Below, one piece after another: positions 1-64,000 of a stretch of DNA of 64,000 nucleotides. Each line of letters opens with the position of its first letter. Position 1 is the first letter of the stretch. A program made the position numbers and the translations under genes. The DNA comes from Aquificaceae bacterium (lineage in GTDB: Bacteria > Aquificota > Aquificia > Aquificales > Aquificaceae): assembly GCA_027014155.1 (NCBI GenBank), contig JALWEG010000042.1:1-64000 (forward strand), in the 5' to 3' direction. The notes under the pieces are model-generated. The model was not told the DNA's origin, did no database searches, and saw only the letters and a program-made list of their open reading frames with translations.

Positions 1-671
1 GTATATACCTCGTGGGCTCTGGAAAGCTCTATGAGCCTTGCCATCTCCACTATGGGGTTGACGTTGGAGTCTTCAAGGAATCCCTGAAGAACCCTAAAGT
101 TTTCGGCCAGCTCCGCCTCTCCGGAGTAAAGGTCTCTGCCCACCTTCCTGAAGCCGTTCAACCTAAAGACGGCAATCTGTCCCACGTTGTTACCGTCGGC
201 GTAAACGTTCCCCTCCGAGTCCACGCTTACGCTGGTTCCCAGAACGCTTATGGTGTTCTCATTCCTGTCCAGCACGGGGTATCCGTCCTCGTTTACCAGA
301 AGGCCGTCCTGATTGAGCCTGAAGTGTCCCTTTCTCGTGTATAGAATCTGGTCTCCCGCTCTGACGGCGAAGAAGCCCTCACCCTCTATTGCTAAATCAA
401 GGGGGTTGCCCGTCTCCCTCAGGCCTCCCTGGGACATGTCCGTGAAAACTCTGCCCACCATAGGGTAGGCGAAGTTGTTGGTGGGGTCCTCCGCGGAGGT
501 GGTATTTCTCTTGGTACCCATGTCGGCATACCAGGTGTAGCTCTCTATCAGGTCCTTTTTAAAGGCCGTGGTGCTTACGTTGGCCAGGTTGTTGCTTACC
601 ACCGCCAGCTTCCTCTCCTGCAGGAGCATACCGCTGGCCAGAACGAAGAGAGGTTGGTAATCCAACGCCAT
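1..671 (-). CDS. flgF: Flagellar basal-body rod protein FlgF/FlgG family (partial)
   Basis: The minus strand opens with ATG at 671 and runs off the left edge, so 223 codons are visible. The N-terminus has the rod/hook signature (ASGMLLQERKLAVVSNNLANV) followed by a DLAIEGEGFFAV segment typical of FlgF/FlgG. The protein would be a proximal or distal rod subunit exported by the flagellar type III apparatus. FlgF is preferred over FlgG because of the MALDYQPLFVLASGM start, but this is a judgement; the C-terminal SNV/V-ARLIE region near the edge is common to both. It is separated from the other flagellar genes of the window by about 9.5 kb. Confidence 0.85.
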   Translation of the reverse strand, partial: MALDYQPLFVLASGMLLQERKLAVVSNNLANVSTTAFKKDLIESYTWYADMGTKRNTTSAEDPTNNFAYPMVGRVFTDMSQGGLRETGNPLDLAIEGEGFFAVRAGDQILYTRKGHFRLNQDGLLVNEDGYPVLDRNENTISVLGTSVSVDSEGNVYADGNNVGQIAVFRLNGFRKVGRDLYSGEAELAENFRVLQGFLEDSNVNPIVEMARLIELSRAHEVY

Positions 672-683
672 ATCTATCCTCCC

Positions 684-1253
684 TCAAAGCTCAAATCTAA
701 CGCTTTGGCCCCTCTTCATTAGCTCCTTCATCTTCTCCTTAGCCTCGTCAAACTCCATAACCGCACCGCTAAAGCCCTTGGCAAAGGACTCGGCGTGCTC
801 CTTCTCCCCGAAAGCGAAGGCGGAAGGCCTGCAACAGGGGGATATATTGCACCCCAACACGTACCAGGCCTCGTAAGCGTTTATGGGACTGCAGGTTATA
901 AAGTCCTTGGTCAGTAGAACGTCTATCTCCTTTTCTTCAACGCTGTCGTATATCAGAAGTCCGCAGTGGGGACAGCAGGTGGAGAGCTTCCTCCTGCCTT
1001 TGAGCCAGTAAGTAAACCCGAACCTGTTGTCTACATCTTTACCGCAGAAGGCGCACTTCTCCTCGTCCTCCTGAAGATGGTGCTTTCTGCTGAGTTCTAT
1101 CCTACCGTATCTGCGGACAATCTTCCCCTCTTCTTCCAGCTCCCGCAGGTCCCTGTATATGGTCATCAAAGAGACATCAAAGTAGCTGGCCAGCTCCTTC
1201 GCCGTTGCGTACCCCCGTTCCAAGAGCTCAAGTATCTCTTCCTTTCTCTCCAT
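684..1253 (-). CDS. DeoR-type HTH regulator fused to a NosL-like Cys-rich domain
   Basis: Residues 1-55 form a DeoR-type winged helix (ATAKELASYFDVSLMTIYRD). The remaining residues are Cys-rich (C67, C70, C93, C94, C97, C121, C135, C140, C141) and end in an AFGEKEHAESF...GGAV-like segment resembling the C-terminus of NosL, a Cu(I)-binding lipoprotein of nitrous oxide reductase clusters. Here the module lacks a signal peptide, so it should be cytoplasmic. A metal-responsive (perhaps copper) regulator is inferred. It is the last gene of a leftward group with the thioredoxin-like and lipoyl genes and lies next to CopD-like genes. Metal identity is unknown. Confidence 0.75.
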   Translation of the reverse strand: MERKEEILELLERGYATAKELASYFDVSLMTIYRDLRELEEEGKIVRRYGRIELSRKHHLQEDEEKCAFCGKDVDNRFGFTYWLKGRRKLSTCCPHCGLLIYDSVEEKEIDVLLTKDFITCSPINAYEAWYVLGCNISPCCRPSAFAFGEKEHAESFAKGFSGAVMEFDEAKEKMKELMKRGQSVRFEL

Positions 1254-1301
1254 ACAAATGTTAAAAATAACACACTCCGCAAGTTGTGCAACGGCGAGCT
1301 T

Positions 1302-1556
1302 TCAGGAGGCCTCTATAGCCTGCCTTGCTTCCTCCTCGGTAGGGACCCCCACGAACTTGAGCTGTCCGTCTATGACGGTGCTGGGCACGCTCCTTATCAT
1401 GAGCTTGTTCACCCAGTACTTACCCTCGGGGGTCATTATGTCAAGAACCTCGTAGTTGTAGCCGTATTCGGGCTGAAGCCTCCTCCAAAGCTCATCCGCA
1501 TGGGGACAGGTAGGACACCACTGGGAAACCAAAAGTATTACGTGCTGTGCCGCCAT
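1302..1556 (-). CDS. Small thioredoxin/glutaredoxin-fold protein with CPTC motif
   Basis: An 84-residue protein with a thioredoxin fold pattern: beta strand (HVILLVSQW), the redox motif CPTC at 14-17, and a cis-Pro region SVPSTVIDG. It lacks a signal peptide, so it should be a cytoplasmic dithiol/disulfide carrier. It starts only 2 bp after the stop of the lipoyl protein gene, so the two are translationally linked. That protein ends in a CxxC pair, which makes it an attractive redox partner (inference). Confidence 0.8.
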   Translation of the reverse strand: MAAQHVILLVSQWCPTCPHADELWRRLQPEYGYNYEVLDIMTPEGKYWVNKLMIRSVPSTVIDGQLKFVGVPTEEEARQAIEAS

Positions 1557-1557
1557 C

Positions 1558-2031
1558 TTATATACACCTCATACAGTTTATGTCCCATTCTTCAATGTAA
1601 TCTACCATAGCCTTAAAGGCCTCTTCCCCGTGAAGTAGGTCTTTGAGGTCCCTCTCCAAATCCGCCGGCTTGAGCTTAACTATCCAGGCCTCTCCGTAAG
1701 GGTCTATGTTTATGAAGTTGGGGTCTTCGGCTACCTTGGGGTTGACCTCAAGTATCTCACCCTCCACCAGTGCCGGGACGGGGCCTGCCCACTTGCCGCT
1801 CTCTAAGGTGGCCACAGGCTTTCCCTTCTTCACGCGGGCACCTTCAGGTTTAACCCTTATATGTAGCAGTCTGCCTGCCCTTGTCTGCCCCACGTCCGTC
1901 AGGCCCAATGTGACGCTGCCGTCATCGTTGACCCTCACCCACACCTGACTCTCTATGTCGTAATAGAGGTCAGGGGGAATCACACACCCTCTATGCTCCT
2001 TTATGTTTCCCATATTCCCCTGCTTTTCCAT
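1558..2031 (-). CDS. GcvH-like lipoyl carrier protein with C-terminal CxxC
   Basis: A 157-residue biotinyl/lipoyl-fold protein. The lipoylation hairpin is centred on LESGKW with Lys80 as the probable lipoyl site, whereas canonical GcvH has an ESVK-type motif. No glycine decarboxylase genes are adjacent. Aquificales carry several GcvH paralogues, some tied to sulfur oxidation (LbpA of the sHdr pathway), and this could be one. The C-terminus ends with CMRC (C153, C156), an unusual addition. It is the first gene of the leftward group; no Shine-Dalgarno is seen and a TATAAT lies about 10 nt upstream of the ATG, suggesting leaderless translation. Confidence 0.75.
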   Translation of the reverse strand: MEKQGNMGNIKEHRGCVIPPDLYYDIESQVWVRVNDDGSVTLGLTDVGQTRAGRLLHIRVKPEGARVKKGKPVATLESGKWAGPVPALVEGEILEVNPKVAEDPNFINIDPYGEAWIVKLKPADLERDLKDLLHGEEAFKAMVDYIEEWDINCMRCI

Positions 2032-2057
2032 AATGGAATATATTATAATGTAAGTAA
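2032..2057. promoter_or_regulatory. Overlapping divergent -10 elements, probably leaderless
   Basis: Only 26 bp separate two divergent start codons. The plus strand has TATAAT at 2044-2049, 8 nt before the ATG at 2058. The minus strand has TATAAT over 2042-2047, 10 nt before the ATG at 2031. Both lie in a palindromic ATATTATAAT core. Neither gene has a ribosome-binding site, so both transcripts would begin at or very near the start codon. No good -35 is seen. Confidence 0.5.
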
Positions 2058-2483
2058 ATGTTTACAGAAGCGGTTTTATTGCTCCATCTCTTGCTGGCGT
2101 CCTTCTGGGTGGGCGGCATGCTCTTTCTTTCCATAATACTGGCACCCTTCGTCAGGAGGTTGCCCATAAAAGACCAGGCCTTTCAAGAGGTGGGCAGGAG
2201 GTTCAGCTTCTACGGAACCTTCATAACCCTGACCCTGCTACTGCTCACAGGGTTGGGGAACGTCTTTCTAATTCACGGGGGAAACTTCTCAAGGAGCGTT
2301 TGGGAAAAGTTGGGACTGTTTGCAGTTATAGTGGTAGTGTCTCTGGTTCACGACCTTTGGGCGGGCAAAAGAGCCGTAGAAAGCGACTCTATGAAGATGG
2401 TCGCAAGAACCTTGGGAATTATCAACCTTATTTTGGGAATAATGGCCTTCTACCTGGGGATAAGGATAAGATTGGGTTTCTAA
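2058..2483 (+). CDS. CopD-like four-helix membrane protein
   Basis: A 141-residue integral membrane protein with four predicted helices. The first helix has the LHLLLASFWVGGMLFLS pattern of the CopD/DUF-type domain, with a conserved His, and a second conserved His lies in VSLVHDLWAG. Family members are linked to copper tolerance or act as b-type-heme-like membrane proteins. It is the first gene of the rightward group with the 387-residue membrane protein and the cupin. A second CopD-like protein is encoded at 3963-4367 on the other strand. Confidence 0.7.
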   Translation: MFTEAVLLLHLLLASFWVGGMLFLSIILAPFVRRLPIKDQAFQEVGRRFSFYGTFITLTLLLLTGLGNVFLIHGGNFSRSVWEKLGLFAVIVVVSLVHDLWAGKRAVESDSMKMVARTLGIINLILGIMAFYLGIRIRLGF

Positions 2484-2499
2484 AGATGAGGTATAAACT

Positions 2500-3663
2500 A
2501 TGATTTACGTCTCTAAGATAACGCCTTCCTTCTTCCTGCTTGGAATGGTGAACCTTATCTTCTCGCTTCTCTTTATGGCACTTCCGGGTTTTACCACCAC
2601 CTTCTTCATAACGGCAGTATTCGGTTTTATAGGCAGCGTGATAATGGGAGCCATGTATCAGATAGTTCCCAACTCTCAGAACAGAAAGCTCTCCTTAGAA
2701 CCGCTCTCTTACCTGGTATTTGTGATTCTGATAGTGTCCCTTTCCCTATTCTTCGTAAGAGAGTTTCTACTGGGCTCGCTGAACTACTTCCTATCCGTAG
2801 CTCTATTCGCCTTTCACATAATCCTGAACGTCAAAAACTGGATGCCTCCTACGGTTAAGTTCTTAGGTTTGTCGGTGGTATCCCTCTTCCTGTCCTCTGT
2901 TTTTCTACTCCTGAGCTTGTTGGGGCATCTTCCGATTCAGTTGGCGGTTCACACCTTTACCTTGGGGACTATGCTGAGCGCCGTTTACGGTGTTGAGATA
3001 GCGTGGGTCCCCATGCTGATGATGGAGGCAATAAACGTAAAGAAGCTCAGCAGGCTCTTTTACCTGAAGCTCATATCAACGCCCCTGATACTTGCAGGCT
3101 TTTACCTGATGAACTACCGCCTCATAGCCGCAGCCTCTATCTTAGAGCTTGGGGTTGCGGCTTACTTCTTACACCTCTTCTATGAGATGTTTTATAAAAG
3201 AAGGATGTCAACACCACCGCCTGCGGCGGTAAAGGTATTTATATCCGCCCTAATACTTTTGCCCGTAGGCCTCGTGGTGGGCTTTCTGATGGCTTCCTCT
3301 CCTCAATTGGTACCCAAGCTGCTTTACGTTCACATATTCCTCCTGGTGTACGGCTTTACGGCTCTGACCATATTCGGTGGCATATTCCATCTCTTGCCCC
3401 GTATAGTCTGGAACTGGAAGCTGAAGGACGTACAGAAGGCTCCCCCCATAAACCAATTGGTGGACGAAAAGGGCATATCCCCTTTCCTCTTTTACTTTTT
3501 CCTGCTTCTGACCGCTTCCCTGATGCTTTCCACCGTGGAAGAGCTGAGATTTCTCTCCCCCCTGCCCTATCTGGGTGCGGTGTTTCTGTTCGCTAAGATA
3601 ACCTTCTGGAGCATCTACAAAAAACTCATGGAGGTAAGAGATGGCACAGGTGAGCAGGCTTGA
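2500..3663 (+). CDS. Polytopic membrane protein, NnrS / CcoN-like fold
   Basis: A 387-residue protein with about 11-12 hydrophobic helices. Several intramembrane His residues (H106, H143, H151 in VHTFTLGTML, H278 in YVHIF, H297 in GGIFHLLP) recall NnrS and the subunit-I-like heme-copper oxidase relatives, which bind heme or copper. Function could be NO or metal stress handling, or a stand-alone oxidase-like protein; the sequence alone does not decide. It follows the CopD-like gene by 16 bp, and the cupin gene starts inside its last codons, so the three genes are one transcription unit. Confidence 0.6.
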   Translation: MIYVSKITPSFFLLGMVNLIFSLLFMALPGFTTTFFITAVFGFIGSVIMGAMYQIVPNSQNRKLSLEPLSYLVFVILIVSLSLFFVREFLLGSLNYFLSVALFAFHIILNVKNWMPPTVKFLGLSVVSLFLSSVFLLLSLLGHLPIQLAVHTFTLGTMLSAVYGVEIAWVPMLMMEAINVKKLSRLFYLKLISTPLILAGFYLMNYRLIAAASILELGVAAYFLHLFYEMFYKRRMSTPPPAAVKVFISALILLPVGLVVGFLMASSPQLVPKLLYVHIFLLVYGFTALTIFGGIFHLLPRIVWNWKLKDVQKAPPINQLVDEKGISPFLFYFFLLLTASLMLSTVEELRFLSPLPYLGAVFLFAKITFWSIYKKLMEVRDGTGEQA

Positions 3664-3973
3664 AGAGAAGTTCAATCCGGAGAGGCCAAACAGCGAACCC
3701 CTCTACGAAGACGAGAACGCCAAGTGCGTCAGGTTCTACCTAAAGGGTGGACAGAGCATAAGGCTCCATACCTCTCCCTCCAGTGTGTTTATAACGGTTC
3801 TAAAGGGTAAGTTGGAGTTCATGGTGGGAGACGAAAACACCAGAGAAACCCTGTCGGCCGGGGATGCCATATTCTACCTGCCCAACGAACCCCACGGGTT
3901 CGTAGCGATTGAGGACTCGGTGGTGCAGGCTGTCATATCTCCGAAACCCGTCAGGAAGAAGCTTACCTTATAA
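3641..3973 (+). CDS. Small cupin-domain protein
   Basis: A 110-residue single-domain cupin. Motif 1 is seen as GGQSIRLHTSPSSVFITVLKG and motif 2 as GDAIFYLPNEPHGF. Only part of the usual two-His/Glu metal set is present (H43 and H89 region), so metal binding is possible but not certain. The ATG at 3641 overlaps the upstream membrane-protein gene by 23 bp. The 3' end overlaps the convergent CopD-like gene by 11 bp. No specific substrate can be assigned. Confidence 0.75.
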   Translation: MAQVSRLEEKFNPERPNSEPLYEDENAKCVRFYLKGGQSIRLHTSPSSVFITVLKGKLEFMVGDENTRETLSAGDAIFYLPNEPHGFVAIEDSVVQAVISPKPVRKKLTL

Positions 3974-4367
3974 AGGTAATTATTCCCACAACTAAAATGC
4001 CCAGGACGAGGTTTATCCATACAAAGGTAGGGATATCCTTAAACTTCTCCTTCCTGTGGAGAAAGAGGTGTATGTAAGAGAAGTTCAAGAACATTATGAA
4101 GAAGGCAAAGAGCTTGGCGTGGAACAGTCCGTTGCCGGAGAGGTCAGGTCTGTAAGCGTACCAGAGGTAGAGACCGGTGATAAATAGTCCGGCTATGGCC
4201 ACCCACACTCCTACGAAGAACCTCCCTTGCGCCTTACGGGCTATGGTCTCTCTCGCATCGTCTTTGAGCTTCTTAACTACCGGATGGAGAAAGAGAAGGG
4301 TGTAAATCATTCCCCCTATCCAGAATATAGCAAAGAGAATACGAACGCAAAGCACAGGCTTGACCAT
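3963..4367 (-). CDS. CopD-like four-helix membrane protein (second copy)
   Basis: A 134-residue membrane protein with the RILFAIFWIGGMIYTLLFLHP pattern, four helices and His residues in helix 3 (YIHLFLHRKEK). It is related in layout to the CopD-like protein at 2058 but divergent in sequence. A clear Shine-Dalgarno (GGAGGT, about 8 nt) precedes the ATG at 4367. Its upstream flank is the solo IS605-type element, so its promoter probably lies in or next to that element. Confidence 0.7.
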   Translation of the reverse strand: MVKPVLCVRILFAIFWIGGMIYTLLFLHPVVKKLKDDARETIARKAQGRFFVGVWVAIAGLFITGLYLWYAYRPDLSGNGLFHAKLFAFFIMFLNFSYIHLFLHRKEKFKDIPTFVWINLVLGILVVGIITFIR

Positions 4368-4389
4368 TACCCTACACCTCCGAGCCGGG

Positions 4390-4791
4390 AAAAATAAAAC
4401 GTTGTATTATTGTATCCCAAGCGAGCAGAAAAGCCTTGCCGGGTTTCGGGAATGGGCGTGAGCGTCTTTATCTCAAAAAACACTCCAAGACTCCTTTCCG
4501 TAAGGGAGGAGATACGGAGTGTCGCCCGTAAGGGCGTTAAAATAAAAGTTGACCGGAAAACATTTGTGGAGTAAATTAGCAAATAGTTAAATACCCCACC
4601 GCTCCCGAGAGGGAGATCAAAAGCTTTAAGGAGGGGTAGAAGAAGAACTAAGAAACGGAAAGTAGCTCCACTACCTATCTTCGGGTAGGTAGGCAGGAGT
4701 AGAGGCGGAGTGAACCCGCCTGTTGTGGTAAGGGACACTACGAGTGTCCAAACCCACACGAAGCTCCGTCCGTGAGGGCGGAGAGGTTCAC
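4390..4791 (+). mobile_element. Solo IS200/IS605-type element with omega-RNA-like right end
   Basis: A 400-bp stretch without a credible gene but dense in hairpins. Near the left are a CACTCC...GGAGTG stem (4481-4521) and CGCCC-GTAA-GGGCG (4523-4536). Near the right are CTACCTATC-TTCG-GGTAGGTAG, AGGCGG...CCGCCT (4703-4721) and GGACACT...AGTGTCC (4733-4749), followed by the terminal GAAGCTCCGTCC-GTGA-GGGCGGAG (to 4783) and GGTTCAC (to 4791). This terminal hairpin plus GGTTCAC is the classical right end of tnpB-bearing IS200/IS605 elements, which doubles as the 3' end of the TnpB guide RNA. No transposase or tnpB remains. The left boundary is approximate. Confidence 0.5.
4640..4791 (+). ncRNA. 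Omega-RNA-like (TnpB guide RNA-like) structured segment
   Basis: Four consecutive stem-loops (one with a TTCG tetraloop) end in the GAAGC-hairpin-GGTTCAC signature. In active IS605 elements the transcript of this region guides TnpB, with the guide taken from the sequence just beyond the right end; here that would be the DNA starting at 4792, inside the 3' end of the AtpI-like gene. Whether it is transcribed, or served by a TnpB elsewhere, is unknown. Confidence 0.4.
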
Positions 4792-4795
4792 AGAA

Positions 4796-5008
4796 CTACG
4801 TAGAGAGCCTCTTCATGTCCATGTAGGCGTTTTTGAAACCCGAGATTATCCCTATAAAGAAGAAGAATATAAATCCCCAGGGAGAGGTCTTAAAGCCGAA
4901 CCAGTTTTCGGCTACGTAATCAAAGCCGTATCCCACCAGTATCCCCGCAAGTATTCCGCCGAACACGTTCAGTCCAACGGAGAGCGCAGATATGTCTTTA
5001 CCCTTCAT
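4796..5008 (-). CDS. AtpI/AtpZ-like small membrane protein
   Basis: A 70-residue protein with two helices: GLNVFGGILAGILVGYGFDYVAE and SPWGFIFFFFIGIISGFKNAY. This is the pattern of the AtpZ/AtpI family associated with F1Fo ATP synthase assembly or Mg/Ca transport. No ATP synthase genes are nearby. Its start overlaps the stop of the antiporter gene by 4 bp, so it is cotranscribed with it. The solo IS element ends 4 bp from its stop codon. Confidence 0.75.
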   Translation of the reverse strand: MKGKDISALSVGLNVFGGILAGILVGYGFDYVAENWFGFKTSPWGFIFFFFIGIISGFKNAYMDMKRLST

Positions 5009-5979
5009 CTGAACTCCACGTACCCAGAATATATTATGTATGCGATATAGGCAAGCAAGAATACCGTACCCTCTCTTCTCGTCAGAATGTTGCGACTGCT
5101 CAGAAGAACCGCAACCAGAAGTATCAGTGTGGCTATAAAGAGAACGGAGAGGTCAAAGTTGGCTCTCTCCACTACAGGCACCGGCTTTATGGAGGAGCTA
5201 ACTCCCAGCACGAGGCTTATATTGAATATGTTGGAGCCGGCCACGTTTCCGAGAGCTATATCGGGATTTCTCTTTAGCGCCGCCACGGCGGAGGTCAGAA
5301 GCTCCGGTAGTGAGGTTCCCACCGCCACCAGGAACAGACCCACCATCATCTGACTCACTCCCAGGGCTGTGGCTATGCCCACCGCCCCGTCAACCGTCCA
5401 GTTAGAGCCCAGGGTGAGTCCCAAGATTCCTAAGAGTATAAAGATTACCCCCTTGGGTAGCGATACCGAGTTGCTGACCTCTTCGTCTATGTCTTCTCTC
5501 TCCAAAAAGGCCGCCATGAAGTAGAGGTATCCCAGAAAGGTGAAGACCAGTATCAGACCCTCGGAACGGCTTATCACGGACTCACTTTTGCCGTCTATGA
5601 GAATGTCGTTGGCCATGGCTATCAGGATAAGGGTGGCTATGAAGTTTATGGGTATCTCCTTCTTCACGAAGGCTCTGTGCACTTTAAGGGGGTATATAAC
5701 GGAGCTGACTCCGAGGATAAGTAGTATGTTGGCTATATTGGAACCTATCACGTTTCCCATCGTAAGCTCCGAGTTTCCCTTTAGGCTGGCTATCACGTTC
5801 ACCGTAAGCTCCGGCAGAGAGGTGCCAAAGGCGACCAAGGTGAGACCTATAACGAACTCGGGCACCCCGAACTTCTTGGCAATCTGGGAGGCACCGTCGG
5901 TTAGCAAATCGGCTCCCTTCACGAGGGCGGCAACGCCTAAGATAAACTGGATAAAGAGAAGAATTAAGCTATCCGACAT
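5005..5979 (-). CDS. Calcium/sodium antiporter family (CaCA, YrbG-like)
   Basis: A 324-residue membrane protein with the two inverted alpha-repeats of the cation/Ca2+ exchanger superfamily. Repeat 1 has FGTSLPELTVN and GSNIANILLILG; repeat 2 has VGTSLPELLTS and GSNIFNISLVLG. The acidic residues in the two GTSLPE motifs line the ion path. It should exchange Ca2+ for Na+ or H+ across the inner membrane. Length is normal for bacterial YrbG. It starts 3 bp after the trmFO stop, forming a trmFO - antiporter - AtpI-like operon. Confidence 0.9.
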   Translation of the reverse strand: MSDSLILLFIQFILGVAALVKGADLLTDGASQIAKKFGVPEFVIGLTLVAFGTSLPELTVNVIASLKGNSELTMGNVIGSNIANILLILGVSSVIYPLKVHRAFVKKEIPINFIATLILIAMANDILIDGKSESVISRSEGLILVFTFLGYLYFMAAFLEREDIDEEVSNSVSLPKGVIFILLGILGLTLGSNWTVDGAVGIATALGVSQMMVGLFLVAVGTSLPELLTSAVAALKRNPDIALGNVAGSNIFNISLVLGVSSSIKPVPVVERANFDLSVLFIATLILLVAVLLSSRNILTRREGTVFLLAYIAYIIYSGYVEFR

Positions 5980-5982
5980 TCC

Positions 5983-7293
5983 TCATACTAATTGTAAATC
6001 TTTGCTGAGCCACCCTTTCAGCGCATTTAGCGCCCTCTCCGCCATTATTTGCTTCCTCTTCTTTTTATCCCTCACTTTGAACTCTAAGGGAGGTAGCAGT
6101 CCGAACACGGGGTTCATGGGTTGCAGCTCTCCCTCCTTGGAGGTTATGTACCTTACCAAAGAGCCCAGCATCGTCTCCGGCGGTGGGACTACAAGCTCTT
6201 CACCCTTTGCCAGCCGGGCGGCGTTCATTCCGGCGAGTATTCCCGTTGCCGCCGAGGCGGCGTATCCCTCAACGCCCGTGATTTGTCCAGCAAAGAATAC
6301 CTTTTCCATTCTTCTCATGTTCAGGAAGGGGGTCAGGACGCGGTTGGATTGAATGAAGGTGTTTCTGTGCATAGAGCCCAGCCGGACGAAGGTAGCATTT
6401 CTTAGGCATGGTATAAGTCTGAAGACCCTCTTCTGCTCCGGGTACGTTAGCTTCGTCTGAAAGCCCACCAGGGACAGGAGCGTGCCCTCTTGGTTTTCTC
6501 TTCTTAGCTGGACTACCGCAAAGGGTTGCTTTCCGGTGGAAGGGTCTCTAAGGCCTACGGGTTTCATGGGCCCGAACAGGAGCGTCTTGAAGCCCCTGCG
6601 CGCCATCTCCTCTATGGGAAGGCAGCCCTCGAAGTGCACCGCCCTCTCAAAGTCTTTGGGTTCTACCTTTTGAGCTTTGAGCAGTTCCTCGTAAAAGAGC
6701 CTATACTCTTCTTCACTTAAGACGCAGTTAAAGTAGTCGTCTCCGCCCTTGCCGTACCTTGATGCCCAAAAGCCCTTTGAGAAGTCAACGGATTCGGCCT
6801 CAACTATGGGGGAGATGGCATCGTAGAAGTACAGAGTCTCGTATCCCACCAGCCTTCTTATATCTTCGGTGATGGCTTCCGAACTCAGAGGACCCGTGGC
6901 GACCACCACTATCCTGTCCTTGGGAATCTCTCTCAGCTCCTCTCTGACAACCTCTACGTTGGGTTCCTGGAGGAGCTTCTGGGTTATGTATTGGCTGAAC
7001 TTCTCTCTGTCCACGGCCAAGGCCCCTCCGGCCGGTACCCGAAAGAGTTGTGCAGCCTCAAGGGTTATGGAGCCCAGCATTAGCATCTCCGCCTTGAGGA
7101 GTCCGGCACCGGTGGTTATCTCCGTGCTTCCCAAGGTATTGCTGCATACAAGCTCGGAGAGCTTGTCGCTCTTGTGCGCCGGTGTGGTTTTCTTGGGACG
7201 CATCTCGTAAAGGACTACTCTGAGTCCCTCTTTTGCCGCTCTCCAGGCCGCCTCACAACCGGCAAGTCCACCTCCTATTACTACTATTTCCAT
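5983..7293 (-). CDS. trmFO: tRNA (uracil-5-)-methyltransferase TrmFO, folate/FAD-dependent
   Basis: A 436-residue flavoprotein. It has the Rossmann signature IVVIGGGLAGCEAAW at the N-terminus, conserved Cys in SELVCSNTLGS, and GQITGVEGYAASAATG toward the C-terminus, all typical of TrmFO (m5U54 in tRNA with methylene-THF). The ATG at 7293 is chosen because the reading frame upstream of it is CRISPR repeat sequence: the last, degenerate repeat ends 8 bp upstream. The CRISPR array is transcribed toward this gene, so array read-through could drive trmFO expression. Confidence 0.93.
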   Translation of the reverse strand: MEIVVIGGGLAGCEAAWRAAKEGLRVVLYEMRPKKTTPAHKSDKLSELVCSNTLGSTEITTGAGLLKAEMLMLGSITLEAAQLFRVPAGGALAVDREKFSQYITQKLLQEPNVEVVREELREIPKDRIVVVATGPLSSEAITEDIRRLVGYETLYFYDAISPIVEAESVDFSKGFWASRYGKGGDDYFNCVLSEEEYRLFYEELLKAQKVEPKDFERAVHFEGCLPIEEMARRGFKTLLFGPMKPVGLRDPSTGKQPFAVVQLRRENQEGTLLSLVGFQTKLTYPEQKRVFRLIPCLRNATFVRLGSMHRNTFIQSNRVLTPFLNMRRMEKVFFAGQITGVEGYAASAATGILAGMNAARLAKGEELVVPPPETMLGSLVRYITSKEGELQPMNPVFGLLPPLEFKVRDKKKRKQIMAERALNALKGWLSKDLQLV

Positions 7294-7301
7294 CTTTTCC
7301 C

Positions 7302-8200
7302 GTTTCAATCCTTTATAGGTGTCCAATGGACATTGTAAATTTATCCCAACCTCCCGAGCGGACAAGTTGTTTCAATCCCTTATAGGCACCCAATAAACCG
7401 TAGAAGGGGGCACTATCATGCCACCGAGCAGGTCGTTTCAATCCCTTATAGGCACCCAATAAACCTTACCTCAAGGTATGCCATTACTTGCGGAGAGTTT
7501 TGTTTCAATCCCTTATAGGCACCCAATAAACGCCATAGACGGAGACTCCAGCGTTCACCTTATATCCGGTTTCAATCCCTTATAGGCACCCAATAAACTT
7601 TTGTGAGGCTGTAGATGCTGGGATATTGTGAGGCCGGTTTCAATCCCTTATAGGCACCCAATAAACACATAATCGCTCTCCCTTTTCTGTAATTGTAGCC
7701 GTTTCAATCCCTTATAGGCACCCAATAAACGAGCTCGCAGCAGAGCTTGTTGTAAGCATGTGATAGCGTTTCAATCCCTTATAGGCACCCAATAAACCCA
7801 ACTACCTCGTATCTCACGCTCACTACTGCCTGCACCGTTTCAATCCCTTATAGGCACCCAATAAACGTCCGAGCGTTTCAATTGATATATCCGTCTCTTT
7901 CCTGTTTCAATCCCTTATAGGCACCCAATAAACTGGAATTACTGTGTTTTGAGCTTCCGAAATTTTTCCGGTTTCAATCCCTTATAGGCACCCAATAAAC
8001 GGCTCAATTACAAGAGCAGCTCCGAACCGAAGCAGCGTTTCAATCCCTTATAGGCACCCAATAAACTTAAGAAGCAAGAAGAGCTTACGCAGTCGGTTGT
8101 AGGTTTCAATCCCTTATAGGCACCCAATAAACTGGAATACAAATTATAACAGAAAGAAGAGCGGATATACGTTTCAATCCCTTATAGGCACCCAATAAAC
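7302..8200 (-). CRISPR. CRISPR array, 14 repeats / 13 spacers
   Basis: Fourteen 30-bp repeats (plus strand begins GTTTCAATCC and ends CAATAAAC) start at 7302, 7369, 7435, 7502, 7569, 7637, 7701, 7768, 7837, 7904, 7971, 8037, 8103 and 8171. Thirteen are identical. The first (7302-7331) has several changes near its end, marking the leader-distal side. Spacers are 34-39 bp and all different. Transcription is therefore leftward (minus), giving crRNAs whose repeat ends in ATTGAAAC just before the spacer. That 8-nt end is usual for Cas6-processed type I-B/III repeats, yet the only nuclease gene here is Cas12f/TnpB-like. No spacer was seen to match the window by eye, but this was not exhaustive. Confidence 0.98.
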
Positions 8201-8345
8201 TGCTGGGTAATCACGCGCCTATGAATTGCAAAAGGTTGCTAAGCCTGAATAACTTATAAAACTCATAACATCTCACAAAAACTGTTAGCAAAGAAACTTA
8301 TTTCCTGTCCACCTTCAATCTTGCAAAAATTCCTGCAGATAGACA
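8201..8345 (-). promoter_or_regulatory. CRISPR leader, AT-rich
   Basis: The stretch between the newest repeat (8171-8200) and the candidate tracrRNA is AT-rich and contains no gene. Read on the minus strand it holds a TATAAG (plus 8253-8258) that could serve as a -10 about 50 nt before the first repeat. No consensus -35 is evident. The degenerate distal repeat at the opposite end supports leader placement here. Confidence 0.55.
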
Positions 8346-8349
8346 GAAA

Positions 8350-8521
8350 CGTAGGTGCCTTTAAGGGTGCTCTCCACCTGCCTAAAAATTTAGGCAGGAT
8401 ATGGAGCAGGTGGTTGAAACGCCACCTATCCCAACAGTAGCCACTGTATAACGTGGCTACTGCCGGTCCCTACCTATTATGGCAGGACTTTCTTCATCTC
8501 ATACTTCGTAGCACACCCTAT
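8350..8521 (-). ncRNA. Candidate tracrRNA with anti-repeat, type V
   Basis: The minus strand downstream of the nuclease gene holds, in order: a perfect 10-bp hairpin CAGTAGCCAC...GTGGCTACTG (8435-8462); a stem AGGTGG/CCACCT whose loop shows GTTTCAA (plus 8414-8420); a perfect hairpin CCTGCCTAAA/TTTAGGCAGG (8377-8398); and then CCCTTAAAGGCACC (8354-8367). The last segment matches the reverse complement of the crRNA repeat at 13 of 14 positions. GTTTCAA complements the crRNA 3' repeat end TTGAAAC. Two anti-repeat pieces in the correct antiparallel order, separated by a hairpin, are what Cas12f tracrRNAs show. Ends are not known; transcription may come from the nuclease gene promoter. Confidence 0.7.
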
Positions 8522-10183
8522 TCAGTTGCCAATAAGCCCGGGAGGTTTATATACCTCGTTTAGAAACTTCACCGGGTCTTCAATAAACCTTTTGTAGTTA
8601 TTATAATCGTTTTTCCTCATCTCCTTCAATGCTTTTTTCAAAGAGGTTTTTTCAGGCATACCGAGATACTCGTTTAGCTTCCTCCTTATCAATCCTCTCC
8701 TTATGTTGTTGAGTATATGATTCTTTTCAGGGGTAATGTCTTTATGGTCACCACCAAGGGCTTTTATTTGAGACTTCAAATATCTATTGATTATCTTTTC
8801 TATACCTTTGGTTGCTAGGTTTCTTGCTCCAACGTAATCAGCATGAGCTTTATAGCCGCACGACGGACAGATAAATTTATCTCTTTTGGGCCTTACTATA
8901 TCTTTCAAAAAGCCTATGTATCCGCATTCTGGACATCTCAAAGAGGTGCAGGCAGGATTTATCTTGATGGACTTTACCCCTATCTCTTTAAGCTTGTTTT
9001 CTATATAAGTTTGAAGCTGGGAATAGTTCCATTTAGGAAACATAAGAGAGTTTTTCTTCTCAGGGTCAACCGAAATACTTTCCATTACAACCTTACTCAC
9101 ACCCTCTTTCTCCGCCACCTTTCTGATTATGCTGGCTACAGTTTTATTAAGAGTTTCCATGAAGTTGGCTTCGTAGTTTCTTACCGATTCTAATTCCTTA
9201 ACTACTTGTCTTTTTCTTTTTATCAAAGGTTCTTTTTCCCTTTTATCCTCTCCTTTAAGGAGATTATTTATGTAATGGAGTTCTCTTACAAGTCTTCTTT
9301 TCTTTGTCCATACAGCGTATATTTTCCTTTTCCAGTCAAACTTATCAGACCTCAACCACTGTGGAGAGAACTCGCTATCTTTTGTTGCATCTCCTCTTAC
9401 ATGACTGTCGGAAACTGCAAAGTAAGCAAGACATTCCTGCCCAAGGTCTATCCCCATTACCTTATCGCTTTTTTCTTTTTTGGAAACAGGGACTTTGTAG
9501 CAGAAGATTAGGTAAGGCCCCCTTTTATTACCTCTTTCTTTATAACCAAAACCTGCATAGGCAAGTTCATACTTGCTTTCCTTTATTCTTTCAAGCAGTT
9601 TCAGATAGGAATTTTTGTTAGCTTTTTTTAGCTTAAAGTCTTGCACCCACCTTAAAAGGGCTCCCTTAAATAGGGCTAAGTCTATTATTACCCTCTTTCT
9701 CTTGGGGTTTGAGGTGTATTCAATCTCTATATTCCTGACAACTTTATTCCTTGATACCCTAACTATGGGTAGACTTTTCAAAGCAACCAGCTTTCCTTGG
9801 ATTAGGTTATCTCTTACATCTTTTTGCAGAAAATAGTGAAAAGAAGCCTGGAAAGAATCCCGAGCGAAGTAAATGGTAAGAGTATCTATTTCAAAAAAGG
9901 TCTTTTTCGGCAGTTCCTTATATATGAAAGAGGATAGATTTGACTTTCTCCTGAGTTTGAACTTTTCATCATCGGTAAATGCCACTATGTCCCCGATAGC
10001 CTTAATTAAGGCGGCTCTTGCATACCTGGTGGCTTTGTTAGCTATGTGTCTGAGTTTCGCTTTTGAAAGCTCTTCTATCTTGCCATCATTAAGGATCAAA
10101 TACCATTTCCCGCCGGAGAGCCTAAGAACTTTATCTACAACTCCCTCTCTTTTTTTCTTCTCCATAGGAGAGATTATACCCAT
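8522..10183 (-). CDS. Cas12f/TnpB-superfamily RuvC nuclease (candidate type V effector)
   Basis: A 553-residue protein. RuvC-I is VMGIDLGQE (D246), RuvC-II is VVMESIS (E368), and RuvC-III is AHADYVGARNLA (D449). Between II and III sit the PACTSLRCPECG motif and a four-Cys zinc ribbon (C417, C420, C439, C442). The N-terminal 240 residues are basic and mixed alpha/beta, as in TnpB/Cas12f recognition domains. About 90 residues follow RuvC-III, longer than in most TnpBs. Size fits Cas12f1 (roughly 400-700 aa). It lies directly upstream of the tracrRNA-like segment, leader and array on the same strand, with no TnpA and no flanking IS ends. Codons are AT-richer than the neighbours, suggesting transfer. 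Met7 (10165) is an alternative start: TATAAT lies 7 nt before it. Confidence 0.8.
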   Translation of the reverse strand: MGIISPMEKKKREGVVDKVLRLSGGKWYLILNDGKIEELSKAKLRHIANKATRYARAALIKAIGDIVAFTDDEKFKLRRKSNLSSFIYKELPKKTFFEIDTLTIYFARDSFQASFHYFLQKDVRDNLIQGKLVALKSLPIVRVSRNKVVRNIEIEYTSNPKRKRVIIDLALFKGALLRWVQDFKLKKANKNSYLKLLERIKESKYELAYAGFGYKERGNKRGPYLIFCYKVPVSKKEKSDKVMGIDLGQECLAYFAVSDSHVRGDATKDSEFSPQWLRSDKFDWKRKIYAVWTKKRRLVRELHYINNLLKGEDKREKEPLIKRKRQVVKELESVRNYEANFMETLNKTVASIIRKVAEKEGVSKVVMESISVDPEKKNSLMFPKWNYSQLQTYIENKLKEIGVKSIKINPACTSLRCPECGYIGFLKDIVRPKRDKFICPSCGYKAHADYVGARNLATKGIEKIINRYLKSQIKALGGDHKDITPEKNHILNNIRRGLIRRKLNEYLGMPEKTSLKKALKEMRKNDYNNYKRFIEDPVKFLNEVYKPPGLIGN

Positions 10184-10220
10184 TACACACCACCCGAGTT
10201 TAGCCGATATTTATATAGAT

Positions 10221-12368
10221 ATGGAAGCTCGCAGGATAGAGGGGGTCTTTTTAGATTACGCCATAGACAGGAGCAAGGCGGCTGAGGCCTATAAGACCTC
10301 CCAGAGTATCGCCATAAGGATAAGGACTCAGGTGCCAGAGGTGCTGCTCTCCCTGGTCGGGGATACGGGTTCCCAGCTCAGAGCCGTGGTTAAGGAGGCT
10401 ACGGGAGGACAAGTGCTTTTGGCTTTGGACAACGGTTACGAAATTCTGGCGGATAACAGATTGGGTATAGCCGTAAACTCGGGCGATAGGGTGGTTCTGA
10501 GGGTAGAGGATAAACAGCCCTTAACCCTCAGGCTTGAAAGCCTGGCCGGTGGACTTAAAGGGACGGAGGTGGTAAAGAGCCTGCTGGGAGCCGAGAAGGT
10601 GGTAGCGGAGCTGACAGGCTCGGTAAGGGAAAGCTTACAGAACTCGGGGGTGGTTTACGAAAAAAAGGTGGTTGACCTTCTGCTGGGAAAAATCGGCTTT
10701 CAGGAGTTGTCCCAGGACCAGAAGTTTCAGGTGCTTAAAGCCCTGGAGGGGCTTGACCTAAAGAGGTTCGTAGAAAACTTGGAAAGTACTCTGCCGCGGG
10801 GAGATACAAACCTTAGGAACATGGTAGCCTCCCTTGAAAACGCTCTATCCAAGAAGGATTATGCCGCCTTCTTGAGTGTGCTGAAAGAGATAAGAGGCTA
10901 CACGGAGCAAAAGCTCTCACAGGTGCAGGCTCAGCTCCAGAGCCTCCCCAAGGAAGTGAGTGTGTTGAACGCTCTTTTGGAGAATCCCGCCCAGAACTTG
11001 CCCAAGCTGATTCAATCACTTCCCCCCGCCCAGAGGCACGCCTTGGAGAACGCCCTGGCTCTGCTTACCCGTCCAGAGAACGCACCTGAGGGTCCAGAAG
11101 GCCTGGTGCGAGTCCTTGAAAGGGTGCTGCCGCAGGCGGCCTCCTCCGAAAAAGATTTGGCGGGCCCGGTGGATAGACCAAAGCCCCAACAGACTCAGGT
11201 GGCTGCCGAAAGGATAACCGCCCAAGTGCAGAGGGGAGCCGGCAGAGAGGTTAAAGAGGCATATCCCCAACCTATAGTGAAGGGAGAGCCTCAACTTCCT
11301 CCAAAGGTGGAGCAGGCCTTGAGGGAGGTGGTAAAGGACTCTGCGAAGGTTCTTTTTTCAGATGAGAAACTACCACCGCCGAAGGCGGTGGTGGATAACC
11401 TAATAAGAAACTTAAAAGTCGTAGCGGATAACTTACCTCGTGAAGAGGGCTTTAAAGAGAGCCTGCTTTCGCAGCTCAGGCTCTTGCAAAACTCGGAGTC
11501 CCAACCGCAGGCTTTCAGGGAGAACCTGCTGAATCTGGTAAGCTCTCTGAACGGGCACTTTAAGAAGGAGTTGCCACCGGTGCTCGCAAGAGTTCTCCCC
11601 CTTCTTACGGAAGGGGCGGCATTACCTTCCAAGGAAGTTAAGCAAGTCCTAAGGGAGGTATTAACGCAGGTCTTTGATAGGCCGCAGGCTCAGTCGGGAG
11701 AGAGGTTGGTTAAGCTCTCGCAAGAGGTGGAGGCCACCAAGACTTTGAGGGAGGCGCTGGTAGGTTTGAGAGAGGCGCTGGAGCAGGGGGCCAGAGAGAG
11801 GATAGCTCCCCAGGGGGGTGAGGATATGCTCCGCTCTGCGATTAACGAGGTTCTCAAGCACAAAAGGGAGGAGGGTGCGCGCCTTGAGAGGGAGATGGGA
11901 GAGTTGGCTAAGACGAGGGAGTTTATAGATACTCTGCCTAAGGAAGCGGTAAAGAACATGGAGAAGCTGGACCTCATATACCAGCTCCAGAGCTTTATAG
12001 TGAATACCAGGGGTTCTAAGTTCTTTATACCTTTCATGATAAAGGAGGATTGGAAGGGGGTCTTGGCTCTGTCCAAGAGGGAGGAGCTTTATAGGATATT
12101 CATAAACATAAACATGCCGGAAGGGTTTTTAGGCATACTGATGGAGTCTCCCAAGGAGGAGTTTCCGGAGTTCGTCAGGGTTCTCTTCAGGACGGACGTG
12201 CCCCAGATAGAGAGCCTGATAAACTTGAGGAAGGACAGCCTGAGGAGGGACTTAGAGGAGCTAGGACTGAAGGTTAAGGGCATAAGCGTTGAGGGTGCCA
12301 CCAAAGAGGAGTTTGATAAGGAGATGGTGAGCGAGTTTGGGCAGAGCGTATTTTACATGAAGGTCTGA
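10221..12368 (+). CDS. Flagellar hook-length control (FliK/YlqG)-like protein
   Basis: A 715-residue protein starting at ATG 10221; the open frame continues upstream but only through the antisense of the nuclease gene. It has an N-terminal small beta domain (about residues 30-100), a long helical, Gln/Pro/Ala-rich middle with repeated KVLREV/ALREVVKD-type helices, and a folded C-terminus (about 560-715). The layout plus the immediately following FlhB-C-like gene (1 bp apart) mirrors the FliK-like/FlhB-like pair (ylqG-ylqH) of Bacillus. The role would be export switching or hook/secretion control. Only 37 bp separate it from the divergent nuclease gene. Confidence 0.6.
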   Translation: MEARRIEGVFLDYAIDRSKAAEAYKTSQSIAIRIRTQVPEVLLSLVGDTGSQLRAVVKEATGGQVLLALDNGYEILADNRLGIAVNSGDRVVLRVEDKQPLTLRLESLAGGLKGTEVVKSLLGAEKVVAELTGSVRESLQNSGVVYEKKVVDLLLGKIGFQELSQDQKFQVLKALEGLDLKRFVENLESTLPRGDTNLRNMVASLENALSKKDYAAFLSVLKEIRGYTEQKLSQVQAQLQSLPKEVSVLNALLENPAQNLPKLIQSLPPAQRHALENALALLTRPENAPEGPEGLVRVLERVLPQAASSEKDLAGPVDRPKPQQTQVAAERITAQVQRGAGREVKEAYPQPIVKGEPQLPPKVEQALREVVKDSAKVLFSDEKLPPPKAVVDNLIRNLKVVADNLPREEGFKESLLSQLRLLQNSESQPQAFRENLLNLVSSLNGHFKKELPPVLARVLPLLTEGAALPSKEVKQVLREVLTQVFDRPQAQSGERLVKLSQEVEATKTLREALVGLREALEQGARERIAPQGGEDMLRSAINEVLKHKREEGARLEREMGELAKTREFIDTLPKEAVKNMEKLDLIYQLQSFIVNTRGSKFFIPFMIKEDWKGVLALSKREELYRIFININMPEGFLGILMESPKEEFPEFVRVLFRTDVPQIESLINLRKDSLRRDLEELGLKVKGISVEGATKEEFDKEMVSEFGQSVFYMKV

Positions 12369-12369
12369 G

Positions 12370-12624
12370 ATGGCTCAGAAGAAGAAGGCGGTAGCTTTAA
12401 GGTATGAGGCCGGTAAGGATAACGCTCCCGTGGTGGTGGCCAAAGGTAAAGGTTCTTTGGCGGAGAAGATTATTCAGCTGGCGGAGGAGAACGACGTTCC
12501 CGTGGTAAGGGACAGGGAGTTGGTGGAGGCGATGATGAGCGTGGAGGTGTTTGAGGAGATACCTCCCGTTCTCTACGAGGCGATAGCGAGGGTGTTGGTC
12601 TTCGTAAAGAGCGTCAAGGGTTGA
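12370..12624 (+). CDS. FlhB C-terminal-domain homologue (FlhX/YlqH type)
   Basis: An 84-residue protein matching only the cytoplasmic C-terminal part of FlhB/EscU: KKKAVALRYEAGKDNAPVVVAKGKG, then the helix-rich AEENDVPVVRDRELVEAMM and the IPPVLYEAIARVL segment. The NPTH autocleavage site lies before this part and is absent here. Such stand-alone FlhB-C proteins can substitute for cleaved FlhB_C in some bacteria. It is one base after the fliK-like stop and converges on the NfeD gene with an 11-bp overlap. Confidence 0.85.
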   Translation: MAQKKKAVALRYEAGKDNAPVVVAKGKGSLAEKIIQLAEENDVPVVRDRELVEAMMSVEVFEEIPPVLYEAIARVLVFVKSVKG

Positions 12625-13930
12625 GCTTCTCCACCACCAGCTTCAGACCCCTCACCTCTTTCACCCTTACCTGTTCGCCTTTTTTTATGTCCTCTTCGCT
12701 AACGGCGTTCCATATCTCTCCGTGGACCAGCACCTTACCCTTCCCTCCCTTAAAGTCTTCCAGAGCTTCCCCCTCTTCCCCTACCATTCCTTCGGCACCG
12801 GTGAGCTTTTTCCTTCTTTGAGCCTTTAGTCCCAACCTGCCGACTATGAGGAAGAAGGCGGCGCTGAAGAGAACCACCGAGGTGATTATCTCCTTGGGCA
12901 GCTCTCCGTAGGGGGACTCCGGGTCTATGAGCATCAAGGAACCCAAGGCCAAGGCCACTATACCGCCCACCGCCAAGGCTCCGAAGGTGGGAGTTATCAG
13001 CTCAAGAACGAAGAGGAGCACTCCTAAGATTATCAGCAACAAGCCCAGCCAGCTTATAGATATGAGGCTAAGGCCGTAAAGTCCCAAGAGCAGGCATATC
13101 CCGCCCACCACCCCAGGAATCACGGCACCTGGATTGTAGAGCTCAAAGAATATTCCGTAAAAGCCTATCATCAGCAGGAAGTAGGCTACCGTGGGATTTG
13201 TGATTATCTTCAGAAACTCCTCCTTGCTGTTGCTTCTGATGCGCTCCAGCGGCTTGCCTTCGGTGAGCACCTCTATCTCCGTCCCCATCTTTTTTACGCT
13301 TCTGCCGTGCACCTTCTCAAGCAGTTCACCGGTATCCCTCGCTATCAGGTCTATCACCTTAGCCTTGAGAGCCTCTTCCGGCGATAGTGCCAAGCTTTCC
13401 TTGACCATCTTCTCTATAATCTTTGCGTTCCTGCCCTTCTCCTTGGCTATGCTTCTGACGAAGGCGAGCATGTCCTGGAGCACCTTCTCCATCATCACGT
13501 CCTTATCCTTTTTCCCCTTCTTTTCCTTATCCTTGCCGCCTCCCATTCCCTCTCCGATTCTGACCGGGTGAGCCGCACCTATGCTCGTTCCCGGTGCCAT
13601 GGCGGCTATGTCCGCGGAGACGGTGATTATGGCCCCGGCGGAGGCAGCTCTTCCGCCGGGAGGATAGACGAAGACCACCACCGGCAGGGGGGTTTGCTGA
13701 AATCTCTGGACTATCTTTCTCATGGAGGTGTCCAGCCCTCCGGGCGTGTTAAGCTCCAAGACGAAGAGAGTTCCTCCCTCTACCTCTGCCTTTTCCAGGG
13801 CTCTGTTTATGTACTCTGCGGTTATGGGCGTTATCGCCCCCTCCCAGGAGGCAACATAGACCTTGGAGAAGGAGAGATTGATTAAGGTCAAGAGGCTCAA
13901 AAGAATGCAAATAAATCTCACACACCTCAC
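12614..13930 (-). CDS. NfeD-family membrane serine protease (ClpP-class)
   Basis: A 438-residue protein with an N-terminal signal peptide (about 1-22), a ClpP-like protease domain with the nucleophile Ser98 in GGRAASAGA and a probable catalytic Lys at 149, a Lys-rich insertion (about 131-146: GGKDKEKKGKKDKD), four to five TM helices (about 245-365) and a C-terminal NfeD OB-fold domain. Long NfeD proteins usually pair with stomatin; none is adjacent. GTG start at 13930 overlaps the fliP stop by 4 bp, so it is translated as the distal gene of the leftward flagellar operon although it is not a flagellar protein. Confidence 0.88.
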   Translation of the reverse strand: MRCVRFICILLSLLTLINLSFSKVYVASWEGAITPITAEYINRALEKAEVEGGTLFVLELNTPGGLDTSMRKIVQRFQQTPLPVVVFVYPPGGRAASAGAIITVSADIAAMAPGTSIGAAHPVRIGEGMGGGKDKEKKGKKDKDVMMEKVLQDMLAFVRSIAKEKGRNAKIIEKMVKESLALSPEEALKAKVIDLIARDTGELLEKVHGRSVKKMGTEIEVLTEGKPLERIRSNSKEEFLKIITNPTVAYFLLMIGFYGIFFELYNPGAVIPGVVGGICLLLGLYGLSLISISWLGLLLIILGVLLFVLELITPTFGALAVGGIVALALGSLMLIDPESPYGELPKEIITSVVLFSAAFFLIVGRLGLKAQRRKKLTGAEGMVGEEGEALEDFKGGKGKVLVHGEIWNAVSEEDIKKGEQVRVKEVRGLKLVVEKLNP

Positions 13931-14661
13931 TGGTAGCTCCTCACCAAAGAAAGGATAACAAGCTCCCAGCCGTTTGCAAGGACGAAGAGCATTATCTTGA
14001 AGGGCAGGGATATTATCTGCGGGGGAATCATCAATATCCCCATGGATATGAGTATGGAGGCTACCACTATGTCTATTATCAGAAAGGGAATGTAGAGGAG
14101 GAAGACTATCTCAAAGGCGGTGGCTATCTCGCTTACTAAGAAAGAGGGAATTAAAACTCTGAGGGGTATATCGGTGGGCTTTTTTATCTTTTCCATCTCC
14201 TCTTTGGGCAGCTTTGCCGCCTCTAAGAATACGTCAAGGGTGGTCTTCTTGGTATGGACCGCCATGAACTTCTTCATACGCTCGGACACCCTGTTGAAGA
14301 ACTCTTCGTCCTTTATCTCCTCCTTTATGTAAGGCTGTAGTGCATTCCGATTTATGTCGTCAAAGACCGGCTTCATAATGAAGAAGGTTAGAAATAGTGC
14401 CAGAGATATTATCACCTGATTGGGCGGAACCTGAGGGATACCTATCGCCTGTCTGAGTATAGCCAAAACTATCACTATCCTGACGAAGGAGGTGGTCATT
14501 ATAAGGATTGAGGGTGCGAGGCTCAGCACGGTTAGCAGGAGGAGAATCCTTATGGCTGTGCTCAGCTCTCCCGAGCCTACCTTTACCTCTACCGGAGGGA
14601 TTACCTGTGCGTAAAGGGGAAGTGAGCTAAGTATCAGAAGAATCAGGACTTTCTTTATCAT
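13927..14661 (-). CDS. fliP: Flagellar export gate protein FliP
   Basis: A 244-residue protein with signal peptide (MIKKVLILLILSSLPLYA), helices including LSLAPSILIMTTSFVRIVIVLAILRQAIG, and the C-terminal IDIVVASILISMGILMIPP...LPFKIMLFVL signature. FliP is a core subunit of the FliPQR gate of the flagellar type III export apparatus. It overlaps fliO upstream by 35 bp and the NfeD gene downstream by 4 bp. fliQ and fliR are not in the window. Confidence 0.97.
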   Translation of the reverse strand: MIKKVLILLILSSLPLYAQVIPPVEVKVGSGELSTAIRILLLLTVLSLAPSILIMTTSFVRIVIVLAILRQAIGIPQVPPNQVIISLALFLTFFIMKPVFDDINRNALQPYIKEEIKDEEFFNRVSERMKKFMAVHTKKTTLDVFLEAAKLPKEEMEKIKKPTDIPLRVLIPSFLVSEIATAFEIVFLLYIPFLIIDIVVASILISMGILMIPPQIISLPFKIMLFVLANGWELVILSLVRSYQ

Positions 14662-14917
14662 CTTCCTTATATATTACATCAATACCCTTTCCTGAAATTC
14701 CCAGTATGTAGGTCTTTCCCTTTATCTCCAGCTCGGCTATGTAAATGTCGCGCGTTATAGGTTGAACCTTTACCAAACGGAAGCTGGCTCCCGAACCTGT
14801 GGATATACCCTTGTATCTGAGCAGGTAGTTGCCGACGCGGGGCAAAATCAGCAGCAGAAGAATCAGAACTATACCTAAGGATACGAGAACCTTGAGCGCC
14901 GGGAAGAGGAATTCCAT
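14627..14917 (-). CDS. fliO: Flagellar biosynthesis protein FliO
   Basis: A 96-residue protein with a single N-terminal helix (FPALKVLVSLGIVLILLLLILPRV) and a cytoplasmic beta domain ending in KTYILGISGKGIDVIY, the usual FliO layout. FliO assists assembly of the FliP ring. It sits between fliL and fliP, the conserved order, with a 35-bp overlap into fliP and one base from fliL. Confidence 0.85.
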   Translation of the reverse strand: MEFLFPALKVLVSLGIVLILLLLILPRVGNYLLRYKGISTGSGASFRLVKVQPITRDIYIAELEIKGKTYILGISGKGIDVIYKEDDKESPDSSDT

Positions 14918-14918
14918 A

Positions 14919-15422
14919 TCACTCAGCCTGAATCACGAACTCGGTAAAGTAGGCGTTCCTGACACCGCCTTCTACCAGTATGGTGTTTATACGCTTTATT
15001 ATCTCTAACTTGAGCTTTTCCCTACCTTCCGGTGTCCTTAGCTCCTCGGAGGTTTTATTGGACAGAATTTCTATTATAGCGTCTCTTATTATGGGTTCCT
15101 TTTTCTGGACCTCCATGAGGACCTGTTGGTCTGCGACCTCAAGGGTGACGGAGAGCCTCGCATACATGGTCATTTCCGGGTCTGCGAGGTTGACTATAAA
15201 GGCGGGCTCCAGCTTATACATTACGCCCACCTCTTGGGGCGATACCTTGGGCTTTTTTACTTCCTCTTGTTCTTCTTCAGATTTGGAGAAGAGGAAAAAG
15301 TAAGCGGCTGCGCCGCCTCCCGCCGCAAGGAGCAATACGAGAACGAGCAGAATAAGGAGTTTTTTCTTCCCCCCTCCCTTCCCTTCCTCCTCCTGAACGG
15401 CCTCCCTTTCCTCTTCTGCCAT
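14919..15422 (-). CDS. fliL: Flagellar basal-body protein FliL
   Basis: A 167-residue protein: acidic cytoplasmic tail, TM helix (LLILLVLVLLLAAGGGAAAYFFL, about 26-48), then a periplasmic domain with YKLEPAFIVNLADPEMTMYARLSVTLEV and the C-terminal SEELRTPEGREKLKLEIIKRIN region of FliL. It stabilises stator engagement at the motor. The order flgE - fliL - fliO - fliP is preserved. Confidence 0.95.
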   Translation of the reverse strand: MAEEEREAVQEEEGKGGGKKKLLILLVLVLLLAAGGGAAAYFFLFSKSEEEQEEVKKPKVSPQEVGVMYKLEPAFIVNLADPEMTMYARLSVTLEVADQQVLMEVQKKEPIIRDAIIEILSNKTSEELRTPEGREKLKLEIIKRINTILVEGGVRNAYFTEFVIQAE

Positions 15423-15440
15423 GCCTTATATTCTACTACC

Positions 15441-16850
15441 TTACCTTATGAGGTTAACCGTTTCGTCAAGCACCGTGTTGGCCGAGGTTACCACCCTTGC
15501 GTTGGCCTGGTATGCCCTCTGCGCCGTGACGAGATTTATGAACTCGCGGGCTATGTCCACGTTGGACATCTCAAGCATGCCAGAGCGTATCTTCTCCGAG
15601 CCACCGGGAACCATTATGGTGGGCGTGGTTATAGACGTGTAGAGGTTTGCACCCTTCTTTATCAGCTCCTCCGTATCTGTGAATACCGCTACGGCGACCC
15701 TGTAGAGGGGTTTGGACTTCCCGTTGGAGTAAACTCCCACGACGGCGCCGTCTTCCGAGAGAACGAACACATCTACCAGGTCTCCCTTAGAGTAGCCGTT
15801 CTGCTCTGCGGTTACCACGAAGTCCCCGGAGAACTGGTTTATGTAAGGGTTGGTTATAGGGTCTCCGTTATCAACGGTAAAACTGGTATCCGCCTCACCG
15901 ATGTATATTCTCCAGTCGGTATTAGGAGGGAACTGACCTCCGCCGGGCGTTGTGGTTGAACCTGTATAAGGTTGAGTAAGCCCTGCAGGGTCTAAGTAAA
16001 ACATAAGTTTGTTGCCCACCGTCTCGGACCGAACGGTAGTTCCCGTATCGTCTATTGGGTAGCCACTGGAATCAAAGTTAATAGTCCAGTTGCCCTGGAT
16101 ATCGCTCATGCCGTCGCCGTCAACGTCGGAGAGGAGGACTATCTGCCAGGTGTTGGTTCCGGTCTTTATGAAGAAGATGTCCGCGGGATACCCCTGTCCG
16201 AGGGTATCGTATATGGTTATGCTGTATCTGTAATTGTAGAGGTTGGGGTTCTCGTATATGTCTTCCACACCGTTTGAGTTGCCGTCGGTTCCCGGCGTGT
16301 AAGCGGTTTTGGTTGCGGCGTCTGCGTTTAGGTTAGAGGGTTGCAGGAAGCTTATCTTGGCGGTAGCTTGAGGTGGTAGCTGCGTTTCCACCCTTATGTC
16401 TTCGGGGGAAGAGCCTACGGTGTTTCCCTGCTCGTCCACCTGAAATCCTTGAAGCTTAAGACCTTGGGAGTTTACCATAAAGCCGTCCCTGCTGAGCCTA
16501 AACTGGCCGTCTCTGGTGTAATATCTGTTCTGGGTCAGGGGGTCGTCCAAAATGAAGAGTCCCCTTCCCTGTATGGCCAAGTCCGTATTTATACCCGTCT
16601 GCTTGAAGTTGCCTATGGTCCAAAGCTTCTGAGTGCTGTCCGTTACCGCACCGGCTCCGTAAGTGGTTGACTTCAGCGTTCCGGTTACCGTGTTCAGGCC
16701 TACGGTCACCGAAGAAATCACGTCTTGGAATATAGGCCTGCTGGCCTTAAAGCCTATGGTGTTCACGTTGGCCAAGTTGTCGGAGGTTGTATCAATGGCG
16801 AACCTTGATACGTCAAGCCCCGTTACCGCATTGTAAAATCCCCTAATCAT
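15441..16850 (-). CDS. flgE: Flagellar hook protein FlgE
   Basis: A 469-residue axial protein. N-terminus MIRGFYNAVTGLDVSRFAID and DNLANVNTIGFKASR, middle LAIQGRGLFILDD, and C-terminal NVDIAREFINLVTAQRAYQANARV are the conserved hook/rod elements that form the D0 coiled coil. The central D1/D2 part contains many Thr/Gly/Asn, as expected for a surface hook domain. The start overlaps the flgD stop by 4 bp. Confidence 0.95.
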   Translation of the reverse strand: MIRGFYNAVTGLDVSRFAIDTTSDNLANVNTIGFKASRPIFQDVISSVTVGLNTVTGTLKSTTYGAGAVTDSTQKLWTIGNFKQTGINTDLAIQGRGLFILDDPLTQNRYYTRDGQFRLSRDGFMVNSQGLKLQGFQVDEQGNTVGSSPEDIRVETQLPPQATAKISFLQPSNLNADAATKTAYTPGTDGNSNGVEDIYENPNLYNYRYSITIYDTLGQGYPADIFFIKTGTNTWQIVLLSDVDGDGMSDIQGNWTINFDSSGYPIDDTGTTVRSETVGNKLMFYLDPAGLTQPYTGSTTTPGGGQFPPNTDWRIYIGEADTSFTVDNGDPITNPYINQFSGDFVVTAEQNGYSKGDLVDVFVLSEDGAVVGVYSNGKSKPLYRVAVAVFTDTEELIKKGANLYTSITTPTIMVPGGSEKIRSGMLEMSNVDIAREFINLVTAQRAYQANARVVTSANTVLDETVNLIR

Positions 16851-17503
16851 GTCGCATTACCTCCCGCGTATATGATGTCTCCGGCAGAAGCCTTTCTGCC
16901 GGACTCAAGGTCAAAGCTAAGCTCTCCGTCCAAGATGCCGACGGCGGATATCTTGTCAAGGTAGCCCAGCTGCCAACCGGTGATTTCCGTATCCTGCCTC
17001 TTTAACTTTACGCTGAACTGGCCTGTCGGCAGGTCGGATACATCTATCTCGTTCAGGCCCTCGGAGAGGTCCATCTCCATCTCCTTTATGACCTCATCTC
17101 CGTCAAGTATCTGAACCTTAACGTCGGTAAGCTCCTCCGAAGAGAGTACGTAGTACTTGCCTCCCTTTAAAGTGTCCACCGTGTCTGTCTTGAATACGAA
17201 CTCCTTACCTATAAAGTTCAGGCTGTTTATGAAGGTCATCTGGTTCATCCAAGCCTTCAGACCTTCCGTAAAGCCCATTATCTCGGAGAAGTATCTGATT
17301 TGATTTAGCTTCACCATGTCGTCCATGGACTTGGAGATGTCGGTCTGCTGGAAGGGGTCTTGATACTTCAGGGTCTCTAAGTATATCTGCAGGAAATCCT
17401 TCGCCGACAGATTGTCCACGGACGGGGTGTAATTGGCGTCCACTATCTTGGGTTCCTTGGGTTTGACCTCGTAATTCTTTACCCCGTACTCACCGTCCAC
17501 CAT
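16847..17503 (-). CDS. flgD: Flagellar hook assembly scaffold FlgD
   Basis: A 218-residue hook-capping protein. The N-terminal ANYTPSVDNLSAKDFLQIYLETLKYQDPFQ motif is diagnostic for FlgD; the rest is the FnIII/Tudor-type cap domain. It precedes flgE with a 4-bp overlap and lies 1 bp after the stop of the AbrB-type gene. Confidence 0.93.
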   Translation of the reverse strand: MVDGEYGVKNYEVKPKEPKIVDANYTPSVDNLSAKDFLQIYLETLKYQDPFQQTDISKSMDDMVKLNQIRYFSEIMGFTEGLKAWMNQMTFINSLNFIGKEFVFKTDTVDTLKGGKYYVLSSEELTDVKVQILDGDEVIKEMEMDLSEGLNEIDVSDLPTGQFSVKLKRQDTEITGWQLGYLDKISAVGILDGELSFDLESGRKASAGDIIYAGGNAT

Positions 17504-17504
17504 A

Positions 17505-17744
17505 TCACTTCACCCCCTTCTTCTTCATCTCTGCCTGGAGTATCTCGCCGAAGCTCCGGTGCTCTTTGGCTTTGGCCTGAAGGCTGCCTTTCAGGTCGTA
17601 TATCCTCTTCTCCTTTTTAAGGACTATACCGTCCTCCTTTACCTCCACCTTTAGTATGTCGCCCTCTTTGAGTCCCGTCTTCTTCCTGATTTCGCTCGGC
17701 AGAGCTATCAAGCCTCTGGACATTATCTTTACGATTTCGTCCAT
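17505..17744 (-). CDS. AbrB/MazE-type swapped-hairpin DNA-binding protein
   Basis: A 79-residue protein with MDEIVKIMSRGLIALPSEIRKKTGLKEGDILKVEVKEDGIVL, the SpoVT/AbrB swapped-hairpin fold, plus a basic tail. The ATG at 17744 is chosen over an in-frame TTG further upstream because TTGACA-N17-TATATA lies just before it and would start the mRNA at this ATG. It is probably an antitoxin (VapB-type) and autorepressor for the divergent PIN gene. It is one base from flgD, so its promoter may also serve flgD-flgE-fliL-fliO-fliP. Confidence 0.8.
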   Translation of the reverse strand: MDEIVKIMSRGLIALPSEIRKKTGLKEGDILKVEVKEDGIVLKKEKRIYDLKGSLQAKAKEHRSFGEILQAEMKKKGVK

Positions 17745-17837
17745 AGATATATATATACTCCTTCGTTTGATTGTTGTCAATATCTATATCTGTTAATCTA
17801 TATTGACAGATTAACTTGTTTGATAAAATTGTATATT
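17745..17837. promoter_or_regulatory. Divergent toxin-antitoxin promoter with palindromic operators
   Basis: Leftward: TTGACA (plus 17775-17780) and TATATA (17752-17757) with 17-bp spacing, 7 nt before the AbrB-type ATG. Rightward: TTGACA at 17803-17808 and TAAAAT at 17824-17829, with a short 15-bp spacer. Two inverted repeats overlap these: TGTCAATAT (17775) with ATATTGACA (17800), and GTTAATCT (17792-17799) with AGATTAAC (17808-17815). The palindromes fit a dimeric autorepressor. An SD-like GAAGGAG lies inside the leftward promoter spacer and is not a usable ribosome site. Confidence 0.65.
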
Positions 17838-18233
17838 ATGATATTCGCAGACACTCAGATATTCATAAACTTCCTGGCTGGTTCGGAAGAGGAGATAAAC
17901 CGCATAGAGAGCCTATTCAGGGAGTTTGAGAGAAGGAAGAGAAAGCTCTACATAACTCAAGAGGTGGTGGTGGAACTTGTTTACTATCTGCTTGATACGG
18001 TGGACTGGGACAGGAGCCTTATAAAGGAAGTGGTAGGGACCATAGTGAACGACAGCCTCTTTAAGGTGGAGAACAAGGAAGTGGTGAGTGAAGCTCTTGA
18101 GATATTTGAACGTGGAGAGCTGGACTTTCTGGACGCGCTCAAGCTGGCAAAGATGAAGAAGAGGAAGATAACCCAAGCTTTGTCCTACAACACCCGCCTA
18201 TCCGACAAAGGGGTGAAGCTTATCCAGCCATGA
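17838..18233 (+). CDS. PIN-domain ribonuclease (VapC-like)
   Basis: A 131-residue PIN protein: MIFADTQIFINFLAG (first Asp D5), TQEVVVELVYYLL (Glu), LDFLDALKLA (third acidic site) and SYNTRLSDKG where the usual fourth Asp is Asn. PIN toxins of TA systems cut RNA. It is divergent from the AbrB-type gene instead of following it, and its last 14 bp overlap the 3' end of fliI on the other strand. Start ATG 17838 lies close to the -10, again leaderless-like. Confidence 0.8.
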   Translation: MIFADTQIFINFLAGSEEEINRIESLFREFERRKRKLYITQEVVVELVYYLLDTVDWDRSLIKEVVGTIVNDSLFKVENKEVVSEALEIFERGELDFLDALKLAKMKKRKITQALSYNTRLSDKGVKLIQP

Positions 18234-19506
18234 GAACGTCGTAAAGCTCCTTCAAAGCCTTTTTGCTCTCTTGGAAGCTGACACCCTCGTAAACCTCCTG
18301 CTTGAAAAAGCTATCTATCTCCTGTTTGTGCCTAAGAACCTTGTCCACGTAAGGGTTGGAACCTTCTTTGTAAAGTCCCAGGTTCACCAGGTCCTCCATG
18401 GACTCGTAGTTGCTCAACAGCTCCTTTATGTACATGGCCATCTTCATGTGCTCCTGGTCAACCAGCTTGGGCATCAGTCTGCTCAGGCTCTTTACGGGGT
18501 CTATGGCGGGAAATAGTCCGGCGTTCGCCCTCGTCCTTGAGAGAATTATGTGGCCGTCAAACACGCCCACGAGGAAGTCGGCTATGGGGTCTAAGGTTAT
18601 ATCGTCCCCTTCCACCAAAACGCTGAAAAGGCCCGTTATGCTACCCTCGGTGAAGTTGCCGCAACTCTCTACTATCTTGGTCATCAGGTAGAAGACCGAA
18701 GGGGTGTAGCCCTTTAGGGTAGGTGGCTCTCCTGCGGCGAGTCCCACTTCCCTCTGAGCCATGGCGAACCTTGTCAGGGAGTCCATTACCAGCAGAACCT
18801 TCTTACCTTTGGAAGCAAAGTATCTGGCGTGCACGACGGCGCTCAGCGCCCCCTTAACTTTAACTATGGGCGGTTCGTCGGAAGTGGAAACCACCACTAT
18901 GCTCTTCTTTATGCCTTCACCCAGAACGTCCTCTACGAACTCCCTTACCTCCCTTCCCCTTTCACCTATGAGTCCCAATATAACTACGTCCGCCTCCGAG
19001 TAGTTGGTAATCATGCCCAGCAGGGTGCTCTTGCCCACGCCGGCACCCGAGAATATACCGACTTTCTGCCCCCTACCCAGGCTCATGAGGGCGTTTATAC
19101 TTCTGATACCGGTATCAAATACGTCTTGTATCCTCTGCCTGCTGAAGGGGTTTATGCTCTCTATCTCCACCGGCAGCCGGACGGCGCTTACGCACTCCTT
19201 ATCGTTCAGGGGAACCCCGAAGGGGTTTACCACCTTTCCTAAGAGCTTTTCCCCCGTGTAGGTGGATACCCTCTCGTTCCTGTAGAACACCTTGTCTCCG
19301 GACTTTATTCCGTATATGTGGCCGTAAGGCATGATTATGGTTCTATCCTCGTGGAAGCCTATCACCTCACCCGGTATGTCCTTGTGCTCGGCAGTGTGTA
19401 TCTCCACTATGTTGCCGGTGGTGGCGTTTCCTACATCGTAGGCCTCTATGTAGATACCGGTTGCCTTTAGAATCTTTCCGTAAACCTTAGCTCCCCTTAA
19501 ATACAT
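18220..19506 (-). CDS. fliI: Flagellar export ATPase FliI
   Basis: A 428-residue F1-beta-like ATPase. Walker A is GAGVGKST (154-161), Walker B is KKVLLVMDSLTRFAMAQRE, and ERGREVREF and GLAAGEPPTLKGYTPSVF are FliI-type. It energises export of flagellar proteins together with FliH. fliI, fliH and fliG overlap or abut and form one leftward unit; the PIN gene overlaps its 3' end. Confidence 0.97.
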   Translation of the reverse strand: MYLRGAKVYGKILKATGIYIEAYDVGNATTGNIVEIHTAEHKDIPGEVIGFHEDRTIIMPYGHIYGIKSGDKVFYRNERVSTYTGEKLLGKVVNPFGVPLNDKECVSAVRLPVEIESINPFSRQRIQDVFDTGIRSINALMSLGRGQKVGIFSGAGVGKSTLLGMITNYSEADVVILGLIGERGREVREFVEDVLGEGIKKSIVVVSTSDEPPIVKVKGALSAVVHARYFASKGKKVLLVMDSLTRFAMAQREVGLAAGEPPTLKGYTPSVFYLMTKIVESCGNFTEGSITGLFSVLVEGDDITLDPIADFLVGVFDGHIILSRTRANAGLFPAIDPVKSLSRLMPKLVDQEHMKMAMYIKELLSNYESMEDLVNLGLYKEGSNPYVDKVLRHKQEIDSFFKQEVYEGVSFQESKKALKELYDVLMAG

Positions 19507-20224
19507 CTCTTATGGCTCTGCTTATAACCTCCTGGAGTTGCTCCTCGTGCACCCGCTCTACCACGAACCGGGGTGTGTCTATAACCACCTCTCCCTTTTT
19601 TAGGTTCTTGTCCTCCTGATAGGTTATATCTATCCTGTCCCCCAGCGAAGCCCTAAGCTCAAGTATGAAGCCCCCTATCCTATCGTAATCCTGAGGACTT
19701 ACGTAAATCTTGACGCTTCCCCTGAGCTGGGAAAGCTCCTCAAAGGCTTCCTTGATAACTATCTCCGCCGTCTCGCTTATGGGAAACTCGTCGCTCAGAA
19801 GGAACTCCTTAAGAACTATCTCAAGGAAGTCCAAGAACTCTCTCCTAAGCCTGTCTAAGGATGCCTCCAGACCTTTTAGAATCTCCTGACTCACCTTTTG
19901 GGCTACGTCCTTTGCCAGCTCCCTGCTTTCCAGTTCCGCTCTAAGGCTTTCAACCTCCGAGCTTAGCTCGTTTACCTGCTGGATAAGCTTTTCTCTCTCC
20001 TCCTCAAGACTCTTTAATCTACCACCGAGCTGCTCCCTCTCGTTTTCAAGCTCCTTGATTTTGAGCTGTAGAGTTTGGAGTTCCTCTTTGAGTTTGCTTA
20101 TCTCTTCTTCTTTCTGTACTAAAAGCTCCTTTTCCGGAGATTCCTGAGGGGTATCCTTCTCTTCTTGAACTTCGGACTCTTCCTCCTTTTCCAGAACGAA
20201 GAGGGGTTTGAACTCTTTATACAT
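19487..20224 (-). CDS. fliH: Flagellar assembly protein FliH
   Basis: About 245 residues: acidic N-terminal region, a long coiled coil rich in Glu/Lys/Leu (about 35-115), then the FliH C-terminal domain with YVSPQDYDRIGGFI and GEVVIDTPRFVVE. FliH holds FliI at the export gate. The start ATGTATAAAG at 20224 is chosen because a GGGGAAGAGG ribosome site precedes it and it overlaps the fliG stop (TATGTATAA); a further in-frame ATG lies 15 bp upstream. It overlaps fliI by 20 bp. Confidence 0.88.
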   Translation of the reverse strand: MYKEFKPLFVLEKEEESEVQEEKDTPQESPEKELLVQKEEEISKLKEELQTLQLKIKELENEREQLGGRLKSLEEEREKLIQQVNELSSEVESLRAELESRELAKDVAQKVSQEILKGLEASLDRLRREFLDFLEIVLKEFLLSDEFPISETAEIVIKEAFEELSQLRGSVKIYVSPQDYDRIGGFILELRASLGDRIDITYQEDKNLKKGEVVIDTPRFVVERVHEEQLQEVISRAIRDVFKGS

Positions 20225-21224
20225 AGGCCTCTTCCCCACCTATCTCTATCTTGCCTTCGTCTATCAGCTTCCTTATAACGGCCACTATCTGCTTCTGAGC
20301 CTTTTCCGCCTCGGACTTCTTAATGGGTCCGAGGGCCTCCATGTCCTCCTGCATTATCTTAGCCGCCCGCTTAGACATGTTGGAGAAGAACTTCTCCCGT
20401 ATGTCCTCGGGGGCTGCCTTTAGTGCTACTATGAGCGTGTTCTTGTCCACAGACTTGAGTATCTCTATGATGGCTCTGTTGTCCAGTTTGCGTATGTCCT
20501 CAAAGGTAAACATCTTCTCCCTTATCTTATCTTCAAGGGAAGGGTCTTCTTCGCCTATCTTGCGGAGAATATCCTCTGCGGTTTCCCTGTCTAACATGTT
20601 TATCATCTCGGCGGCTATCGTTGTGCCTTCCTGTTTCTTCAAGCCTGCCGTTATACCCATAGCCTTTATTTCGTCCGTGACCGTCTCTATAAGGTCTCTC
20701 AGAAAGCCCGGAGAGATGTTCTCCAAGGTGGCAATCCTCTTTACGACTTCGTATCTCAGACCGTCCGGCAGATACTTGATTATGTCCGAGGACTTCTTGG
20801 GAGTTAGCTGAGAGAGCAGGACGGCTATGGTTTGTGGGTGCTCGTTTTTGAGCAAGCTCGCCAGAACCCTTGAGTCTATCTTCTCCAGCTGCTCTATGCC
20901 CTCCGCAACGCCGGCGGTTCCCACGAGGCTCTTTATCCTTTCATAGACTTCCGGGGGAAGGACTCCTTCCAGCTGCTCAAGTAGCGTTTCCAAGTTGGCC
21001 ATCTGGTTTGCCACGTAGCTGAAGTCCTCTATAAACTCCTTGGCCGCCTCCTCAATCTCTGCAGGCGTTATCTCCTTTATCCTTGCGGCGGTGAGGAATA
21101 TCCTCTGTATTTCCTCCTCGTTCAGCTCTTTCAGAACTGCGGCGGCAACGTCCGGGGGCAAACTCAGAAGCAGCAGAGCAGCCTTTTCAGACCTTTTTAA
21201 CGTTCTTGATTGAGCCTCAGCCAT
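20217..21224 (-). CDS. fliG: Flagellar motor switch protein FliG
   Basis: A 335-residue switch protein with the three armadillo-like domains: AALLLLSLPPDVAAAVLKEL at the N-terminus, the HPQTIAVLLSQL middle motif (EHPQTIA), and the C-terminal FTFEDIRKLDNRAIIEILK and MSKRAAKIMQEDMEA charged torque helix. It links the MS ring to the stator. fliF is not in front of it; a succinate-dehydrogenase-type gene is. Confidence 0.97.
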   Translation of the reverse strand: MAEAQSRTLKRSEKAALLLLSLPPDVAAAVLKELNEEEIQRIFLTAARIKEITPAEIEEAAKEFIEDFSYVANQMANLETLLEQLEGVLPPEVYERIKSLVGTAGVAEGIEQLEKIDSRVLASLLKNEHPQTIAVLLSQLTPKKSSDIIKYLPDGLRYEVVKRIATLENISPGFLRDLIETVTDEIKAMGITAGLKKQEGTTIAAEMINMLDRETAEDILRKIGEEDPSLEDKIREKMFTFEDIRKLDNRAIIEILKSVDKNTLIVALKAAPEDIREKFFSNMSKRAAKIMQEDMEALGPIKKSEAEKAQKQIVAVIRKLIDEGKIEIGGEEAYV

Positions 21225-21227
21225 TCC

Positions 21228-21926
21228 TTAGAACCCCAAAAACCCGAAGTCCTCCTCTCTTTTTTGAATATATCCTTTTTTTAACATTTTTCCCTCTAAT
21301 AGTTTAATAAGTATTTCGGGTGAGCAGCCCTTCGGACAGAAGATGTCGCAGTTCTTGCAGTGAACGCAGCCCTGAATGTCTAAGGGAAGTAAGGCCTTTA
21401 GGCTGTCCTCCGAGTTAGCGTTTCTGGGGTCCTCAACTACGCCGAAGGCTTTGGTAAATGTGGAAGGTGCTCCAAACTCCCGGTCGGTCTGAAGGGAAGG
21501 GCAAACGCTGTTGCAGATGCCGCACAGTATACAGTCCTTGCTCTTCCACAGCTTTTGCATGTCCGAGGGCTTTACAAAGGTCTCTTTGTAAGCTTCCAGC
21601 CTTACGCGTGCCCTCTTTAGCCTCGCGAATATGTCCTTGTGCTCTACTACCAGGTCTTTCAGGTATACGGAGTTGTCTAAGGGTTCTATCAAGAGCTCCC
21701 CATGGCCGTTGGCGGGAGTGGTGCAGGCCAATTTTGGCTCCCCGTTAACCTTGACGGCACAGGTTCCGCATATCCCCGCTCTGCACATGGCTCTAAAGGA
21801 CAGGCCGGGGTCCTGCTCCCTTATGCGATAAAGCAGGTCTAAGATTGTGGTACCCCGCTCAACCTTAACTTGAAAGTTCTCCTCCTGAAGCTTTCCCTCT
21901 CTGAACCTCCTTATTACCACCTTCAT
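21228..21926 (-). CDS. Succinate dehydrogenase / fumarate reductase iron-sulfur subunit
   Basis: A 232-residue protein with a plant-type 2Fe-2S domain (C48, C53, C56, C68) and two C-terminal ferredoxin clusters (CILCGICNSVCPS and CVHCKNCDIFCPKGCS). This is the SdhB/FrdB architecture, passing electrons between the flavoprotein and quinone. No flavoprotein or anchor gene is adjacent. It could serve a reverse TCA fumarate reductase in an autotroph. Overlaps holA by 4 bp. Confidence 0.88.
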   Translation of the reverse strand: MKVVIRRFREGKLQEENFQVKVERGTTILDLLYRIREQDPGLSFRAMCRAGICGTCAVKVNGEPKLACTTPANGHGELLIEPLDNSVYLKDLVVEHKDIFARLKRARVRLEAYKETFVKPSDMQKLWKSKDCILCGICNSVCPSLQTDREFGAPSTFTKAFGVVEDPRNANSEDSLKALLPLDIQGCVHCKNCDIFCPKGCSPEILIKLLEGKMLKKGYIQKREEDFGFLGF

Positions 21927-22930
21927 GCGACGACCAACCTCTTGAGCAGGAACTCCTCAAGGTTTTCCTCCGGACTACCATAAAAGGACTTGGTCTTCAG
22001 GTCAAGGGCGTAGAGTTCCTCCAGAAGGCGTGCACCCTCTCCCTTTTCAAACTTCCGAAGGAAGTTCTTGAACTTTAACTTCATAAAGGGGTGATTCACT
22101 CCGGCCTTTGTAAGGGCGCTCTCCAATGGCTCCCCTTCCTGAATCGCCCTCTGGATTGTATACAGCTTAACGGCGTAAGATACCAATAGAGCCTGCACCT
22201 GGAGAGGGCTAACTCCGGTGGACAGCAGACTCCTTAGGGAAGCAAGAGCACGAGCGAGGTCCTTATCAAAGAAGGCGTCTATGAACTCAAAGATGCCGGC
22301 ACCGGCATGTGCGAAGCACACGCTTTTGACGTCCTGCACGGTCACCTTCCTCTTACCGGCGTATATGAGCAGCTTCTCGCTTTCGTGTTTAAGGAGCATG
22401 AGGTCTGCTCCCGTCATGCTCAGTAGAAGTTCAAGAGCCTCCTCCTCTATGCCGTCTCCTTCCCTCTCAAACTTCCTTTTGACCAATTCCTTAACCTTCT
22501 GCTTGCCGAGCCGATTGCAGAGCACCACGTCCCCTTTAGAGGAGATGGTCTTTAAGGGTTCCTTAGACAGCTCTTTGTCTGAAAGCGAATGGTTTACAAC
22601 GAATACCAGCTTTGAGGAAGGACCGTTCAAGAGTCCCTTGAAGCTTTCCATCTCTTTCTTCTTTAAGGACTTCAGGAAGAGCTCTGTTCTGTAGATGATG
22701 CACACGTCTTGGGATTTTTGGGAGAACATGCCTTGCGAGAGGACTTCTCCCTTGAGCTCGTCTATATCAATTTCGTCCCCCCACAGTGAGCGGTACTGAT
22801 AAGCTGACTTTATGCCGTCCAGTACGGACTTAATTAGGTACTCCTCATCACCCCCTACGAGGGTTATGGCGCTCAGTTTCCCGTTGCCCAGCACTTCCTT
22901 TATAAACTTGGCGGCCAAATACTTCATCAA
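21923..22930 (-). CDS. holA: DNA polymerase III delta subunit (clamp loader)
   Basis: A 335-residue protein with the HolA layout: N-terminal AITLVGGDEEYLIKSVLDGIK, central FVVNHSLSDKE/LVKRKFEREG, LLSMTGADLMLLKHESEKLLIYAG, and the C-terminal collar domain (SPLQVQALLVSYAVKLYTI). It opens the beta clamp in the clamp loader. Overlaps both neighbours by 4 bp. Confidence 0.9.
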   Translation of the reverse strand: MMKYLAAKFIKEVLGNGKLSAITLVGGDEEYLIKSVLDGIKSAYQYRSLWGDEIDIDELKGEVLSQGMFSQKSQDVCIIYRTELFLKSLKKKEMESFKGLLNGPSSKLVFVVNHSLSDKELSKEPLKTISSKGDVVLCNRLGKQKVKELVKRKFEREGDGIEEEALELLLSMTGADLMLLKHESEKLLIYAGKRKVTVQDVKSVCFAHAGAGIFEFIDAFFDKDLARALASLRSLLSTGVSPLQVQALLVSYAVKLYTIQRAIQEGEPLESALTKAGVNHPFMKLKFKNFLRKFEKGEGARLLEELYALDLKTKSFYGSPEENLEEFLLKRLVVA

Positions 22931-23223
22931 TCCTCGGCCTCTATCACTATCTCATCGCAGCTCTCGTCCTCTATGATGAGCTGGCAGGTGAGTCTCTCCT
23001 CGTCGTCAACGGCGCCTACCCTCCAGAGGGTTTCCTCCTCTTCCTCCGAAGGCTCGTTTAGGCATTCAAGACCCTTTAGCACCCTCGCTATACAGACACC
23101 GCACTGGCCATCGGTGCACCCGAACTCTATACCCGACTTCTCCAGCTCGTGGCTTATCTCGGCGAACTTCACACCTTTGGGAATATCAAATAGCCTTCCG
23201 TTAATCCTAACCTTCATATCCAA
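22927..23223 (-). CDS. 2Fe-2S ferredoxin, small
   Basis: A 98-residue plant/adrenodoxin-type ferredoxin. The cluster ligands are in GCTDGQCGVCIARVLKG with the distal Cys in RLTCQLIIED. An acidic EEEE loop (about 59-63) is unusual in the region before the last ligand. Partner is unknown. It sits between archease and holA in a compact leftward unit. Confidence 0.88.
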   Translation of the reverse strand: MDMKVRINGRLFDIPKGVKFAEISHELEKSGIEFGCTDGQCGVCIARVLKGLECLNEPSEEEEETLWRVGAVDDEERLTCQLIIEDESCDEIVIEAED

Positions 23224-23243
23224 ACCTCCGAAAGTCGCAAAGT

Positions 23244-23657
23244 TTAAATATCAAATATAACCTCGGCCACGTATTGGGAGTTGACATTCGCCAGCTTTAG
23301 CCTGTGGTAGGTAGCGGCCTTTATTAGAAGCTTGGAGGTGTGCCTCTTGGGGTCAAACCTCTCACCCCGGAGTTTGAGCCTCACCGAGTCTTCCCTTAGC
23401 TCTATCACTTCGCACCCTTTGGGAACGAATCTCTCTTTTTCGTGAAGGAGCAAGGAGGCGTTCACGGTGTCGGCTATGAGAAAGGGTAGTTTTCCCTTTA
23501 CCTCCAAAGATTTTTCTTCCTTCTCTTGCACCAGCTCAAGGTCTGTTATCTCGTTAAAGGTGGCAAGCAAAACCTTGCAGAAAAGCTCCTCAAGGCTCTT
23601 GGCCTTTACCCTTATACCGGCATCGGCGGTTATATCGTCTAAGGTTTCGTAGAACAT
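23244..23657 (-). CDS. Archease-family protein
   Basis: A 137-residue protein matching archease: start FYETLDDITADAGIRVKAKSLEELF, then GERFDPKRHTSKLLIKAATYHRL and the C-terminal VAEVIFDI. Archease activates the RNA ligase RtcB and also turns up as a partner of other RNA-processing enzymes. No rtcB is in the window. It lies 8 bp downstream of the tRNA-Leu gene on the same strand. Confidence 0.9.
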   Translation of the reverse strand: MFYETLDDITADAGIRVKAKSLEELFCKVLLATFNEITDLELVQEKEEKSLEVKGKLPFLIADTVNASLLLHEKERFVPKGCEVIELREDSVRLKLRGERFDPKRHTSKLLIKAATYHRLKLANVNSQYVAEVIFDI

Positions 23658-23664
23658 GACATCA

Positions 23665-23748
23665 TGGGGGTGGAGGGAGTTGAACCCTCACGGCCAAGAG
23701 GCCCGCGGATTTTAAGTCCGCTGCGTCTGCCAGTTCCGCCACACCCCC
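23665..23748 (-). tRNA. tRNA-Leu (anticodon TAA)
   Basis: The 84-nt minus-strand sequence starts GGGGGTG and ends CACCCCC plus discriminator A. It has a long variable arm and the anticodon stem-loop GCGGA-CTTAAAA-TCCGC with TAA anticodon (UUA codon). The T arm GAGGGTTCAACTCCCTC is canonical. CCA is not encoded. Confidence 0.97.
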
Positions 23749-23804
23749 TGCCTTAAGAGCTATAATAATTATATTATTCCGACGCTCTTCCTACATACCT
23801 CAAA

Positions 23805-25154
23805 ATGCAAAGGGAACCTATAGTTGCCGTAGCTACCCCTTACGGAGAGGGTGCGATAGGACTGATAAGGCTCTCCGGCAAAGGGGTTCTACAGATAGTC
23901 CGCAGGTTTTTTAAGACTAAGGACGATATTAAACCGCGCTTCTCCCACTACGGGGAGTTGATTGACGCAGAGGGAAACGTCTTGGACGAGGGCTTGCTCG
24001 TTTACTTTAAGGCTCCCCACAGCTACACGGGTGAAGACCTCGTGGAGGTTTCCCTGCACGGCAACCCCATGATTTTGAGAGATGCGCTAAGGCTTTTCCT
24101 GTCTGCCGGGTGCAGGCTTGCAGAGCCGGGGGAGTTCACCAAGAGGGCCTTTCTCAACGGCAAAATAGACCTGACTCAAGCGGAGGCGGTGGCCGAGCTT
24201 ATAACCTCAAAAAGCGAGCTGGCCAGAAGGAATGCCTTAAAACAGCTCAGGGGTGAGCTTTCCAGAAAAGTGAACCGGCTCAGAGAGAGCCTATTGGAGC
24301 TTTGCGCTTACCTTGAGGCCGACATAGAGTTCTCCGAAGAGGACATTCCCACCATTACCAAGGAGCAGGTCATAAGCCGCGTGGGCGAAGTGCTGGACTC
24401 TATAAACCGACTCCTGGACACCGCCAAGACGGGTAAGTTTCTAAGGGAAGGTATAAAGCTTGCCATAGTAGGCAGGCCCAACGTGGGTAAATCCTCTCTC
24501 TTCAACGCCCTGCTCAGGAGGGAAAGGGCCATAGTTACGGATATAGAGGGAACCACGAGGGACTTCTTGGAGGAATCCGTGAGCCTTAAGGGTGTGCCGG
24601 TCGTGCTGGTGGACACCGCGGGCATAAGGGAGACCCAGGACCCGGTAGAGAGGATAGGTGTAGAGCGTTCCGAGGAGAAGGTTAGGGAGGCAGACCTGAT
24701 TCTCTTCGTGATAGACGCCTCAGAACCGCTACGGAAGGAGGATAAGGAGATTTACGAAAAGGTAAGGGAAAAGGAGCATTTAGTAGTTGCTAACAAGGTG
24801 GATTTGGGCTATAAAGTAAGTGTTGAAATTTTTGAAGGAGATTCTATAATAAAGGTAAGTGCACTAAAAAAATCAGGAATACAAGAGCTTGAAAGGGAAA
24901 TTCTAAATCGCGTAGGTATAAACCTTGATGGAGAGGTTGGCGCTTACATATCCTTAAGACATGAGGTTAACCTTAAAAAATCTAAGGAAGTGCTTGAAAG
25001 ATTTTTAGAGAGATACAGAAGGCAAGATATAAGTCCGGAGATAGCCATGCTGGACATCAGAGAGGCAACGCTCTACTTGGAAGAGATAGTGGGGACCGTT
25101 GCCACCGAAGACATCTTAGGAAGTATCTTTTCAAGATTCTGCATAGGCAAGTAA
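23805..25154 (+). CDS. mnmE: tRNA modification GTPase MnmE
   Basis: A 449-residue protein with the N-terminal folate-binding domain ([19 protein letters not shown]), helical domain, inserted Ras-like G domain ([26 protein letters not shown]) and the C-terminal CIGK motif needed for catalysis. With MnmG it makes cmnm5U34. The stretch about 24780-25030, which covers the end of the G domain, is markedly AT-richer than the rest of the gene. A TATAAT lies about 40 nt upstream of the start. Confidence 0.97.
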
Positions 25155-25167
25155 GGAGGAGACATTC

Positions 25168-26457
25168 ATGCAAGGACAGGTTGAGGAGAAGAAGCTTTAC
25201 AGCTTAGAAGACCTGAAGAAGCTCACCCTCTTTGAACTACAGAAATTGGGCAAAGAGCTTGGACTGACGAGAACCACGGGACTTAAGAAGGAAGAGCTTA
25301 TAGAGAGGATTCTCTCGGCGCAGGCTCAGGACGAGGGTCTGATATTCGTCCGCGGGGTTCTTGAAATACTACCCGAAGGCTACGGCTTTATGAGAAGTGC
25401 CGGCAACAACTACATGCCCAGCTGGGACGACGTTTATGTAGCTCCCTCCCAGATAAAGAAGTTTGGCCTGCGTATAGGGGATACCATAATAGGCTTCGCA
25501 AGGCCTCCAAAGGACAACGAGAAGTATAAGGCTCTGATAAAGATGGAGGCGGTCAACAACATACCCGCAGACCCCGAAAAGCTCAGGAAGAGGCCTATAT
25601 TTGATAGATTGACCCCCTACCACCCCACCGAAAGGTTTGACCTGGAGTTCAGTCCCCACGAGCTTTCCACGAGAGTGGTGAGCCTTATAGCTCCCATAGG
25701 TAAGGGACAGAGGGGAATGATAGTGGCTCCTCCCAAGGCAGGTAAGACGGTTCTCCTGCAGAAGCTTTCCAGAGCGATAATAGAGAATCACCCGGAGGTT
25801 CACCTCATAATCCTGCTGATAGACGAGCGTCCTGAAGAGGTCACGGAGATGCGCAGGATAGTGGGTGATGGAGCGGAGGTCGTAGCGTCCACCTTTGACG
25901 AGCCTCCCGAAAGGCACATGCAGGTGGCCGAGCTGGTGGTGGAGAAGGCCAAAAGGTTGGTGGAATTAAAACAGGACGTGGTAATCCTCCTTGACTCAAT
26001 GACCAGGTTCGCGAGGGCATCTAACGCCGTCACGCCTCCGACGGGCAGGGTTCTGTCCGGTGGTATAGAGGCTACAGCCCTCCAGAGGCCGAAGAAGTTC
26101 TTCGGCGCGGCGAGAAATATAGAGGAAGGCGGCTCGCTGACGATAATAGCCACCGCCTTGATAGAGACGGGTTCAAGAATGGACGACGTCATATACGAAG
26201 AGTTCAAGGGAACGGGCAACATGGAGATACACTTGGACAGGAGACTCATGGAGCGTAGGATATTCCCGGCCATAAACATAGAGAAGTCGGGCACGAGGAG
26301 AGAGGAGCTGCTGCTTGAACAGTGGGAGCTTCAGAGGATATGGGTTCTAAGAAAGTTCCTCGCCACCATGGACGCCGTGGAGGCTATGGAGTTTCTGCTG
26401 GACAAGCTCAAAAAGTTCAAAACTAACAAAGATTTCCTCAAGGCTATGAACGCTTGA
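25168..26457 (+). CDS. rho: Transcription termination factor Rho
   Basis: A 429-residue Rho with the N-terminal helical Rho_N domain, the cold-shock RNA-binding domain ([10 protein letters not shown]), Walker A APPKAGKT and Walker [18 protein letters not shown], plus the Q/R loops (GTGNMEIHL). Length is standard. It has a GGAGGA ribosome site and follows mnmE by 13 bp. Confidence 0.98.
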
Positions 26458-26496
26458 TGCTATAATAAATACTTTGCAGAATCAGGAGGCGTAGAA

Positions 26497-26691
26497 ATGA
26501 AGCGAGGCATACACCCGGAGCTAAAGCCCACCACCTTCGCCTGCGGGTGCGGCAACACCTTCACACTCCTCTCCACCAAGGGAGGAACGGTCCACATAGA
26601 GGTGTGCGACAAGTGCCACCCCTTCTACGCTGGTAAGTTGAGGCTCAAGCCCATGTTCTTAGAGCTTGCCGGTGATAAGAAGAGCGATTGA
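26497..26691 (+). CDS. rpmE: 50S ribosomal protein L31
   Basis: A 64-residue L31 with [11 protein letters not shown], zinc-binding Cys residues (CGCGNTF and CDKCHPFY) of the C+ type, so zinc-dependent. The ribosome site AGGAGG lies ahead. A TATAAT at about 26460 between rho and this gene may be a separate promoter. Confidence 0.96.
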
Positions 26692-27779
26692 TGCTCAAGA
26701 AAGAGTTCTTAGATAGGTTAGAAACCCTATCCAAACGATACGAAACCCTTGAGAGAGAACTTTCCAAGCCCGATGTGGTGGCCGATATAAAGAGGTATAA
26801 AACCCTCAGCAAGGAGCTAAAGGAGCTTACCGAGGTCTACGAAACCTATAGGGAGTATAAAAGGCTCCTTAAAGAGAAAAGAGAACTAAAAGAGCTACTG
26901 CGCAGCTCCGAAGAAGAGTTGAGGCAGTTGGCCAAAGAAGAGCTGGAGGCTTTGGAGAACAAGCTTCCTCAGGTGGAGGAGAAGTTAAAACTCCTGCTGA
27001 TTCCCAAAGACCCCAACGAATCCAGAAACGTGATTCTGGAAATAAGGGCGGGTGCCGGGGGCGAAGAGGCAGCTCTATTTGCGGCAGACCTGCTCAGAAT
27101 GTATCAGAAGTATGCGGAGGAAAACGGTTGGAAGTTTTCAATCTTGAGCGCCAACAAGACTGGACTTGGAGGGTTCAAGGAGGTGGTTGCCCTCATAGAG
27201 GGTGAGGGAGCTTACTCCAAGCTCAAGTATGAGAGCGGCGTACACAGGGTTCAGAGGATTCCCACCACCGAGTCGGGGGGAAGGATTCATACCTCCACAG
27301 TCACGGTCGCCGTCCTGCCGGAGGTTGACGAAGCGGACGTGAACATAAACCCCGGGGACTTGAAAATAGAGACCTTCCGAGCTTCCGGAGCCGGAGGACA
27401 GTACGTAAACACTACAGAGACGGCGGTAAGGATAACCCACCTGCCCACCGGAATAGTAGTGTCTTGTCAGGATGAGAGGTCTCAGTTTCAGAACAAGCAA
27501 AAGGCATTAAAAATACTTTACGCTAAGCTCAAGGACTTTTATGAGAAGAAGAAGAGGGAGGAGATAGCCAGAGAGAGAAAGGAACAGGTTGGAACCGGTG
27601 AAAGAAGTGAGAAGATAAGAACTTACAACTTTCCCCAAAACAGGATAACGGACCATAGAATTAATCTCACCTTATACAAACTCCAGGATGTTCTTGAAGG
27701 CAGACTTGACGAAATAGTAGAGGCTCTAAAAAACCACGAGGTTGAGCGGCAACTCAAGAGCCTTGAAGAGACTGCCTAA
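26691..27779 (+). CDS. prfA: Peptide chain release factor 1
   Basis: A 362-residue RF1: coiled N-terminal domain, [28 protein letters not shown] core, the catalytic GGQ in [22 protein letters not shown], and [15 protein letters not shown]. It recognises UAG and UAA. The ATG at 26691 shares its A with the rpmE stop codon; a TTG one codon earlier is less likely. The 3' end overlaps the convergent minE by 4 bp. Confidence 0.96.
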
Positions 27780-28024
27780 TTATTCCCTCTGAAGGGTATG
27801 CTTATCCAAAGCTCCTCTTTCTCGTCCTCGTTCGTTTTTAGAGAAACGTCTATGCTGGTGGCCTCAAACTGAGGATACTTGGAGAAGAGGGATATTAAAT
27901 CTTCCTTCAGCTTTTCAACTATGCTGGGAGGCAGTCCCTTCCTTTCGTAAGACAAAACCAGCGTCAACCTTTTCTTGGCTATATCTTTACTCTTCCTTCC
28001 AAAGAGCGATTTAAACAACTTCAA
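27776..28024 (-). CDS. minE: Cell division topological specificity factor MinE
   Basis: An 82-residue Min[45 protein letters not shown] followed by the antiparallel dimer domain. It stimulates MinD ATPase to drive Min positioning. Last gene of the leftward minC-minD-minE unit, with a 4-bp overlap with minD. Confidence 0.93.
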
Positions 28025-28809
28025 CCCCCGAATATTTTGCTCAAAAACCCTTCCTTTTCCCCATACCTAACCATGGGAACCTCTTCCCCCAAAATGCGCC
28101 TCGCTATGTCCATTATAGCTTTGGAGGCGTTAAACTTCTCGTGCAACACTATCGGCTCACCCCTGTTGGTGAAATCAATCAGCTTTTCCTCCTCCGGCAC
28201 TATTCCCAGGAGCTTAGCTTTGAGGATTTCTATTATGTCCTCAACCGAGAGCATCTCTCCCTTCTTGACCAATCTCCACCTTATACGGTTTACCACCACC
28301 GAGTAGTCTTCCTTGTTCTTACTCTCCAGCAAGCCTATCACCCTATCCGAGTCTCTGACGGAAGATACCTCTGGGTTTACCACTATGATGGCTCTGTCGG
28401 CCGGAGCTACCGCTATCTGAAAGCCCTGCTCTATACCTGCGGGGGAATCTATCAGTATGTAATCAAACTCCCCGCCAGAGCTTAGGGATTCCACCAACTT
28501 CACCCACTTATCCGGGTCTACGGCGTCCTTGTTCTTGGTCTGATTCGCCGGCAGCAGGTAAAGGGGAAGCCCCCTCTTATCTTTTACGAGGGCCTTTTCG
28601 GGTTGAGCCCTGCCCTCAAGCACGTCAAGTATGTCGTAAACTATGCGGTTTTCAAGCCCAAGAATCATATCAAGGTTTCTTAGGCCTATGTCCGCATCAA
28701 TCAGGAGAACCTTCTTCCCCAGCTTGGCGAGTGCGGTACCTATGTTGGCCGTTATGGTCGTCTTCCCAACTCCTCCTTTGCCCGATGTGATAACTATCGT
28801 TTCCGCCAT
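28021..28809 (-). CDS. minD: Septum site-determining ATPase MinD
   Basis: A 262-residue ParA/MinD ATPase with deviant Walker A SGKGGVGKTT, LLIDADIGLRNLD, IDSPAGIEQGF and a C-terminal amphipathic membrane-targeting tail ([10 protein letters not shown]). Forms the membrane oscillator or gradient with MinC and MinE. Confidence 0.97.
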   Translation of the reverse strand: MAETIVITSGKGGVGKTTITANIGTALAKLGKKVLLIDADIGLRNLDMILGLENRIVYDILDVLEGRAQPEKALVKDKRGLPLYLLPANQTKNKDAVDPDKWVKLVESLSSGGEFDYILIDSPAGIEQGFQIAVAPADRAIIVVNPEVSSVRDSDRVIGLLESKNKEDYSVVVNRIRWRLVKKGEMLSVEDIIEILKAKLLGIVPEEEKLIDFTNRGEPIVLHEKFNASKAIMDIARRILGEEVPMVRYGEKEGFLSKIFGG

Positions 28810-28819
28810 CTATGCCACC

Positions 28820-29401
28820 TCAAACCTTTTCTAAAACTATCGTTCCCTCCTCTACTTTAGCCACCTCCGGGTATCCCGGGGATTCTCTCTCGCTGTCGTC
28901 GGATATGGCCAGCTTCTTACCTATTCTTATCTGCTGGGGTTCCATTCTTAAAGCTACCACGACCGCTGCCTCGTCTCCCAAAGCACCCGCTATGGCCACA
29001 CCCCTTAGAGTTCCCATTACTATAATATTACCCGTTGCAACAACTTCTGCATCTTTATTTACATCACCCAATATGAGTATATCCCCCCCGTGCTCAACCC
29101 TTTGACCCGAACGTAGAGACTTGTCAACAACCTTTAACCTCTCGGAGGTCGGAGTGCTCTCCTCCCGCTTGGCGGGTATCTGCTTTATACTCCTTAGGCT
29201 TTTGCTTGATAAGAACTCCTCCAACTCATCCAATTCCTGTTGAGAGAAGTCTTGGGGATTGCTTATGAGGAAATATCCTCCCTCAAAGAGCTTACCGCTC
29301 AGGCGCTGTGAGATTTCAGCCTTTAGGTCTTCTAAGCTCTTGCCTTCTTTCTCTATCCTGAGCGATATTACCGGAAGAGTTATGCCCCTCACTTCAATCA
29401 T
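28820..29401 (-). CDS. minC: Septum site-determining protein MinC
   Basis: A 193-residue MinC: variable N-terminal FtsZ-inhibiting domain (to about residue 90) and the conserved beta-helix C-domain with VVDKSLRSGQRVEHGGDILILGDVNKDAEVVATGNIIVMGTLRGVA. Inhibits Z-ring assembly. Starts the min operon. Confidence 0.95.
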   Translation of the reverse strand: MIEVRGITLPVISLRIEKEGKSLEDLKAEISQRLSGKLFEGGYFLISNPQDFSQQELDELEEFLSSKSLRSIKQIPAKREESTPTSERLKVVDKSLRSGQRVEHGGDILILGDVNKDAEVVATGNIIVMGTLRGVAIAGALGDEAAVVVALRMEPQQIRIGKKLAISDDSERESPGYPEVAKVEEGTIVLEKV

Positions 29402-29423
29402 GTTGTTTAATAAATTAATTATA

Positions 29424-29987
29424 CTACGAGAATATCTCTGCGAGAATCTCCTTCTTACCTGTGCCCTCCTTTGCGGAGGAAATTATCCTCTTAGCGTGGG
29501 GAAATCTATCTTTCAGCACCTTTGTGGTCTTTGAAATCTCCCTCTGGGTGGCCTTGTCGGCCTTGGTTAGGACGAGGGTAAAGGGTAGTCCCATAAAACT
29601 GAGCCATTCCATCATCTGCATATCGGAAGCTTGGGGACCTACGAGGGCATCTATGAGCTGGAACACCCTCTTTATGTTATCTCTGCGTTCCGTGAAGTAG
29701 TTTTCCATCATCACCTTCCATCTGTTTCTCTCCTCCTTAGACCTTTTGGCAAAGCCGTATCCGGGAACGTCCACCAGATAAAGTTTGTCTTCCAGCAGGA
29801 AGAAGTTCACGGTTCTGGTTCTCCCGGGCTGTTTGCTGACTTTAGCTACGTTTCTGCCGGTTATCAGGTTTATGAGAGATGATTTTCCCACGTTGGAGCG
29901 GCCTACGAACACGACCTCGGGTCTGTCTTTGGGGGGGAAGTTCTCCGTAGATGAGCTTACCAGCTCAACCCTCATTTCGGGTGGCAC
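29424..29987 (-). CDS. engB: Ribosome biogenesis GTPase EngB (YsxC)
   Basis: A 187-residue small GTPase: G1 GRSNVGKSS, G2/G3 GRTRTVNFFL and DVPGYGFAKR, G4 TKAD, G5 SSAKEGTGK. Essential in large-subunit assembly. It overlaps the upstream hypothetical gene by 16 bp. Confidence 0.95.
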   Translation of the reverse strand: MPPEMRVELVSSSTENFPPKDRPEVVFVGRSNVGKSSLINLITGRNVAKVSKQPGRTRTVNFFLLEDKLYLVDVPGYGFAKRSKEERNRWKVMMENYFTERRDNIKRVFQLIDALVGPQASDMQMMEWLSFMGLPFTLVLTKADKATQREISKTTKVLKDRFPHAKRIISSAKEGTGKKEILAEIFS

Positions 29988-30406
29988 TTGAGTTCCAGCA
30001 GAAGCTCGTATATGAGCTTTATGGGTATGGAGAGTGCCTGCTCTAAGTGTCTGTCCGATAGGCTCTCCAAGGTTCTGAAGTAGTGGAAGAGCTCCAGTAT
30101 CTCGGCAACGGAGCAGTACAGGTCCTTTTTCAGGTCTTCCAGGTCCTGTCTGACCTGCTCTTTTTGCTTCCCCTCATGGAGGCTTTCGTAAGTCTCCTCG
30201 TTTGCCTTCAGCTCGTCTAAGAGCTCCAGCAGGTAGCACTTTACCTTCTGGTGGTAATCCTCAATCTTTTCCGTCAGAATCTCACCGGCTATCTTCTCCT
30301 CCTCTTCCCTTACCAACTTTTGGTAAAGCTCCTTTAGCTCTTTGTGCTCCTTGATTTTTTCCATGCAGCTCCCCACACATTCCTGAAAGGTTATCCCCTT
30401 TTTCAT
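29972..30406 (-). CDS. Helical hypothetical protein between engB and dtd
   Basis: A 144-residue, almost wholly helical, strongly charged protein with Cys residues at both ends (FQECVGSCMEKIKEH and ELKCHPK) and KVKCYLLELLDELKANEETYE in the middle. The pattern of spaced acidic and basic helices suggests a four-helix bundle. No family is recognised. Its close coupling to engB (16-bp overlap) and dtd (12 bp) shows it is a genuine operon member. Confidence 0.7.
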   Translation of the reverse strand: MKKGITFQECVGSCMEKIKEHKELKELYQKLVREEEEKIAGEILTEKIEDYHQKVKCYLLELLDELKANEETYESLHEGKQKEQVRQDLEDLKKDLYCSVAEILELFHYFRTLESLSDRHLEQALSIPIKLIYELLLELKCHPK

Positions 30407-30418
30407 ACCTTTCCTCCT

Positions 30419-30868
30419 TTACAGGTTTTCCGAGTCCAGAACCAAAGTCACCGGACCCCAGTTCTGTATGTAAACCTCCATCATGGCGCCGAAGATGCCG
30501 CTTTCCACCTTGGGAACTCCCAAGGCTTTAAGCTCCTCAATAAAGGCCTCGTAAAGCTCCTTAGCTCTTTTTGGTTCCTCCGCCTCCTCAAAGCTGGGGC
30601 GCTTTCCCTTCTTCGTATTCGCGTACAGAGTGAACTGGGAGACCACCAAAGCCTCGCCACCCACATCTAACAGAGAGAAGTAAAACCTGCCTTCCTCGTT
30701 CTCAAATATTCTTAGGTTTACCACCTTTTTGGCCAACCTGCTTACGTCTTCCTGGGTATCTCCCTTTTTCACACCTAAGAGTATGTTCAAACCCTTGCCT
30801 ATGCTTCCGACCACCTTGCCGTCCACCTCAACCCGTGAAGAGTTTACCCTCTGGAGTACCACTCTCAT
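30419..30868 (-). CDS. dtd: D-aminoacyl-tRNA deacylase
   Basis: A 149-residue DTD: MRVVLQRVNSSRVEVDG, LRIFENEEGRFYFSLLDVGGEALVVSQFTLYA (SQFTL motif) and IQNWGPVTLVLDS with the cross-subunit GP motif. Removes D-amino acids from mischarged tRNA. Six bases separate it from era. Confidence 0.96.
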   Translation of the reverse strand: MRVVLQRVNSSRVEVDGKVVGSIGKGLNILLGVKKGDTQEDVSRLAKKVVNLRIFENEEGRFYFSLLDVGGEALVVSQFTLYANTKKGKRPSFEEAEEPKRAKELYEAFIEELKALGVPKVESGIFGAMMEVYIQNWGPVTLVLDSENL

Positions 30869-30874
30869 GTGAAC

Positions 30875-31783
30875 TCACTCCATATAGTAGCCGAACATTC
30901 TGACCAGCTCCGGCCGCCTCCTCCAATCTGGTTTTACCTTGACCCTAAGCTCTAAAAAGACCTTCCTGCCCGTTAGGATTTCCAGCTCTTGGCGCGCCTT
31001 TTTACCTATCTCTTTGAGCATACGCCCGCCTTTACCTATAACTATCGCCTTGAGGTTTTCTCTGTCAACTATCAACTCCGCCCGAATTACGAGAACCTGA
31101 GGGTTCTTCTCCCCCGGAGATATGTCCTCTATCACCACGGCTATGGAAGTAGGCACCTCCTCCTTTGTCAGGAGCATGGCCTTCTCCCTGATGATTTCTG
31201 CCGCCATGAGTCTGAGGGGCAGGTCGGTTATCATGTCTTCGGGAAAGAGAGGCTCACCTTCTGGCAGGTAGTTTATGAGGGTCTTCTCCAGCTCGTCAAG
31301 GTTGGTGCCCTTGAGCGCGCTTACGGGAACCACTTCCTTTATCTGGGGGTGTTTTGAACTTAGCTCCTCTATCATGGGCAGAACCTCTTTAACGTCCCTT
31401 AAAGAGTCTATCTTGTTTATCACGAGGATAACGGGCTTCTCGTCCGCCACCGGTTTTATGTAGTTCTGGAATACCTCTTCATCTCTGCTTCTCCAGCCTT
31501 CCCCTGCATCTATCATGAAGAGAACTACATCGCTCTCCTGCAGAGTTTGCTGAGCGGTTCTGACCATGGCTTGTCCGAGGGCGTCTTTGGGTCTGTATAT
31601 ACCCGGCGTATCAAGGAAAACGACCTGGGCCGTGTCGGGAATGTTCTTGACTCCCAGCACCCTTATCCGGGTAGTTCCCGCCTTGGGAGACACTATGGAC
31701 ACCTTTCTTCCTATCAAGTTGTTCATAAGGGTGGATTTACCCACGTTGGGCTTGCCCACCACCGCCACGAATCCGACTTTCAT
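30875..31783 (-). CDS. era: GTPase Era
   Basis: A 302-residue Era with G1 VGKPNVGKSTLMN, G3 DTPGIY, G4 NKID and a C-terminal KH domain (ENLKAIVIGKGGRMLKEIGKKARQELE). Matures 16S rRNA and 30S subunits. Stop/start overlap with trpF by one base. Confidence 0.97.
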   Translation of the reverse strand: MKVGFVAVVGKPNVGKSTLMNNLIGRKVSIVSPKAGTTRIRVLGVKNIPDTAQVVFLDTPGIYRPKDALGQAMVRTAQQTLQESDVVLFMIDAGEGWRSRDEEVFQNYIKPVADEKPVILVINKIDSLRDVKEVLPMIEELSSKHPQIKEVVPVSALKGTNLDELEKTLINYLPEGEPLFPEDMITDLPLRLMAAEIIREKAMLLTKEEVPTSIAVVIEDISPGEKNPQVLVIRAELIVDRENLKAIVIGKGGRMLKEIGKKARQELEILTGRKVFLELRVKVKPDWRRRPELVRMFGYYME

Positions 31784-32391
31784 CAGGCCAAAGCCTCCTT
31801 TATAAATCTCTTAACCTTCTGGGCATCTTTAATTCCGGGTTCTGACTCCACGCCCGATGAGACATCAACCCCGAAGGGCCGAACCCTCTTTATCGCCTCT
31901 TTGACGTTCTCCGGCTTAAGTCCCCCGGAGAGTATAACCCTGAAGCCTTTCTCCACCAGCTTTCTGGCTATATCCCAATTGAAGGTTTTGCCGGTTCCTC
32001 CGTAGGAGTCCTTAGAGTAGGTATCCAGCAAAACCGCGTAAGCTCGCTTCCAGCGCTCGTCAACTTCCGGCATCTTATCGGCAACGCGAAAGGCCTTTAT
32101 AACCCTGTGCATGCCTACAGACTTGGCAAGCTCCACGCTCTCCTCTCCGTGCAGTTGGACGAGATTAAAGCCCTCCTCAAAGGCCTTTAGAATCTCCTGC
32201 CTGGAAGGGTTTACCATGACGGCTACACTCTGAGCTTTTCTCAGAACTTTCAGTACCTCTTTACGTCCCTCCTCGGGAAGGAATCTCGGACTTTTTGGAT
32301 ACAGAATCACCCCCACCAAGCTTGCACCCTCTTCCTGAGCCAGGATGGCGTCTTGGGGACGGGTTATGCCGCATATCTTCACTTCCATCAA
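31783..32391 (-). CDS. trpF: Phosphoribosylanthranilate isomerase TrpF
   Basis: A 202-residue TIM barrel: VKICGITRPQDA with catalytic Cys, LVQLHGEESVE, VLLDTYSKDSYGGTGKTFNWD (general acid Asp) and ILSGGLKPENVKEAI. Third step of tryptophan synthesis after anthranilate; other trp genes are not adjacent. Two adjacent ATGs could start it. Confidence 0.96.
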   Translation of the reverse strand: MMEVKICGITRPQDAILAQEEGASLVGVILYPKSPRFLPEEGRKEVLKVLRKAQSVAVMVNPSRQEILKAFEEGFNLVQLHGEESVELAKSVGMHRVIKAFRVADKMPEVDERWKRAYAVLLDTYSKDSYGGTGKTFNWDIARKLVEKGFRVILSGGLKPENVKEAIKRVRPFGVDVSSGVESEPGIKDAQKVKRFIKEALA

Positions 32392-32404
32392 CTTCCTATT
32401 CTAC

Positions 32405-32863
32405 TCAATCGCACTTGCTCAGAGCTCGGCTTAGCATTTTCTTCATTCTCTCGTAGTGAAGGCCCTTCCACAGGAGGAGGTCGCACCTTGGACAGTAGGT
32501 AAAGTCGTAGGCGCTTTCGTAAGCTTTTGGGGGCACCCTGTCTTTAAACTCTTCCTTCTTGACGGACTTAAGTTTTGCACCGCACTCTGGACAGAGGTTG
32601 AGTCTTAGCTCACTACTTAAGGATAGCCTCTTGATTACCATGCAGAGCTGAAGCTCCCAATCGTGTCTGGGAACCACGATGTAGCGTATGTTTACCTTCC
32701 TGAGAGTTCTCTCCCACCTCCTTGAGGTCGTAATGAAGACCCTATCCTGGTTCTTGCTCAAGACCTGCGGACTGATGGAAGATGTCAGAACTTCGGTGTC
32801 GTATCCCAGGAACCTGAGCCACTTTGCCAACTTGGAGAGGTTGTTTTCCAGCAGAAACTTCAA
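32405..32863 (-). CDS. Mut7-C PIN-like RNase domain protein with zinc ribbon
   Basis: A 152-residue protein: N-terminal DUF5615/PIN-like fold (KFLLENNLSKLAKWLRFLGYDTEVL ... RVFITTSRRW) and a C-terminal zinc ribbon (CPECGAKL...CPRCDLLLWKG). This is the Mut7-C family, predicted RNases common in thermophiles. The first acidic site usually Asp in LDxxL appears as Glu (LLENNL). Overlaps cdsA by 4 bp. Confidence 0.85.
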   Translation of the reverse strand: MKFLLENNLSKLAKWLRFLGYDTEVLTSSISPQVLSKNQDRVFITTSRRWERTLRKVNIRYIVVPRHDWELQLCMVIKRLSLSSELRLNLCPECGAKLKSVKKEEFKDRVPPKAYESAYDFTYCPRCDLLLWKGLHYERMKKMLSRALSKCD

Positions 32864-33582
32864 GCCGATGCCCTTTGCAGGACAAACAGGTAAGCAGGAG
32901 CCGCGAATATTAGGGAATCAAACCTGTCCGTGAACCCACCGTGGCTTCCCAAGGCTTGAGAGAAGTCCTTTATCCCCAACTGCCTCTTTATGAAGCTCTT
33001 GAAGTAGTCCCCTACGGCGGCAAAGAAGAGGATAAGCAGTGCTACGGAAAGGCTCTTTACCATACCCCAGCCCGACAGAGTCCACAACACTGCCCAGCTG
33101 ACGGCGAAGGCCCCTAAGTATCCCTCCAGCGTCTTTTTGGGCGATATCTTTGGGAATACGGGGGTCTTTCCAAACCTTCTGCCTATGTAGTAGGCGGAGA
33201 CGTCTATAGCCCACACGCCCAGAATTAGCACCAGCAAAGGTTTGAAACCCAAGGCTCTTACATCTACGAGAAAGGACGGAAGGAAACCCGCGTACATTAA
33301 AACCAAAAAGGCTCGCATGAAGCCGTCTAAGCTCCAGCGCTTATAGCCGTAAGCCAAAGAGAGCAGACCCACCACCGGTAGTGTGAGGGAGTCCATAGAG
33401 ACGTATATGAGAGGGACGAAGAAGGCGTAGTAGGACACTTCCTCCACATCTAAGGCGCTTGCCACCTCCTTGGCTATTAAGAGAGAGAGCAGAGCCACCG
33501 CGAACACGAAGAGCTGGTAGGGCAAAAACGCACAGACTAAGGTAGCTGTGCCTATCAAAAGTCCCGTTCTCTCCCTACTCAT
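32860..33582 (-). CDS. cdsA: Phosphatidate cytidylyltransferase CdsA
   Basis: About 240 residues, seven to eight TM helices, with the C-terminal CDP-diglyceride synthase signature DYFKSFIKRQLGIKDFSQALGSHGGFTDRFDSL. Makes CDP-diacylglycerol for phospholipids. The ATG at 33582 overlaps the uppS stop (AATGAGTAG); an in-frame ATG four codons further upstream is less likely. Confidence 0.93.
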   Translation of the reverse strand: MSRERTGLLIGTATLVCAFLPYQLFVFAVALLSLLIAKEVASALDVEEVSYYAFFVPLIYVSMDSLTLPVVGLLSLAYGYKRWSLDGFMRAFLVLMYAGFLPSFLVDVRALGFKPLLVLILGVWAIDVSAYYIGRRFGKTPVFPKISPKKTLEGYLGAFAVSWAVLWTLSGWGMVKSLSVALLILFFAAVGDYFKSFIKRQLGIKDFSQALGSHGGFTDRFDSLIFAAPAYLFVLQRASA

Positions 33583-34270
33583 TGAGTATTCCACCGAACT
33601 TGCGTTTCCTTGAAGAGAAGTCTTCCAAGGCTGAGAGTAGGTGCTCCCGGGTGAAGTCGGGCCACAGGGTATCCGTAAAGTAAAGCTCCGTGTAGGCCAG
33701 GTTCCAGAGCAGGAAGTTGGAAATCCTCCTCTCTCCGGCCGTCCTTATCAGCAGGTCGGGGTCGGGTGAGGGATAGAGATCAAGGCATTTGGAGAACTCC
33801 TCCTCGCTTACCTCCTTTCTGCCTTCGGAGAGGAGTCCGTTAACGGCTCTGATTATGTCGTCCCTTCCTCCGTAGTCCACGGCCAGGTTCAGATTCATTC
33901 CCTTAAAGTTTTCGCTGTCCTCTTCTATACTCTCCATAAGCTTTGCGAGGCTTTCCGGGAGTCTATCCCTCCTGCCTATGAACCTGACCCTTATCTTAAG
34001 CTCGTAAAGCTCCTGCCGTTTTTCCTGCAGGTAGCTCTCTAAGAGATTGAATAGAGCCTGCACCTCTTCTTGGGGTCTTTTCCAGTTCTCTGTGGAAAAT
34101 GTGAACAGGGTCAGATGTTTGATACCCAAGCTCCTTGAGAACCTAACTATCTCCTCCGCCGCTTTGACCCCCTGGTAATGTCCGGCTATGCGGGGTAGGT
34201 TCTTAGCCTTCGCCCAGCGGCCGTTTCCGTCCATTATTATGGCCACGTGGGTGGGTATCTTTATGTCCAT
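33575..34270 (-). CDS. uppS: Undecaprenyl diphosphate synthase
   Basis: A 231-residue cis-prenyltransferase: HVAIIMDGNGRWAKAKNLPRIAGHYQG (catalytic Asp), FSTENWKRPQEEV, and the C-terminal DLLIRTAGERRISNFLLWNLAYTELYF. Makes the lipid carrier for peptidoglycan. Directly abuts the lipoprotein gene upstream. Confidence 0.97.
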   Translation of the reverse strand: MDIKIPTHVAIIMDGNGRWAKAKNLPRIAGHYQGVKAAEEIVRFSRSLGIKHLTLFTFSTENWKRPQEEVQALFNLLESYLQEKRQELYELKIRVRFIGRRDRLPESLAKLMESIEEDSENFKGMNLNLAVDYGGRDDIIRAVNGLLSEGRKEVSEEEFSKCLDLYPSPDPDLLIRTAGERRISNFLLWNLAYTELYFTDTLWPDFTREHLLSALEDFSSRKRKFGGILNE

Positions 34271-35047
34271 TCACTCTCCTCTAAGCTCTTTTATCTTGAA
34301 GGCCTCCTCGGACATGGGGTATCTCTCTATCAGCAGGTCGTAATACTTTTTGGCCTCCTGAAGGTTTCCCTTCTCCTCGTAAACCCTCGCCAGCATGAGG
34401 TAAGCGCTGGGCGCCTTGTTGCAGTCGGGCAGTTTTTTGGCTTCGCACTTCTTTATGAGGCTCTTATAGACCGCCTCCGCCTTATCTAAGTCCCCAAGCT
34501 CGTGGAATATCTTTCCGACCCAGAAGTAGGCGTTGTCCGTGTACTTGTTGGGTTTGTAGCTCTTTATAAAGCTCAAGAACCTGTCCCTCGCCTCGTAGAG
34601 CCTCTTCATGGTGTAAAGCTCGTGAGCCTTCCTGTAGGCCTCCTCCACGCCTTCCTGAGGCTGAGGTTGTGTCTCTTGTTCCTCTTCGGTCTGCGGTGGT
34701 TGCTCTTGGGTAGGCTGTTCCTGTTTTGGAGCCTCCGCGGTTTCGGTGGGTTTCTCCTTTTCCTTGGGACTGACTATCTCCACCACGCTCTCTTCCCTCT
34801 TTTTTAACTTCTCCTGCTGCACCCTTAGGTTTTCCACGTCAACTCTTACGTCGGATAGAATCTGGGAGAGCTTATCTATCCTCTCGTTGGTCTTTATAAG
34901 GTCTTCCTCAAACCTGTTTTGCCTCTCTTCTATCTGGGAGAGCCTTCTCTCAAGGGCTTTTATCCTGCTTTCCTGAGGGTCTTCCTGCTGAACCGCACAG
35001 GAGCTAAGAAGTATAATTAAGGAACCTGCAAGTGCGAGCCTTTTCAT
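34271..35047 (-). CDS. CpoB/YbgF-like periplasmic lipoprotein with coiled coil and TPRs
   Basis: A 258-residue protein with a lipoprotein signal ending LLSSC (lipid Cys17), a coiled coil (about 25-85), a Glu/Gln/Pro-rich linker (about 95-130) and three TPR-like repeats (about 130-255; AYRKAHELYTMKRLYEARDRFL, AYFWVGKIFHELGDLDKAEAVY, AYLMLARVYEEKGNLQEAKKYY). This is the CpoB arrangement that coordinates outer-membrane constriction with the Tol-Pal system; no tol genes are nearby and the lipoprotein anchor is a variation. Confidence 0.8.
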   Translation of the reverse strand: MKRLALAGSLIILLSSCAVQQEDPQESRIKALERRLSQIEERQNRFEEDLIKTNERIDKLSQILSDVRVDVENLRVQQEKLKKREESVVEIVSPKEKEKPTETAEAPKQEQPTQEQPPQTEEEQETQPQPQEGVEEAYRKAHELYTMKRLYEARDRFLSFIKSYKPNKYTDNAYFWVGKIFHELGDLDKAEAVYKSLIKKCEAKKLPDCNKAPSAYLMLARVYEEKGNLQEAKKYYDLLIERYPMSEEAFKIKELRGE

Positions 35048-35133
35048 AGTTATCGCTCCTCCTCTCTTGTGGCGGCTAAGTTATCGCTTACTATAAGAAC
35101 TATTTTACAGAAAAACTGTATGCTTATATTACT

Positions 35134-36057
35134 ATGGACTGCCGGCCGCGGACCGCAAGGGTTCTGTTCATGGGAACTCCGGACTTTGCCCTTCCATCTT
35201 TGAAGGCTCTCAGTGAGGAGTTTGAAGTTCAGGGAGTTGTGTCTCAACCGGATAGGCCGGCGGGTAGGGGAAAGAAGGTCTCTCCTACACCGGTCAAAAG
35301 GCTGGCCAAGGAACTGGGACTTGAGGTCTACCAGCCTGAGAAAAAGGGAGAGCTGATTGAGCTGGTAGAGGAGCTGAGCCCCGACTGCGTGGTGGTGGTA
35401 GCCTACGGCAGGATTCTTCCTAAGGAAGTTTTGGAGATTCCCAAATACGGAGCTTTGAACCTGCACGCCTCCCTGCTTCCCAAGTACAGGGGAGCGGCAC
35501 CGGTGCAGAGGGCCATCATAGCCGGCGATAGGGAGACTGGCAACACGGTGATGCTCATAAACGAGAGAATGGACGCGGGCGACATACTGGCCCAGCAGAG
35601 GGAAGTCATACTTCCCGAAGACAACGCAAGGACGCTCTCGGAGAGGCTGGCGTCAAAGGGAGCCACCCTTTTGGTGGAAACTCTAAAGAAGTGGCTCGGG
35701 GGCGGACTAAAGCCCGTGCCCCAAAGAGAAGAAGAGGCAACCTACGCACCCCCCATAAGTAAAGAGGAGCTGAGGATATGTTGGAAGGCACAGGCCCAAA
35801 GCGTAGTTGATAGGATAAGAGGGTTGTATCCCAACGCCTACACCACCTTCAGAGGTTCAAGAATTAAGATTCTCAAAGCTGAGCCGCTGGAGCTGCAGGG
35901 AGAGCCTGCTGAGATTCTGGAGAACAAGAGGCTGGTGGTGGCCTGCGGCAGGGGAGCCGTTCTCGTGCGGGAGCTGATATCTCCCAAAGGCAAGCTCATG
36001 AAGGGAGAGGACTTTATGAGGGGATACTCCCCTTCCGTGGGGGAGAGGTTTACCTGA
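35134..36057 (+). CDS. fmt: Methionyl-tRNA formyltransferase
   Basis: A 307-residue Fmt: [36 protein letters not shown] (formyl-THF binding and catalytic Asn/His), [19 protein letters not shown] and a C-terminal OB-like domain. Six or so extra residues precede the usual start; the ATG at 35134 follows an AT-rich TATATT. Divergent from the lipoprotein gene. Confidence 0.95.
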
Positions 36058-36068
36058 GAAGGTTTGCG

Positions 36069-37676
36069 ATGCGACGTGCGCTCTTTCTGCTTCTTAGCTT
36101 CAGCCTGATGGCTTTGGCGAACGCTCACGAGCTTTTAAACAAGCTGAGTGTTATAGAGGCATCGGAGCTCTACAGGGACGAGAGATTCTTAGTTATCAAG
36201 CCTACCGAGGTAGCTTCCAGCATAACCACCGAAGTGAGAACCTGCTACATACCCCGAAGCTATTGCACAGAGGGCTTTTTAGCAAACCTTCGCAGAAACA
36301 GGGCGTTGATAGTCCGTAAGGCTGCCGTATCTTACAGGCTGTTTGAGCTGAACTTGGACACCCTTGAGCTCAATAAGCTCAAGGAACCGCCGGCACTTGC
36401 AACCCTTGGAGAGGATAAAAGAGTGGAGATACACCACGGGAGCAAGGTTATAAAAGTTCAAAGAGGCGTTCCCAAACACTGGATATATCCCGACCCCAAG
36501 CCCGTTGTTCCCTGCGGGGACAAGTACTGGCTGATGGAAGGCAAGTACTTCGTTTTGCTGAGCCGTGAAGGTAAGCTCATAAAGAGAGGCAAAGGAGATG
36601 CCGTATGCGTTATGGGAAGGTTCGTAAGCCCATCGGAGGCTCCCACGCTCAGAGCAGCTCCCTTAAAGAAGATAATAAAGCTCGGCAGGAGGATAACCTT
36701 CCCATCCCACTGGAACCATCTCCTCTTCCCCAACGGAGTTCTCCTCTTAGGAAGGGAAGAAGGCAACACGAGCCGTATAGAGTTCTACGACAGAGAGCTT
36801 AAGAAAATCATGTCGTACAAACTCAAAGGCAGAGTGAAGTTCATACTTCATACAGGGAGCAGGTTCTACATAACCGCCGAGTATCCCGACAGGTTCTTTG
36901 AGTTCCACAGAGTTGACGTAAGAGAGAAAGATGCCCAAAGGCTCTTCTCCTTTGAGGATAAAGACTACAACAAGATATACTTCCTCGTGCCTGCGGAGGG
37001 GGATAGGTACATACTCGTGATGCCCCCTTACGACGTGTGCCTCGCCCCTTCGTGGCAAGGCTCCTGCACCCTCACCAAGTATTACAAAGGCAGAGCCACC
37101 CTCTTGGGAAGGGACTACAGACCTATAAAAAGCATAGACATACCCAAGACAGCACACACCTACTACCTCAAAGGCGGCTTCCTCTACTGCCTATTTAAAA
37201 ATCGGGAATGCACGTTCGTGGACTCCCGGCTTAGGGAGACACCCTTAGGCATCTACGGCTTTGGGGACACCTTCAGAGGCTACGAGTTCCTGCCGCTCTT
37301 CGGAGAGGATTCCTCCTTCGTGGTGTTCGGCGACAAGAGCTACAGAGCCTTCAGGAGATGCACCATCGGCGCCCACGCCAGAGCCGCTTTCTGTGAGAAC
37401 AGGGACGGGAGCTTTACCTTGATAGACATAGAGAGCGGCAAGCTGCTGGGAAAATCCATAAAGAGGCTTTACCCCGAATACGTTTATAGAAGTATGGCCT
37501 TCGGACGCTCAGGCAACAAGCTGGTGGTGCTGGACTCCGAAGACGGCAAGGTGCTGGACATACGCAGGCTCGACTGCTCCGGCGAGCTGTCCCTTGAATT
37601 TAGCAGAGACAGAGCTTACGCTTTATGTTCTGATGCCGAAAGAAAGAGCCTGGAGGTGATTCTCTTTGGCGATTAG
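36069..37676 (+). CDS. Secreted hypothetical protein, probably beta-rich with disulfides
   Basis: A 535-residue protein with a signal peptide (MRRALFLLLSFSLMALANA). The rest alternates short beta-strand-like segments, for example HKVIKVQRG, KYFVLLSREGKLIKRGK and KVLDIRRLDCS, which suggests a beta-propeller. Twelve or so Cys residues come in near pairs (CYIPRSYC, CLAPSWQGSC, CLFKNREC, CTIGAHARAAFC, C...ALC), consistent with periplasmic disulfides. No family is recognised. It overlaps the following small secreted protein, with which it probably acts. Confidence 0.7.
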   Translation: MRRALFLLLSFSLMALANAHELLNKLSVIEASELYRDERFLVIKPTEVASSITTEVRTCYIPRSYCTEGFLANLRRNRALIVRKAAVSYRLFELNLDTLELNKLKEPPALATLGEDKRVEIHHGSKVIKVQRGVPKHWIYPDPKPVVPCGDKYWLMEGKYFVLLSREGKLIKRGKGDAVCVMGRFVSPSEAPTLRAAPLKKIIKLGRRITFPSHWNHLLFPNGVLLLGREEGNTSRIEFYDRELKKIMSYKLKGRVKFILHTGSRFYITAEYPDRFFEFHRVDVREKDAQRLFSFEDKDYNKIYFLVPAEGDRYILVMPPYDVCLAPSWQGSCTLTKYYKGRATLLGRDYRPIKSIDIPKTAHTYYLKGGFLYCLFKNRECTFVDSRLRETPLGIYGFGDTFRGYEFLPLFGEDSSFVVFGDKSYRAFRRCTIGAHARAAFCENRDGSFTLIDIESGKLLGKSIKRLYPEYVYRSMAFGRSGNKLVVLDSEDGKVLDIRRLDCSGELSLEFSRDRAYALCSDAERKSLEVILFGD

Positions 37677-38229
37677 GTTCTTAGTACTTTTCTTATTTAT
37701 AAGGCTGACCTTCGGTATTGAGGTAGGAAAGGTAGAGATAAGGGAACAGGACATACTCATTCCCATCAAAGGCAAAGGCTCCATAACCCTTGAGGTGATT
37801 GACCCGCCGAAGGTTCCCAAATCTGGAGCCTACACCGACTTTAGGGGATACGGAAAGGTTTACAGATACAAATACCTGAGTCTCTGCTACGGCGCCATGT
37901 ATTACGAAAACGAGAGCGAGAACGTATTCGGAGCGCTCGTCTTTGGGGAGGAGGGAGCATTCGCAAATCTCTCCGCCCTGCCCGAAAGGGGAAGGTTTCG
38001 CCTTCTGCCCGCGAGGCTGTGCCTTTGCTTCTCCGATGAGGAGCGCAAGACTATAGACCCTCTAAATCCGCCTATGGACGATGTATGCCCCTCCAACGTT
38101 CATGTATGGATAAACTACACCCACGCTCAGGTTCTTAGGGAGGTCGGTATTGAAAGCGCCCTGCTGAAGGTTAGAGTTCGGGACAGCTCCGGCTCCTCTG
38201 CGGAGTTTCGGATTAAAATAAGCAGATGA
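37666..38229 (+). CDS. Small secreted hypothetical protein, Cys-containing
   Basis: A 187-residue protein with a signal peptide (IRFLVLFLFIRLTFG) and beta-strand-rich remainder; Cys residues occur in LSLCYGAMYY, ARLCLCFSDEE and DDVCPSN. TTG start at 37666 overlaps the end of the upstream gene (11 bp). No family is recognised. The two Cys-bearing secreted proteins likely form a pair. Confidence 0.65.
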   Translation: MAIRFLVLFLFIRLTFGIEVGKVEIREQDILIPIKGKGSITLEVIDPPKVPKSGAYTDFRGYGKVYRYKYLSLCYGAMYYENESENVFGALVFGEEGAFANLSALPERGRFRLLPARLCLCFSDEERKTIDPLNPPMDDVCPSNVHVWINYTHAQVLREVGIESALLKVRVRDSSGSSAEFRIKISR

Positions 38230-38624
38230 GGGAGTTCACCTACCGCAGGAGAGTCCAGTTCTACGAGACCGACGCCCAAGGTGTGGTGCATCACTCTAAC
38301 TACTTTCGCTACTTTGAGGAGGCAAGGGGAGAGCTTCTGAGGGACAGAGGACTTCCCTACAGCCGCATGAGGGAAGAAGGCTTTGAGGTAGTCCTCTTAG
38401 AGGCAAAGTGCCGGTGGAAAAAACCCCTGCTCTACGACGAGGAGTTCAGCATAGAGCTTAAGGTAAGCCACATGGACAGGTTCACCTTCTCAATCAATTA
38501 CAGGCTCCTCTGCGACGGCGAGATAAGAGCTTTGGGAGAGACGCGCCACTGCGTCCTTAAAGGAGGCAGAATCGTCTCCATACCCCGCAGCGTGAGAGCC
38601 GCCTTTGACCCCGATGCTGGATAG
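38226..38624 (+). CDS. YbgC-like hotdog-fold acyl-CoA thioesterase
   Basis: A 132-residue 4HBT protein with the signature VQFYETDAQGVVHHSNYFRYFEEARGELLRD, where the Asp in ETDAQG is the catalytic residue. Hydrolyses acyl-CoA or acyl-ACP thioesters. Overlaps its neighbours on both sides by 4 and about 11-20 bp. Confidence 0.92.
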   Translation: MREFTYRRRVQFYETDAQGVVHHSNYFRYFEEARGELLRDRGLPYSRMREEGFEVVLLEAKCRWKKPLLYDEEFSIELKVSHMDRFTFSINYRLLCDGEIRALGETRHCVLKGGRIVSIPRSVRAAFDPDAG

Positions 38625-38940
38625 GGACGTTCTCGGTGAAGAGGCTTTAAAGGACATAGCCTCCGTAGGGGGAGGCTACGGCATCAGAATAGAGAGATGT
38701 ATTAAAGAGCTGGAGAGGCTTGAACGTGCCATAAATTACCTCAAGCTCCGTATCCAGAGAGCGAAATCCACGCCCCTGCTCTCCATGCGCCTTCTGCTCT
38801 CCTTCAGAAAACGATTCAGAGAAACCAAAACCCTCGCCCTTGAGTACAGAAGATACCTAATCATCTACAGAGAGGCCATCGGCCTGACGAGACACAGAGA
38901 GGTTTACGAGGTATACAACCTTGAGAGGTTTGAAGCCTGA
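38614..38940 (+). CDS. Helical basic hypothetical protein
   Basis: A protein of about 108 residues from the ATG at 38614 (a TTG at 38605 is also possible), mainly helical and very basic (RIERCIKELERLERAINYLKLRIQRAKS ... LLSFRKRFRETKTLALEYRRYLIIYRE). No family is recognised. It is the last host gene before the tRNA-Pro fragment and the prophage. Confidence 0.6.
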   Translation: MLDRDVLGEEALKDIASVGGGYGIRIERCIKELERLERAINYLKLRIQRAKSTPLLSMRLLLSFRKRFRETKTLALEYRRYLIIYREAIGLTRHREVYEVYNLERFEA

Positions 38941-38956
38941 AAGAACACCTTGAGTG

Positions 38957-39001
38957 TCGGGGTGGCAGGACTTGAACCTGCGACCTTCGGCTCCCAAAGC
39001 C
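38957..39001 (-). other. 3' part of tRNA-Pro (TGG) gene: prophage attL
   Basis: On the minus strand the sequence reads from GGCTTTGGGAGCC (anticodon loop TTTGGGA) through the T arm CAGGTTCAAGTCCTG to the acceptor end CACCCCG plus A. The 5' half that should lie to the right (D arm, 5' acceptor CGGGGTG) is absent; unrelated DNA starts at 39002. This is the residue left when an element integrates in the anticodon region and rebuilds the complete tRNA at its other end. Confidence 0.85.
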
Positions 39002-39179
39002 TAAATAATGTGTTCTCTATATGCCATGCGAATATGGTGGTAATCCTTGCCTCTCAATCTTTTACTCCAAGTTAACACACACTAACAACGCACCTTTCCG
39101 AACCTCTTTTTGCTCTATTTTTACGCCATTATTTCGCCAATATTACGGAAAATTTCGGAAGCTCAAAACAGCTTCTTTC
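39002..39179. other. Non-coding left end of prophage
   Basis: About 180 bp, AT-rich, no gene. It contains near-repeats CGCCATTATTTCGCCAATATT and a TTCGGAAGC-type end that may be integrase arm sites of attP, but nothing decisive is seen. Confidence 0.35.
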
Positions 39180-39539
39180 TTATAGCTTTTGCATCCCTAT
39201 GGCAGTAATCACAGAGCTGAATATTGCGGCGAATACTATCTTCAGGATGTCCCAAGTTCGGGAAGACATCTTCTCATTTATCTTCTCAATCTTAATCTCC
39301 ATTTTCTCCATTCTCTTTATAACGTGTTCTATCTCGGCTTGTAGCCCATCGTGGCGAGCCTGAAGTTCCACCTGTTTTCTTGAGACTACGACAAGCTCTT
39401 TCAAAGCCTCTTTAATTTCATGCATATCCTCGGCAAGCTGTCCGAGAGAGGCTCTCAACTCTGCAAGGTCTGTCTTGTGGTTTACGATTTCACTTTCAAT
39501 CCTGTCAAGCCTACTGTGTAGAGTGTCCTTTGTCGCCAT
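39180..39539 (-). CDS. Phage coiled-coil protein with C-terminal TM helix
   Basis: A 119-residue protein: long coiled coil (about 5-92; LDRIESEIVNHKTDLAELRASL, IKRMEKMEIKIEKINEKM) and a C-terminal membrane helix (ILKIVFAAIFSSVITAIGM). This is the XhlA/haemolysin-like or holin-associated arrangement. A role in lysis is possible. It is the last gene at the left end of the prophage. Confidence 0.65.
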   Translation of the reverse strand: MATKDTLHSRLDRIESEIVNHKTDLAELRASLGQLAEDMHEIKEALKELVVVSRKQVELQARHDGLQAEIEHVIKRMEKMEIKIEKINEKMSSRTWDILKIVFAAIFSSVITAIGMQKL

Positions 39540-39550
39540 TATCCCCTCCC

Positions 39551-42500
39551 CTATTGCAACAACATTTTCTTCTTCCTATCAGAACCAAAGGGGTCTATCC
39601 TGTTCTTTACCCTTCTCATCAGCCCCTCCCTGCTTATCGCCGAAGAGAGCTTAAGGTAAAGGTACATATACTCCTTCTTTACCTCTCCCTCAGAACTTTG
39701 GACCTTATTAGCCAAATACTTCAATCTATCCGTTATCTCTGCGTAAAGCTCCTTGTAAGCTCCCTCATCGCCGTTTACTATCGCACCTGCAAGAGAGTTC
39801 ACAAGAGGCTCGTACTTCTTCCTGAACAAAGTTTCAAGAACGTATATCTTCTCCTTCTTTTCTAAAAACTCGTAATAAGACCGAGGTCTCAAGCCCAAAG
39901 CCCTCAACGCCGCATCCTTAGTCGTAGCCTTGTCAATCACCCTACCCTTGCTGTCTTTGACGTATCCCGTTTTATACATCTGCAGGGCGTCTTCAATATT
40001 TTGATAAATCCGGGGCTTTATCTCCCTTTCTATCTTTTGAGGGTCTCCCTCAGCCAAAGCCATAGCAAGCCTGCCCGGTCTCCCCAGCAAATCCCTAAAG
40101 GAAGTTGGCACATCTATCTTTACAGAACTCCTTATGTCTATCCCTGCGACTAAGGGCAGCCCTCCCTTTATAAAAGCCTTCAAAGTCGGATTATCTATCT
40201 CGTCCTCAAGGCTCTTGCCCGTCTGCTCACGATAAAGCCAGTCTATAACTTCGTATCCGTAATTAAGTATGGGATTGCCCGCAACCCCGCCTATCAGCAT
40301 GGCAGCCCCAAAGAACTGAAGTGCCTCTCTCGGGTGCTTTATAGCGTTCTTTGTCGCCATTCTCGCACTCAAAAGAATTTGGTTAATAAGGAAGTTCTTA
40401 TAAGGGAGTAAAAGCTTAGCAATAGAGCCGCTCAAACCCCTCGGTGCGGCAAACTTCTCGTATCTGAACTGCGTTTTATCCACAACCTCTCTTGCAAAGT
40501 CAATAGCCTTTTCCTCAAGCGGAACCTTCTTATCAAGTATCCTTCTGTAAAGAGGGTCATCTTTGCTCACCCCCAGAACGTCTAAAACCTTAAGCATTCC
40601 CTCCACGCCGTTTCTCTTTGCGTAATCCTTGGTAGCTCCGTAAGTGGCGACCCTATTCACTACCTCAACAGCCTTGAACATAATCAGAGGATAATCCTTT
40701 GCAGAGGCTCTCATATTCTCAAAGCCCGTCTCGGTGAGAACCCCCGCATCAAACAGCTCCTTCTTTATCTTCTCGTCTCCCTTTATTAACCCTTTTATAT
40801 ACTTACTGCCTCCCCTTAAAACGCTCCTTACCCCCAAAACAGGGGCAACGTTCAAAGCTACCTGCGTAGAGTTCACCGCAGCAGAGGAGGCACTAAGCCC
40901 CAAGTCCGCAACGTAGTTAGCCCAATAACCGCTTATCCCCGCCGCCTTTCTAACCTGAAAAGGCGACAGCTCAGACCCTACGCTCTTGTTCAACGCTCTC
41001 AGTAAAACCCTTCCCGGTCTGGTCTTCAAAAAGGAGTTAACAATATCTGCGGTTATCTGTTCCCCTTTTGTGGGATAACCCAAAACCTGCTCTTTGTATT
41101 CGTCTAAAAGCTGTCTGAGCTTTGCTGAAGGAACGTTCTGATAAGCCTTCTCAAACTCCTTTAAAAACCTGTCCTGATGGAGCTTTTTCAAAAGCGTAAA
41201 AGTGTAAAGCGATAAAGCGGTTTCAGGGTCTTTTATGTAGCCGTCTATGTTGTATTTCCTCTGCAGGAGATTCCCTACAAACCTATATCTGGGACGATTC
41301 CCTACCCCCGCCTTCTTTACCAACTGCTTAACCTCGTCCTTGGTAAGCTCAACCCCCTGTTCAAGGTTGTTTACCAGCTTCCAAAATCTGGGATTGGTAA
41401 TCTTGACCTCGTATATATCCGGTCTTAAGAACGCCCTTATCTTTACGTCCTTGCCCTCTTCCAACCCCTTAGTGGCAACCTCAAGAGCCTCGTCCCAAGT
41501 CTTTGTAGATACAAACTCATCTCCCACCTTGACCCTTATGTTGCCTTCAAAGAGATGCGGGAAGTAATCTTCTCTGTAGCTTATATCCAACCCCTGCTCT
41601 TTAACGTAATTGTAAATGTCATCAAGATAGCTTCTAATCTCTTTTGCTATTTCTTTTGTTTTGCCGTCTGCGTTCTTGAGCTTACCTTCAACTACATCAA
41701 TTACCCGTTCCTTTTCTTTGTCAGACATTCCCTTGAAGCGTTTCTTTAGGGTCTCAAGCCTATTTCCCAGCCAAGCGTAAAGGTCTTTTTCAAGCCCCTC
41801 CGTGTATTCCTTGGCAGCCCTATAAACGCCTGCGGTTCTGGAGCTTTTCTTAAGCCACTCGTATTGAGGCAGTATCCACCTTGTCCAGTTAGCGAAAATC
41901 GCCTGCCTATCCGCCTTGGCAAGCTCTGTAAAGGGGTCTAACTCCTCATAACCTTGGGCTTTAGCTAAGGGGTCTTCGCTTTCTCTGGCAAGCTTTGTTA
42001 TGCCTTCTTTGAGTTGTTCAGAGGAGGGACCTCCGGAGTAGAACTTGACTTCATCGTCAGGGCGAGTTAAATTATTATTGATGCCATCGGTTAGCTCCCC
42101 GGGAGCGTAGCCGGTGGCAGACGGGGTCCTACCCGGGGATAGGCCACGTGTCCATATTATCTCTTCTTCTCCTCTACGCACTTTGTTAAGAATAGTTTTC
42201 ACACTCTTCCTATGGAAGGAAACCAAAGACAAGCTCCCATTAGAATCAACAGTTATAGTTGCATACCCTTTATTGCCATTAGACTTATATTCCTTATAGA
42301 ATACATATTTATTGCTGTTTTTATCCTTTGTTATAACGTGAGGCTGAGATAATATATCAGAAATAAGAAAAATATCCCTTGCCCTTTGAGCTTCGTAACC
42401 CCTTATCTTTTCAGGCTCTACACCCTGTTTTATAAGCTCATAAGACTCTTCAGGTGTCTTAGCACCTTCAACAAAACCTTTCTTTTTGCCTCCGGATATT

Positions 42501-43438
42501 ATGTTTAAAAAGTGCCTTTTATCAAACCTTACCTTAAGACCAATTGGTGTTTCAATTTCTTTACCTAAGAGATTCTCTTCAAAGAAATCTACAGCCTCTT
42601 TTAAGTTAGAAAACCTTTTCTTAGACTTGGGAATCTCCGCAGGCTCTATACTATTCAAAACCTCCTCAACACTCACCTCTTTAGGCTCTTCAGCCTTAAC
42701 CTCTACCTCCTGCTCTATCGGAGCCTCCTTCTTTCTGAGCCTTCTTAAAAGCCTTCCCAATTGATAGCCGCCAGCTCCCAGAGCCGTATCCAAAACAACG
42801 TCTCTCGCTACGTCTTCGCCCGTATAATCCCCTGCCGCCACCTGCGTTGCGGAATAGCCCAAACCCGCACCAACGTTCTCGGCAACAGCCTTAGTCAAGC
42901 CCTCACGCTTTAGAGCCTTCTTTGCAACCGCAGAACCCAGCTTAGCACCTTTACCTATGGCACCCCCAAAGCCTATCAGCGAAGGGACTTCCTCAACTAT
43001 CCCGCTCCCCGTAAAGTCGTAAACCTCAGAATACTTTTCAGGTCGCCAATACTCCTTGGCCTCTTGTCCAAGCTCAACCAGCTTATCCGCTATGGGAGTC
43101 TCAAACTCGTAATCCTTGCCCGTTATTAGCTCTGCTCCCTTCTCAAGAAGTTTAGTTCCTTCCTTAATAATCTGCCCCAAGTCTTCTACAAACTCTCCGC
43201 TTCCGTAGGCAAAGGCTCTGCCGAGCTTTTCGTAAAAGGGAACGTCAGAGATAGCCTTCAAAACCTTGGCTTTTTGCTCTTTTGGAGCTTGGGCATACTT
43301 GGGGTCTAAGTAAGAAAGAGCTCTGTCAATCTGCTCCGGATTGCCCTTGAGCTTTTCCAAAACCTTCTGCCTTTTCTCCTGCGGAGCAGACGCAAACTTA
43401 GGGTCTAAGTAGCTAAGAACTTCCTCAAGTGTCGGCAT
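39551..43438 (-). CDS. Giant internal virion protein with PBECR-like nuclease domain
   Basis: A 1295-residue protein. Residues 1-60 hold two repeats (EVLSYLDPKFASAPQEKRQKVL and ALSYLDPKYAQAPKEQKAKVL). 150-235 is Gly/Ala-rich and membrane-active-like. About 275-435 resembles the phage Barnase/EndoU/ColicinE5/RelE-like nuclease family: LKVRFDKRHFLNIISGG (H309), DILSQPHVITKDK, FHRKSVKTIL (H409). The remaining 850 residues are helical with a hydrophobic segment near 1100. This is the profile of large internal/ejection proteins of podoviruses. DNA for the nuclease part (about 42100-42650) is AT-richer than its flanks. Assignment of the nuclease is by pattern only. Confidence 0.6.
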   Translation of the reverse strand: MPTLEEVLSYLDPKFASAPQEKRQKVLEKLKGNPEQIDRALSYLDPKYAQAPKEQKAKVLKAISDVPFYEKLGRAFAYGSGEFVEDLGQIIKEGTKLLEKGAELITGKDYEFETPIADKLVELGQEAKEYWRPEKYSEVYDFTGSGIVEEVPSLIGFGGAIGKGAKLGSAVAKKALKREGLTKAVAENVGAGLGYSATQVAAGDYTGEDVARDVVLDTALGAGGYQLGRLLRRLRKKEAPIEQEVEVKAEEPKEVSVEEVLNSIEPAEIPKSKKRFSNLKEAVDFFEENLLGKEIETPIGLKVRFDKRHFLNIISGGKKKGFVEGAKTPEESYELIKQGVEPEKIRGYEAQRARDIFLISDILSQPHVITKDKNSNKYVFYKEYKSNGNKGYATITVDSNGSLSLVSFHRKSVKTILNKVRRGEEEIIWTRGLSPGRTPSATGYAPGELTDGINNNLTRPDDEVKFYSGGPSSEQLKEGITKLARESEDPLAKAQGYEELDPFTELAKADRQAIFANWTRWILPQYEWLKKSSRTAGVYRAAKEYTEGLEKDLYAWLGNRLETLKKRFKGMSDKEKERVIDVVEGKLKNADGKTKEIAKEIRSYLDDIYNYVKEQGLDISYREDYFPHLFEGNIRVKVGDEFVSTKTWDEALEVATKGLEEGKDVKIRAFLRPDIYEVKITNPRFWKLVNNLEQGVELTKDEVKQLVKKAGVGNRPRYRFVGNLLQRKYNIDGYIKDPETALSLYTFTLLKKLHQDRFLKEFEKAYQNVPSAKLRQLLDEYKEQVLGYPTKGEQITADIVNSFLKTRPGRVLLRALNKSVGSELSPFQVRKAAGISGYWANYVADLGLSASSAAVNSTQVALNVAPVLGVRSVLRGGSKYIKGLIKGDEKIKKELFDAGVLTETGFENMRASAKDYPLIMFKAVEVVNRVATYGATKDYAKRNGVEGMLKVLDVLGVSKDDPLYRRILDKKVPLEEKAIDFAREVVDKTQFRYEKFAAPRGLSGSIAKLLLPYKNFLINQILLSARMATKNAIKHPREALQFFGAAMLIGGVAGNPILNYGYEVIDWLYREQTGKSLEDEIDNPTLKAFIKGGLPLVAGIDIRSSVKIDVPTSFRDLLGRPGRLAMALAEGDPQKIEREIKPRIYQNIEDALQMYKTGYVKDSKGRVIDKATTKDAALRALGLRPRSYYEFLEKKEKIYVLETLFRKKYEPLVNSLAGAIVNGDEGAYKELYAEITDRLKYLANKVQSSEGEVKKEYMYLYLKLSSAISREGLMRRVKNRIDPFGSDRKKKMLLQ

Positions 43439-43441
43439 ACC

Positions 43442-44524
43442 TCACTCCCCAAACAGGTCAAACACGCTACGAGTATTAGCCCTCCTCACCTGCCCCGGTT
43501 TAGGCGGTGGCGGAGGCTTTTGAGTTATAGGCTCTCCCGGCGGTGGTGGCAAATCACTACTACCGAGAGCGTTGTTTACGAACTCCTTGGCTTCGTCAAA
43601 GCTATCGGTTTTAAAAAGCACCCGTCCCCGCTCGTCCTCCACCGTATAAAACTTCTTTTTAAGCCCTCCAGCTATTATCGCAAGCCGTTGTTCTTCGGGA
43701 AGACTGGCAAGCTCTTCGGGAGTATAAAGCTCGGTTCTGTCCTTTATTTTTAGCTTCGGAGGGCGTTGCTTTTTGGGGACTTTCAATCTGTCCACGACCT
43801 TCCTCGCCCTTGGGTCGTACATAACTATCTCGTCCCCCACCCTCATATTCATTATTCCCTTGCTCTTCTGAAACTCAGCGATAGTCTTATTCCTTATGAC
43901 GTCGTAAAAAATAACCTTATCCCCCAAGTCCTCCACCTTGATGCCGTCTTTAAGGGCAGAAGGTTTCAGCAGTCCTTGAGCCAATATGTCAGCCCAAACC
44001 TCTTTATCACCTTGAAAGCCCCGGTCTTCAAGCCACCTCAAATACGCCTGCCTTTTCTTGTCAAGCTTCTCTTTCTCAGCCTCAGCCTCATACTTCTCCT
44101 CATAAGCCTTTGCGTAAGAGTTCACGAGCGGAGACAAATTCAATCCCGCAACCGCCCCCGCTCCTATAACAGGGAGCATAGCCTCCAAAAGCCCCTGCTT
44201 ATACTCCCCCGGTGTCTTAGGAGTTTCTACAAACAAAGAGCTCGGGGCGTTTACCTTCGGAACCTCTACTTCCTCCCTTTCAGAGAAAGGATTTAACTGA
44301 GTATCAAACTCAAGCCCTACGGGCTGCCTGTAAACCTCTACGTTGGTCTCTGCAGGCAGGGCATTTTGGAACTGGCTCATGACCTCCGCTATAAGTCCCT
44401 TCTTTCTTTCAAACTCCTCTTGCTCCTGCTGCCGCTTAAGCTCATTAGCCAGAGCAACCTTTAAAACACTATCCAGAAAAGACTGCATACCCGCATAAGG
44501 GTTGTAAAAAGACACCGCTCCCAT
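43442..44524 (-). CDS. Phage internal/structural protein, unknown
   Basis: A 360-residue protein: N-terminal MGAVSFYNPYAGMQSFLDSVLKVALANELKRQQEQEEFERKKGL, an Ala/Gly-rich hydrophobic patch (LPVIGAGAVAGLNLSP), a charged coiled coil (KAYEEKYEAEAEKEKLDKKRQAYLRWLED), a beta-rich segment and a Pro-rich C-terminus (PPPPGEPITQKPPPPPKP). No family is recognised; it probably belongs to the ejected internal protein set. Confidence 0.6.
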   Translation of the reverse strand: MGAVSFYNPYAGMQSFLDSVLKVALANELKRQQEQEEFERKKGLIAEVMSQFQNALPAETNVEVYRQPVGLEFDTQLNPFSEREEVEVPKVNAPSSLFVETPKTPGEYKQGLLEAMLPVIGAGAVAGLNLSPLVNSYAKAYEEKYEAEAEKEKLDKKRQAYLRWLEDRGFQGDKEVWADILAQGLLKPSALKDGIKVEDLGDKVIFYDVIRNKTIAEFQKSKGIMNMRVGDEIVMYDPRARKVVDRLKVPKKQRPPKLKIKDRTELYTPEELASLPEEQRLAIIAGGLKKKFYTVEDERGRVLFKTDSFDEAKEFVNNALGSSDLPPPPGEPITQKPPPPPKPGQVRRANTRSVFDLFGE

Positions 44525-44537
44525 CGTTAGCCTCCAA

Positions 44538-45290
44538 CTATCCCATCAGAGCTGAAGCCATACTCCCGCCGCCCGAATCAACCCAGCCGAGAGACTTCAT
44601 CATTCCTATCAGCCCAATCTTACCCAACATCTGAGCCAAACCGCCCAGTGGTGTAGGACTTACCACCGCAGGAGCTTGATACCTGAGTCTCTCTTGCTCC
44701 CTGAATATGTTCAAAGGTAGGTCTATATACATCTCCTTTCTCGCCTGCACAGGAAGTAGCTGACTTTTTAGCCTTTCTCCTCCCAGTCCGGCCATGCTCT
44801 CCACGACCGGCAGGTATGCCCTCGTTCTCGCCCTCGCAAGGCCGTACATGGGGATAGCTCCAAACATGGGAATGTTCATCACCTTCGGCGGTGTCAGCAA
44901 TCCCGTAGAGAACTGAAGGAGCGTATTCAAAAGCCCCCCGTACTGCCTTGCCGCATCCTCAACGCCTCTGAGGTAATCCTCTATATTCCTCTTAAATCTT
45001 CCCTTCTCTCCTTTTATTCCAGTCTGCTTGGGGGTAGTTCCCCTTTTTTCTTTAGGATAATCGTTATACGTATCTGGAATGATGTCGGTTGCTTTAGGAG
45101 CTATAGATTCACTTTGAGGAACCCTCTCCGCTTCTTGCGTTTGTATTCCGAAAAGCGCTGGTAGCAATTCGTTTTGCCACCACCAGTCCATCTCGGGACT
45201 TCTCGGCATAACTTTGTATTCAGTTTCAGAATCACCGCCAAAAAGCCCCCCTATCATTGACATTGCTGCAGGCACCAAAACATTTAGCAT
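44538..45290 (-). CDS. Phage virion protein, unknown
   Basis: A 250-residue protein with Gly/Met-rich ends (MLNVLVPAAMSMIGGLFGGDSE and GGGSMASALMG) and an amphipathic middle. Gly-rich membrane-active ends occur in podovirus internal proteins. No family is recognised. Same strand and spacing (about 13 bp) as its neighbours. Confidence 0.55.
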   Translation of the reverse strand: MLNVLVPAAMSMIGGLFGGDSETEYKVMPRSPEMDWWWQNELLPALFGIQTQEAERVPQSESIAPKATDIIPDTYNDYPKEKRGTTPKQTGIKGEKGRFKRNIEDYLRGVEDAARQYGGLLNTLLQFSTGLLTPPKVMNIPMFGAIPMYGLARARTRAYLPVVESMAGLGGERLKSQLLPVQARKEMYIDLPLNIFREQERLRYQAPAVVSPTPLGGLAQMLGKIGLIGMMKSLGWVDSGGGSMASALMG

Positions 45291-45302
45291 CTTTCTCCTC
45301 CC

Positions 45303-46412
45303 TTAAATTCCCGCCAAAGCCATAATCAAGCTCACCCAAGGTGACGGGTCGTAGCTATCCGCACTTGAGCGTGAACCGGACATCGCAAACTTGGTAAGCC
45401 CAGCAATATCCACATACGGACGAGATATAGTCTTAAGAGCTTTAAGAGGATAGTATAGAGACTGCATTATCTGATTAAGCCCCAGCTGAGACTGGAACTT
45501 ACTAAGGTCTTGTAAGTTCTGCCTTGCGATATTGCTAAGAAGTCCGGTTGCAACGGAGCTGTCCAAAACCCCCCTGTTGGCAAGGGAAGTTATCCCCTCC
45601 TTCATCATCGCATTCACGAGGTCAGCCCTTGCCTTCCTCCAAGAGTCCAGCGCAAGCTGGTTATACTTATCCAAAGAGGAGAAGACCTCTTGACTGCCTT
45701 TGCCACCCTTAATGTCGTCCATAAGCGAGCCCAAAAGTCCAAGCCTCTTGCTTGCAAAAGCTGAAAAATCCCTTATTAGCTCGTAAGGTATCCCCGCAAA
45801 ACTAAAAGCCTGCGATTCAGAGCCAGAACTGCGCACGTAAGGGTTGCCACCAGCTCCACCTTTACTACCTCCAAAGTAGTATTTGCCGGAACTTGCCCCT
45901 GCAGAGCCAACATCTCTGCCGCCGGCCGTACTTGTATTTGAAAATGGGTTCCACCCGGCGCGTACCGCTGCCCAAAAGTTGGTCCGAACTTCATCTGCAT
46001 CTTCGGGGGCAAGGTTCGTCCAACCATAGTAGTAATCTTCTGGGGGCTTCGCAAAAACTCCAACATGAAACATTCCCGGACTTCCTTCTCCGGTGAGCAC
46101 AGAGTTTACACGAGCTTTTGTCATTAGCTCAACAAACGTGTCGTGGGGCAACTGACGAAACACGTCTGCATAGCTTACCGGCTCTCCCCAGTAGTTTGTC
46201 GTAGGCAAATTATATTGTTTGGCAAGTTCTTCAGCAGAAGGCAGCCCTGGTAGACCTTCCCTCAAGGGAGCATGGCGCTCCCTTTGTTGCAGCCTCATTT
46301 TTGCACCACTATTTATGATTGAGGGAGTTGGTTTGAACACCCTTGTAGCTATATTACTTATTTTGCGTCCTCCAACCCTTGGCGATGAAGGATTAGCGCG
46401 CCAACTATCCAT
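45303..46412 (-). CDS. Phage virion protein, unknown
   Basis: A 369-residue protein with a Gly/Ser-rich stretch (GGRDVGSAGASSGKYYFGGSKGGAGGN, about 165-195) linking an N-terminal part to a helical C-terminal part (LDSWRKARADLVNAMMKEGITSLANRGVLDSSVATGLL). Probably another internal or injected protein. No family is recognised. Confidence 0.55.
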   Translation of the reverse strand: MDSWRANPSSPRVGGRKISNIATRVFKPTPSIINSGAKMRLQQRERHAPLREGLPGLPSAEELAKQYNLPTTNYWGEPVSYADVFRQLPHDTFVELMTKARVNSVLTGEGSPGMFHVGVFAKPPEDYYYGWTNLAPEDADEVRTNFWAAVRAGWNPFSNTSTAGGRDVGSAGASSGKYYFGGSKGGAGGNPYVRSSGSESQAFSFAGIPYELIRDFSAFASKRLGLLGSLMDDIKGGKGSQEVFSSLDKYNQLALDSWRKARADLVNAMMKEGITSLANRGVLDSSVATGLLSNIARQNLQDLSKFQSQLGLNQIMQSLYYPLKALKTISRPYVDIAGLTKFAMSGSRSSADSYDPSPWVSLIMALAGI

Positions 46413-46426
46413 CTTTTATTCCTCCT

Positions 46427-46804
46427 TTACACGCCAAACAAAAAGCTCAAAAGCCCTCTCCCGCCGGTGAACAGATTGTAGAAATCTCCGTTGATTTCTC
46501 TTCTCCACATGTCTCCCCTGTTTCTGGCTACAAAATTTACAGGTCTCTCGTCCCAAATGTGCCCAGAATGTGGGGTAAGTTCATTGAAACCGCCGCCTAA
46601 ATTTACATACCAAGGCATGGGTTGCCGCCTGTAAGGCTGAACCCAATCCCCCATTCCAAAGGGATTGTATTGCCTGAGCCAATCCAGCCAAGGCACGCCG
46701 GTAGACCTTCTCCAATAGGGATTTGTGTATCGCCCCAGCGTTCCCATGAAAATATCCAACCCGTTGCTGTAAATTGCATCTCCTACATCACGAGGTAAAA
46801 ACAT
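46427..46804 (-). CDS. Phage hypothetical protein, aromatic-rich
   Basis: A 125-residue protein rich in Trp, Tyr, Arg and Gly (NPYWRRSTGVPWLDWLRQYNPFGMGDWVQPYRRQPMPWYVN). No family is recognised. Its place between the endolysin and internal-protein genes suggests a virion or lysis accessory role. Confidence 0.55.
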   Translation of the reverse strand: MFLPRDVGDAIYSNGLDIFMGTLGRYTNPYWRRSTGVPWLDWLRQYNPFGMGDWVQPYRRQPMPWYVNLGGGFNELTPHSGHIWDERPVNFVARNRGDMWRREINGDFYNLFTGGRGLLSFLFGV

Positions 46805-46817
46805 CTTCTACCCTCCC

Positions 46818-47237
46818 TTACCCCACGTGTTTCCTTCTACCGTAAAGCCAAAGCCTCGGAGAAGGCTTATCGGGGTCTACGTCAAAATGAACAAATGACT
46901 GAGCTATGCCTACCCTATCAACACCCAAATCAAAAAGCAAACTTACCAGCTCTGCCCTGCCCTTAGAGGTAAAACACTTAATATCCAAAGCGTATCCCCT
47001 CGTATGTGCGGAGTTCTTCACCCCGCCTATGGCAGCGTTGTACTCGGGACACCTGTAAGCAGAGGTTATCACTACAGGTCTCCCCAGCTCTCGTCTAATC
47101 TGCTCTACAACTTCCACCAAAAAGCTATCAATGTAAACTTCTTTGCAATGTTTGCAGACAAACTCTTCGGCTCTAAAGTGTTTTATCCCGTTCTTTGCGA
47201 TAAACTCCTCAAGCTTCTGCGCTCCCTTGACTATCAA
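46818..47237 (-). CDS. Peptidase M15-type endolysin (D,D/L,D-carboxypeptidase)
   Basis: A 139-residue M15A peptidase: LRRELGRPVVITSAYRCPEYNAAIGG, the zinc-binding SAHTRGYALDIKC (His and Asp) and FVHFDVDPDKPSPRLW with the second His. Cleaves peptidoglycan stems at the end of infection. It overlaps the DUF1353-type gene by 29 bp, and the holin-like genes lie upstream, forming a lysis cassette. Confidence 0.9.
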   Translation of the reverse strand: MIVKGAQKLEEFIAKNGIKHFRAEEFVCKHCKEVYIDSFLVEVVEQIRRELGRPVVITSAYRCPEYNAAIGGVKNSAHTRGYALDIKCFTSKGRAELVSLLFDLGVDRVGIAQSFVHFDVDPDKPSPRLWLYGRRKHVG

Positions 47238-47613
47238 TCTCCCCCTCCCTGTATCTATCCCAAACCTTTTTACCGAAAACCCTAACCGCCAAATACACCA
47301 AAGCAGCCTTCCACTTGGGAAGCCCGTCCTCTGTCGCCAACTTCACAAAAACCCTATCCGCCCACTCTCTTGAATGTCTCTTGCTCGTTCTGTATAGGTA
47401 ATCGTGCAAAAGGCTCGCCCTCAAAAGCGGATAATCCGTAGGTGCTACCAGCCACCACAAGAACCTCGGCACAGAGGCAAAATCCGTCTCAAAACCCTTG
47501 GGGATAAAGTAAGTGTATCTTTTATTCCCGTAATCCACGCTAACCCTAACGTCGTCCGTCAATATCCAATAGCCGTTTTTAGGAATAGGAGCTATAACCG
47601 GAACCTCTTTCAT
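47209..47613 (-). CDS. DUF1353-family phage protein
   Basis: About 134 residues from the ATG at 47613 (AGGTGG ribosome site just upstream). The core KGFETDFASVPRFLWWLVAPTDYPLLRASLLHDYLYR is diagnostic of the DUF1353 family found in phage lysis or tail regions. The open frame continues upstream but there it overlaps the small gene at 47616-47792, which is why the downstream start is preferred. Confidence 0.85.
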   Translation of the reverse strand: MKEVPVIAPIPKNGYWILTDDVRVSVDYGNKRYTYFIPKGFETDFASVPRFLWWLVAPTDYPLLRASLLHDYLYRTSKRHSREWADRVFVKLATEDGLPKWKAALVYLAVRVFGKKVWDRYREGEIDSQGSAEA

Positions 47614-47615
47614 CT

Positions 47616-47792
47616 TTACCACCTGAAAGTTAGCTTTACCCCGAACACCTGAAGGCTTTTGCCTGTCTTTTGGCTTTCCAACTGCCACTCGGGCCTGCTT
47701 AGCTCCTCCTCTATGCCTGTTTCAGAACCTACCTCCAGCCTCACCCTTGCCTTTTTGTATTTCTCAAAAAGCTCTTTAACTTTTCCTACCAT
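47616..47792 (-). CDS. Small phage protein (58 aa) between holin-like and DUF1353 genes
   Basis: ATG at 47792 overlaps the stop of the upstream holin-like gene (ATGGTAG), and the TAA stop at 47616 lies 2 bp before the next ATG. The product starts MVGKVKELFEKYKKARVRLE and ends VFGVKLTFRW. The tight coupling on both sides supports a real gene. A spanin-like or lysis accessory role is only a guess. Confidence 0.5.
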   Translation of the reverse strand: MVGKVKELFEKYKKARVRLEVGSETGIEEELSRPEWQLESQKTGKSLQVFGVKLTFRW

Positions 47793-48022
47793 CTGACCGG
47801 CTCTTTGGTTATCAACCTGAGAACTATATTCACCACCGAGAGAATAGCCATCTGCTCACTCTCGGATATGGGAACCCCTACCTTTTCGTTTAGGAAGAGG
47901 GATATAAGAGCTATAAGGTTTACCCACAAGGTCTTTGAGCGATACCACTTCTTACCATACCTGTCCTCAGCCTCCTTGTAAGCAGAAGCAAGCCCGATAA
48001 GTCTTCTTATCCACCTGAACAT
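47786..48022 (-). CDS. Holin-like protein
   Basis: A 78-residue protein with the KKWYRSKTLWVNLIALISLFL segment and a second hydrophobic stretch (MAILSVVNIVLRLI). The SKTxW-TM pattern is typical of several phage holin families. Encoded just ahead of the endolysin region. Confidence 0.65.
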   Translation of the reverse strand: MFRWIRRLIGLASAYKEAEDRYGKKWYRSKTLWVNLIALISLFLNEKVGVPISESEQMAILSVVNIVLRLITKEPVRW

Positions 48023-48032
48023 GGTAAGCTCC

Positions 48033-48317
48033 TTACTTAATCAACCCTTCCTTCTTTGCCTTAGCAACAGCCATCTCAATAACGAGGTTTACAACCCAAC
48101 CGCTTATGTCTTGGAAAGACTGCAATAAGCTCTTTTTCACTTCCATAAACTTCTCTTGACCGCCACCGTCTCCGTACTCGTCTTCAATCTGCACTACCAA
48201 ATCAAAAGCCCTATCAATAAGCACCTTAGCAGCCTTGTAAGAAAGGTCAGAAACTCTTGACACCACCCAAGGCAGCACCACATTCCACGGCACCGCCGCC
48301 AAAATTACCTTCCACAT
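48033..48317 (-). CDS. Small phage protein, holin-associated candidate
   Basis: A 94-residue protein: hydrophobic N-terminus (MWKVILAAVPWNVVLPWVVSRV), then a helical part (LIDRAFDLVVQIEDEYGDGGGQEKFMEVKKSLLQSFQ). This resembles LL-H-type holin proteins with C-terminal helix but is not a firm match. Sits in the lysis cassette. Confidence 0.5.
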   Translation of the reverse strand: MWKVILAAVPWNVVLPWVVSRVSDLSYKAAKVLIDRAFDLVVQIEDEYGDGGGQEKFMEVKKSLLQSFQDISGWVVNLVIEMAVAKAKKEGLIK

Positions 48318-48329
48318 AACAAAACCTCT

Positions 48330-48815
48330 TCACTCGGTAATAGCAATTGACACTTCCGGCGGATCAAACTCCACCTGAGAGATTAGCCGCATTGTTAATG
48401 CATCAAGAATGTCCTTTGCAACCACTTTGTAAACCCCCGTCTGAAACTTTGAAAAGGTCAACTGCTTTTGCCCTTGCCCGTTGGAAACAGAAACAAGAAC
48501 CGACCCTTTTTGCCTGCCGTCAATCGCAGAGCGGTAAGGAACGATGTAATTTCCCGAAATAGGCAGCAAAGTCGTCCTGTCTGCAGGGTCAAGAAGTTGA
48601 ACATCCACAGTGACAGAAGCCTCCCCTGTAGTAGTGTCAATTTGGGTGTAGCTAATCGGATTTCCAGCGGAATCCAGAAATTGAACTTTTACGATTGCAG
48701 TTGGCTGAGGGGGAGATTGGGGCTTTGGGTACTTAACAACCGCCCCTGTGTCATACTCTTCAACTATGTAAGTAATCCCGTTTTCAACTACCTCGGTTGT
48801 GTTAATTAGCTGCAT
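48330..48815 (-). CDS. Phage hypothetical protein, beta-rich
   Basis: A 161-residue protein with Ig-like beta pattern (AIVKVQFLDSAGNPISYTQIDTTTGEASVTVDVQLLDP ... FQTGVYKVVAKD). Likely a tail or fibre accessory with a carbohydrate-facing Ig-like domain. No family is recognised. Confidence 0.55.
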   Translation of the reverse strand: MQLINTTEVVENGITYIVEEYDTGAVVKYPKPQSPPQPTAIVKVQFLDSAGNPISYTQIDTTTGEASVTVDVQLLDPADRTTLLPISGNYIVPYRSAIDGRQKGSVLVSVSNGQGQKQLTFSKFQTGVYKVVAKDILDALTMRLISQVEFDPPEVSIAITE

Positions 48816-48826
48816 TTTGAGCCTCC

Positions 48827-49204
48827 TTAGATATCAAGAGAGTAGGCTACTTCAACAGTTCCGTCATACACAAGTGAAGAATTACTTGCCACTATGGTTA
48901 AACTATTTCCAAACCTTACATTGAGTATTAGCATGAAACCATTATTACTGGCGTCAACAGGATATCTACTCATAGGAAACGTACTACCGGCTGTTCCATC
49001 TACCGTTATTGTTATGTCTATGGTCCCAGTTCCTGTACAAGCTACAGCAAACAACTTACCGGAAGCACCGGTAATAGAAAGAACTGCTACTGTACTCCCT
49101 GCTGCGACAGCAGAAGCACCTCTGTAAGGAACTCCAGCAGGTTCCCCAACATTTTTCAAATCCTGCAGGATTTTATTGAGCATTCCTACTTCAATTGCTC
49201 CCAT
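48827..49204 (-). CDS. Phage hypothetical protein, beta-rich
   Basis: A 125-residue protein: N-terminal helix (MGAIEVGMLNKILQDLKNV), then a beta-rich part high in Gly, Ser and Thr (AVAAGSTVAVLSITGASGKLFAVACTGTGTIDITITVDGT). Jellyroll-like fibre accessory is possible. No family is recognised. Confidence 0.5.
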   Translation of the reverse strand: MGAIEVGMLNKILQDLKNVGEPAGVPYRGASAVAAGSTVAVLSITGASGKLFAVACTGTGTIDITITVDGTAGSTFPMSRYPVDASNNGFMLILNVRFGNSLTIVASNSSLVYDGTVEVAYSLDI

Positions 49205-49215
49205 TTACAGCCTCC

Positions 49216-50061
49216 TTAAACTTGGTTAACGGAAATGAGATTCCCATTGGCGTCGTAGGTCAAAGTCTGCGTGTAGGTCTGTCCGTCAAATGAGTAAGAC
49301 ACTTGTGTTAAATTTCCATTCGTATCGTAGGATAGAACTACCGAACCTAACAGAGTTGCCTTCGTAGAATCTGTGTAAACATCTATCTGCGAAACATTCC
49401 CATTTGCGTCGTAGGTAAGCTCCTGGTGAAAACCGTCATTGAGCGTAAACAATGCAAGCCACCTTCTTAAGGTTAGGTGGTCTGTAGAACTTGATACATG
49501 TGCATTCAAATCAGTAGCAAGAGCAAAAGCCGAGGCTTCAAGTCCATCCACCATGTCAGCATCAAGCCCCGATCCTGCTCCGTCAAGGTTTAGTAGATTG
49601 CCCAAAGAGGTCACGTTATTCAAATCCGTATCTGCTTTATCGCTCTGCAGATTTGATATATCCGCCCTTATATCCGCATGGGCTGAAGTATCGTTGTTAT
49701 GAGCCGTAATAAGCGGGTCATTTATGCCATCGCTCTTTACCGTTCCATCGGGGTTGTGTGCAACGTCAAGGAAAGCTTTTAGGTCGGATACAGTCCAGTT
49801 AGCGTCTTTAACTGCGGTTGCCTTTACGCTCCCGTCAGAGTTATGAGAAGTGCTTAAGAGGCTTTCAAGGTCTAAGTTGGAAAAGTTGAATATACAATAT
49901 TGTCCCCTTAACCTGTGGATAACCCCATCGTAATCAAAGCTCTTGAACAGCTCGTTGATGTTATCTACTACAAGGTCGTGTTCTGCATTATGTTCGGAAG
50001 CAGTTATCGGCGTATTTGAAGTAAAAATTGCACTTCTTGAGATGTTTTTTGAAGTCATCAT
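49216..50061 (-). CDS. Phage tail fibre with YD-type repeats
   Basis: A 281-residue protein. The N-terminal part has spaced NTPITASEHNAEHD and ITAHNNDTSAHADIRADI His/Asp-rich segments common in fibre shafts. The C-terminus has three YDANGN/YDTNGN repeats (LTYDANGNVSQIDVYTD, LSYDTNGNLTQVSY, LTYDANGNLISVNQV). Probable receptor-binding fibre. It overlaps the nozzle-like gene by 4 bp. Confidence 0.7.
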   Translation of the reverse strand: MMTSKNISRSAIFTSNTPITASEHNAEHDLVVDNINELFKSFDYDGVIHRLRGQYCIFNFSNLDLESLLSTSHNSDGSVKATAVKDANWTVSDLKAFLDVAHNPDGTVKSDGINDPLITAHNNDTSAHADIRADISNLQSDKADTDLNNVTSLGNLLNLDGAGSGLDADMVDGLEASAFALATDLNAHVSSSTDHLTLRRWLALFTLNDGFHQELTYDANGNVSQIDVYTDSTKATLLGSVVLSYDTNGNLTQVSYSFDGQTYTQTLTYDANGNLISVNQV

Positions 50062-51668
50062 GCAACCTCCAGCATTAACCCGCTAATAACAACTCTGCCT
50101 TGAACCAAAAGCTCTATGTAGAAGTACTCCTCGTAAAGAATCTGCCTTATGGCGTGCATGAACAAAGAAGGCTCAGACCATTTAGCAGAGTCCCACAAGG
50201 CAACGTCCCAAAGAGCTACCTGCGGAACGCTCACGCTTCCTATTTGCCCCGCCTTGCCCTGCCAAAGAACGAAGATATCAACCTGCGCATCGCTCAAGCC
50301 CAGAGCATACATACTGAAGGCTTTTAAGAGCAGATTCTTAAAGCCTCCCATGTTTACGAGCCTCGTTTTCAGCGAGTAAACAACCTCCGCTCCATCGTCG
50401 GTTGATGTATCTGCAAATACGTAAACTGCACTATCCCCACCAACATATACATCTTCTACGTCCGTAAGGTGACAGTAAAAGGGAACACCGAAGTAAAGCG
50501 AGGTAAACGCCAAGTTAGAGGCGTTCACCGAAAAGCCATCGTCCCCCCTGCAGGCAAAAACAACGTTCTTAGTAGGAACTTGAAAGAGTATCCAGTTTCC
50601 CCTCTCAAAGGTGTAAAGCTGATTGATTTTCGCAGGCTTTACGTCTCCGTATTGGAGAACACTCCTTAACGTGTATAGACTATCCCCGTCTATAAATATA
50701 AGGTCTCCCGAGACCTGTGCAATAGCCCTCTTGGTCGTAGATATACCCTTCGCTATCAAGGACACCGTAAAGTCTGCGTTGCTGTTCCCCGAAAGCCCGT
50801 ATATAGCCCTGTCCTTGCCTTCTTTGAAGATAATCAACTTGTCGTAAAGCTGGTCTATAGCAGATATGTCCGATTCGTCCTGAGAAGCAACCTTGATAAA
50901 ACCCCAATTGGAAGGGTCTCTTATCTCGGAAAAGTAAAGGGTGTCTCCCTTTGCAAACCAGAGCCTTTCCTGCCGGAACTCTACAAAATCCCCTTGTGGG
51001 TCCAAGACCTCTGAGGTTGAGTAGGTTATCGTTATGTCCGTCCCGCTGTCTGGAGCGGTGGAAAAGCTCAGGCTTACGTCTCCGGAGTTGTACAGAACCG
51101 TCCCCGTTAAGTTCGTTCCCGTTATGTTCCCCTGTCCGTCGTCCGTAGCGGTGTACTGCGTCCCGCCTATGGTGTATGTAACGGTTATTGAGTTGGTAGT
51201 TATGGGGTACTCCTTGGTTATGTAGCTAAAGCTCGTCGTCGTGCCGTCCCCGGTGGCTATCGTCTCGGTCTTGTATATAAAGTCCGTAAGCTCTCCGAAG
51301 GTAGTGCCGTCCCAATACTTGGGCGTTCCCCCGTCCGCAAACCAGAGCTTGCCCATAGCGGTGGTACTGAACACCTGCCCCGTGTTTGCGTGAGTCCCTA
51401 TCGCAGTTAATGTCGTTCCGTTTAGCTCGTATATATTCCCATCTGCACAGGAGATATAGAGCTTGCCCTTGTACTTGGCTATGTCCAAAACCTTCGCAGG
51501 TGTATCGACTACCTTTTGAAGCCCCGGTCTGCCGATTAAAACCTTGGAGTCGTCAACGTAGAAGTTGACGCAGTCCTGCAAAAGACCGTCGGGCAGAACC
51601 GCAGGGTCTCTCGTGTTGGCAACGCCCGTAAACTCCGTAAAGCTTATGACCTTGCTCTTTTTCTTCAC
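50058..51668 (-). CDS. Phage tail nozzle/hub-like beta-propeller protein
   Basis: A 536-residue protein starting with FTEFTGVANTRDPAVLPDGLLQDCVNFYVDDSKVLIGRPGLQKV, the pattern seen in tail nozzle or stabilisation proteins of podoviruses, then beta-propeller-like repeats (KLYISCADGNIYELNG, KLWFADGGTPKYWDGT). Position next to the adaptor-like gene supports a neck/tail role. No firm family. Confidence 0.6.
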   Translation of the reverse strand: MKKKSKVISFTEFTGVANTRDPAVLPDGLLQDCVNFYVDDSKVLIGRPGLQKVVDTPAKVLDIAKYKGKLYISCADGNIYELNGTTLTAIGTHANTGQVFSTTAMGKLWFADGGTPKYWDGTTFGELTDFIYKTETIATGDGTTTSFSYITKEYPITTNSITVTYTIGGTQYTATDDGQGNITGTNLTGTVLYNSGDVSLSFSTAPDSGTDITITYSTSEVLDPQGDFVEFRQERLWFAKGDTLYFSEIRDPSNWGFIKVASQDESDISAIDQLYDKLIIFKEGKDRAIYGLSGNSNADFTVSLIAKGISTTKRAIAQVSGDLIFIDGDSLYTLRSVLQYGDVKPAKINQLYTFERGNWILFQVPTKNVVFACRGDDGFSVNASNLAFTSLYFGVPFYCHLTDVEDVYVGGDSAVYVFADTSTDDGAEVVYSLKTRLVNMGGFKNLLLKAFSMYALGLSDAQVDIFVLWQGKAGQIGSVSVPQVALWDVALWDSAKWSEPSLFMHAIRQILYEEYFYIELLVQGRVVISGLMLEVA

Positions 51669-52234
51669 AGCGGCATCCTTATCTCGTTGTAAGCTCTGCC
51701 CACGTTAGAGACTATCTGGGCAACCCTCGCCTCAAAGTTGCTCATGAGCGTCCCCCTAACAGCGGCATCGTTTGTCAGCTCTATCCTGTTGAGAGCGAGA
51801 GATATAACCGCCTCCTTGAGTACCGGAATAAACAAATCAGGTATAGAAATCTCCTCGGAAACGTCTAAATACCGAGGGGGCATGTAAAAGTAAAAGAACT
51901 TAACCTTGTCCGCTCCCGAGTGAAGCTCTCTGCCCACTATCGTATAACCCTTCTCGTCAATCCTGTCGCTCGGGAAAAGGGAATAAAGGGGAGTGCCGCC
52001 CGCATCAAGAACGGCATACTCCCTAACAAAATCAGGAGGTAGAGCGGTTTTCCCATCTGTTAATGTCAGCTCGGCTGACTTCACAAAACCTAAATACTCC
52101 TGATTTATCGCCCCGTTTACAATCCAGCTCTGAGCCTCGTTGATAAGCTCTAAAAGCTCCTCGTTTGAGAACTCAAGAACATTGGGGTCGTTAATCGCCT
52201 TCCTTATCTCCGCTATAAGGTCGGATACGTACAT
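51665..52234 (-). CDS. Phage head-tail adaptor-like protein
   Basis: A 189-residue helical protein: MYVSDLIAEIRKAINDPNVLEFSNEELLELINEAQSWIV, a beta segment (LPPDFVREYAVLDAGG), PPRYLDVSEEISIPDLFIPVLKEAVISLALNRIE. This is the usual layout of podovirus adaptor proteins that sit under the portal. Four-bp overlap with the nozzle-like gene. Confidence 0.65.
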   Translation of the reverse strand: MYVSDLIAEIRKAINDPNVLEFSNEELLELINEAQSWIVNGAINQEYLGFVKSAELTLTDGKTALPPDFVREYAVLDAGGTPLYSLFPSDRIDEKGYTIVGRELHSGADKVKFFYFYMPPRYLDVSEEISIPDLFIPVLKEAVISLALNRIELTNDAAVRGTLMSNFEARVAQIVSNVGRAYNEIRMPL

Positions 52235-52244
52235 GCCCCATCAC

Positions 52245-52430
52245 CTACTTGCGCCTTTTCTTTTTTTCTTTTTCTTTCCCTTCATCATCTCCTACGACCT
52301 CCTTAAAGCCCTGTGCCTTGAACAGGCTCACCAAATGCTCGGGGACATCTACAACCTCTTTGCCCCTTATGTCCACCCCGTAGAGGAGGTGTGCGGTCTG
52401 AAACTTGCCCTTTGGTTTTCTCATCTTCAT
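52245..52430 (-). CDS. Small basic phage protein
   Basis: A 61-residue protein with a KGFKEVVGDDEGKEKEKKKRRK basic tail and FQTAHLLYGVDIRGKEVVDVPEHLVSLFKAQG. It overlaps the upstream 88-codon gene by 4 bp. No family is recognised. Confidence 0.55.
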   Translation of the reverse strand: MKMRKPKGKFQTAHLLYGVDIRGKEVVDVPEHLVSLFKAQGFKEVVGDDEGKEKEKKKRRK

Positions 52431-52693
52431 ATCGCTCCCTCCGATACCCTGTATTCAGGGTGTTTTTTCAGAAAGTCCTTAACCGCCTCCGTATCCCTCA
52501 CGTCTATCCCGTAAGCCAAGAGAACGTCTATGGGGATACTTCCCACTTTCCTAAAAACCTTCTTCTGTGAAAAGCCCTTGCCTATAGCCTTCTTCTCCTC
52601 GTAGTTAGCCTTGAGGTAATGGCTCAAATCAACCGCCCGCCTGAGCGTTATCTTCCCCTTTTTGTCTACCTCAAGCTCAAATCCCTTTACCAT
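52427..52693 (-). CDS. Small phage protein
   Basis: An 88-residue protein: FELEVDKKGKITLRRAVDLSHYLKANYEEKKAIGKGFSQKKVFRKVGSIP and a C-terminal helical part. Four-bp overlap with the next gene. No family is recognised; probable head or neck accessory. Confidence 0.55.
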   Translation of the reverse strand: MVKGFELEVDKKGKITLRRAVDLSHYLKANYEEKKAIGKGFSQKKVFRKVGSIPIDVLLAYGIDVRDTEAVKDFLKKHPEYRVSEGAI

Positions 52694-52705
52694 CGCTCAA
52701 GTCCT

Positions 52706-52939
52706 TTAAGTGAGGGCAACGTAGTGCCACGCCCCTCCCGCATAGACGTAAAGCCTCTTTCCGGGGGTCGTTGCGTTCGTGTCCTGAACCACCCTTAGGT
52801 CAAAGTCCGTGTCTACGGTCGGGGGTGTGTAATTGGCAAAACCTCCGCCGTAGTCTCCCGACTCAAACGCCACAAGTCCCTCAATCTTGACGTTCGGCTC
52901 TTTATTCTGCGAATGCTGAGCAAACATATTAGCCTTCAT
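52706..52939 (-). CDS. Small phage beta-rich protein, head decoration candidate
   Basis: A 77-residue beta-rich protein (KIEGLVAFESGDYGGGFANYTPPTVDTDFDLRVVQDTN). It has a GGGGAAAG ribosome site before the ATG at 52939 and follows the capsid gene and its terminator. Size and place suit a decoration or head-completion protein, which is an inference. Confidence 0.5.
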   Translation of the reverse strand: MKANMFAQHSQNKEPNVKIEGLVAFESGDYGGGFANYTPPTVDTDFDLRVVQDTNATTPGKRLYVYAGGAWHYVALT

Positions 52940-52950
52940 CTTTCCCCTCC

Positions 52951-52980
52951 AAAAAGAAAAGAGGGAGGTGCGAGCCTCCC
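52951..52980 (-). terminator. Rho-independent terminator after the capsid gene
   Basis: On the minus strand GGGAGG-CTCGCA-CCTCCC is followed by TCTTTTCTTTTT. It lies 8 bp past the capsid stop and would lower downstream transcription relative to the capsid gene. Confidence 0.8.
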
Positions 52981-52988
52981 TTCACTTA

Positions 52989-53867
52989 CTAACCGATGTC
53001 GGCAATTATGGCGTTAGCCTTCTCCGCCCTGCACTCAAGGGTCAGCTCACCGACTATCACCCTCTCAACCCTGTCGCCTACCTTCGCCTTCTCCTCTTGC
53101 TTAAAGGGCCTCAGGTATGCGGTCTTGAACCTGCTCTTTTCCAGCACAAAGACCTTGTCTACAGGCATCCATCTGTCCGCAATTATCATCACTATCCCGA
53201 AGTCCGACTCGTAAACGTCCACGGAAGCCACCAGCCTCTTATCCTTTGCGTAGACCTGCTTGGTAGTCCCTGCGGTGAAGGAAGATATAGTCCTCTTGTT
53301 GGTTCCGTTCACCACCACGCAGTCGGGCGAACCTCCCGCCTCCCAAGCCAGTTGCAGGGCGTCGTTTAGCAGCGTCTCCGTTAAAGCCCTCGCAGTTCCG
53401 CCGTTTGCCAGAACGTTGGTGGTGACGAACGCCTGAATACCGCCCATCTGCCTTGCGGTGGTGGCACTTCCCGGGTCTGCGGTTATGTTGTTGATTAATG
53501 CGTACTCAACGTCTCTGCCCAGCTCCTTACTCGCCTTGCCCATCTGGTAGGCAAGCTCGGACTTCATACCCGCCTTGAGAACCGCCTCCTGAGTTCCCGA
53601 TACACCGTAGCCCTTGGAGAATATCTGAGTATAGTTGCCCTTTCTCACCCTCGTGGTGGGCGTGTCTATGGTGTAGTCGGCACCTTCCACCTTTGCGTTT
53701 GCCGCAGGAGGCGTCAGGTCGTCCTCAAGCCACTCGTGATAGGTGGACTTCGCCTTGGTCTTTCCGAACATAGAAAACAGAGGCGTCTCGGTGGGCGCTA
53801 TGTTGGTGATTATGTCGGACAAATCCTCACGGTTTCCTACCGCAGAATAAGTTACTACTGTTGCCAT
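52989..53867 (-). CDS. Major capsid protein, SU10/DUF5309-type (HK97 fold)
   Basis: A 292-residue protein with AVGNREDLSDIITNIAPTETPLFSMFGK at the N-terminus, then TRVRKGNYTQIFSKGYGVSGTQEAV and KELGRDVEYALINN, and DRWMPVDKVFVLE toward the C-terminus. This is the DUF5309/SU10 major capsid signature; SU10 is a podovirus with a prolate head. The gene is followed by a strong terminator and preceded by the scaffold-like gene, as expected. Confidence 0.88.
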   Translation of the reverse strand: MATVVTYSAVGNREDLSDIITNIAPTETPLFSMFGKTKAKSTYHEWLEDDLTPPAANAKVEGADYTIDTPTTRVRKGNYTQIFSKGYGVSGTQEAVLKAGMKSELAYQMGKASKELGRDVEYALINNITADPGSATTARQMGGIQAFVTTNVLANGGTARALTETLLNDALQLAWEAGGSPDCVVVNGTNKRTISSFTAGTTKQVYAKDKRLVASVDVYESDFGIVMIIADRWMPVDKVFVLEKSRFKTAYLRPFKQEEKAKVGDRVERVIVGELTLECRAEKANAIIADIG

Positions 53868-53898
53868 GATTCTCCCTCCCCATGTTGTTTTTCAAAAA

Positions 53899-54879
53899 TC
53901 AGACAAAGCCGTTTTGGATAAGCCAAGCGGCTTGTCCATCTTCATCAAGCTCGGCAAGCTCTTTTGGGTTCAGTCTCTTTGGTTGCTGGATCTCCCCCCT
54001 GCCCGCCGACTCAAGCTGCGGCGGGCTAACCTCCCCAGATTGCTGCCCTGCTGCCTTTTCGCTCTGTATCTCCTTGGAATAAAACTCCTTTCTCGCCTCC
54101 TCCCAAAACTCAAGGATTGCGGGAATTCCCCCCGCCAATATCTTCGCCGCCTCCTGCATAGGCAGAGAGGCAAGCTTCTGTTGTGCGTAAACGTCAACCT
54201 CTTGAAATCTCGGCTCTTGAGCCATAAGGCTCGCCACCCTCTGGTTTATCGCCTCCTGCTGTGCGATTTGCTGGGTTATCTGCTGTGTGTAGAGGTTCAG
54301 AGCAGCTATGTGCCGCTCATCTAAAGGGTCAAACTCCTGCCCGAACTCCTGCTCCACCATCTTCTTTGCCTGCTCGGCTATCACCTCAACGGGTGATTTC
54401 TGTTGCGGCTGTGCCACTTGGCTTACAGCCTGCAGCTTCTGAGCAAGCTGAGGGTGCTGCTGTGCGGTTTGAACGAAGTTCGGGTCGCTCATCAGCTGTT
54501 GAGCAACTACCGGATTGCTCAGGGCATTGTCCAGTAGGCTCTCTATGACCCTCCTCTCTTGAGCAAGAGCCTGAGTTTTCCTCGTGTAGTCCGCCTGCAT
54601 GGACTTGTAAAAGGGGACAAGCTCAGGCGGAATACGCTTGGGGTCTAACCTCTCAAGCCCCAGCTCCTGCATCTCCTCTTTGGTATAGTATTGGGACTTT
54701 TCTTCCTCTTTGGGTTGCTCTCCCTCTTTATCAGAGAGTCCCCAATCCGAAAAGTCGCCCTCAATCTGCCCGTCCTCGGTGAGCCTGTAGGTAGGCTCTT
54801 GCTCTTGCGTCTGCTCTACGGCTTGGTTCTGGGGTTGCTCTTGGGTCTCAAGAGTCCCCTGCTCTTGCTTCGCTTCCAT
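53899..54879 (-). CDS. Capsid scaffolding-like protein
   Basis: A 326-residue protein, Gln/Glu-rich and mostly helical (EAKQEQGTLETQEQPQNQ; VVAQQLMSDPNFVQTAQQHPQLAQKLQAV), with an acidic start and PPELVPFYKSMQADYTRKTQALAQERRVI. Position directly before the capsid gene and composition fit a scaffold. No family is assigned from sequence alone. Confidence 0.7.
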   Translation of the reverse strand: MEAKQEQGTLETQEQPQNQAVEQTQEQEPTYRLTEDGQIEGDFSDWGLSDKEGEQPKEEEKSQYYTKEEMQELGLERLDPKRIPPELVPFYKSMQADYTRKTQALAQERRVIESLLDNALSNPVVAQQLMSDPNFVQTAQQHPQLAQKLQAVSQVAQPQQKSPVEVIAEQAKKMVEQEFGQEFDPLDERHIAALNLYTQQITQQIAQQEAINQRVASLMAQEPRFQEVDVYAQQKLASLPMQEAAKILAGGIPAILEFWEEARKEFYSKEIQSEKAAGQQSGEVSPPQLESAGRGEIQQPKRLNPKELAELDEDGQAAWLIQNGFV

Positions 54880-55147
54880 CTTCGTCCTCCCTTAACTCAT
54901 CTATTTCCTCCCTCGCAAGGCTTCCTGCCTGAATGTGAGACAGGATTAGCCTCTCAAGGGAATTGATAGCGTCAATCTTGGTCTTTATGTCTGCAAGCTC
55001 CCTCAAACTTGCGGTTTGGAACTCCTCAAAAAGGAGCTTTTTATACTCCTCAAAGAGTTCTTTTAAGTATTCGTAAGTCTCCTTAGCCCGCAAGCTCCGG
55101 AGGTACTGCTCCGTTAGGCGGGCTAATCGCTCCTCCCTGTCCTCCAT
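54848..55147 (-). CDS. Small helical phage protein
   Basis: A 99-residue charged coiled-coil protein (REERLARLTEQYLRSLRAKETYEYLKELFEEYKKLLFEEF). It overlaps the portal gene by 65 bp and the scaffold gene by 32 bp, typical of compressed phage genes. No family is recognised. Confidence 0.55.
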   Translation of the reverse strand: MEDREERLARLTEQYLRSLRAKETYEYLKELFEEYKKLLFEEFQTASLRELADIKTKIDAINSLERLILSHIQAGSLAREEIDELREDEDGSEARAGDS

Positions 55148-56933
55148 TTATTCCTCCCATCATCTGCATTTGCTGAGCCAACTGCATGGCTTGTTGCGGG
55201 TCTTGTAAAAAGTCGTTCACGTTTTTAAAGCCCATCTCCTCTATGAGCTTCTTAACTGCGTTGTATATGTGTTCGGGTGTAGCCAATCCCATCTGCAGGA
55301 GTTGGGGATACAGAGATAAGAGCATTTGCAGATTGGCAATCGTCATCTCCTTAGTCCCCACCCCTATACCTGCGTTCACCTGCAGGTCAAACTGCCCCGT
55401 GAGGTCGTCCGGGGATATGATTAGCTGTTTATTCGTAAGCCTTACGACCTGCCGCTGGTCTATAAAGCGTTGATTAAGCTCCACGAGGAACCTAAAGAGG
55501 TCTTTTACCCCCGTCTCGGCAAAGATACGGGCTATCAGCTCAAGGCGTTGATTTGCCGCCTGCATAATCATTGATATGCCTGTGGCAGTTTTGTTCAAAG
55601 ACCTCGCATCTAATCCTTGGTTATACCGCGTTATCCCTGTCCTGTTCTCTTTCAGCCCCTCTATGTACTCAAGGAAGTTAAAGCTCCACGGTGCCAAGGG
55701 TGTTATCTGCAGAGGCATTATCGCCTGCCTTATATCCGCATTAGCTTTGACACGGATAATGGGTTTGTCCTGTATGTAGTCATCTATGTTTACAAGGGTC
55801 TCATTTACAGCGAGCTTAAAGTCGTTGTTCATTGCGATGTTCACGATGATTTGATTTACGAGCGCAGTTTTTATGTCCTGAAGGTCCTTAAGAACGTCCG
55901 CAAAGCCCTTGCCCCAAATTTGATAAGGTTCAAGCATAGGGGTAAGGACAAAGAAAGGCGGTCTGCCGTATACGTTCTCCTGAACCCTTAGAATCGTATT
56001 CCCTGCGACCGTGATAATTACGTCCTCAAGAAGTCCATCACCGTTTATGTCGTATCTCGTATAGCACTCGTATAAAACAACCTGCTTTCTCGCCTCGTCG
56101 TCCACCTCCTGCGTCGGTAAGTCCTGTTTGTAGGGTTTCAGGAAGTAATCAAGCTCCTTAAAGGAAGTCACCTCATCGTCGTTTATAGACTCTATAACCT
56201 GCTTTACGTTTTTGTAAACTCCCTCTTTCTCTTTTCTAAGTAGATAATCAACCGATACCCGCTTCCTGTGTGCCACAAAGGGAGAGTCCTCTATGTTCAA
56301 AGCGTCCGGGTGATAGATGAACTCGGAAGCGGGGACATTCTCAACCTTCGGTTGGTTTTTTGTGACCTTCTTTATCTTGAGCTTTACCCTGAATAAGCCA
56401 TTGCCGAGGTCTGTAATGTCGCTTATCTCGGTCGTAGGGTCTTCCTGCGCAAGTGCCACCTCGTCTTCGCCTAAGACTATCTCCTTCTCATACTCGTCCC
56501 AGTCCCTCTCCCAGTAGCACTTGACTATCCCCAAGCCCCCGATGAGAGCGTCCTTAAACCACCTGTAAAAGAGCATAAAGCCCGGGTTCTGTCTCTGGAG
56601 CTGGAAGTTAATCAGCTCCTGCATAAGCTCCGCTTTTTCGTCGTCCTCTTCGGTTCTTCCCCAAATCGTAACTACATCTTGTCCGCCGAAGAATATCCTC
56701 ATCAGACTCGGCATAGCCCACTCTATGGTGTCCGCAATATCGGACATCACTATGTTTGAACGCTTTGATAGTCTCTTGAACTTGTTTGCGTAGTAATTAG
56801 GGTCTGCGTTGTAGAGCTGATAGCGTTCTACCAGCTTGGGTTGAATATTCTGCTCGTAGAACTGCTCTGCGTTCTGTATGTCAGTTTTCACAAAGCTCAA
56901 AAGCTTGTCTTCGTCTATCTTCATCTTCGCCAT
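55083..56933 (-). CDS. Phage portal protein
   Basis: About 616 residues. The start ATG 56933 overlaps the terminase stop (TGATG); a GTG one codon upstream is less likely. Seen: DTIEWAMPSLMRIFFGG, WFKDALIGGLGIVKCYWERDWDEYEKE, PASEFIYHPDAL, VYGRPPFFVLTPMLEPYQIWGKGFADVLKDLQDIKTALVNQI, RTGITRYNQGLDARSLNKTATGIS. These are the wing/stem segments of P22/SU10-like portal proteins. C-terminus is Gln/Met-rich. Forms the DNA channel. Confidence 0.9.
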   Translation of the reverse strand: MAKMKIDEDKLLSFVKTDIQNAEQFYEQNIQPKLVERYQLYNADPNYYANKFKRLSKRSNIVMSDIADTIEWAMPSLMRIFFGGQDVVTIWGRTEEDDEKAELMQELINFQLQRQNPGFMLFYRWFKDALIGGLGIVKCYWERDWDEYEKEIVLGEDEVALAQEDPTTEISDITDLGNGLFRVKLKIKKVTKNQPKVENVPASEFIYHPDALNIEDSPFVAHRKRVSVDYLLRKEKEGVYKNVKQVIESINDDEVTSFKELDYFLKPYKQDLPTQEVDDEARKQVVLYECYTRYDINGDGLLEDVIITVAGNTILRVQENVYGRPPFFVLTPMLEPYQIWGKGFADVLKDLQDIKTALVNQIIVNIAMNNDFKLAVNETLVNIDDYIQDKPIIRVKANADIRQAIMPLQITPLAPWSFNFLEYIEGLKENRTGITRYNQGLDARSLNKTATGISMIMQAANQRLELIARIFAETGVKDLFRFLVELNQRFIDQRQVVRLTNKQLIISPDDLTGQFDLQVNAGIGVGTKEMTIANLQMLLSLYPQLLQMGLATPEHIYNAVKKLIEEMGFKNVNDFLQDPQQAMQLAQQMQMMGGINGGQGGAISPPNGAVPPELAG

Positions 56934-58345
56934 CACAAGCTCCAGTCGGGTATATCGTTAGCTCCGCCTTTGTGAGCGTTCGGCGGATAGGCTATCTGCT
57001 CCATGTATGCCAAGGCGTCTATAAGGTCGTCGTGCTTTCCTCTGGGGAAGGTCAAAAGCTCAGCCTCTAACTCCGTCAGAAAGTCGCTCTCAGCAGGAAA
57101 CCACACCGTCCCCGCCCTGAACCTCGGCTGCAAAGCTTGAATCCTCAGCTCCTTCTTTTTCTCAGCCTTCAGAGGTTCTATCCGAAAGAACGTCCCCCGT
57201 GAGGGCATCTCTTTCAAAAGGAAATGCTCCAAAGCCTGCTGATACGCCACCCGCTCTATGCCCACAACTAAGGGGTTGTATCGCCTGACAGCCCTAAATA
57301 TTGCGTCTATCGTCTCGGTCGGGTCATACCGCCCGTAGTCTATGTCCAAAATAAACCAATGATTCTCAGGACTAACCGCAACGGTGCATACAGCCGTAAA
57401 ATCAGCCGTATCCGCTTGAGATATAGCAAGATCCACGGTCGTGAATACGTTGTAGTCTTTCGTATCCAGCTCCCCCGGCTTGTAGTACCTGAAGTACTCT
57501 CTTTTGAATATCTGAGTATCAGGGCTGATAGCTATGTTCATGTACTCTCTGTAGAAGACATCTATCAGCCCTTGGGAGCGGTAGTCCTTCATCTTCCGCT
57601 CTACCCACTCCTTTGGAAACCGTTCCTCCCAAGTGGGCTTGCCTTCGTCGTTCAATATCCCGTACTTGAGTCCCCTAAAGCCGTCCGGGGGATTGTTCAG
57701 AAGATTGTTCAAAAGAGAGTCCTCATGCAGAACCGTTCCGATTACGAATATCCGCCCCGTTGAGCTAAGCGGTCTCACGTCCGCATGAAACCACTCCCAA
57801 AGCTTTCGCCTTTGGGTCTCCGACTGAACGCTCTCAGAATCTTCTATGTCGTCCAGAATCACAATATCGGGTCTCCTCTCCTGATATCTGATACCCCGTA
57901 GGTTCTGACCCGCTCCGTATGCCCGTATAAGGCACTTCTGCTTTGTAGCTCTATCTACGTATTCCAGCTCGTCAGCCCTATCTCCTTCTATGTGTATCAA
58001 TCTTTTTAGAAGAGGGTGAGCTGAAATCTCCGCCCGCAGGTTGCGGAGCTGTTCAATAGCCCTCTCTTTTGAAGAGGCTATATAAACTATATATCTGTAT
58101 TGACCTGCCAAAATATTCCACGCCGGGAAGAAGACCCATACATAAGTAGACTTCCCGAACTCCCGGGGGAAGGCTATAACGAGGTTCTCTCTGCTTTTAG
58201 TTAAGAACCTTCCCAGCTCGTAGTGTATCTGCGCAGGTCTGTGCGTGCAGTAGTGCGGAAATAACTCCTGCGCCAGCTCCGGGAGCGAAAGGGAAAGTAA
58301 ATAATCAGCTGTCTTTATCGCTTCTCCAACTTCAGCTTGCAACAT
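56933..58345 (-). CDS. Terminase large subunit
   Basis: A 470-residue packaging motor. ATPase: FPREFGKST (Walker A-like), RRPDIVILDDIEDSESVQSE (Walker B and catalytic carboxylate), FVIGTVLHEDSLL (coupling motif). RuvC-like nuclease: FTTVDLAISQADTAD, VVGIERVAYQQ and KHDDLIDALAYM. It partners the 131-residue gene upstream (14-bp overlap). Cuts and packages DNA. Confidence 0.95.
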   Translation of the reverse strand: MLQAEVGEAIKTADYLLSLSLPELAQELFPHYCTHRPAQIHYELGRFLTKSRENLVIAFPREFGKSTYVWVFFPAWNILAGQYRYIVYIASSKERAIEQLRNLRAEISAHPLLKRLIHIEGDRADELEYVDRATKQKCLIRAYGAGQNLRGIRYQERRPDIVILDDIEDSESVQSETQRRKLWEWFHADVRPLSSTGRIFVIGTVLHEDSLLNNLLNNPPDGFRGLKYGILNDEGKPTWEERFPKEWVERKMKDYRSQGLIDVFYREYMNIAISPDTQIFKREYFRYYKPGELDTKDYNVFTTVDLAISQADTADFTAVCTVAVSPENHWFILDIDYGRYDPTETIDAIFRAVRRYNPLVVGIERVAYQQALEHFLLKEMPSRGTFFRIEPLKAEKKKELRIQALQPRFRAGTVWFPAESDFLTELEAELLTFPRGKHDDLIDALAYMEQIAYPPNAHKGGANDIPDWSL

Positions 58346-58727
58346 GTTTCCTTCTTATCTCTACAAGAGCCTTGAAAAACTCTTTCATGTCATCGCTGAC
58401 GTCGTGCTTTACCTTGATGCCCTCTCTGATGCGGTATAGCGTCTCAAGTATGCGTGAGATACGATAAAGCTCGGCAGTTGAGTTTGCTTTTTCTGATAGT
58501 TCGTTTAACTGTGCTATCGTTCTCTCCGTCGTTCCCGCAAGAATAGAGTCAAAAAGCTCTCTTTTTTGTTGCTTAAACCTCTCTCTGCCGTATCGGTCTA
58601 TATATCTTTGTAGCGTCTTGTATTTGATACCCAAAGCCTCCGCCGCTTCGGGCAGCTTTTTCCCTGCGTTTTCGGGCTTGGAATACCATTCCAAGAGCTG
58701 ATAGACTACAGCCTCGTGCCTTTTCAT
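58332..58727 (-). CDS. Terminase small subunit-like DNA-binding protein
   Basis: A 131-residue protein with an N-terminal HTH (GKKLPEAAEALGIKYKTLQRYIDRYGR) and helices ending in EFFKALVEIRRKHVAS. Its place directly before the large terminase is conserved in phages. It would recognise packaging sites. Confidence 0.8.
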   Translation of the reverse strand: MKRHEAVVYQLLEWYSKPENAGKKLPEAAEALGIKYKTLQRYIDRYGRERFKQQKRELFDSILAGTTERTIAQLNELSEKANSTAELYRISRILETLYRIREGIKVKHDVSDDMKEFFKALVEIRRKHVAS

Positions 58728-58765
58728 GATTTTTGAAGAGCGTTAGGGTAGAAATCCCCCTCCAA

Positions 58766-58800
58766 TTGTCAAGTTTATCGTAATATAACCCTTATGTCAA
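58766..58800 (-). promoter_or_regulatory. Phage leftward promoter for the packaging/virion genes
   Basis: Minus strand TTGACA (plus 58795-58800), 17-bp spacer, TAAACT (plus 58772-58777). It points at the small terminase gene. Between it and the rightward promoter lie direct repeats AAATTTACGAC at 58815-58825 and 58826-58836 plus a partial third copy, which could be regulator sites. Confidence 0.7.
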
Positions 58801-58894
58801 GGGCTTTTGAAAGCAAATTTACGACAAATTTACGACAAATATTACTAAAAAAATTCTCGTAATTAGAAAGTCCCTTAGTCCATGATAGATACGG

Positions 58895-58923
58895 TTGACA
58901 AATATAAGACTATGTCTTATATT
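58895..58923 (+). promoter_or_regulatory. Strong rightward promoter with palindromic operator
   Basis: TTGACA (58895-58900), 17-bp spacer, TATATT (58918-58923). Between and over the -10 lies a perfect inverted repeat AATATAAGAC-TAT-GTCTTATATT (58901-58923, 10-bp arms). A dimeric repressor bound here would block RNA polymerase. It drives the three-gene rightward operon, whose first ATG at 58955 has an AGGAGGT ribosome site. Confidence 0.85.
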
Positions 58924-58954
58924 ATTATTAACGATGATGAAGGAGGTAGGAAAG

Positions 58955-59236
58955 ATGGACAGGAAAGAAGCTTTCATCAGGTGGGTCGCAGAGACGTACA
59001 ACGCCAACGCTTGGTTCACTGTTGGCGAGGAAACGCTCTCCCTCGTAGAAAGGGATTGGGAGAGCTGGGAAGAGGCGCTATTTCAATGGGGCATCCTTCA
59101 AAGTGAGGAGTCAGGGGAAGAGCTGTATGAAAAGTTGAAGAGCCTTTCCCCTTCCGAGGCGAACGAGATAGGAGAAGCTCTATACCACTTCGAGGGAGTT
59201 CTTTTCAGGAGGGAGAAAGATGAAAGAAGTTTTTGA
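58955..59236 (+). CDS. Accessory operon gene 1, unknown
   Basis: A 93-residue acidic helical protein (MDRKEAFIRWVAETYNANAW ... EEALFQWGILQSEESGEELYEKLKSLSPSEANEIG). Start ATG 58955 is chosen for its strong AGGAGGT ribosome site. First of three rightward genes under a strong regulated promoter. No family is recognised. Overlaps the next gene by 17 bp. Confidence 0.65.
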   Translation: MDRKEAFIRWVAETYNANAWFTVGEETLSLVERDWESWEEALFQWGILQSEESGEELYEKLKSLSPSEANEIGEALYHFEGVLFRREKDERSF

Positions 59237-59723
59237 ATCCGAAGGCTGGACTATCACGAAAAAAGAAAAGATAGCCCAGCTGGGAGATATAGAGATATGG
59301 ATGGTGGAGGGGGAGCTGGAAGAGGGGGACATAGAAGATCCCCTCTATGGCGAGTGGTTGGTCATAGCCGTGGCGAGTGAGCCACAGTATATATTTTCCA
59401 TCCTTCATGGTTCAGAGGGCACAGAGATAGAACCCGTTCCTCTGGTGGAAAAGTGGAAACTTCTTCAGCTCCTCAAGAAGCTGGAGACAGAGACGCGGGC
59501 GAGGATATCACCCGAGAAATGGGAACTTTTCTGGGACCCGAACTTCCCTACATCACTTGTGCGGGGTAAGAAGTATCTGGACATTCAAATCAATACGGGA
59601 GACAGACGGGTCGTGTTTTTCAGAACTACCCGGAGGGAGCTGGAACCTCTACTCCGGGAAGTGATAAAGCTGAAAAAGTCCCTTATCAGTGCCCCCCGGT
59701 TGCCCCCGCCGGGAGAGGGATAA
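59220..59723 (+). CDS. Accessory operon gene 2, unknown
   Basis: A 167-residue protein: mixed beta-alpha N-terminal half (SEGWTITKKEKIAQLGDIEIWMVEGELEEGDIED...EWLVIAVASEPQYIFSILHG), a helix (VEKWKLLQLLKKLETETRARI) and a second part RGKKYLDIQINTGDRRVVFFRTTRRELEPLLREVIKL. No signal peptide or TM. No family is recognised. Confidence 0.65.
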   Translation: MKEVFESEGWTITKKEKIAQLGDIEIWMVEGELEEGDIEDPLYGEWLVIAVASEPQYIFSILHGSEGTEIEPVPLVEKWKLLQLLKKLETETRARISPEKWELFWDPNFPTSLVRGKKYLDIQINTGDRRVVFFRTTRRELEPLLREVIKLKKSLISAPRLPPPGEG

Positions 59724-59748
59724 ATCCAAGGGGGCAGGAGGGTAAAAG

Positions 59749-60312
59749 ATGGAGCTGATAAAGACAGTGACAGAAATTAGGTATGGCTATGCTTTTTGGA
59801 AAGAAGGGGAGATTCGTTCAACGAAGCTCTCGGTCTCCTATGAGGGGGAGGTTCTCAGAAAACACAAATGGGCCCCCGAAGGGCTCATAGAAAGATATAT
59901 AGGGGAGGAGCCCCTCATACAGGGGGCAGCTAAGTCCCCTGAGGAGGTGGGAGAGAGAGTATGCAGAGTGCTCACATATGCGCAGTATGCACGAATGAGG
60001 AAACAGGTGGGGCTTTTGGTCCCCCTCGTGTGGCAAACAAGAGAAATAGAAAGGTGTCTTTCCTGCTATCTGTTCAGATGGCGACAGAAGTTCCCGCCTG
60101 AGAAGGAAGAAATTCCTATTGTATGGGGGCTTTTTGTGGGCTCCCCCTCTTCTGAGGAGGAGACCACCATAAAGGTGGTAGCCCTCTGGTACAAAACTCT
60201 CCCTAATTGGAAGGAATGGGGGAAGGCCATCATTGAAAACGTTGGCCCTGCCCTAAAGGCGGAGGACAAAGCTAAAGCCTTCCGCCTGATAAGGGAGGGG
60301 ATGGATGTTTGA
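59749..60312 (+). CDS. Accessory operon gene 3, unknown
   Basis: A 187-residue protein: KTVTEIRYGYAFWKEGEIRSTKLSVSYEGEVLRKHKWAPEGLIERY, a helical part (VGERVCRVLTYAQYARMRKQVGLLVPLVWQTREIERCLSCYLFRW), beta-rich end with VWGLFVGSPSSEEETTIKVVALWY. The stop TGA is followed at once by the solo IS605-type region. No family is recognised. Confidence 0.65.
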   Translation: MELIKTVTEIRYGYAFWKEGEIRSTKLSVSYEGEVLRKHKWAPEGLIERYIGEEPLIQGAAKSPEEVGERVCRVLTYAQYARMRKQVGLLVPLVWQTREIERCLSCYLFRWRQKFPPEKEEIPIVWGLFVGSPSSEEETTIKVVALWYKTLPNWKEWGKAIIENVGPALKAEDKAKAFRLIREGMDV

Positions 60313-60742
60313 TTCCTCTCCACTCCCCCCTCTTTTTTATGGGGTTAAAGCCCTTTAGGATGAAATTTGCGTCTAATCCTCTCCTTTTTAAAGAAGAGAT
60401 ACAGACGCACCCCGAAGGGGTTGAATTTTCCGAAGTAGCCTTGTAAACTAATTTGTGATAGCCGATAACCAAAGCTATCGGGTTCACCCACCTTACGGGT
60501 GGTAGGGGTGGACTGCTCCGAGCTAATGCCCGTGGAGAGGGAATATCCCTCTGTGAAGCGGGAAGCTCTCCACTTAAGTGGAGAGAGGAGGTCACGTACT
60601 CCTCTAACTCATCTTGAAGGAATATTATGCTTCCGCCAAGCTTTCTGGCTGGAAGCTGCCCTCTGCGAACTCTTTGCCTCACCCCTCCCGGTGTGATGTT
60701 AAGTATTTTCGCTACGTCTTTTACCCTCAAGATTTTTATCAT
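60272..60742 (-). pseudogene. Excisionase/MerR-like HTH gene, interrupted by the IS605-type element
   Basis: The first about 50 codons (60742 down to about 60596) encode ILRVKDVAKILNITPGGVRQRVRRGQLPARKLGGSIIFLQDELEEYV, the HTH_17/excisionase pattern, a phage Xis or regulator. From codon 51 the frame enters the right end of the solo element and reads low-complexity antisense sequence (SSLHLSGELPAS...). The gene is probably truncated there. Start has a GAGAGGAGGTGG ribosome site. Confidence 0.65.
60314..60595 (+). mobile_element. Second solo IS200/IS605-type element with omega-RNA-like end
   Basis: The plus strand ends with a perfect 20-bp palindrome CTCTCCACTTAAGTGGAGAG (60566-60585) preceded by GAAGCGGGAAG and followed by GGTCAC (to 60595). 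Upstream are GATAGC...GCTATC and ACCCACC-TTACG-GGTGGT stems and a GCCCGTGGAGAGGGA segment, a pattern shared with TnpB-bearing IS605 right ends. TTGAT at 60309-60313, a known IS605-type target, sits at its left. Left boundary is provisional. No transposase or tnpB remains. Confidence 0.5.
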
Positions 60743-60756
60743 AATCCACCTCCTCT

Positions 60757-61095
60757 CTAAAACAGTCCCATTTTCTTTGCCAAAGCGCTAATCCCCACCA
60801 GCGCTCTTTTTTCCTCCTTCGTAAAGTAATCAGCCCCGTAATGAACTATCTCATCAACGAGTTCCCTTTCCCTTTCCTTTAGCTTCTCCAAAAACTGCTC
60901 CCAAGTGATTTTTGTGACGTGCGACCATTCGGTAAGGTTATGCGTCGGCTTTGTTCCCGTGGGTATGGTCAAGGGTTTTACTCCTGTCAGTATCTGCCTC
61001 GCATACGCATACTTGTCGTAAGCCTTGCGTAGCTTCTTGGCAACCTCCCTGCACCACATAAGCTCTTGATTAGAAAGCTGGCAACTACGCTTCAT
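60757..61095 (-). CDS. Phage hypothetical protein, helical
   Basis: About 112 residues from the ATG at 61095 (GAGAGAGG ribosome site). Helical, basic (CQLSNQELMWCREVAKKLRKAYDKYAYARQILTGV; QFLEKLKERERELVDEIVHYGADYFTKEEKRALVGISALAKK). No family is recognised. A longer frame upstream overlaps the PAPS-reductase-like gene and is less likely. Confidence 0.6.
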   Translation of the reverse strand: MKRSCQLSNQELMWCREVAKKLRKAYDKYAYARQILTGVKPLTIPTGTKPTHNLTEWSHVTKITWEQFLEKLKERERELVDEIVHYGADYFTKEEKRALVGISALAKKMGLF

Positions 61096-61120
61096 TTTTT
61101 CCTCTCTCCATTCTATCGTT

Positions 61121-61936
61121 TCAAGCTTTGCATAGCTCACATACCTCCTCACAAAACATGTCTCCTTGAGCCTCGTTTAGCTCAAGCCTTCTAATAAGTC
61201 TGTTTGCAGTAATGTGGTCTTTTAGCTTCGTGTTGTAGCCTTGAGCGTTAAGAGTTTCTTCAATTCTCCTGAGCTTGAGTATGTTTCTCCTGCCTTCTTC
61301 CGTTTGCCAGCAAGCCTTGTAATCTTTCCAGCTTCCCAAAATGCAGGGATAACAGCCAACTCGTGTGTGTCCCATAGAGTAGAGAGGGTTAGGCTCTATC
61401 CCGTTGCTTTTCAGGTAGTCAAAAACCTGCTCCTTGCTCCAGTCCACGATGGGAAACCTGCAATGAATATGGGTAAGTTTTTCAAGGTCCCTTTTCCTCA
61501 AATAGCCGATGTTATTGAGCCATTTTGAATATTCCCACGTGTCTTCGGGAGTTATGTTTCCGTATTTTTCCTTTCTGCGCCTGCTTTCCTCCGCACGTAT
61601 GCCGAACCATAGCTCCTTTACATCTTTCCTCTCCATTAGATACAAAGCCACGGGGACCTGTTTCAAAAGTGCGGTGCAGAAGCGCATACGGGAGTTGGGG
61701 AAGCGTTTTTTCTTAAGGATAAGAGACACAAGGTCGTCTCCGTCGGGATTTTTGAGCCTGATTATCTCTACCCCAAGCCTCTCCTCAAGATAACTCAAGT
61801 ACTTGTATGTTTCGGATGCTTCAAAGCCTGTATCGGTGAAGATCGGCAGAACGTTATCTTTCCCGTGTTTTTCTATGGCGAGGAGCAAAGTTGCCGTGCT
61901 ATCTTTACCCCCGCTCACAAGAACCGCTATCATCAC
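61121..61936 (-). CDS. PAPS-reductase-like PP-loop ATP pyrophosphatase
   Basis: A 271-residue protein. PP loop VSGGKDSTATLLLA at 8-21, RMRFCTALLKQVPVALYL, LWFGIRAEESRRRKEKYG and NPLYSMGHTRVGCYPCILGSW are the PAPS reductase/DndC-like superfamily. The C-terminus adds CEEVCELC. Phage members of this family are often linked to nucleic-acid modification rather than sulfate assimilation. It abuts the TGT-like gene (no gap), so both should act in one pathway. Confidence 0.8.
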   Translation of the reverse strand: MMIAVLVSGGKDSTATLLLAIEKHGKDNVLPIFTDTGFEASETYKYLSYLEERLGVEIIRLKNPDGDDLVSLILKKKRFPNSRMRFCTALLKQVPVALYLMERKDVKELWFGIRAEESRRRKEKYGNITPEDTWEYSKWLNNIGYLRKRDLEKLTHIHCRFPIVDWSKEQVFDYLKSNGIEPNPLYSMGHTRVGCYPCILGSWKDYKACWQTEEGRRNILKLRRIEETLNAQGYNTKLKDHITANRLIRRLELNEAQGDMFCEEVCELCKA

Positions 61937-62830
61937 CTAAGCCTCCTCACCAACAAACTTTTCATCTTCAAAAAGCGAATAAACAGCCTTTTCTCCGTTT
62001 TCTATCTGCGCCTCTAAGGAAGCCCAATTGAAAGCTACCATGGCAGCGAACATGTGTTTGTCTTTTTTCGGAAGCTCAAGTCTTCTCTTTTTCCCTCCTC
62101 TGTCTATGAACTTGAAGAAACCCGCCGCCACAGAGCCTGTCGCACTATCTACGCTGTTCACGCCAAAGTCCCTCATCCTGAGAACCCACGAGGGGTTTGC
62201 TATCCCGAAGCAATGGACATGGAACTTTTCAGGTATTCTTTCCCTAACAAACTTAACAATCTTAAATAGCTCTGGGGGCTTTCTCATGCACACCGAGCCG
62301 ATTGCAAACCAATACTTTTCAGGGTCAAGGTCAAAGTATCCAAACTTTTCGTAATATTCCAAGGATTTTTCGTAATCTTGCTCACTGTATCCTTGAACTA
62401 CTATCGCAACCACCTTATCCCTAAGCCTTTCGTCGCCTCCCTCTTTTCTGTTCACAATCCAGTCAGCGTTGTATAGCGTTTGAGTAATTGCCGTAGGGCG
62501 GTTCGTTCTGAGTTTCTTCAATATCTCTCCCTCACAGGGTATATCCACATGAGCGACTATATCGGGGTTGACTTGCAGTTGAAGCTCTAAAACTTTTTCG
62601 GGCTTGAGGGCGTATTCCCATGCTTCAGGACCTGCTTTCTTTATCCACCCCAAAAGCCCGCTGTCTGCAAATAGAAACTCTTTCTTTTTGTGGATAAGGT
62701 CAAGGTGTTTCTTCCAGCGTGTTTCAAAGGTTAACATAGAAGCGGCGATTAGGAGATTGAGAGAGTTATCATCAAACAATCTCAAAGCCCTATGTTCAGC
62801 TCCACCCATGAGAACGTGGAAAAGTTTCAT
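61937..62830 (-). CDS. TGT-superfamily, DpdA-like DNA guanine transglycosylase candidate
   Basis: A 297-residue protein. TGT-type motifs in order: FLFADSGLL (D56), IVAHVDIPCEGE (D96), VAIVVQGYSEQDYEKSLEYY, WFAIGSVCMRK (177-183), FHVHCFGI (204-209) and VNSVDSATGS (D228, candidate nucleophile). tRNA-guanine transglycosylases are longer and carry a zinc site at the end that is not seen here. Phage proteins of this shape (DpdA) replace guanine in DNA by 7-deazaguanines to evade restriction. Overlaps the RuvC-like gene by 4 bp. Confidence 0.7.
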   Translation of the reverse strand: MKLFHVLMGGAEHRALRLFDDNSLNLLIAASMLTFETRWKKHLDLIHKKKEFLFADSGLLGWIKKAGPEAWEYALKPEKVLELQLQVNPDIVAHVDIPCEGEILKKLRTNRPTAITQTLYNADWIVNRKEGGDERLRDKVVAIVVQGYSEQDYEKSLEYYEKFGYFDLDPEKYWFAIGSVCMRKPPELFKIVKFVRERIPEKFHVHCFGIANPSWVLRMRDFGVNSVDSATGSVAAGFFKFIDRGGKKRRLELPKKDKHMFAAMVAFNWASLEAQIENGEKAVYSLFEDEKFVGEEA

Positions 62831-63285
62831 TTCTTGCCTCCTACCAACAAACTCTTCAAACTCACCACTTTCGGCAAAAGCATCATCACTGCATCACGGG
62901 AATGCTCTGAGCCTTTCCGCAACCCTTCCCTCCAATCATCGCCGAGCCTCGGCTCTACAATCGGATATACCCTCTGAAACTCAGCCTTCCAGCTTTTGTG
63001 ATTCACGAACCTAACCTCAGCCCCGTGTTCGTAGGCAACTGCAGAAATTACACCTATGGCAAGCCCCGTCTTGTGTTTACCCCTTAGCTCTCCCCGATAT
63101 ACACGGAAGTCCTCAACCAGAACGAGGGAAGGCTTATACTTCTTAAACAAGTCAGATACCTTTTTATATATTTCTTTCAATCTATCCTTGCTCTTTAGAT
63201 ACACTGTCCCGTATTCATAAAGCTTTCCTTCTTCCCCGACCGCATACCCAAGGTTGGTGTAGCCGGGGTCAATGGCTACAATCAT
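62827..63285 (-). CDS. RuvC-like Holliday junction resolvase
   Basis: About 152 residues from ATG 63285 (AGGAGGT ribosome site). MIVAIDPGYTNLGYA (D6), PSLVLVEDFRVYRG (Glu), SEHSRDAVMM (His and Asp) give the RuvC tetrad. Phage RuvC-like resolvases debranch replicated DNA. It lies just beside the iteron-like repeat field. Confidence 0.88.
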   Translation of the reverse strand: MIVAIDPGYTNLGYAVGEEGKLYEYGTVYLKSKDRLKEIYKKVSDLFKKYKPSLVLVEDFRVYRGELRGKHKTGLAIGVISAVAYEHGAEVRFVNHKSWKAEFQRVYPIVEPRLGDDWREGLRKGSEHSRDAVMMLLPKVVSLKSLLVGGKK

Positions 63286-63644
63286 GTAAAACCTCCTGAT
63301 AGACACTTCTAACCCTTGTGCTACATAGCTCTACTCCTCCTGATAGACTTGATAGATAGTGATAGACTTATGGTGTCTATCACTTTTGGCTTACTCTCCC
63401 AACGCTTTGAGCCACTGATAGACTTGATAGACACCTTTTTAAGGTTTTCAGTAATTTTTATATCGCCTATATATATACCCCCCTGTCTATCAGGTCTATC
63501 AAGTCTATCACCCCTATCTGAACATACTCTCCCAACGCTTTGAGTGATAGACACCCCTAAAATCCTTAAGTCTATCAGGTCTATCACTAAGCTCATCGCT
63601 TACTCTCCCAAACCTTTGAGGTGTCTATCACCTCTTTAGACTTT
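63286..63644. repeat. Iteron-like repeat field, candidate phage origin
   Basis: A 360-bp gene-free, AT-rich region with 13 exact copies of TGATAGAC or its complement GTCTATCA (starts 63297, 63341, 63360, 63375, 63416, 63425, 63485, 63494, 63503, 63545, 63570, 63579, 63623), some spaced exactly 9 bp. Three 20-bp copies of TACTCTCCCAACGCTTTGAG occur at 63392, 63525 and 63601 (the last with two changes). Each is flanked by the 8-mers, inverted across it. Confidence 0.85.
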
Positions 63645-64000
63645 TTAGACCGCCAGCTCATCCTCAAAAGAGACCTCCTCTTCTACGTGCGAATAGGGGA
63701 CTCTTACCACCTTCAGCCCCTTGACGTTGATAGTTCTCAAACTTGCTTGCCCGTAAGTGCCGCCTAAAAGCTCCGCCACCTCTTTGAGCGTTCCTACCTT
63801 CAGTCCGTTCTTTTTCAGATACTCAAGAAAACCTTTCTTGATAACTATCTCGTCCGCCATGTCTCCCTCGTAAAGAAGCACATCGCTGGGGATGTTCTTT
63901 TCCTGAAGCTCAAGGAGCTTGTATCTGAGTTCTGTTCTGTATCTGTTTCCTTCCGTGAACTCCGCCCTATACGCAACAGCTCTACCCAGATACTCTTTCA
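63645..64000 (-). CDS. Phage hypothetical protein, C-terminal part (runs off right edge)
   Basis: The minus-strand frame is open from the right edge to the TAG-type stop at 63645. It reads KEYLGRAVAYRAEFTEGNRY, LRYKLLELQEKNIPSDVLLY, then MADEIVIKKGFLEYLKKNGLK and a wHTH-like VGTLKEVAELLGGTYGQASLRTINVKGLKVVRVPYS. Both parts look coding in one frame, so a longer gene is favoured. An alternative is a separate 71-residue gene from ATG 63860, which has a GAGGGAGAC ribosome site. No family is recognised. Confidence 0.6.
   Translation of the reverse strand, partial: KEYLGRAVAYRAEFTEGNRYRTELRYKLLELQEKNIPSDVLLYEGDMADEIVIKKGFLEYLKKNGLKVGTLKEVAELLGGTYGQASLRTINVKGLKVVRVPYSHVEEEVSFEDELAV

What the first reader, a model, noticed from the sequence alone, without database searches (positions are those of the whole stretch)
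7302..10183. Stand-alone miniature type V (Cas12f-like) CRISPR locus in a thermophile
Seen: a 553-codon RuvC/zinc-ribbon nuclease, a hairpin-rich gap holding an anti-repeat, an AT-rich leader and a 14-repeat array, all on one strand and contiguous, without cas1, cas2 or transposase. Known: Cas12f effectors are compact, related to TnpB and need a tracrRNA. Inference: a complete minimal V-F-like effector locus from a hyperthermophilic lineage, dependent on adaptation genes elsewhere. Repeat type and the long C-terminus set it apart from the V-F systems I can recall.
Basis: partly seen in the sequence, partly recalled or inferred. Interest (0 to 1): 0.93.

Follow-up and report, generated by a model that had tools for sequence, protein, structure and literature searches.

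The report
Mini-Cas12f using borrowed type I-B arrays
This hot-spring bacterium carries a tiny Cas12f-type CRISPR cutter with its own helper RNA and memory array, but the array's control sequence and repeats appear to be copied from an unrelated CRISPR system in the same cell, so the small system probably has its memories written by the big one.

Summary
8522-10183(-) encodes a 553-aa Cas12f-like nuclease with an intact RuvC triad and a zinc ribbon. A four-stem tracrRNA follows (8352-8488), then a leader and a 14-repeat array (7302-8200), all on one strand. The protein belongs to the Cas12f1 side of the family, apart from 16 TnpBs (100/99 support), in a clade found in only 5 of 136 Aquificota genomes. 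The tracrRNA has the Un1Cas12f1 layout: a stem-3 loop carrying one anti-repeat, stem 4, then a second anti-repeat. In four orthologous loci with different repeats, both anti-repeats change with the array, and each tracrRNA fits its own array best. The new point is the array's origin. Here, leader and repeat belong to the family used by the genome's own type I-B locus (repeats 90% identical). In G080 the leader is a near-identical copy of its own, different type I-B leader, and the repeat differs by 1 nt. One clade of Cas12f-tracrRNA modules is therefore attached to two different type I-B array families, which probably supply adaptation in trans. The clade also has a conserved helical C-terminal domain. 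CnCas12f1 with a type I-like repeat is a partial precedent, so I class this as a new variant of a known kind.

The parts
8522..10183 (-). Cas12f-like effector, 553 aa (RuvC D246/E368/D449; zinc ribbon C417, C420, C439, C442)
   Evidence: ORF; PADLOC Cas12u3 4.7e-58 and Cas12f 3.5e-50; PDB Cas12f1 best; tree; top 19 Foldseek hits all Cas12f
8543..8803 (-). C-terminal helical extension (about residues 461-547), absent from AsCas12f1 and from the G059 relative
   Evidence: aligned in 4 of 5 orthologs; predicted as helices, mostly at pLDDT 83-92
8466..8488 (-). tracrRNA stem 1 (GTCC...TAATAGG...GGAC)
   Evidence: motif found only in the four orthologous tracrRNAs among the loci held; folds in all four
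8431..8465 (-). tracrRNA stem 2
   Evidence: equivalent long hairpin in all four orthologs
8406..8429 (-). tracrRNA stem 3; its 8-nt loop carries anti-repeat GTTTCAA (8414-8420), which pairs with the repeat's 3' end TTGAAAC
   Evidence: 0 mismatches to own repeat in 4 of 4 loci although the loop sequence differs in each; same place as AR:R 1 in Un1Cas12f1 (PMC8053092)
8372..8406 (-). tracrRNA stem 4
   Evidence: long hairpin between the two anti-repeats
8352..8367 (-). 3' anti-repeat CCCTTAAAGGCACCTA, pairs with repeat positions 7-22
   Evidence: (0 of 200 shuffles reach it)
8298..8355 (-). leader block homologous to the leader of the type I-B array on contig C3 of the same genome (20-nt identical core GATTGAAGGTGGACAGGAAA)
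   Evidence: alignment score 59 against a shuffle maximum of 27
8201..8351 (-). leader region between tracrRNA and first repeat
7302..8200 (-). CRISPR array, 14 repeats (GTTTATTGGGTGCCTATAAGGGATTGAAAC), 13 spacers; last copy 7302-7331 degenerate
7934..7970 (-). spacer with a 22-nt exact match to the prophage in this window
   Evidence: (E 4.6e-4 in own genome)
39149..39170 (+). partial protospacer at the end of the SU10-like prophage (about 39-63 kb)

Best explanation
This is a complete type V-F (Cas12f1-like) interference module: effector, tracrRNA, leader and array. The tracrRNA pairs with crRNA repeats from the adjacent array through two anti-repeats, and the RNP is expected to cleave DNA matching the spacer next to a 5' PAM. 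The leader and repeats descend from type I-B CRISPR arrays of the host lineage. New spacers are therefore most likely written into this array by the type I-B Cas4-Cas1-Cas2 encoded elsewhere in the genome, while the tracrRNA anti-repeats have been tuned to the local repeat variant. Shown by sequence: protein class, tracrRNA anatomy and covariation, leader and repeat kinship. Inferred: expression, cleavage, PAM, crRNA processing (RNase III, or type I-B Cas6, or both) and adaptation in trans.
For: Profile and structure searches rank Cas12f first and TnpB far behind. The tree places the five Aquificota proteins as one clade (100/100) on the Cas12f1 side (100/99), away from 16 TnpBs. Four orthologous loci keep the same order of stem 1, stem 2, stem-3 loop anti-repeat and 3' anti-repeat, with different sequences that match their own arrays. 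This is the layout described for Un1Cas12f1 (PMC8053092). The window's leader and repeat match the C3 type I-B locus. In G080 the leader is a near-identical copy, over more than 190 bp, of its own Cst1-type I-B leader, and the repeat differs at one position. RNase III is encoded. One spacer matches an SU10-like prophage in part.
Against: No transcript data are available. Only four loci carry the RNA, and effectively two or three are independent. Only one spacer has a target, and it is partial, so no PAM can be derived. G059 has the protein but no array or tracrRNA on its short contig. G026 has proline at the aligned RuvC-II glutamate position and a degenerate array, so not every copy need be active. 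The window leader resembles the C3 leader in one block of about 58 nt, not throughout.
Confidence: 0.85

Rival explanations
1. The array is an orphan type I-B array served only by the C3 Cascade, and the nuclease is a TnpB-like gene that happens to lie next to it.
For: Repeat and leader are type I-B-like. Spurious tnpB-array neighbours are known (PMC6452270).
Against: The tracrRNA covaries with its own array in four loci. In G080 the loop matches GATAGAAAG of its own array rather than GATATAAAG of the type I array. The protein is not in a TnpB clade. The gene-tracrRNA-array order is kept in four loci across two families.
Confidence: 0.07
2. The array is shared: type I-B Cas6 processes it, and both Cascade and Cas12f use its spacers, so the locus is a second weapon reading one memory. 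This is compatible with the best explanation and differs from it on who reads the array.
For: The repeat is 90% identical to the C3 repeat. The two anti-repeats meet at about the place where Cas6 would leave an 8-nt handle ATTGAAAC (position from general knowledge of Cas6). In Marinomonas, type III was reported to give redundancy against viral escape from type I (PMC5576922, title and abstract).
Against: Cas6 cleavage would separate the part bound by the 3' anti-repeat from the handle. The repeat differs from C3 at two tracrRNA-paired positions, which could insulate the systems. Not tested.
Confidence: 0.3
3. A catalytically or functionally degenerate relic: effector and array persist without activity.
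For: G026 has a changed RuvC-II motif (VVMPEIHMDP) and a degenerate array. The clade is rare.
Against: In the window, 13 of 14 repeats are identical, the catalytic triad is intact and the tracrRNA pairs with the repeats.
Confidence: 0.08

Closest known systems
Type V-F1 Cas12f1: AsCas12f1, SpCas12f1, OsCas12f1 (V-U3 in part)
   Same: RuvC and zinc-ribbon core; gene, tracrRNA and array, with V-U3 members lacking adaptation proteins (PMC7229846, PMC8548392); best sequence and fold matches
   Different: Longer (553 against 422-497 aa for the V-U3 proteins tested in PMC7229846) with a conserved helical C-terminal extension; deep separate clade (stem length 1.38); 30-nt type I-B-like repeats and a leader derived from type I-B arrays
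CnCas12f1 / Cas14a of Clostridium novyi sensu lato
   Same: Cas14a/Cas12f next to a solitary array, one with a 29-nt repeat (gttttagtttaactatgtgaaatgtaaat, PMC8473940) that is 0.69-0.79 similar to the G080/G098 repeats
   Different: On a PICI in Clostridium; no leader capture or tracrRNA retuning in the passages read; the profile match to CnCas12f1 (8hr5) ends before the C-terminal extension
Un1Cas12f1 (Cas14a1)
   Same: Same tracrRNA order: stem 1, stem 2, stem-3 loop anti-repeat, stem 4, 3' anti-repeat (PMC8053092)
   Different: Sequence distant (6e-22 to 7e-21 with the profile)
IS200/IS605 TnpB
   Same: Shared RuvC and zinc-ribbon ancestry
   Different: The best solved TnpB (8bf8) scores only 1.2e-4; tree separates 16 TnpBs

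Membership tests
Type V-F Cas12f | Compact (about 400-700 aa) effector with C-terminal split RuvC and zinc ribbon | tested here: met
   553 aa; D246, E368, D449 and four cysteines
Type V-F Cas12f | Phylogenetic grouping with Cas12f, not TnpB | tested here: met
   100/99 support against 16 TnpBs; only two partial solved Cas12f1 references in the tree
Type V-F Cas12f | Passing a curated Cas12f family cut-off (an aid to naming, not a biological definition) | tested here: not met
   NCBIfam Cas12f2 scores 72.8 against 450; guided_TnpB 98 against 100. No NCBIfam Cas12f1 model was among the hits. PADLOC Cas12u3/Cas12f hits are strong but carry no cut-off
Type V-F Cas12f | Adjacent CRISPR array and tracrRNA between gene and array | tested here: met
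   by sequence only:
Type V-F Cas12f | tracrRNA with loop anti-repeat in stem 3 plus 3' anti-repeat | tested here: met
   predicted structure and covariation:
Type V-F Cas12f | RNA-guided dsDNA cleavage with 5' PAM; asymmetric dimer | not testable with these tools
   needs biochemistry
IS200/IS605 TnpB | Groups among TnpBs | tested here: not met
IS200/IS605 TnpB | Transposon ends and omegaRNA at the 3' end | not tested
   the gene's 3' side holds a tracrRNA and array instead; ends not searched formally
Type I-B array served by resident Cas1-Cas2 | Leader and repeat homologous to a Cas1-adjacent I-B array of the same genome | tested here: met
   window versus C3, and G080 versus 753k
Type I-B array served by resident Cas1-Cas2 | Spacer acquisition by that Cas1-Cas2 | not testable with these tools
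   needs an adaptation assay

The most novel reading that the evidence does not exclude
One Cas12f-tracrRNA module has attached itself to two different type I-B array families in different Aquificota lineages. Each time it took up a leader and repeats of that lineage's type I-B arrays and retuned both tracrRNA anti-repeats. It is a portable class 2 interference unit that depends on, and is partly insulated from, the class 1 system whose adaptation machinery it uses.
Probability: 0.55. Interest if true: 0.8.

Novelty: new variant of a known kind. Interest (0 to 1): 0.68.

Why it matters
How a TnpB-derived nuclease obtains a CRISPR array, and how processing switches from Cas6 to tracrRNA, is described as puzzling in a review of CRISPR evolution (PMC6452270). 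This clade shows intermediate evidence: an almost unchanged copy of a resident type I-B leader and repeat joined to a Cas12f and tracrRNA in G080, and a more diverged one here. It makes adaptation in trans and tracrRNA retuning directly testable, and offers Cas12f enzymes from a largely thermophilic phylum with an unstudied C-terminal domain.

Tried and rejected
Spacer targets: the phages collection, 136 Aquificota genomes and three exact IMG/VR scans gave nothing beyond the self match. Relatives in viral contigs: none. Rfam gave only sub-threshold CRISPR-DR2 matches on the repeats and nothing for the tracrRNA. The short repeat remnants after the anti-repeat in G080/G098 were tested as a built-in guide; no convincing target in the loci held. 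The TnpB reading was rejected on the tree and the tracrRNA covariation. Literature searches for Aquificota Cas12f, or for Cas12f with type I-B leaders, found no such report, but only open-licence papers are held.

Full report
Observation. The gene is on the minus strand (8522-10183). The array has thirteen identical 30-nt repeats and one degenerate copy at 7302-7331, with spacers of 34-39 nt. The degenerate copy marks the leader-distal end, so the order on one strand is gene, tracrRNA, leader, array. The last repeat lies about 9 nt upstream of the trmFO start codon.

Protein. PADLOC gives Cas12u3 at 4.7e-58 and Cas12f at 3.5e-50. A profile of five orthologs finds AsCas12f1 at 1e-41, OsCas12f at 1.6e-39, SpCas12f1 (9i8y) at 3e-37, CnCas12f1 (8hr5) at 1.7e-35 and Un1Cas12f1 at 6e-22 to 7e-21. 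The best solved TnpB (8bf8) reaches only 1.2e-4 (molecule names). An AlphaFold2 model (mean pLDDT 76.6, pTM 0.53; five-sequence alignment) has Cas12f structures as its first 19 Foldseek matches; TM-scores are low, so I use the ranking and E-values only. In a tree with 16 TnpBs, two solved Cas12f1s (only their printed RuvC-zinc ribbon parts) and four plasmid or phage relatives, the Aquificota proteins form one clade (100/100) within the Cas12f1 side (100/99). Curated NCBIfam cut-offs are not passed, as can be expected for a divergent member. Residues about 461-547 form a helical extension, mostly predicted at pLDDT 83-92. It is aligned in four of five orthologs and is missing in G059 and AsCas12f1.

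tracrRNA. Window, G026 (68% identical protein), G098 (43%) and G080 (40%) all have the array on the gene's 3' side with a gap of about 310-420 nt. Each gap holds stem 1 (AGTC..TAATRG..GGAC, found in no other held locus), stem 2, a stem 3 whose 8-nt loop complements the repeat's last seven bases, further hairpin sequence (a clear stem 4 in window and G026), and a 3' anti-repeat. The loop is GTTTCAA, GCTTCAA, GTTTATA or CTTTCTA, and the arrays end in TTGAAAC, TTGAAGC, TATAAAT and TAGAAAG. The 3' anti-repeat also follows its own repeat. In a cross-test against ten repeats, every tracrRNA fits its own repeat best over the two anti-repeats together, with 0 loop mismatches; the near ties are mostly type I-B repeats of the same kin. 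Single-locus duplex scores alone are modest for G098 and G080 (1 of 200 shuffles reaches them); the strength lies in the shared anatomy and covariation. The layout is that published for Un1Cas12f1 (PMC8053092).

Origin of the array. Own contig C3 carries a type I-B locus (Cas6, TM1802/Csh1-like Cas8b, Csh2, Cas5h, Cas3, Cas4, Cas1b, Cas2) with repeat GTTTATTAGGTGGCTATAAGCGATTGAAAC, 90% identical to the window repeat. Its leader shares a 58-nt block with the window leader, including 20 identical bases (score 59, shuffle maximum 27). The two other Cas1-adjacent arrays of the genome show no such leader similarity. In the complete genome G080 the cas12f leader is a near copy (four substitutions in the last 190 bp) of the leader of its own type I-B locus of another variant (Cst1, Cst2, Cas5t), and the repeats differ at one base. 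The window-type leader is instead related to G080's second Cas1-bearing locus (788k). So one effector clade is attached to two type I-B array families. In the window the homology begins at the end of the anti-repeat, and in G080 about 27 nt after it, so effector plus tracrRNA behaves as one unit and leader plus array as another. Direction and number of captures are inferred, not shown.

How it works. tracrRNA and crRNA form the guide; RNase III is present and Cas6 is available in trans; which one matures the crRNA is open. Adaptation most likely comes from the C3 Cas4-Cas1-Cas2. One spacer (7934-7970) shares 22 exact bases with the end of an SU10-like prophage in the same window (portal 6e-173, capsid 1.2e-106). 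The rest of the spacer does not match, so this points to related phages as targets rather than to self-cleavage.

Distribution. Only 5 of 136 Aquificota genomes carry the protein, and G026's copy sits on a contig with ParA- and conjugation-like ORFs (by eye), which suggests horizontal movement.

Limits. There are no expression data, no PAM, only four RNA loci, and an incomplete literature library. C. novyi Cas14a already shows that Cas12f can sit beside a type I-like repeat (PMC8473940), so the novelty lies in the leader capture, the retuned tracrRNA and the extended clade.

Noticed in passing
window 39149-63306: SU10-like prophage (terminase, portal, adaptor, capsid, RuvC-like resolvase) in the same window as the array; one spacer partly matches its end.
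   Followed up: partly
window 7291-7331: The last, degenerate repeat ends about 9 nt upstream of the trmFO start codon, so array transcription runs straight into trmFO, a gene conserved in nearly all relatives searched.
   Followed up: no
L035:9629-9642 and L034 gap (positions 127-161 on the gene strand): In G080 and G098 a partial repeat (13/14 and 12/14 bases; 0 and 2 of 500 shuffles) lies just after the 3' anti-repeat, as if a single-guide RNA were built in; no target of the following bases found.
   Followed up: partly
L033:3478-5094: G026 ortholog has proline at the aligned RuvC-II glutamate (VVMPEIHMDP) and a short, degenerate array, on a plasmid-like contig: possibly a binding-only or decaying copy.
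   Followed up: no
L082:1690-1860 and 1925-3268: Alicyclobacillus phage MMB025 carries a Cas12f1-side nuclease (annotated transposase) next to an annotated three-copy CRISPR.
   Followed up: partly
L037:9298-9660: The C3 type I-B array contains two pairs of duplicated neighbouring spacers.
   Followed up: no
L054:9258-9966: In G080's second Cas1-bearing locus the cas1 gene appears split into two ORFs.
   Followed up: no
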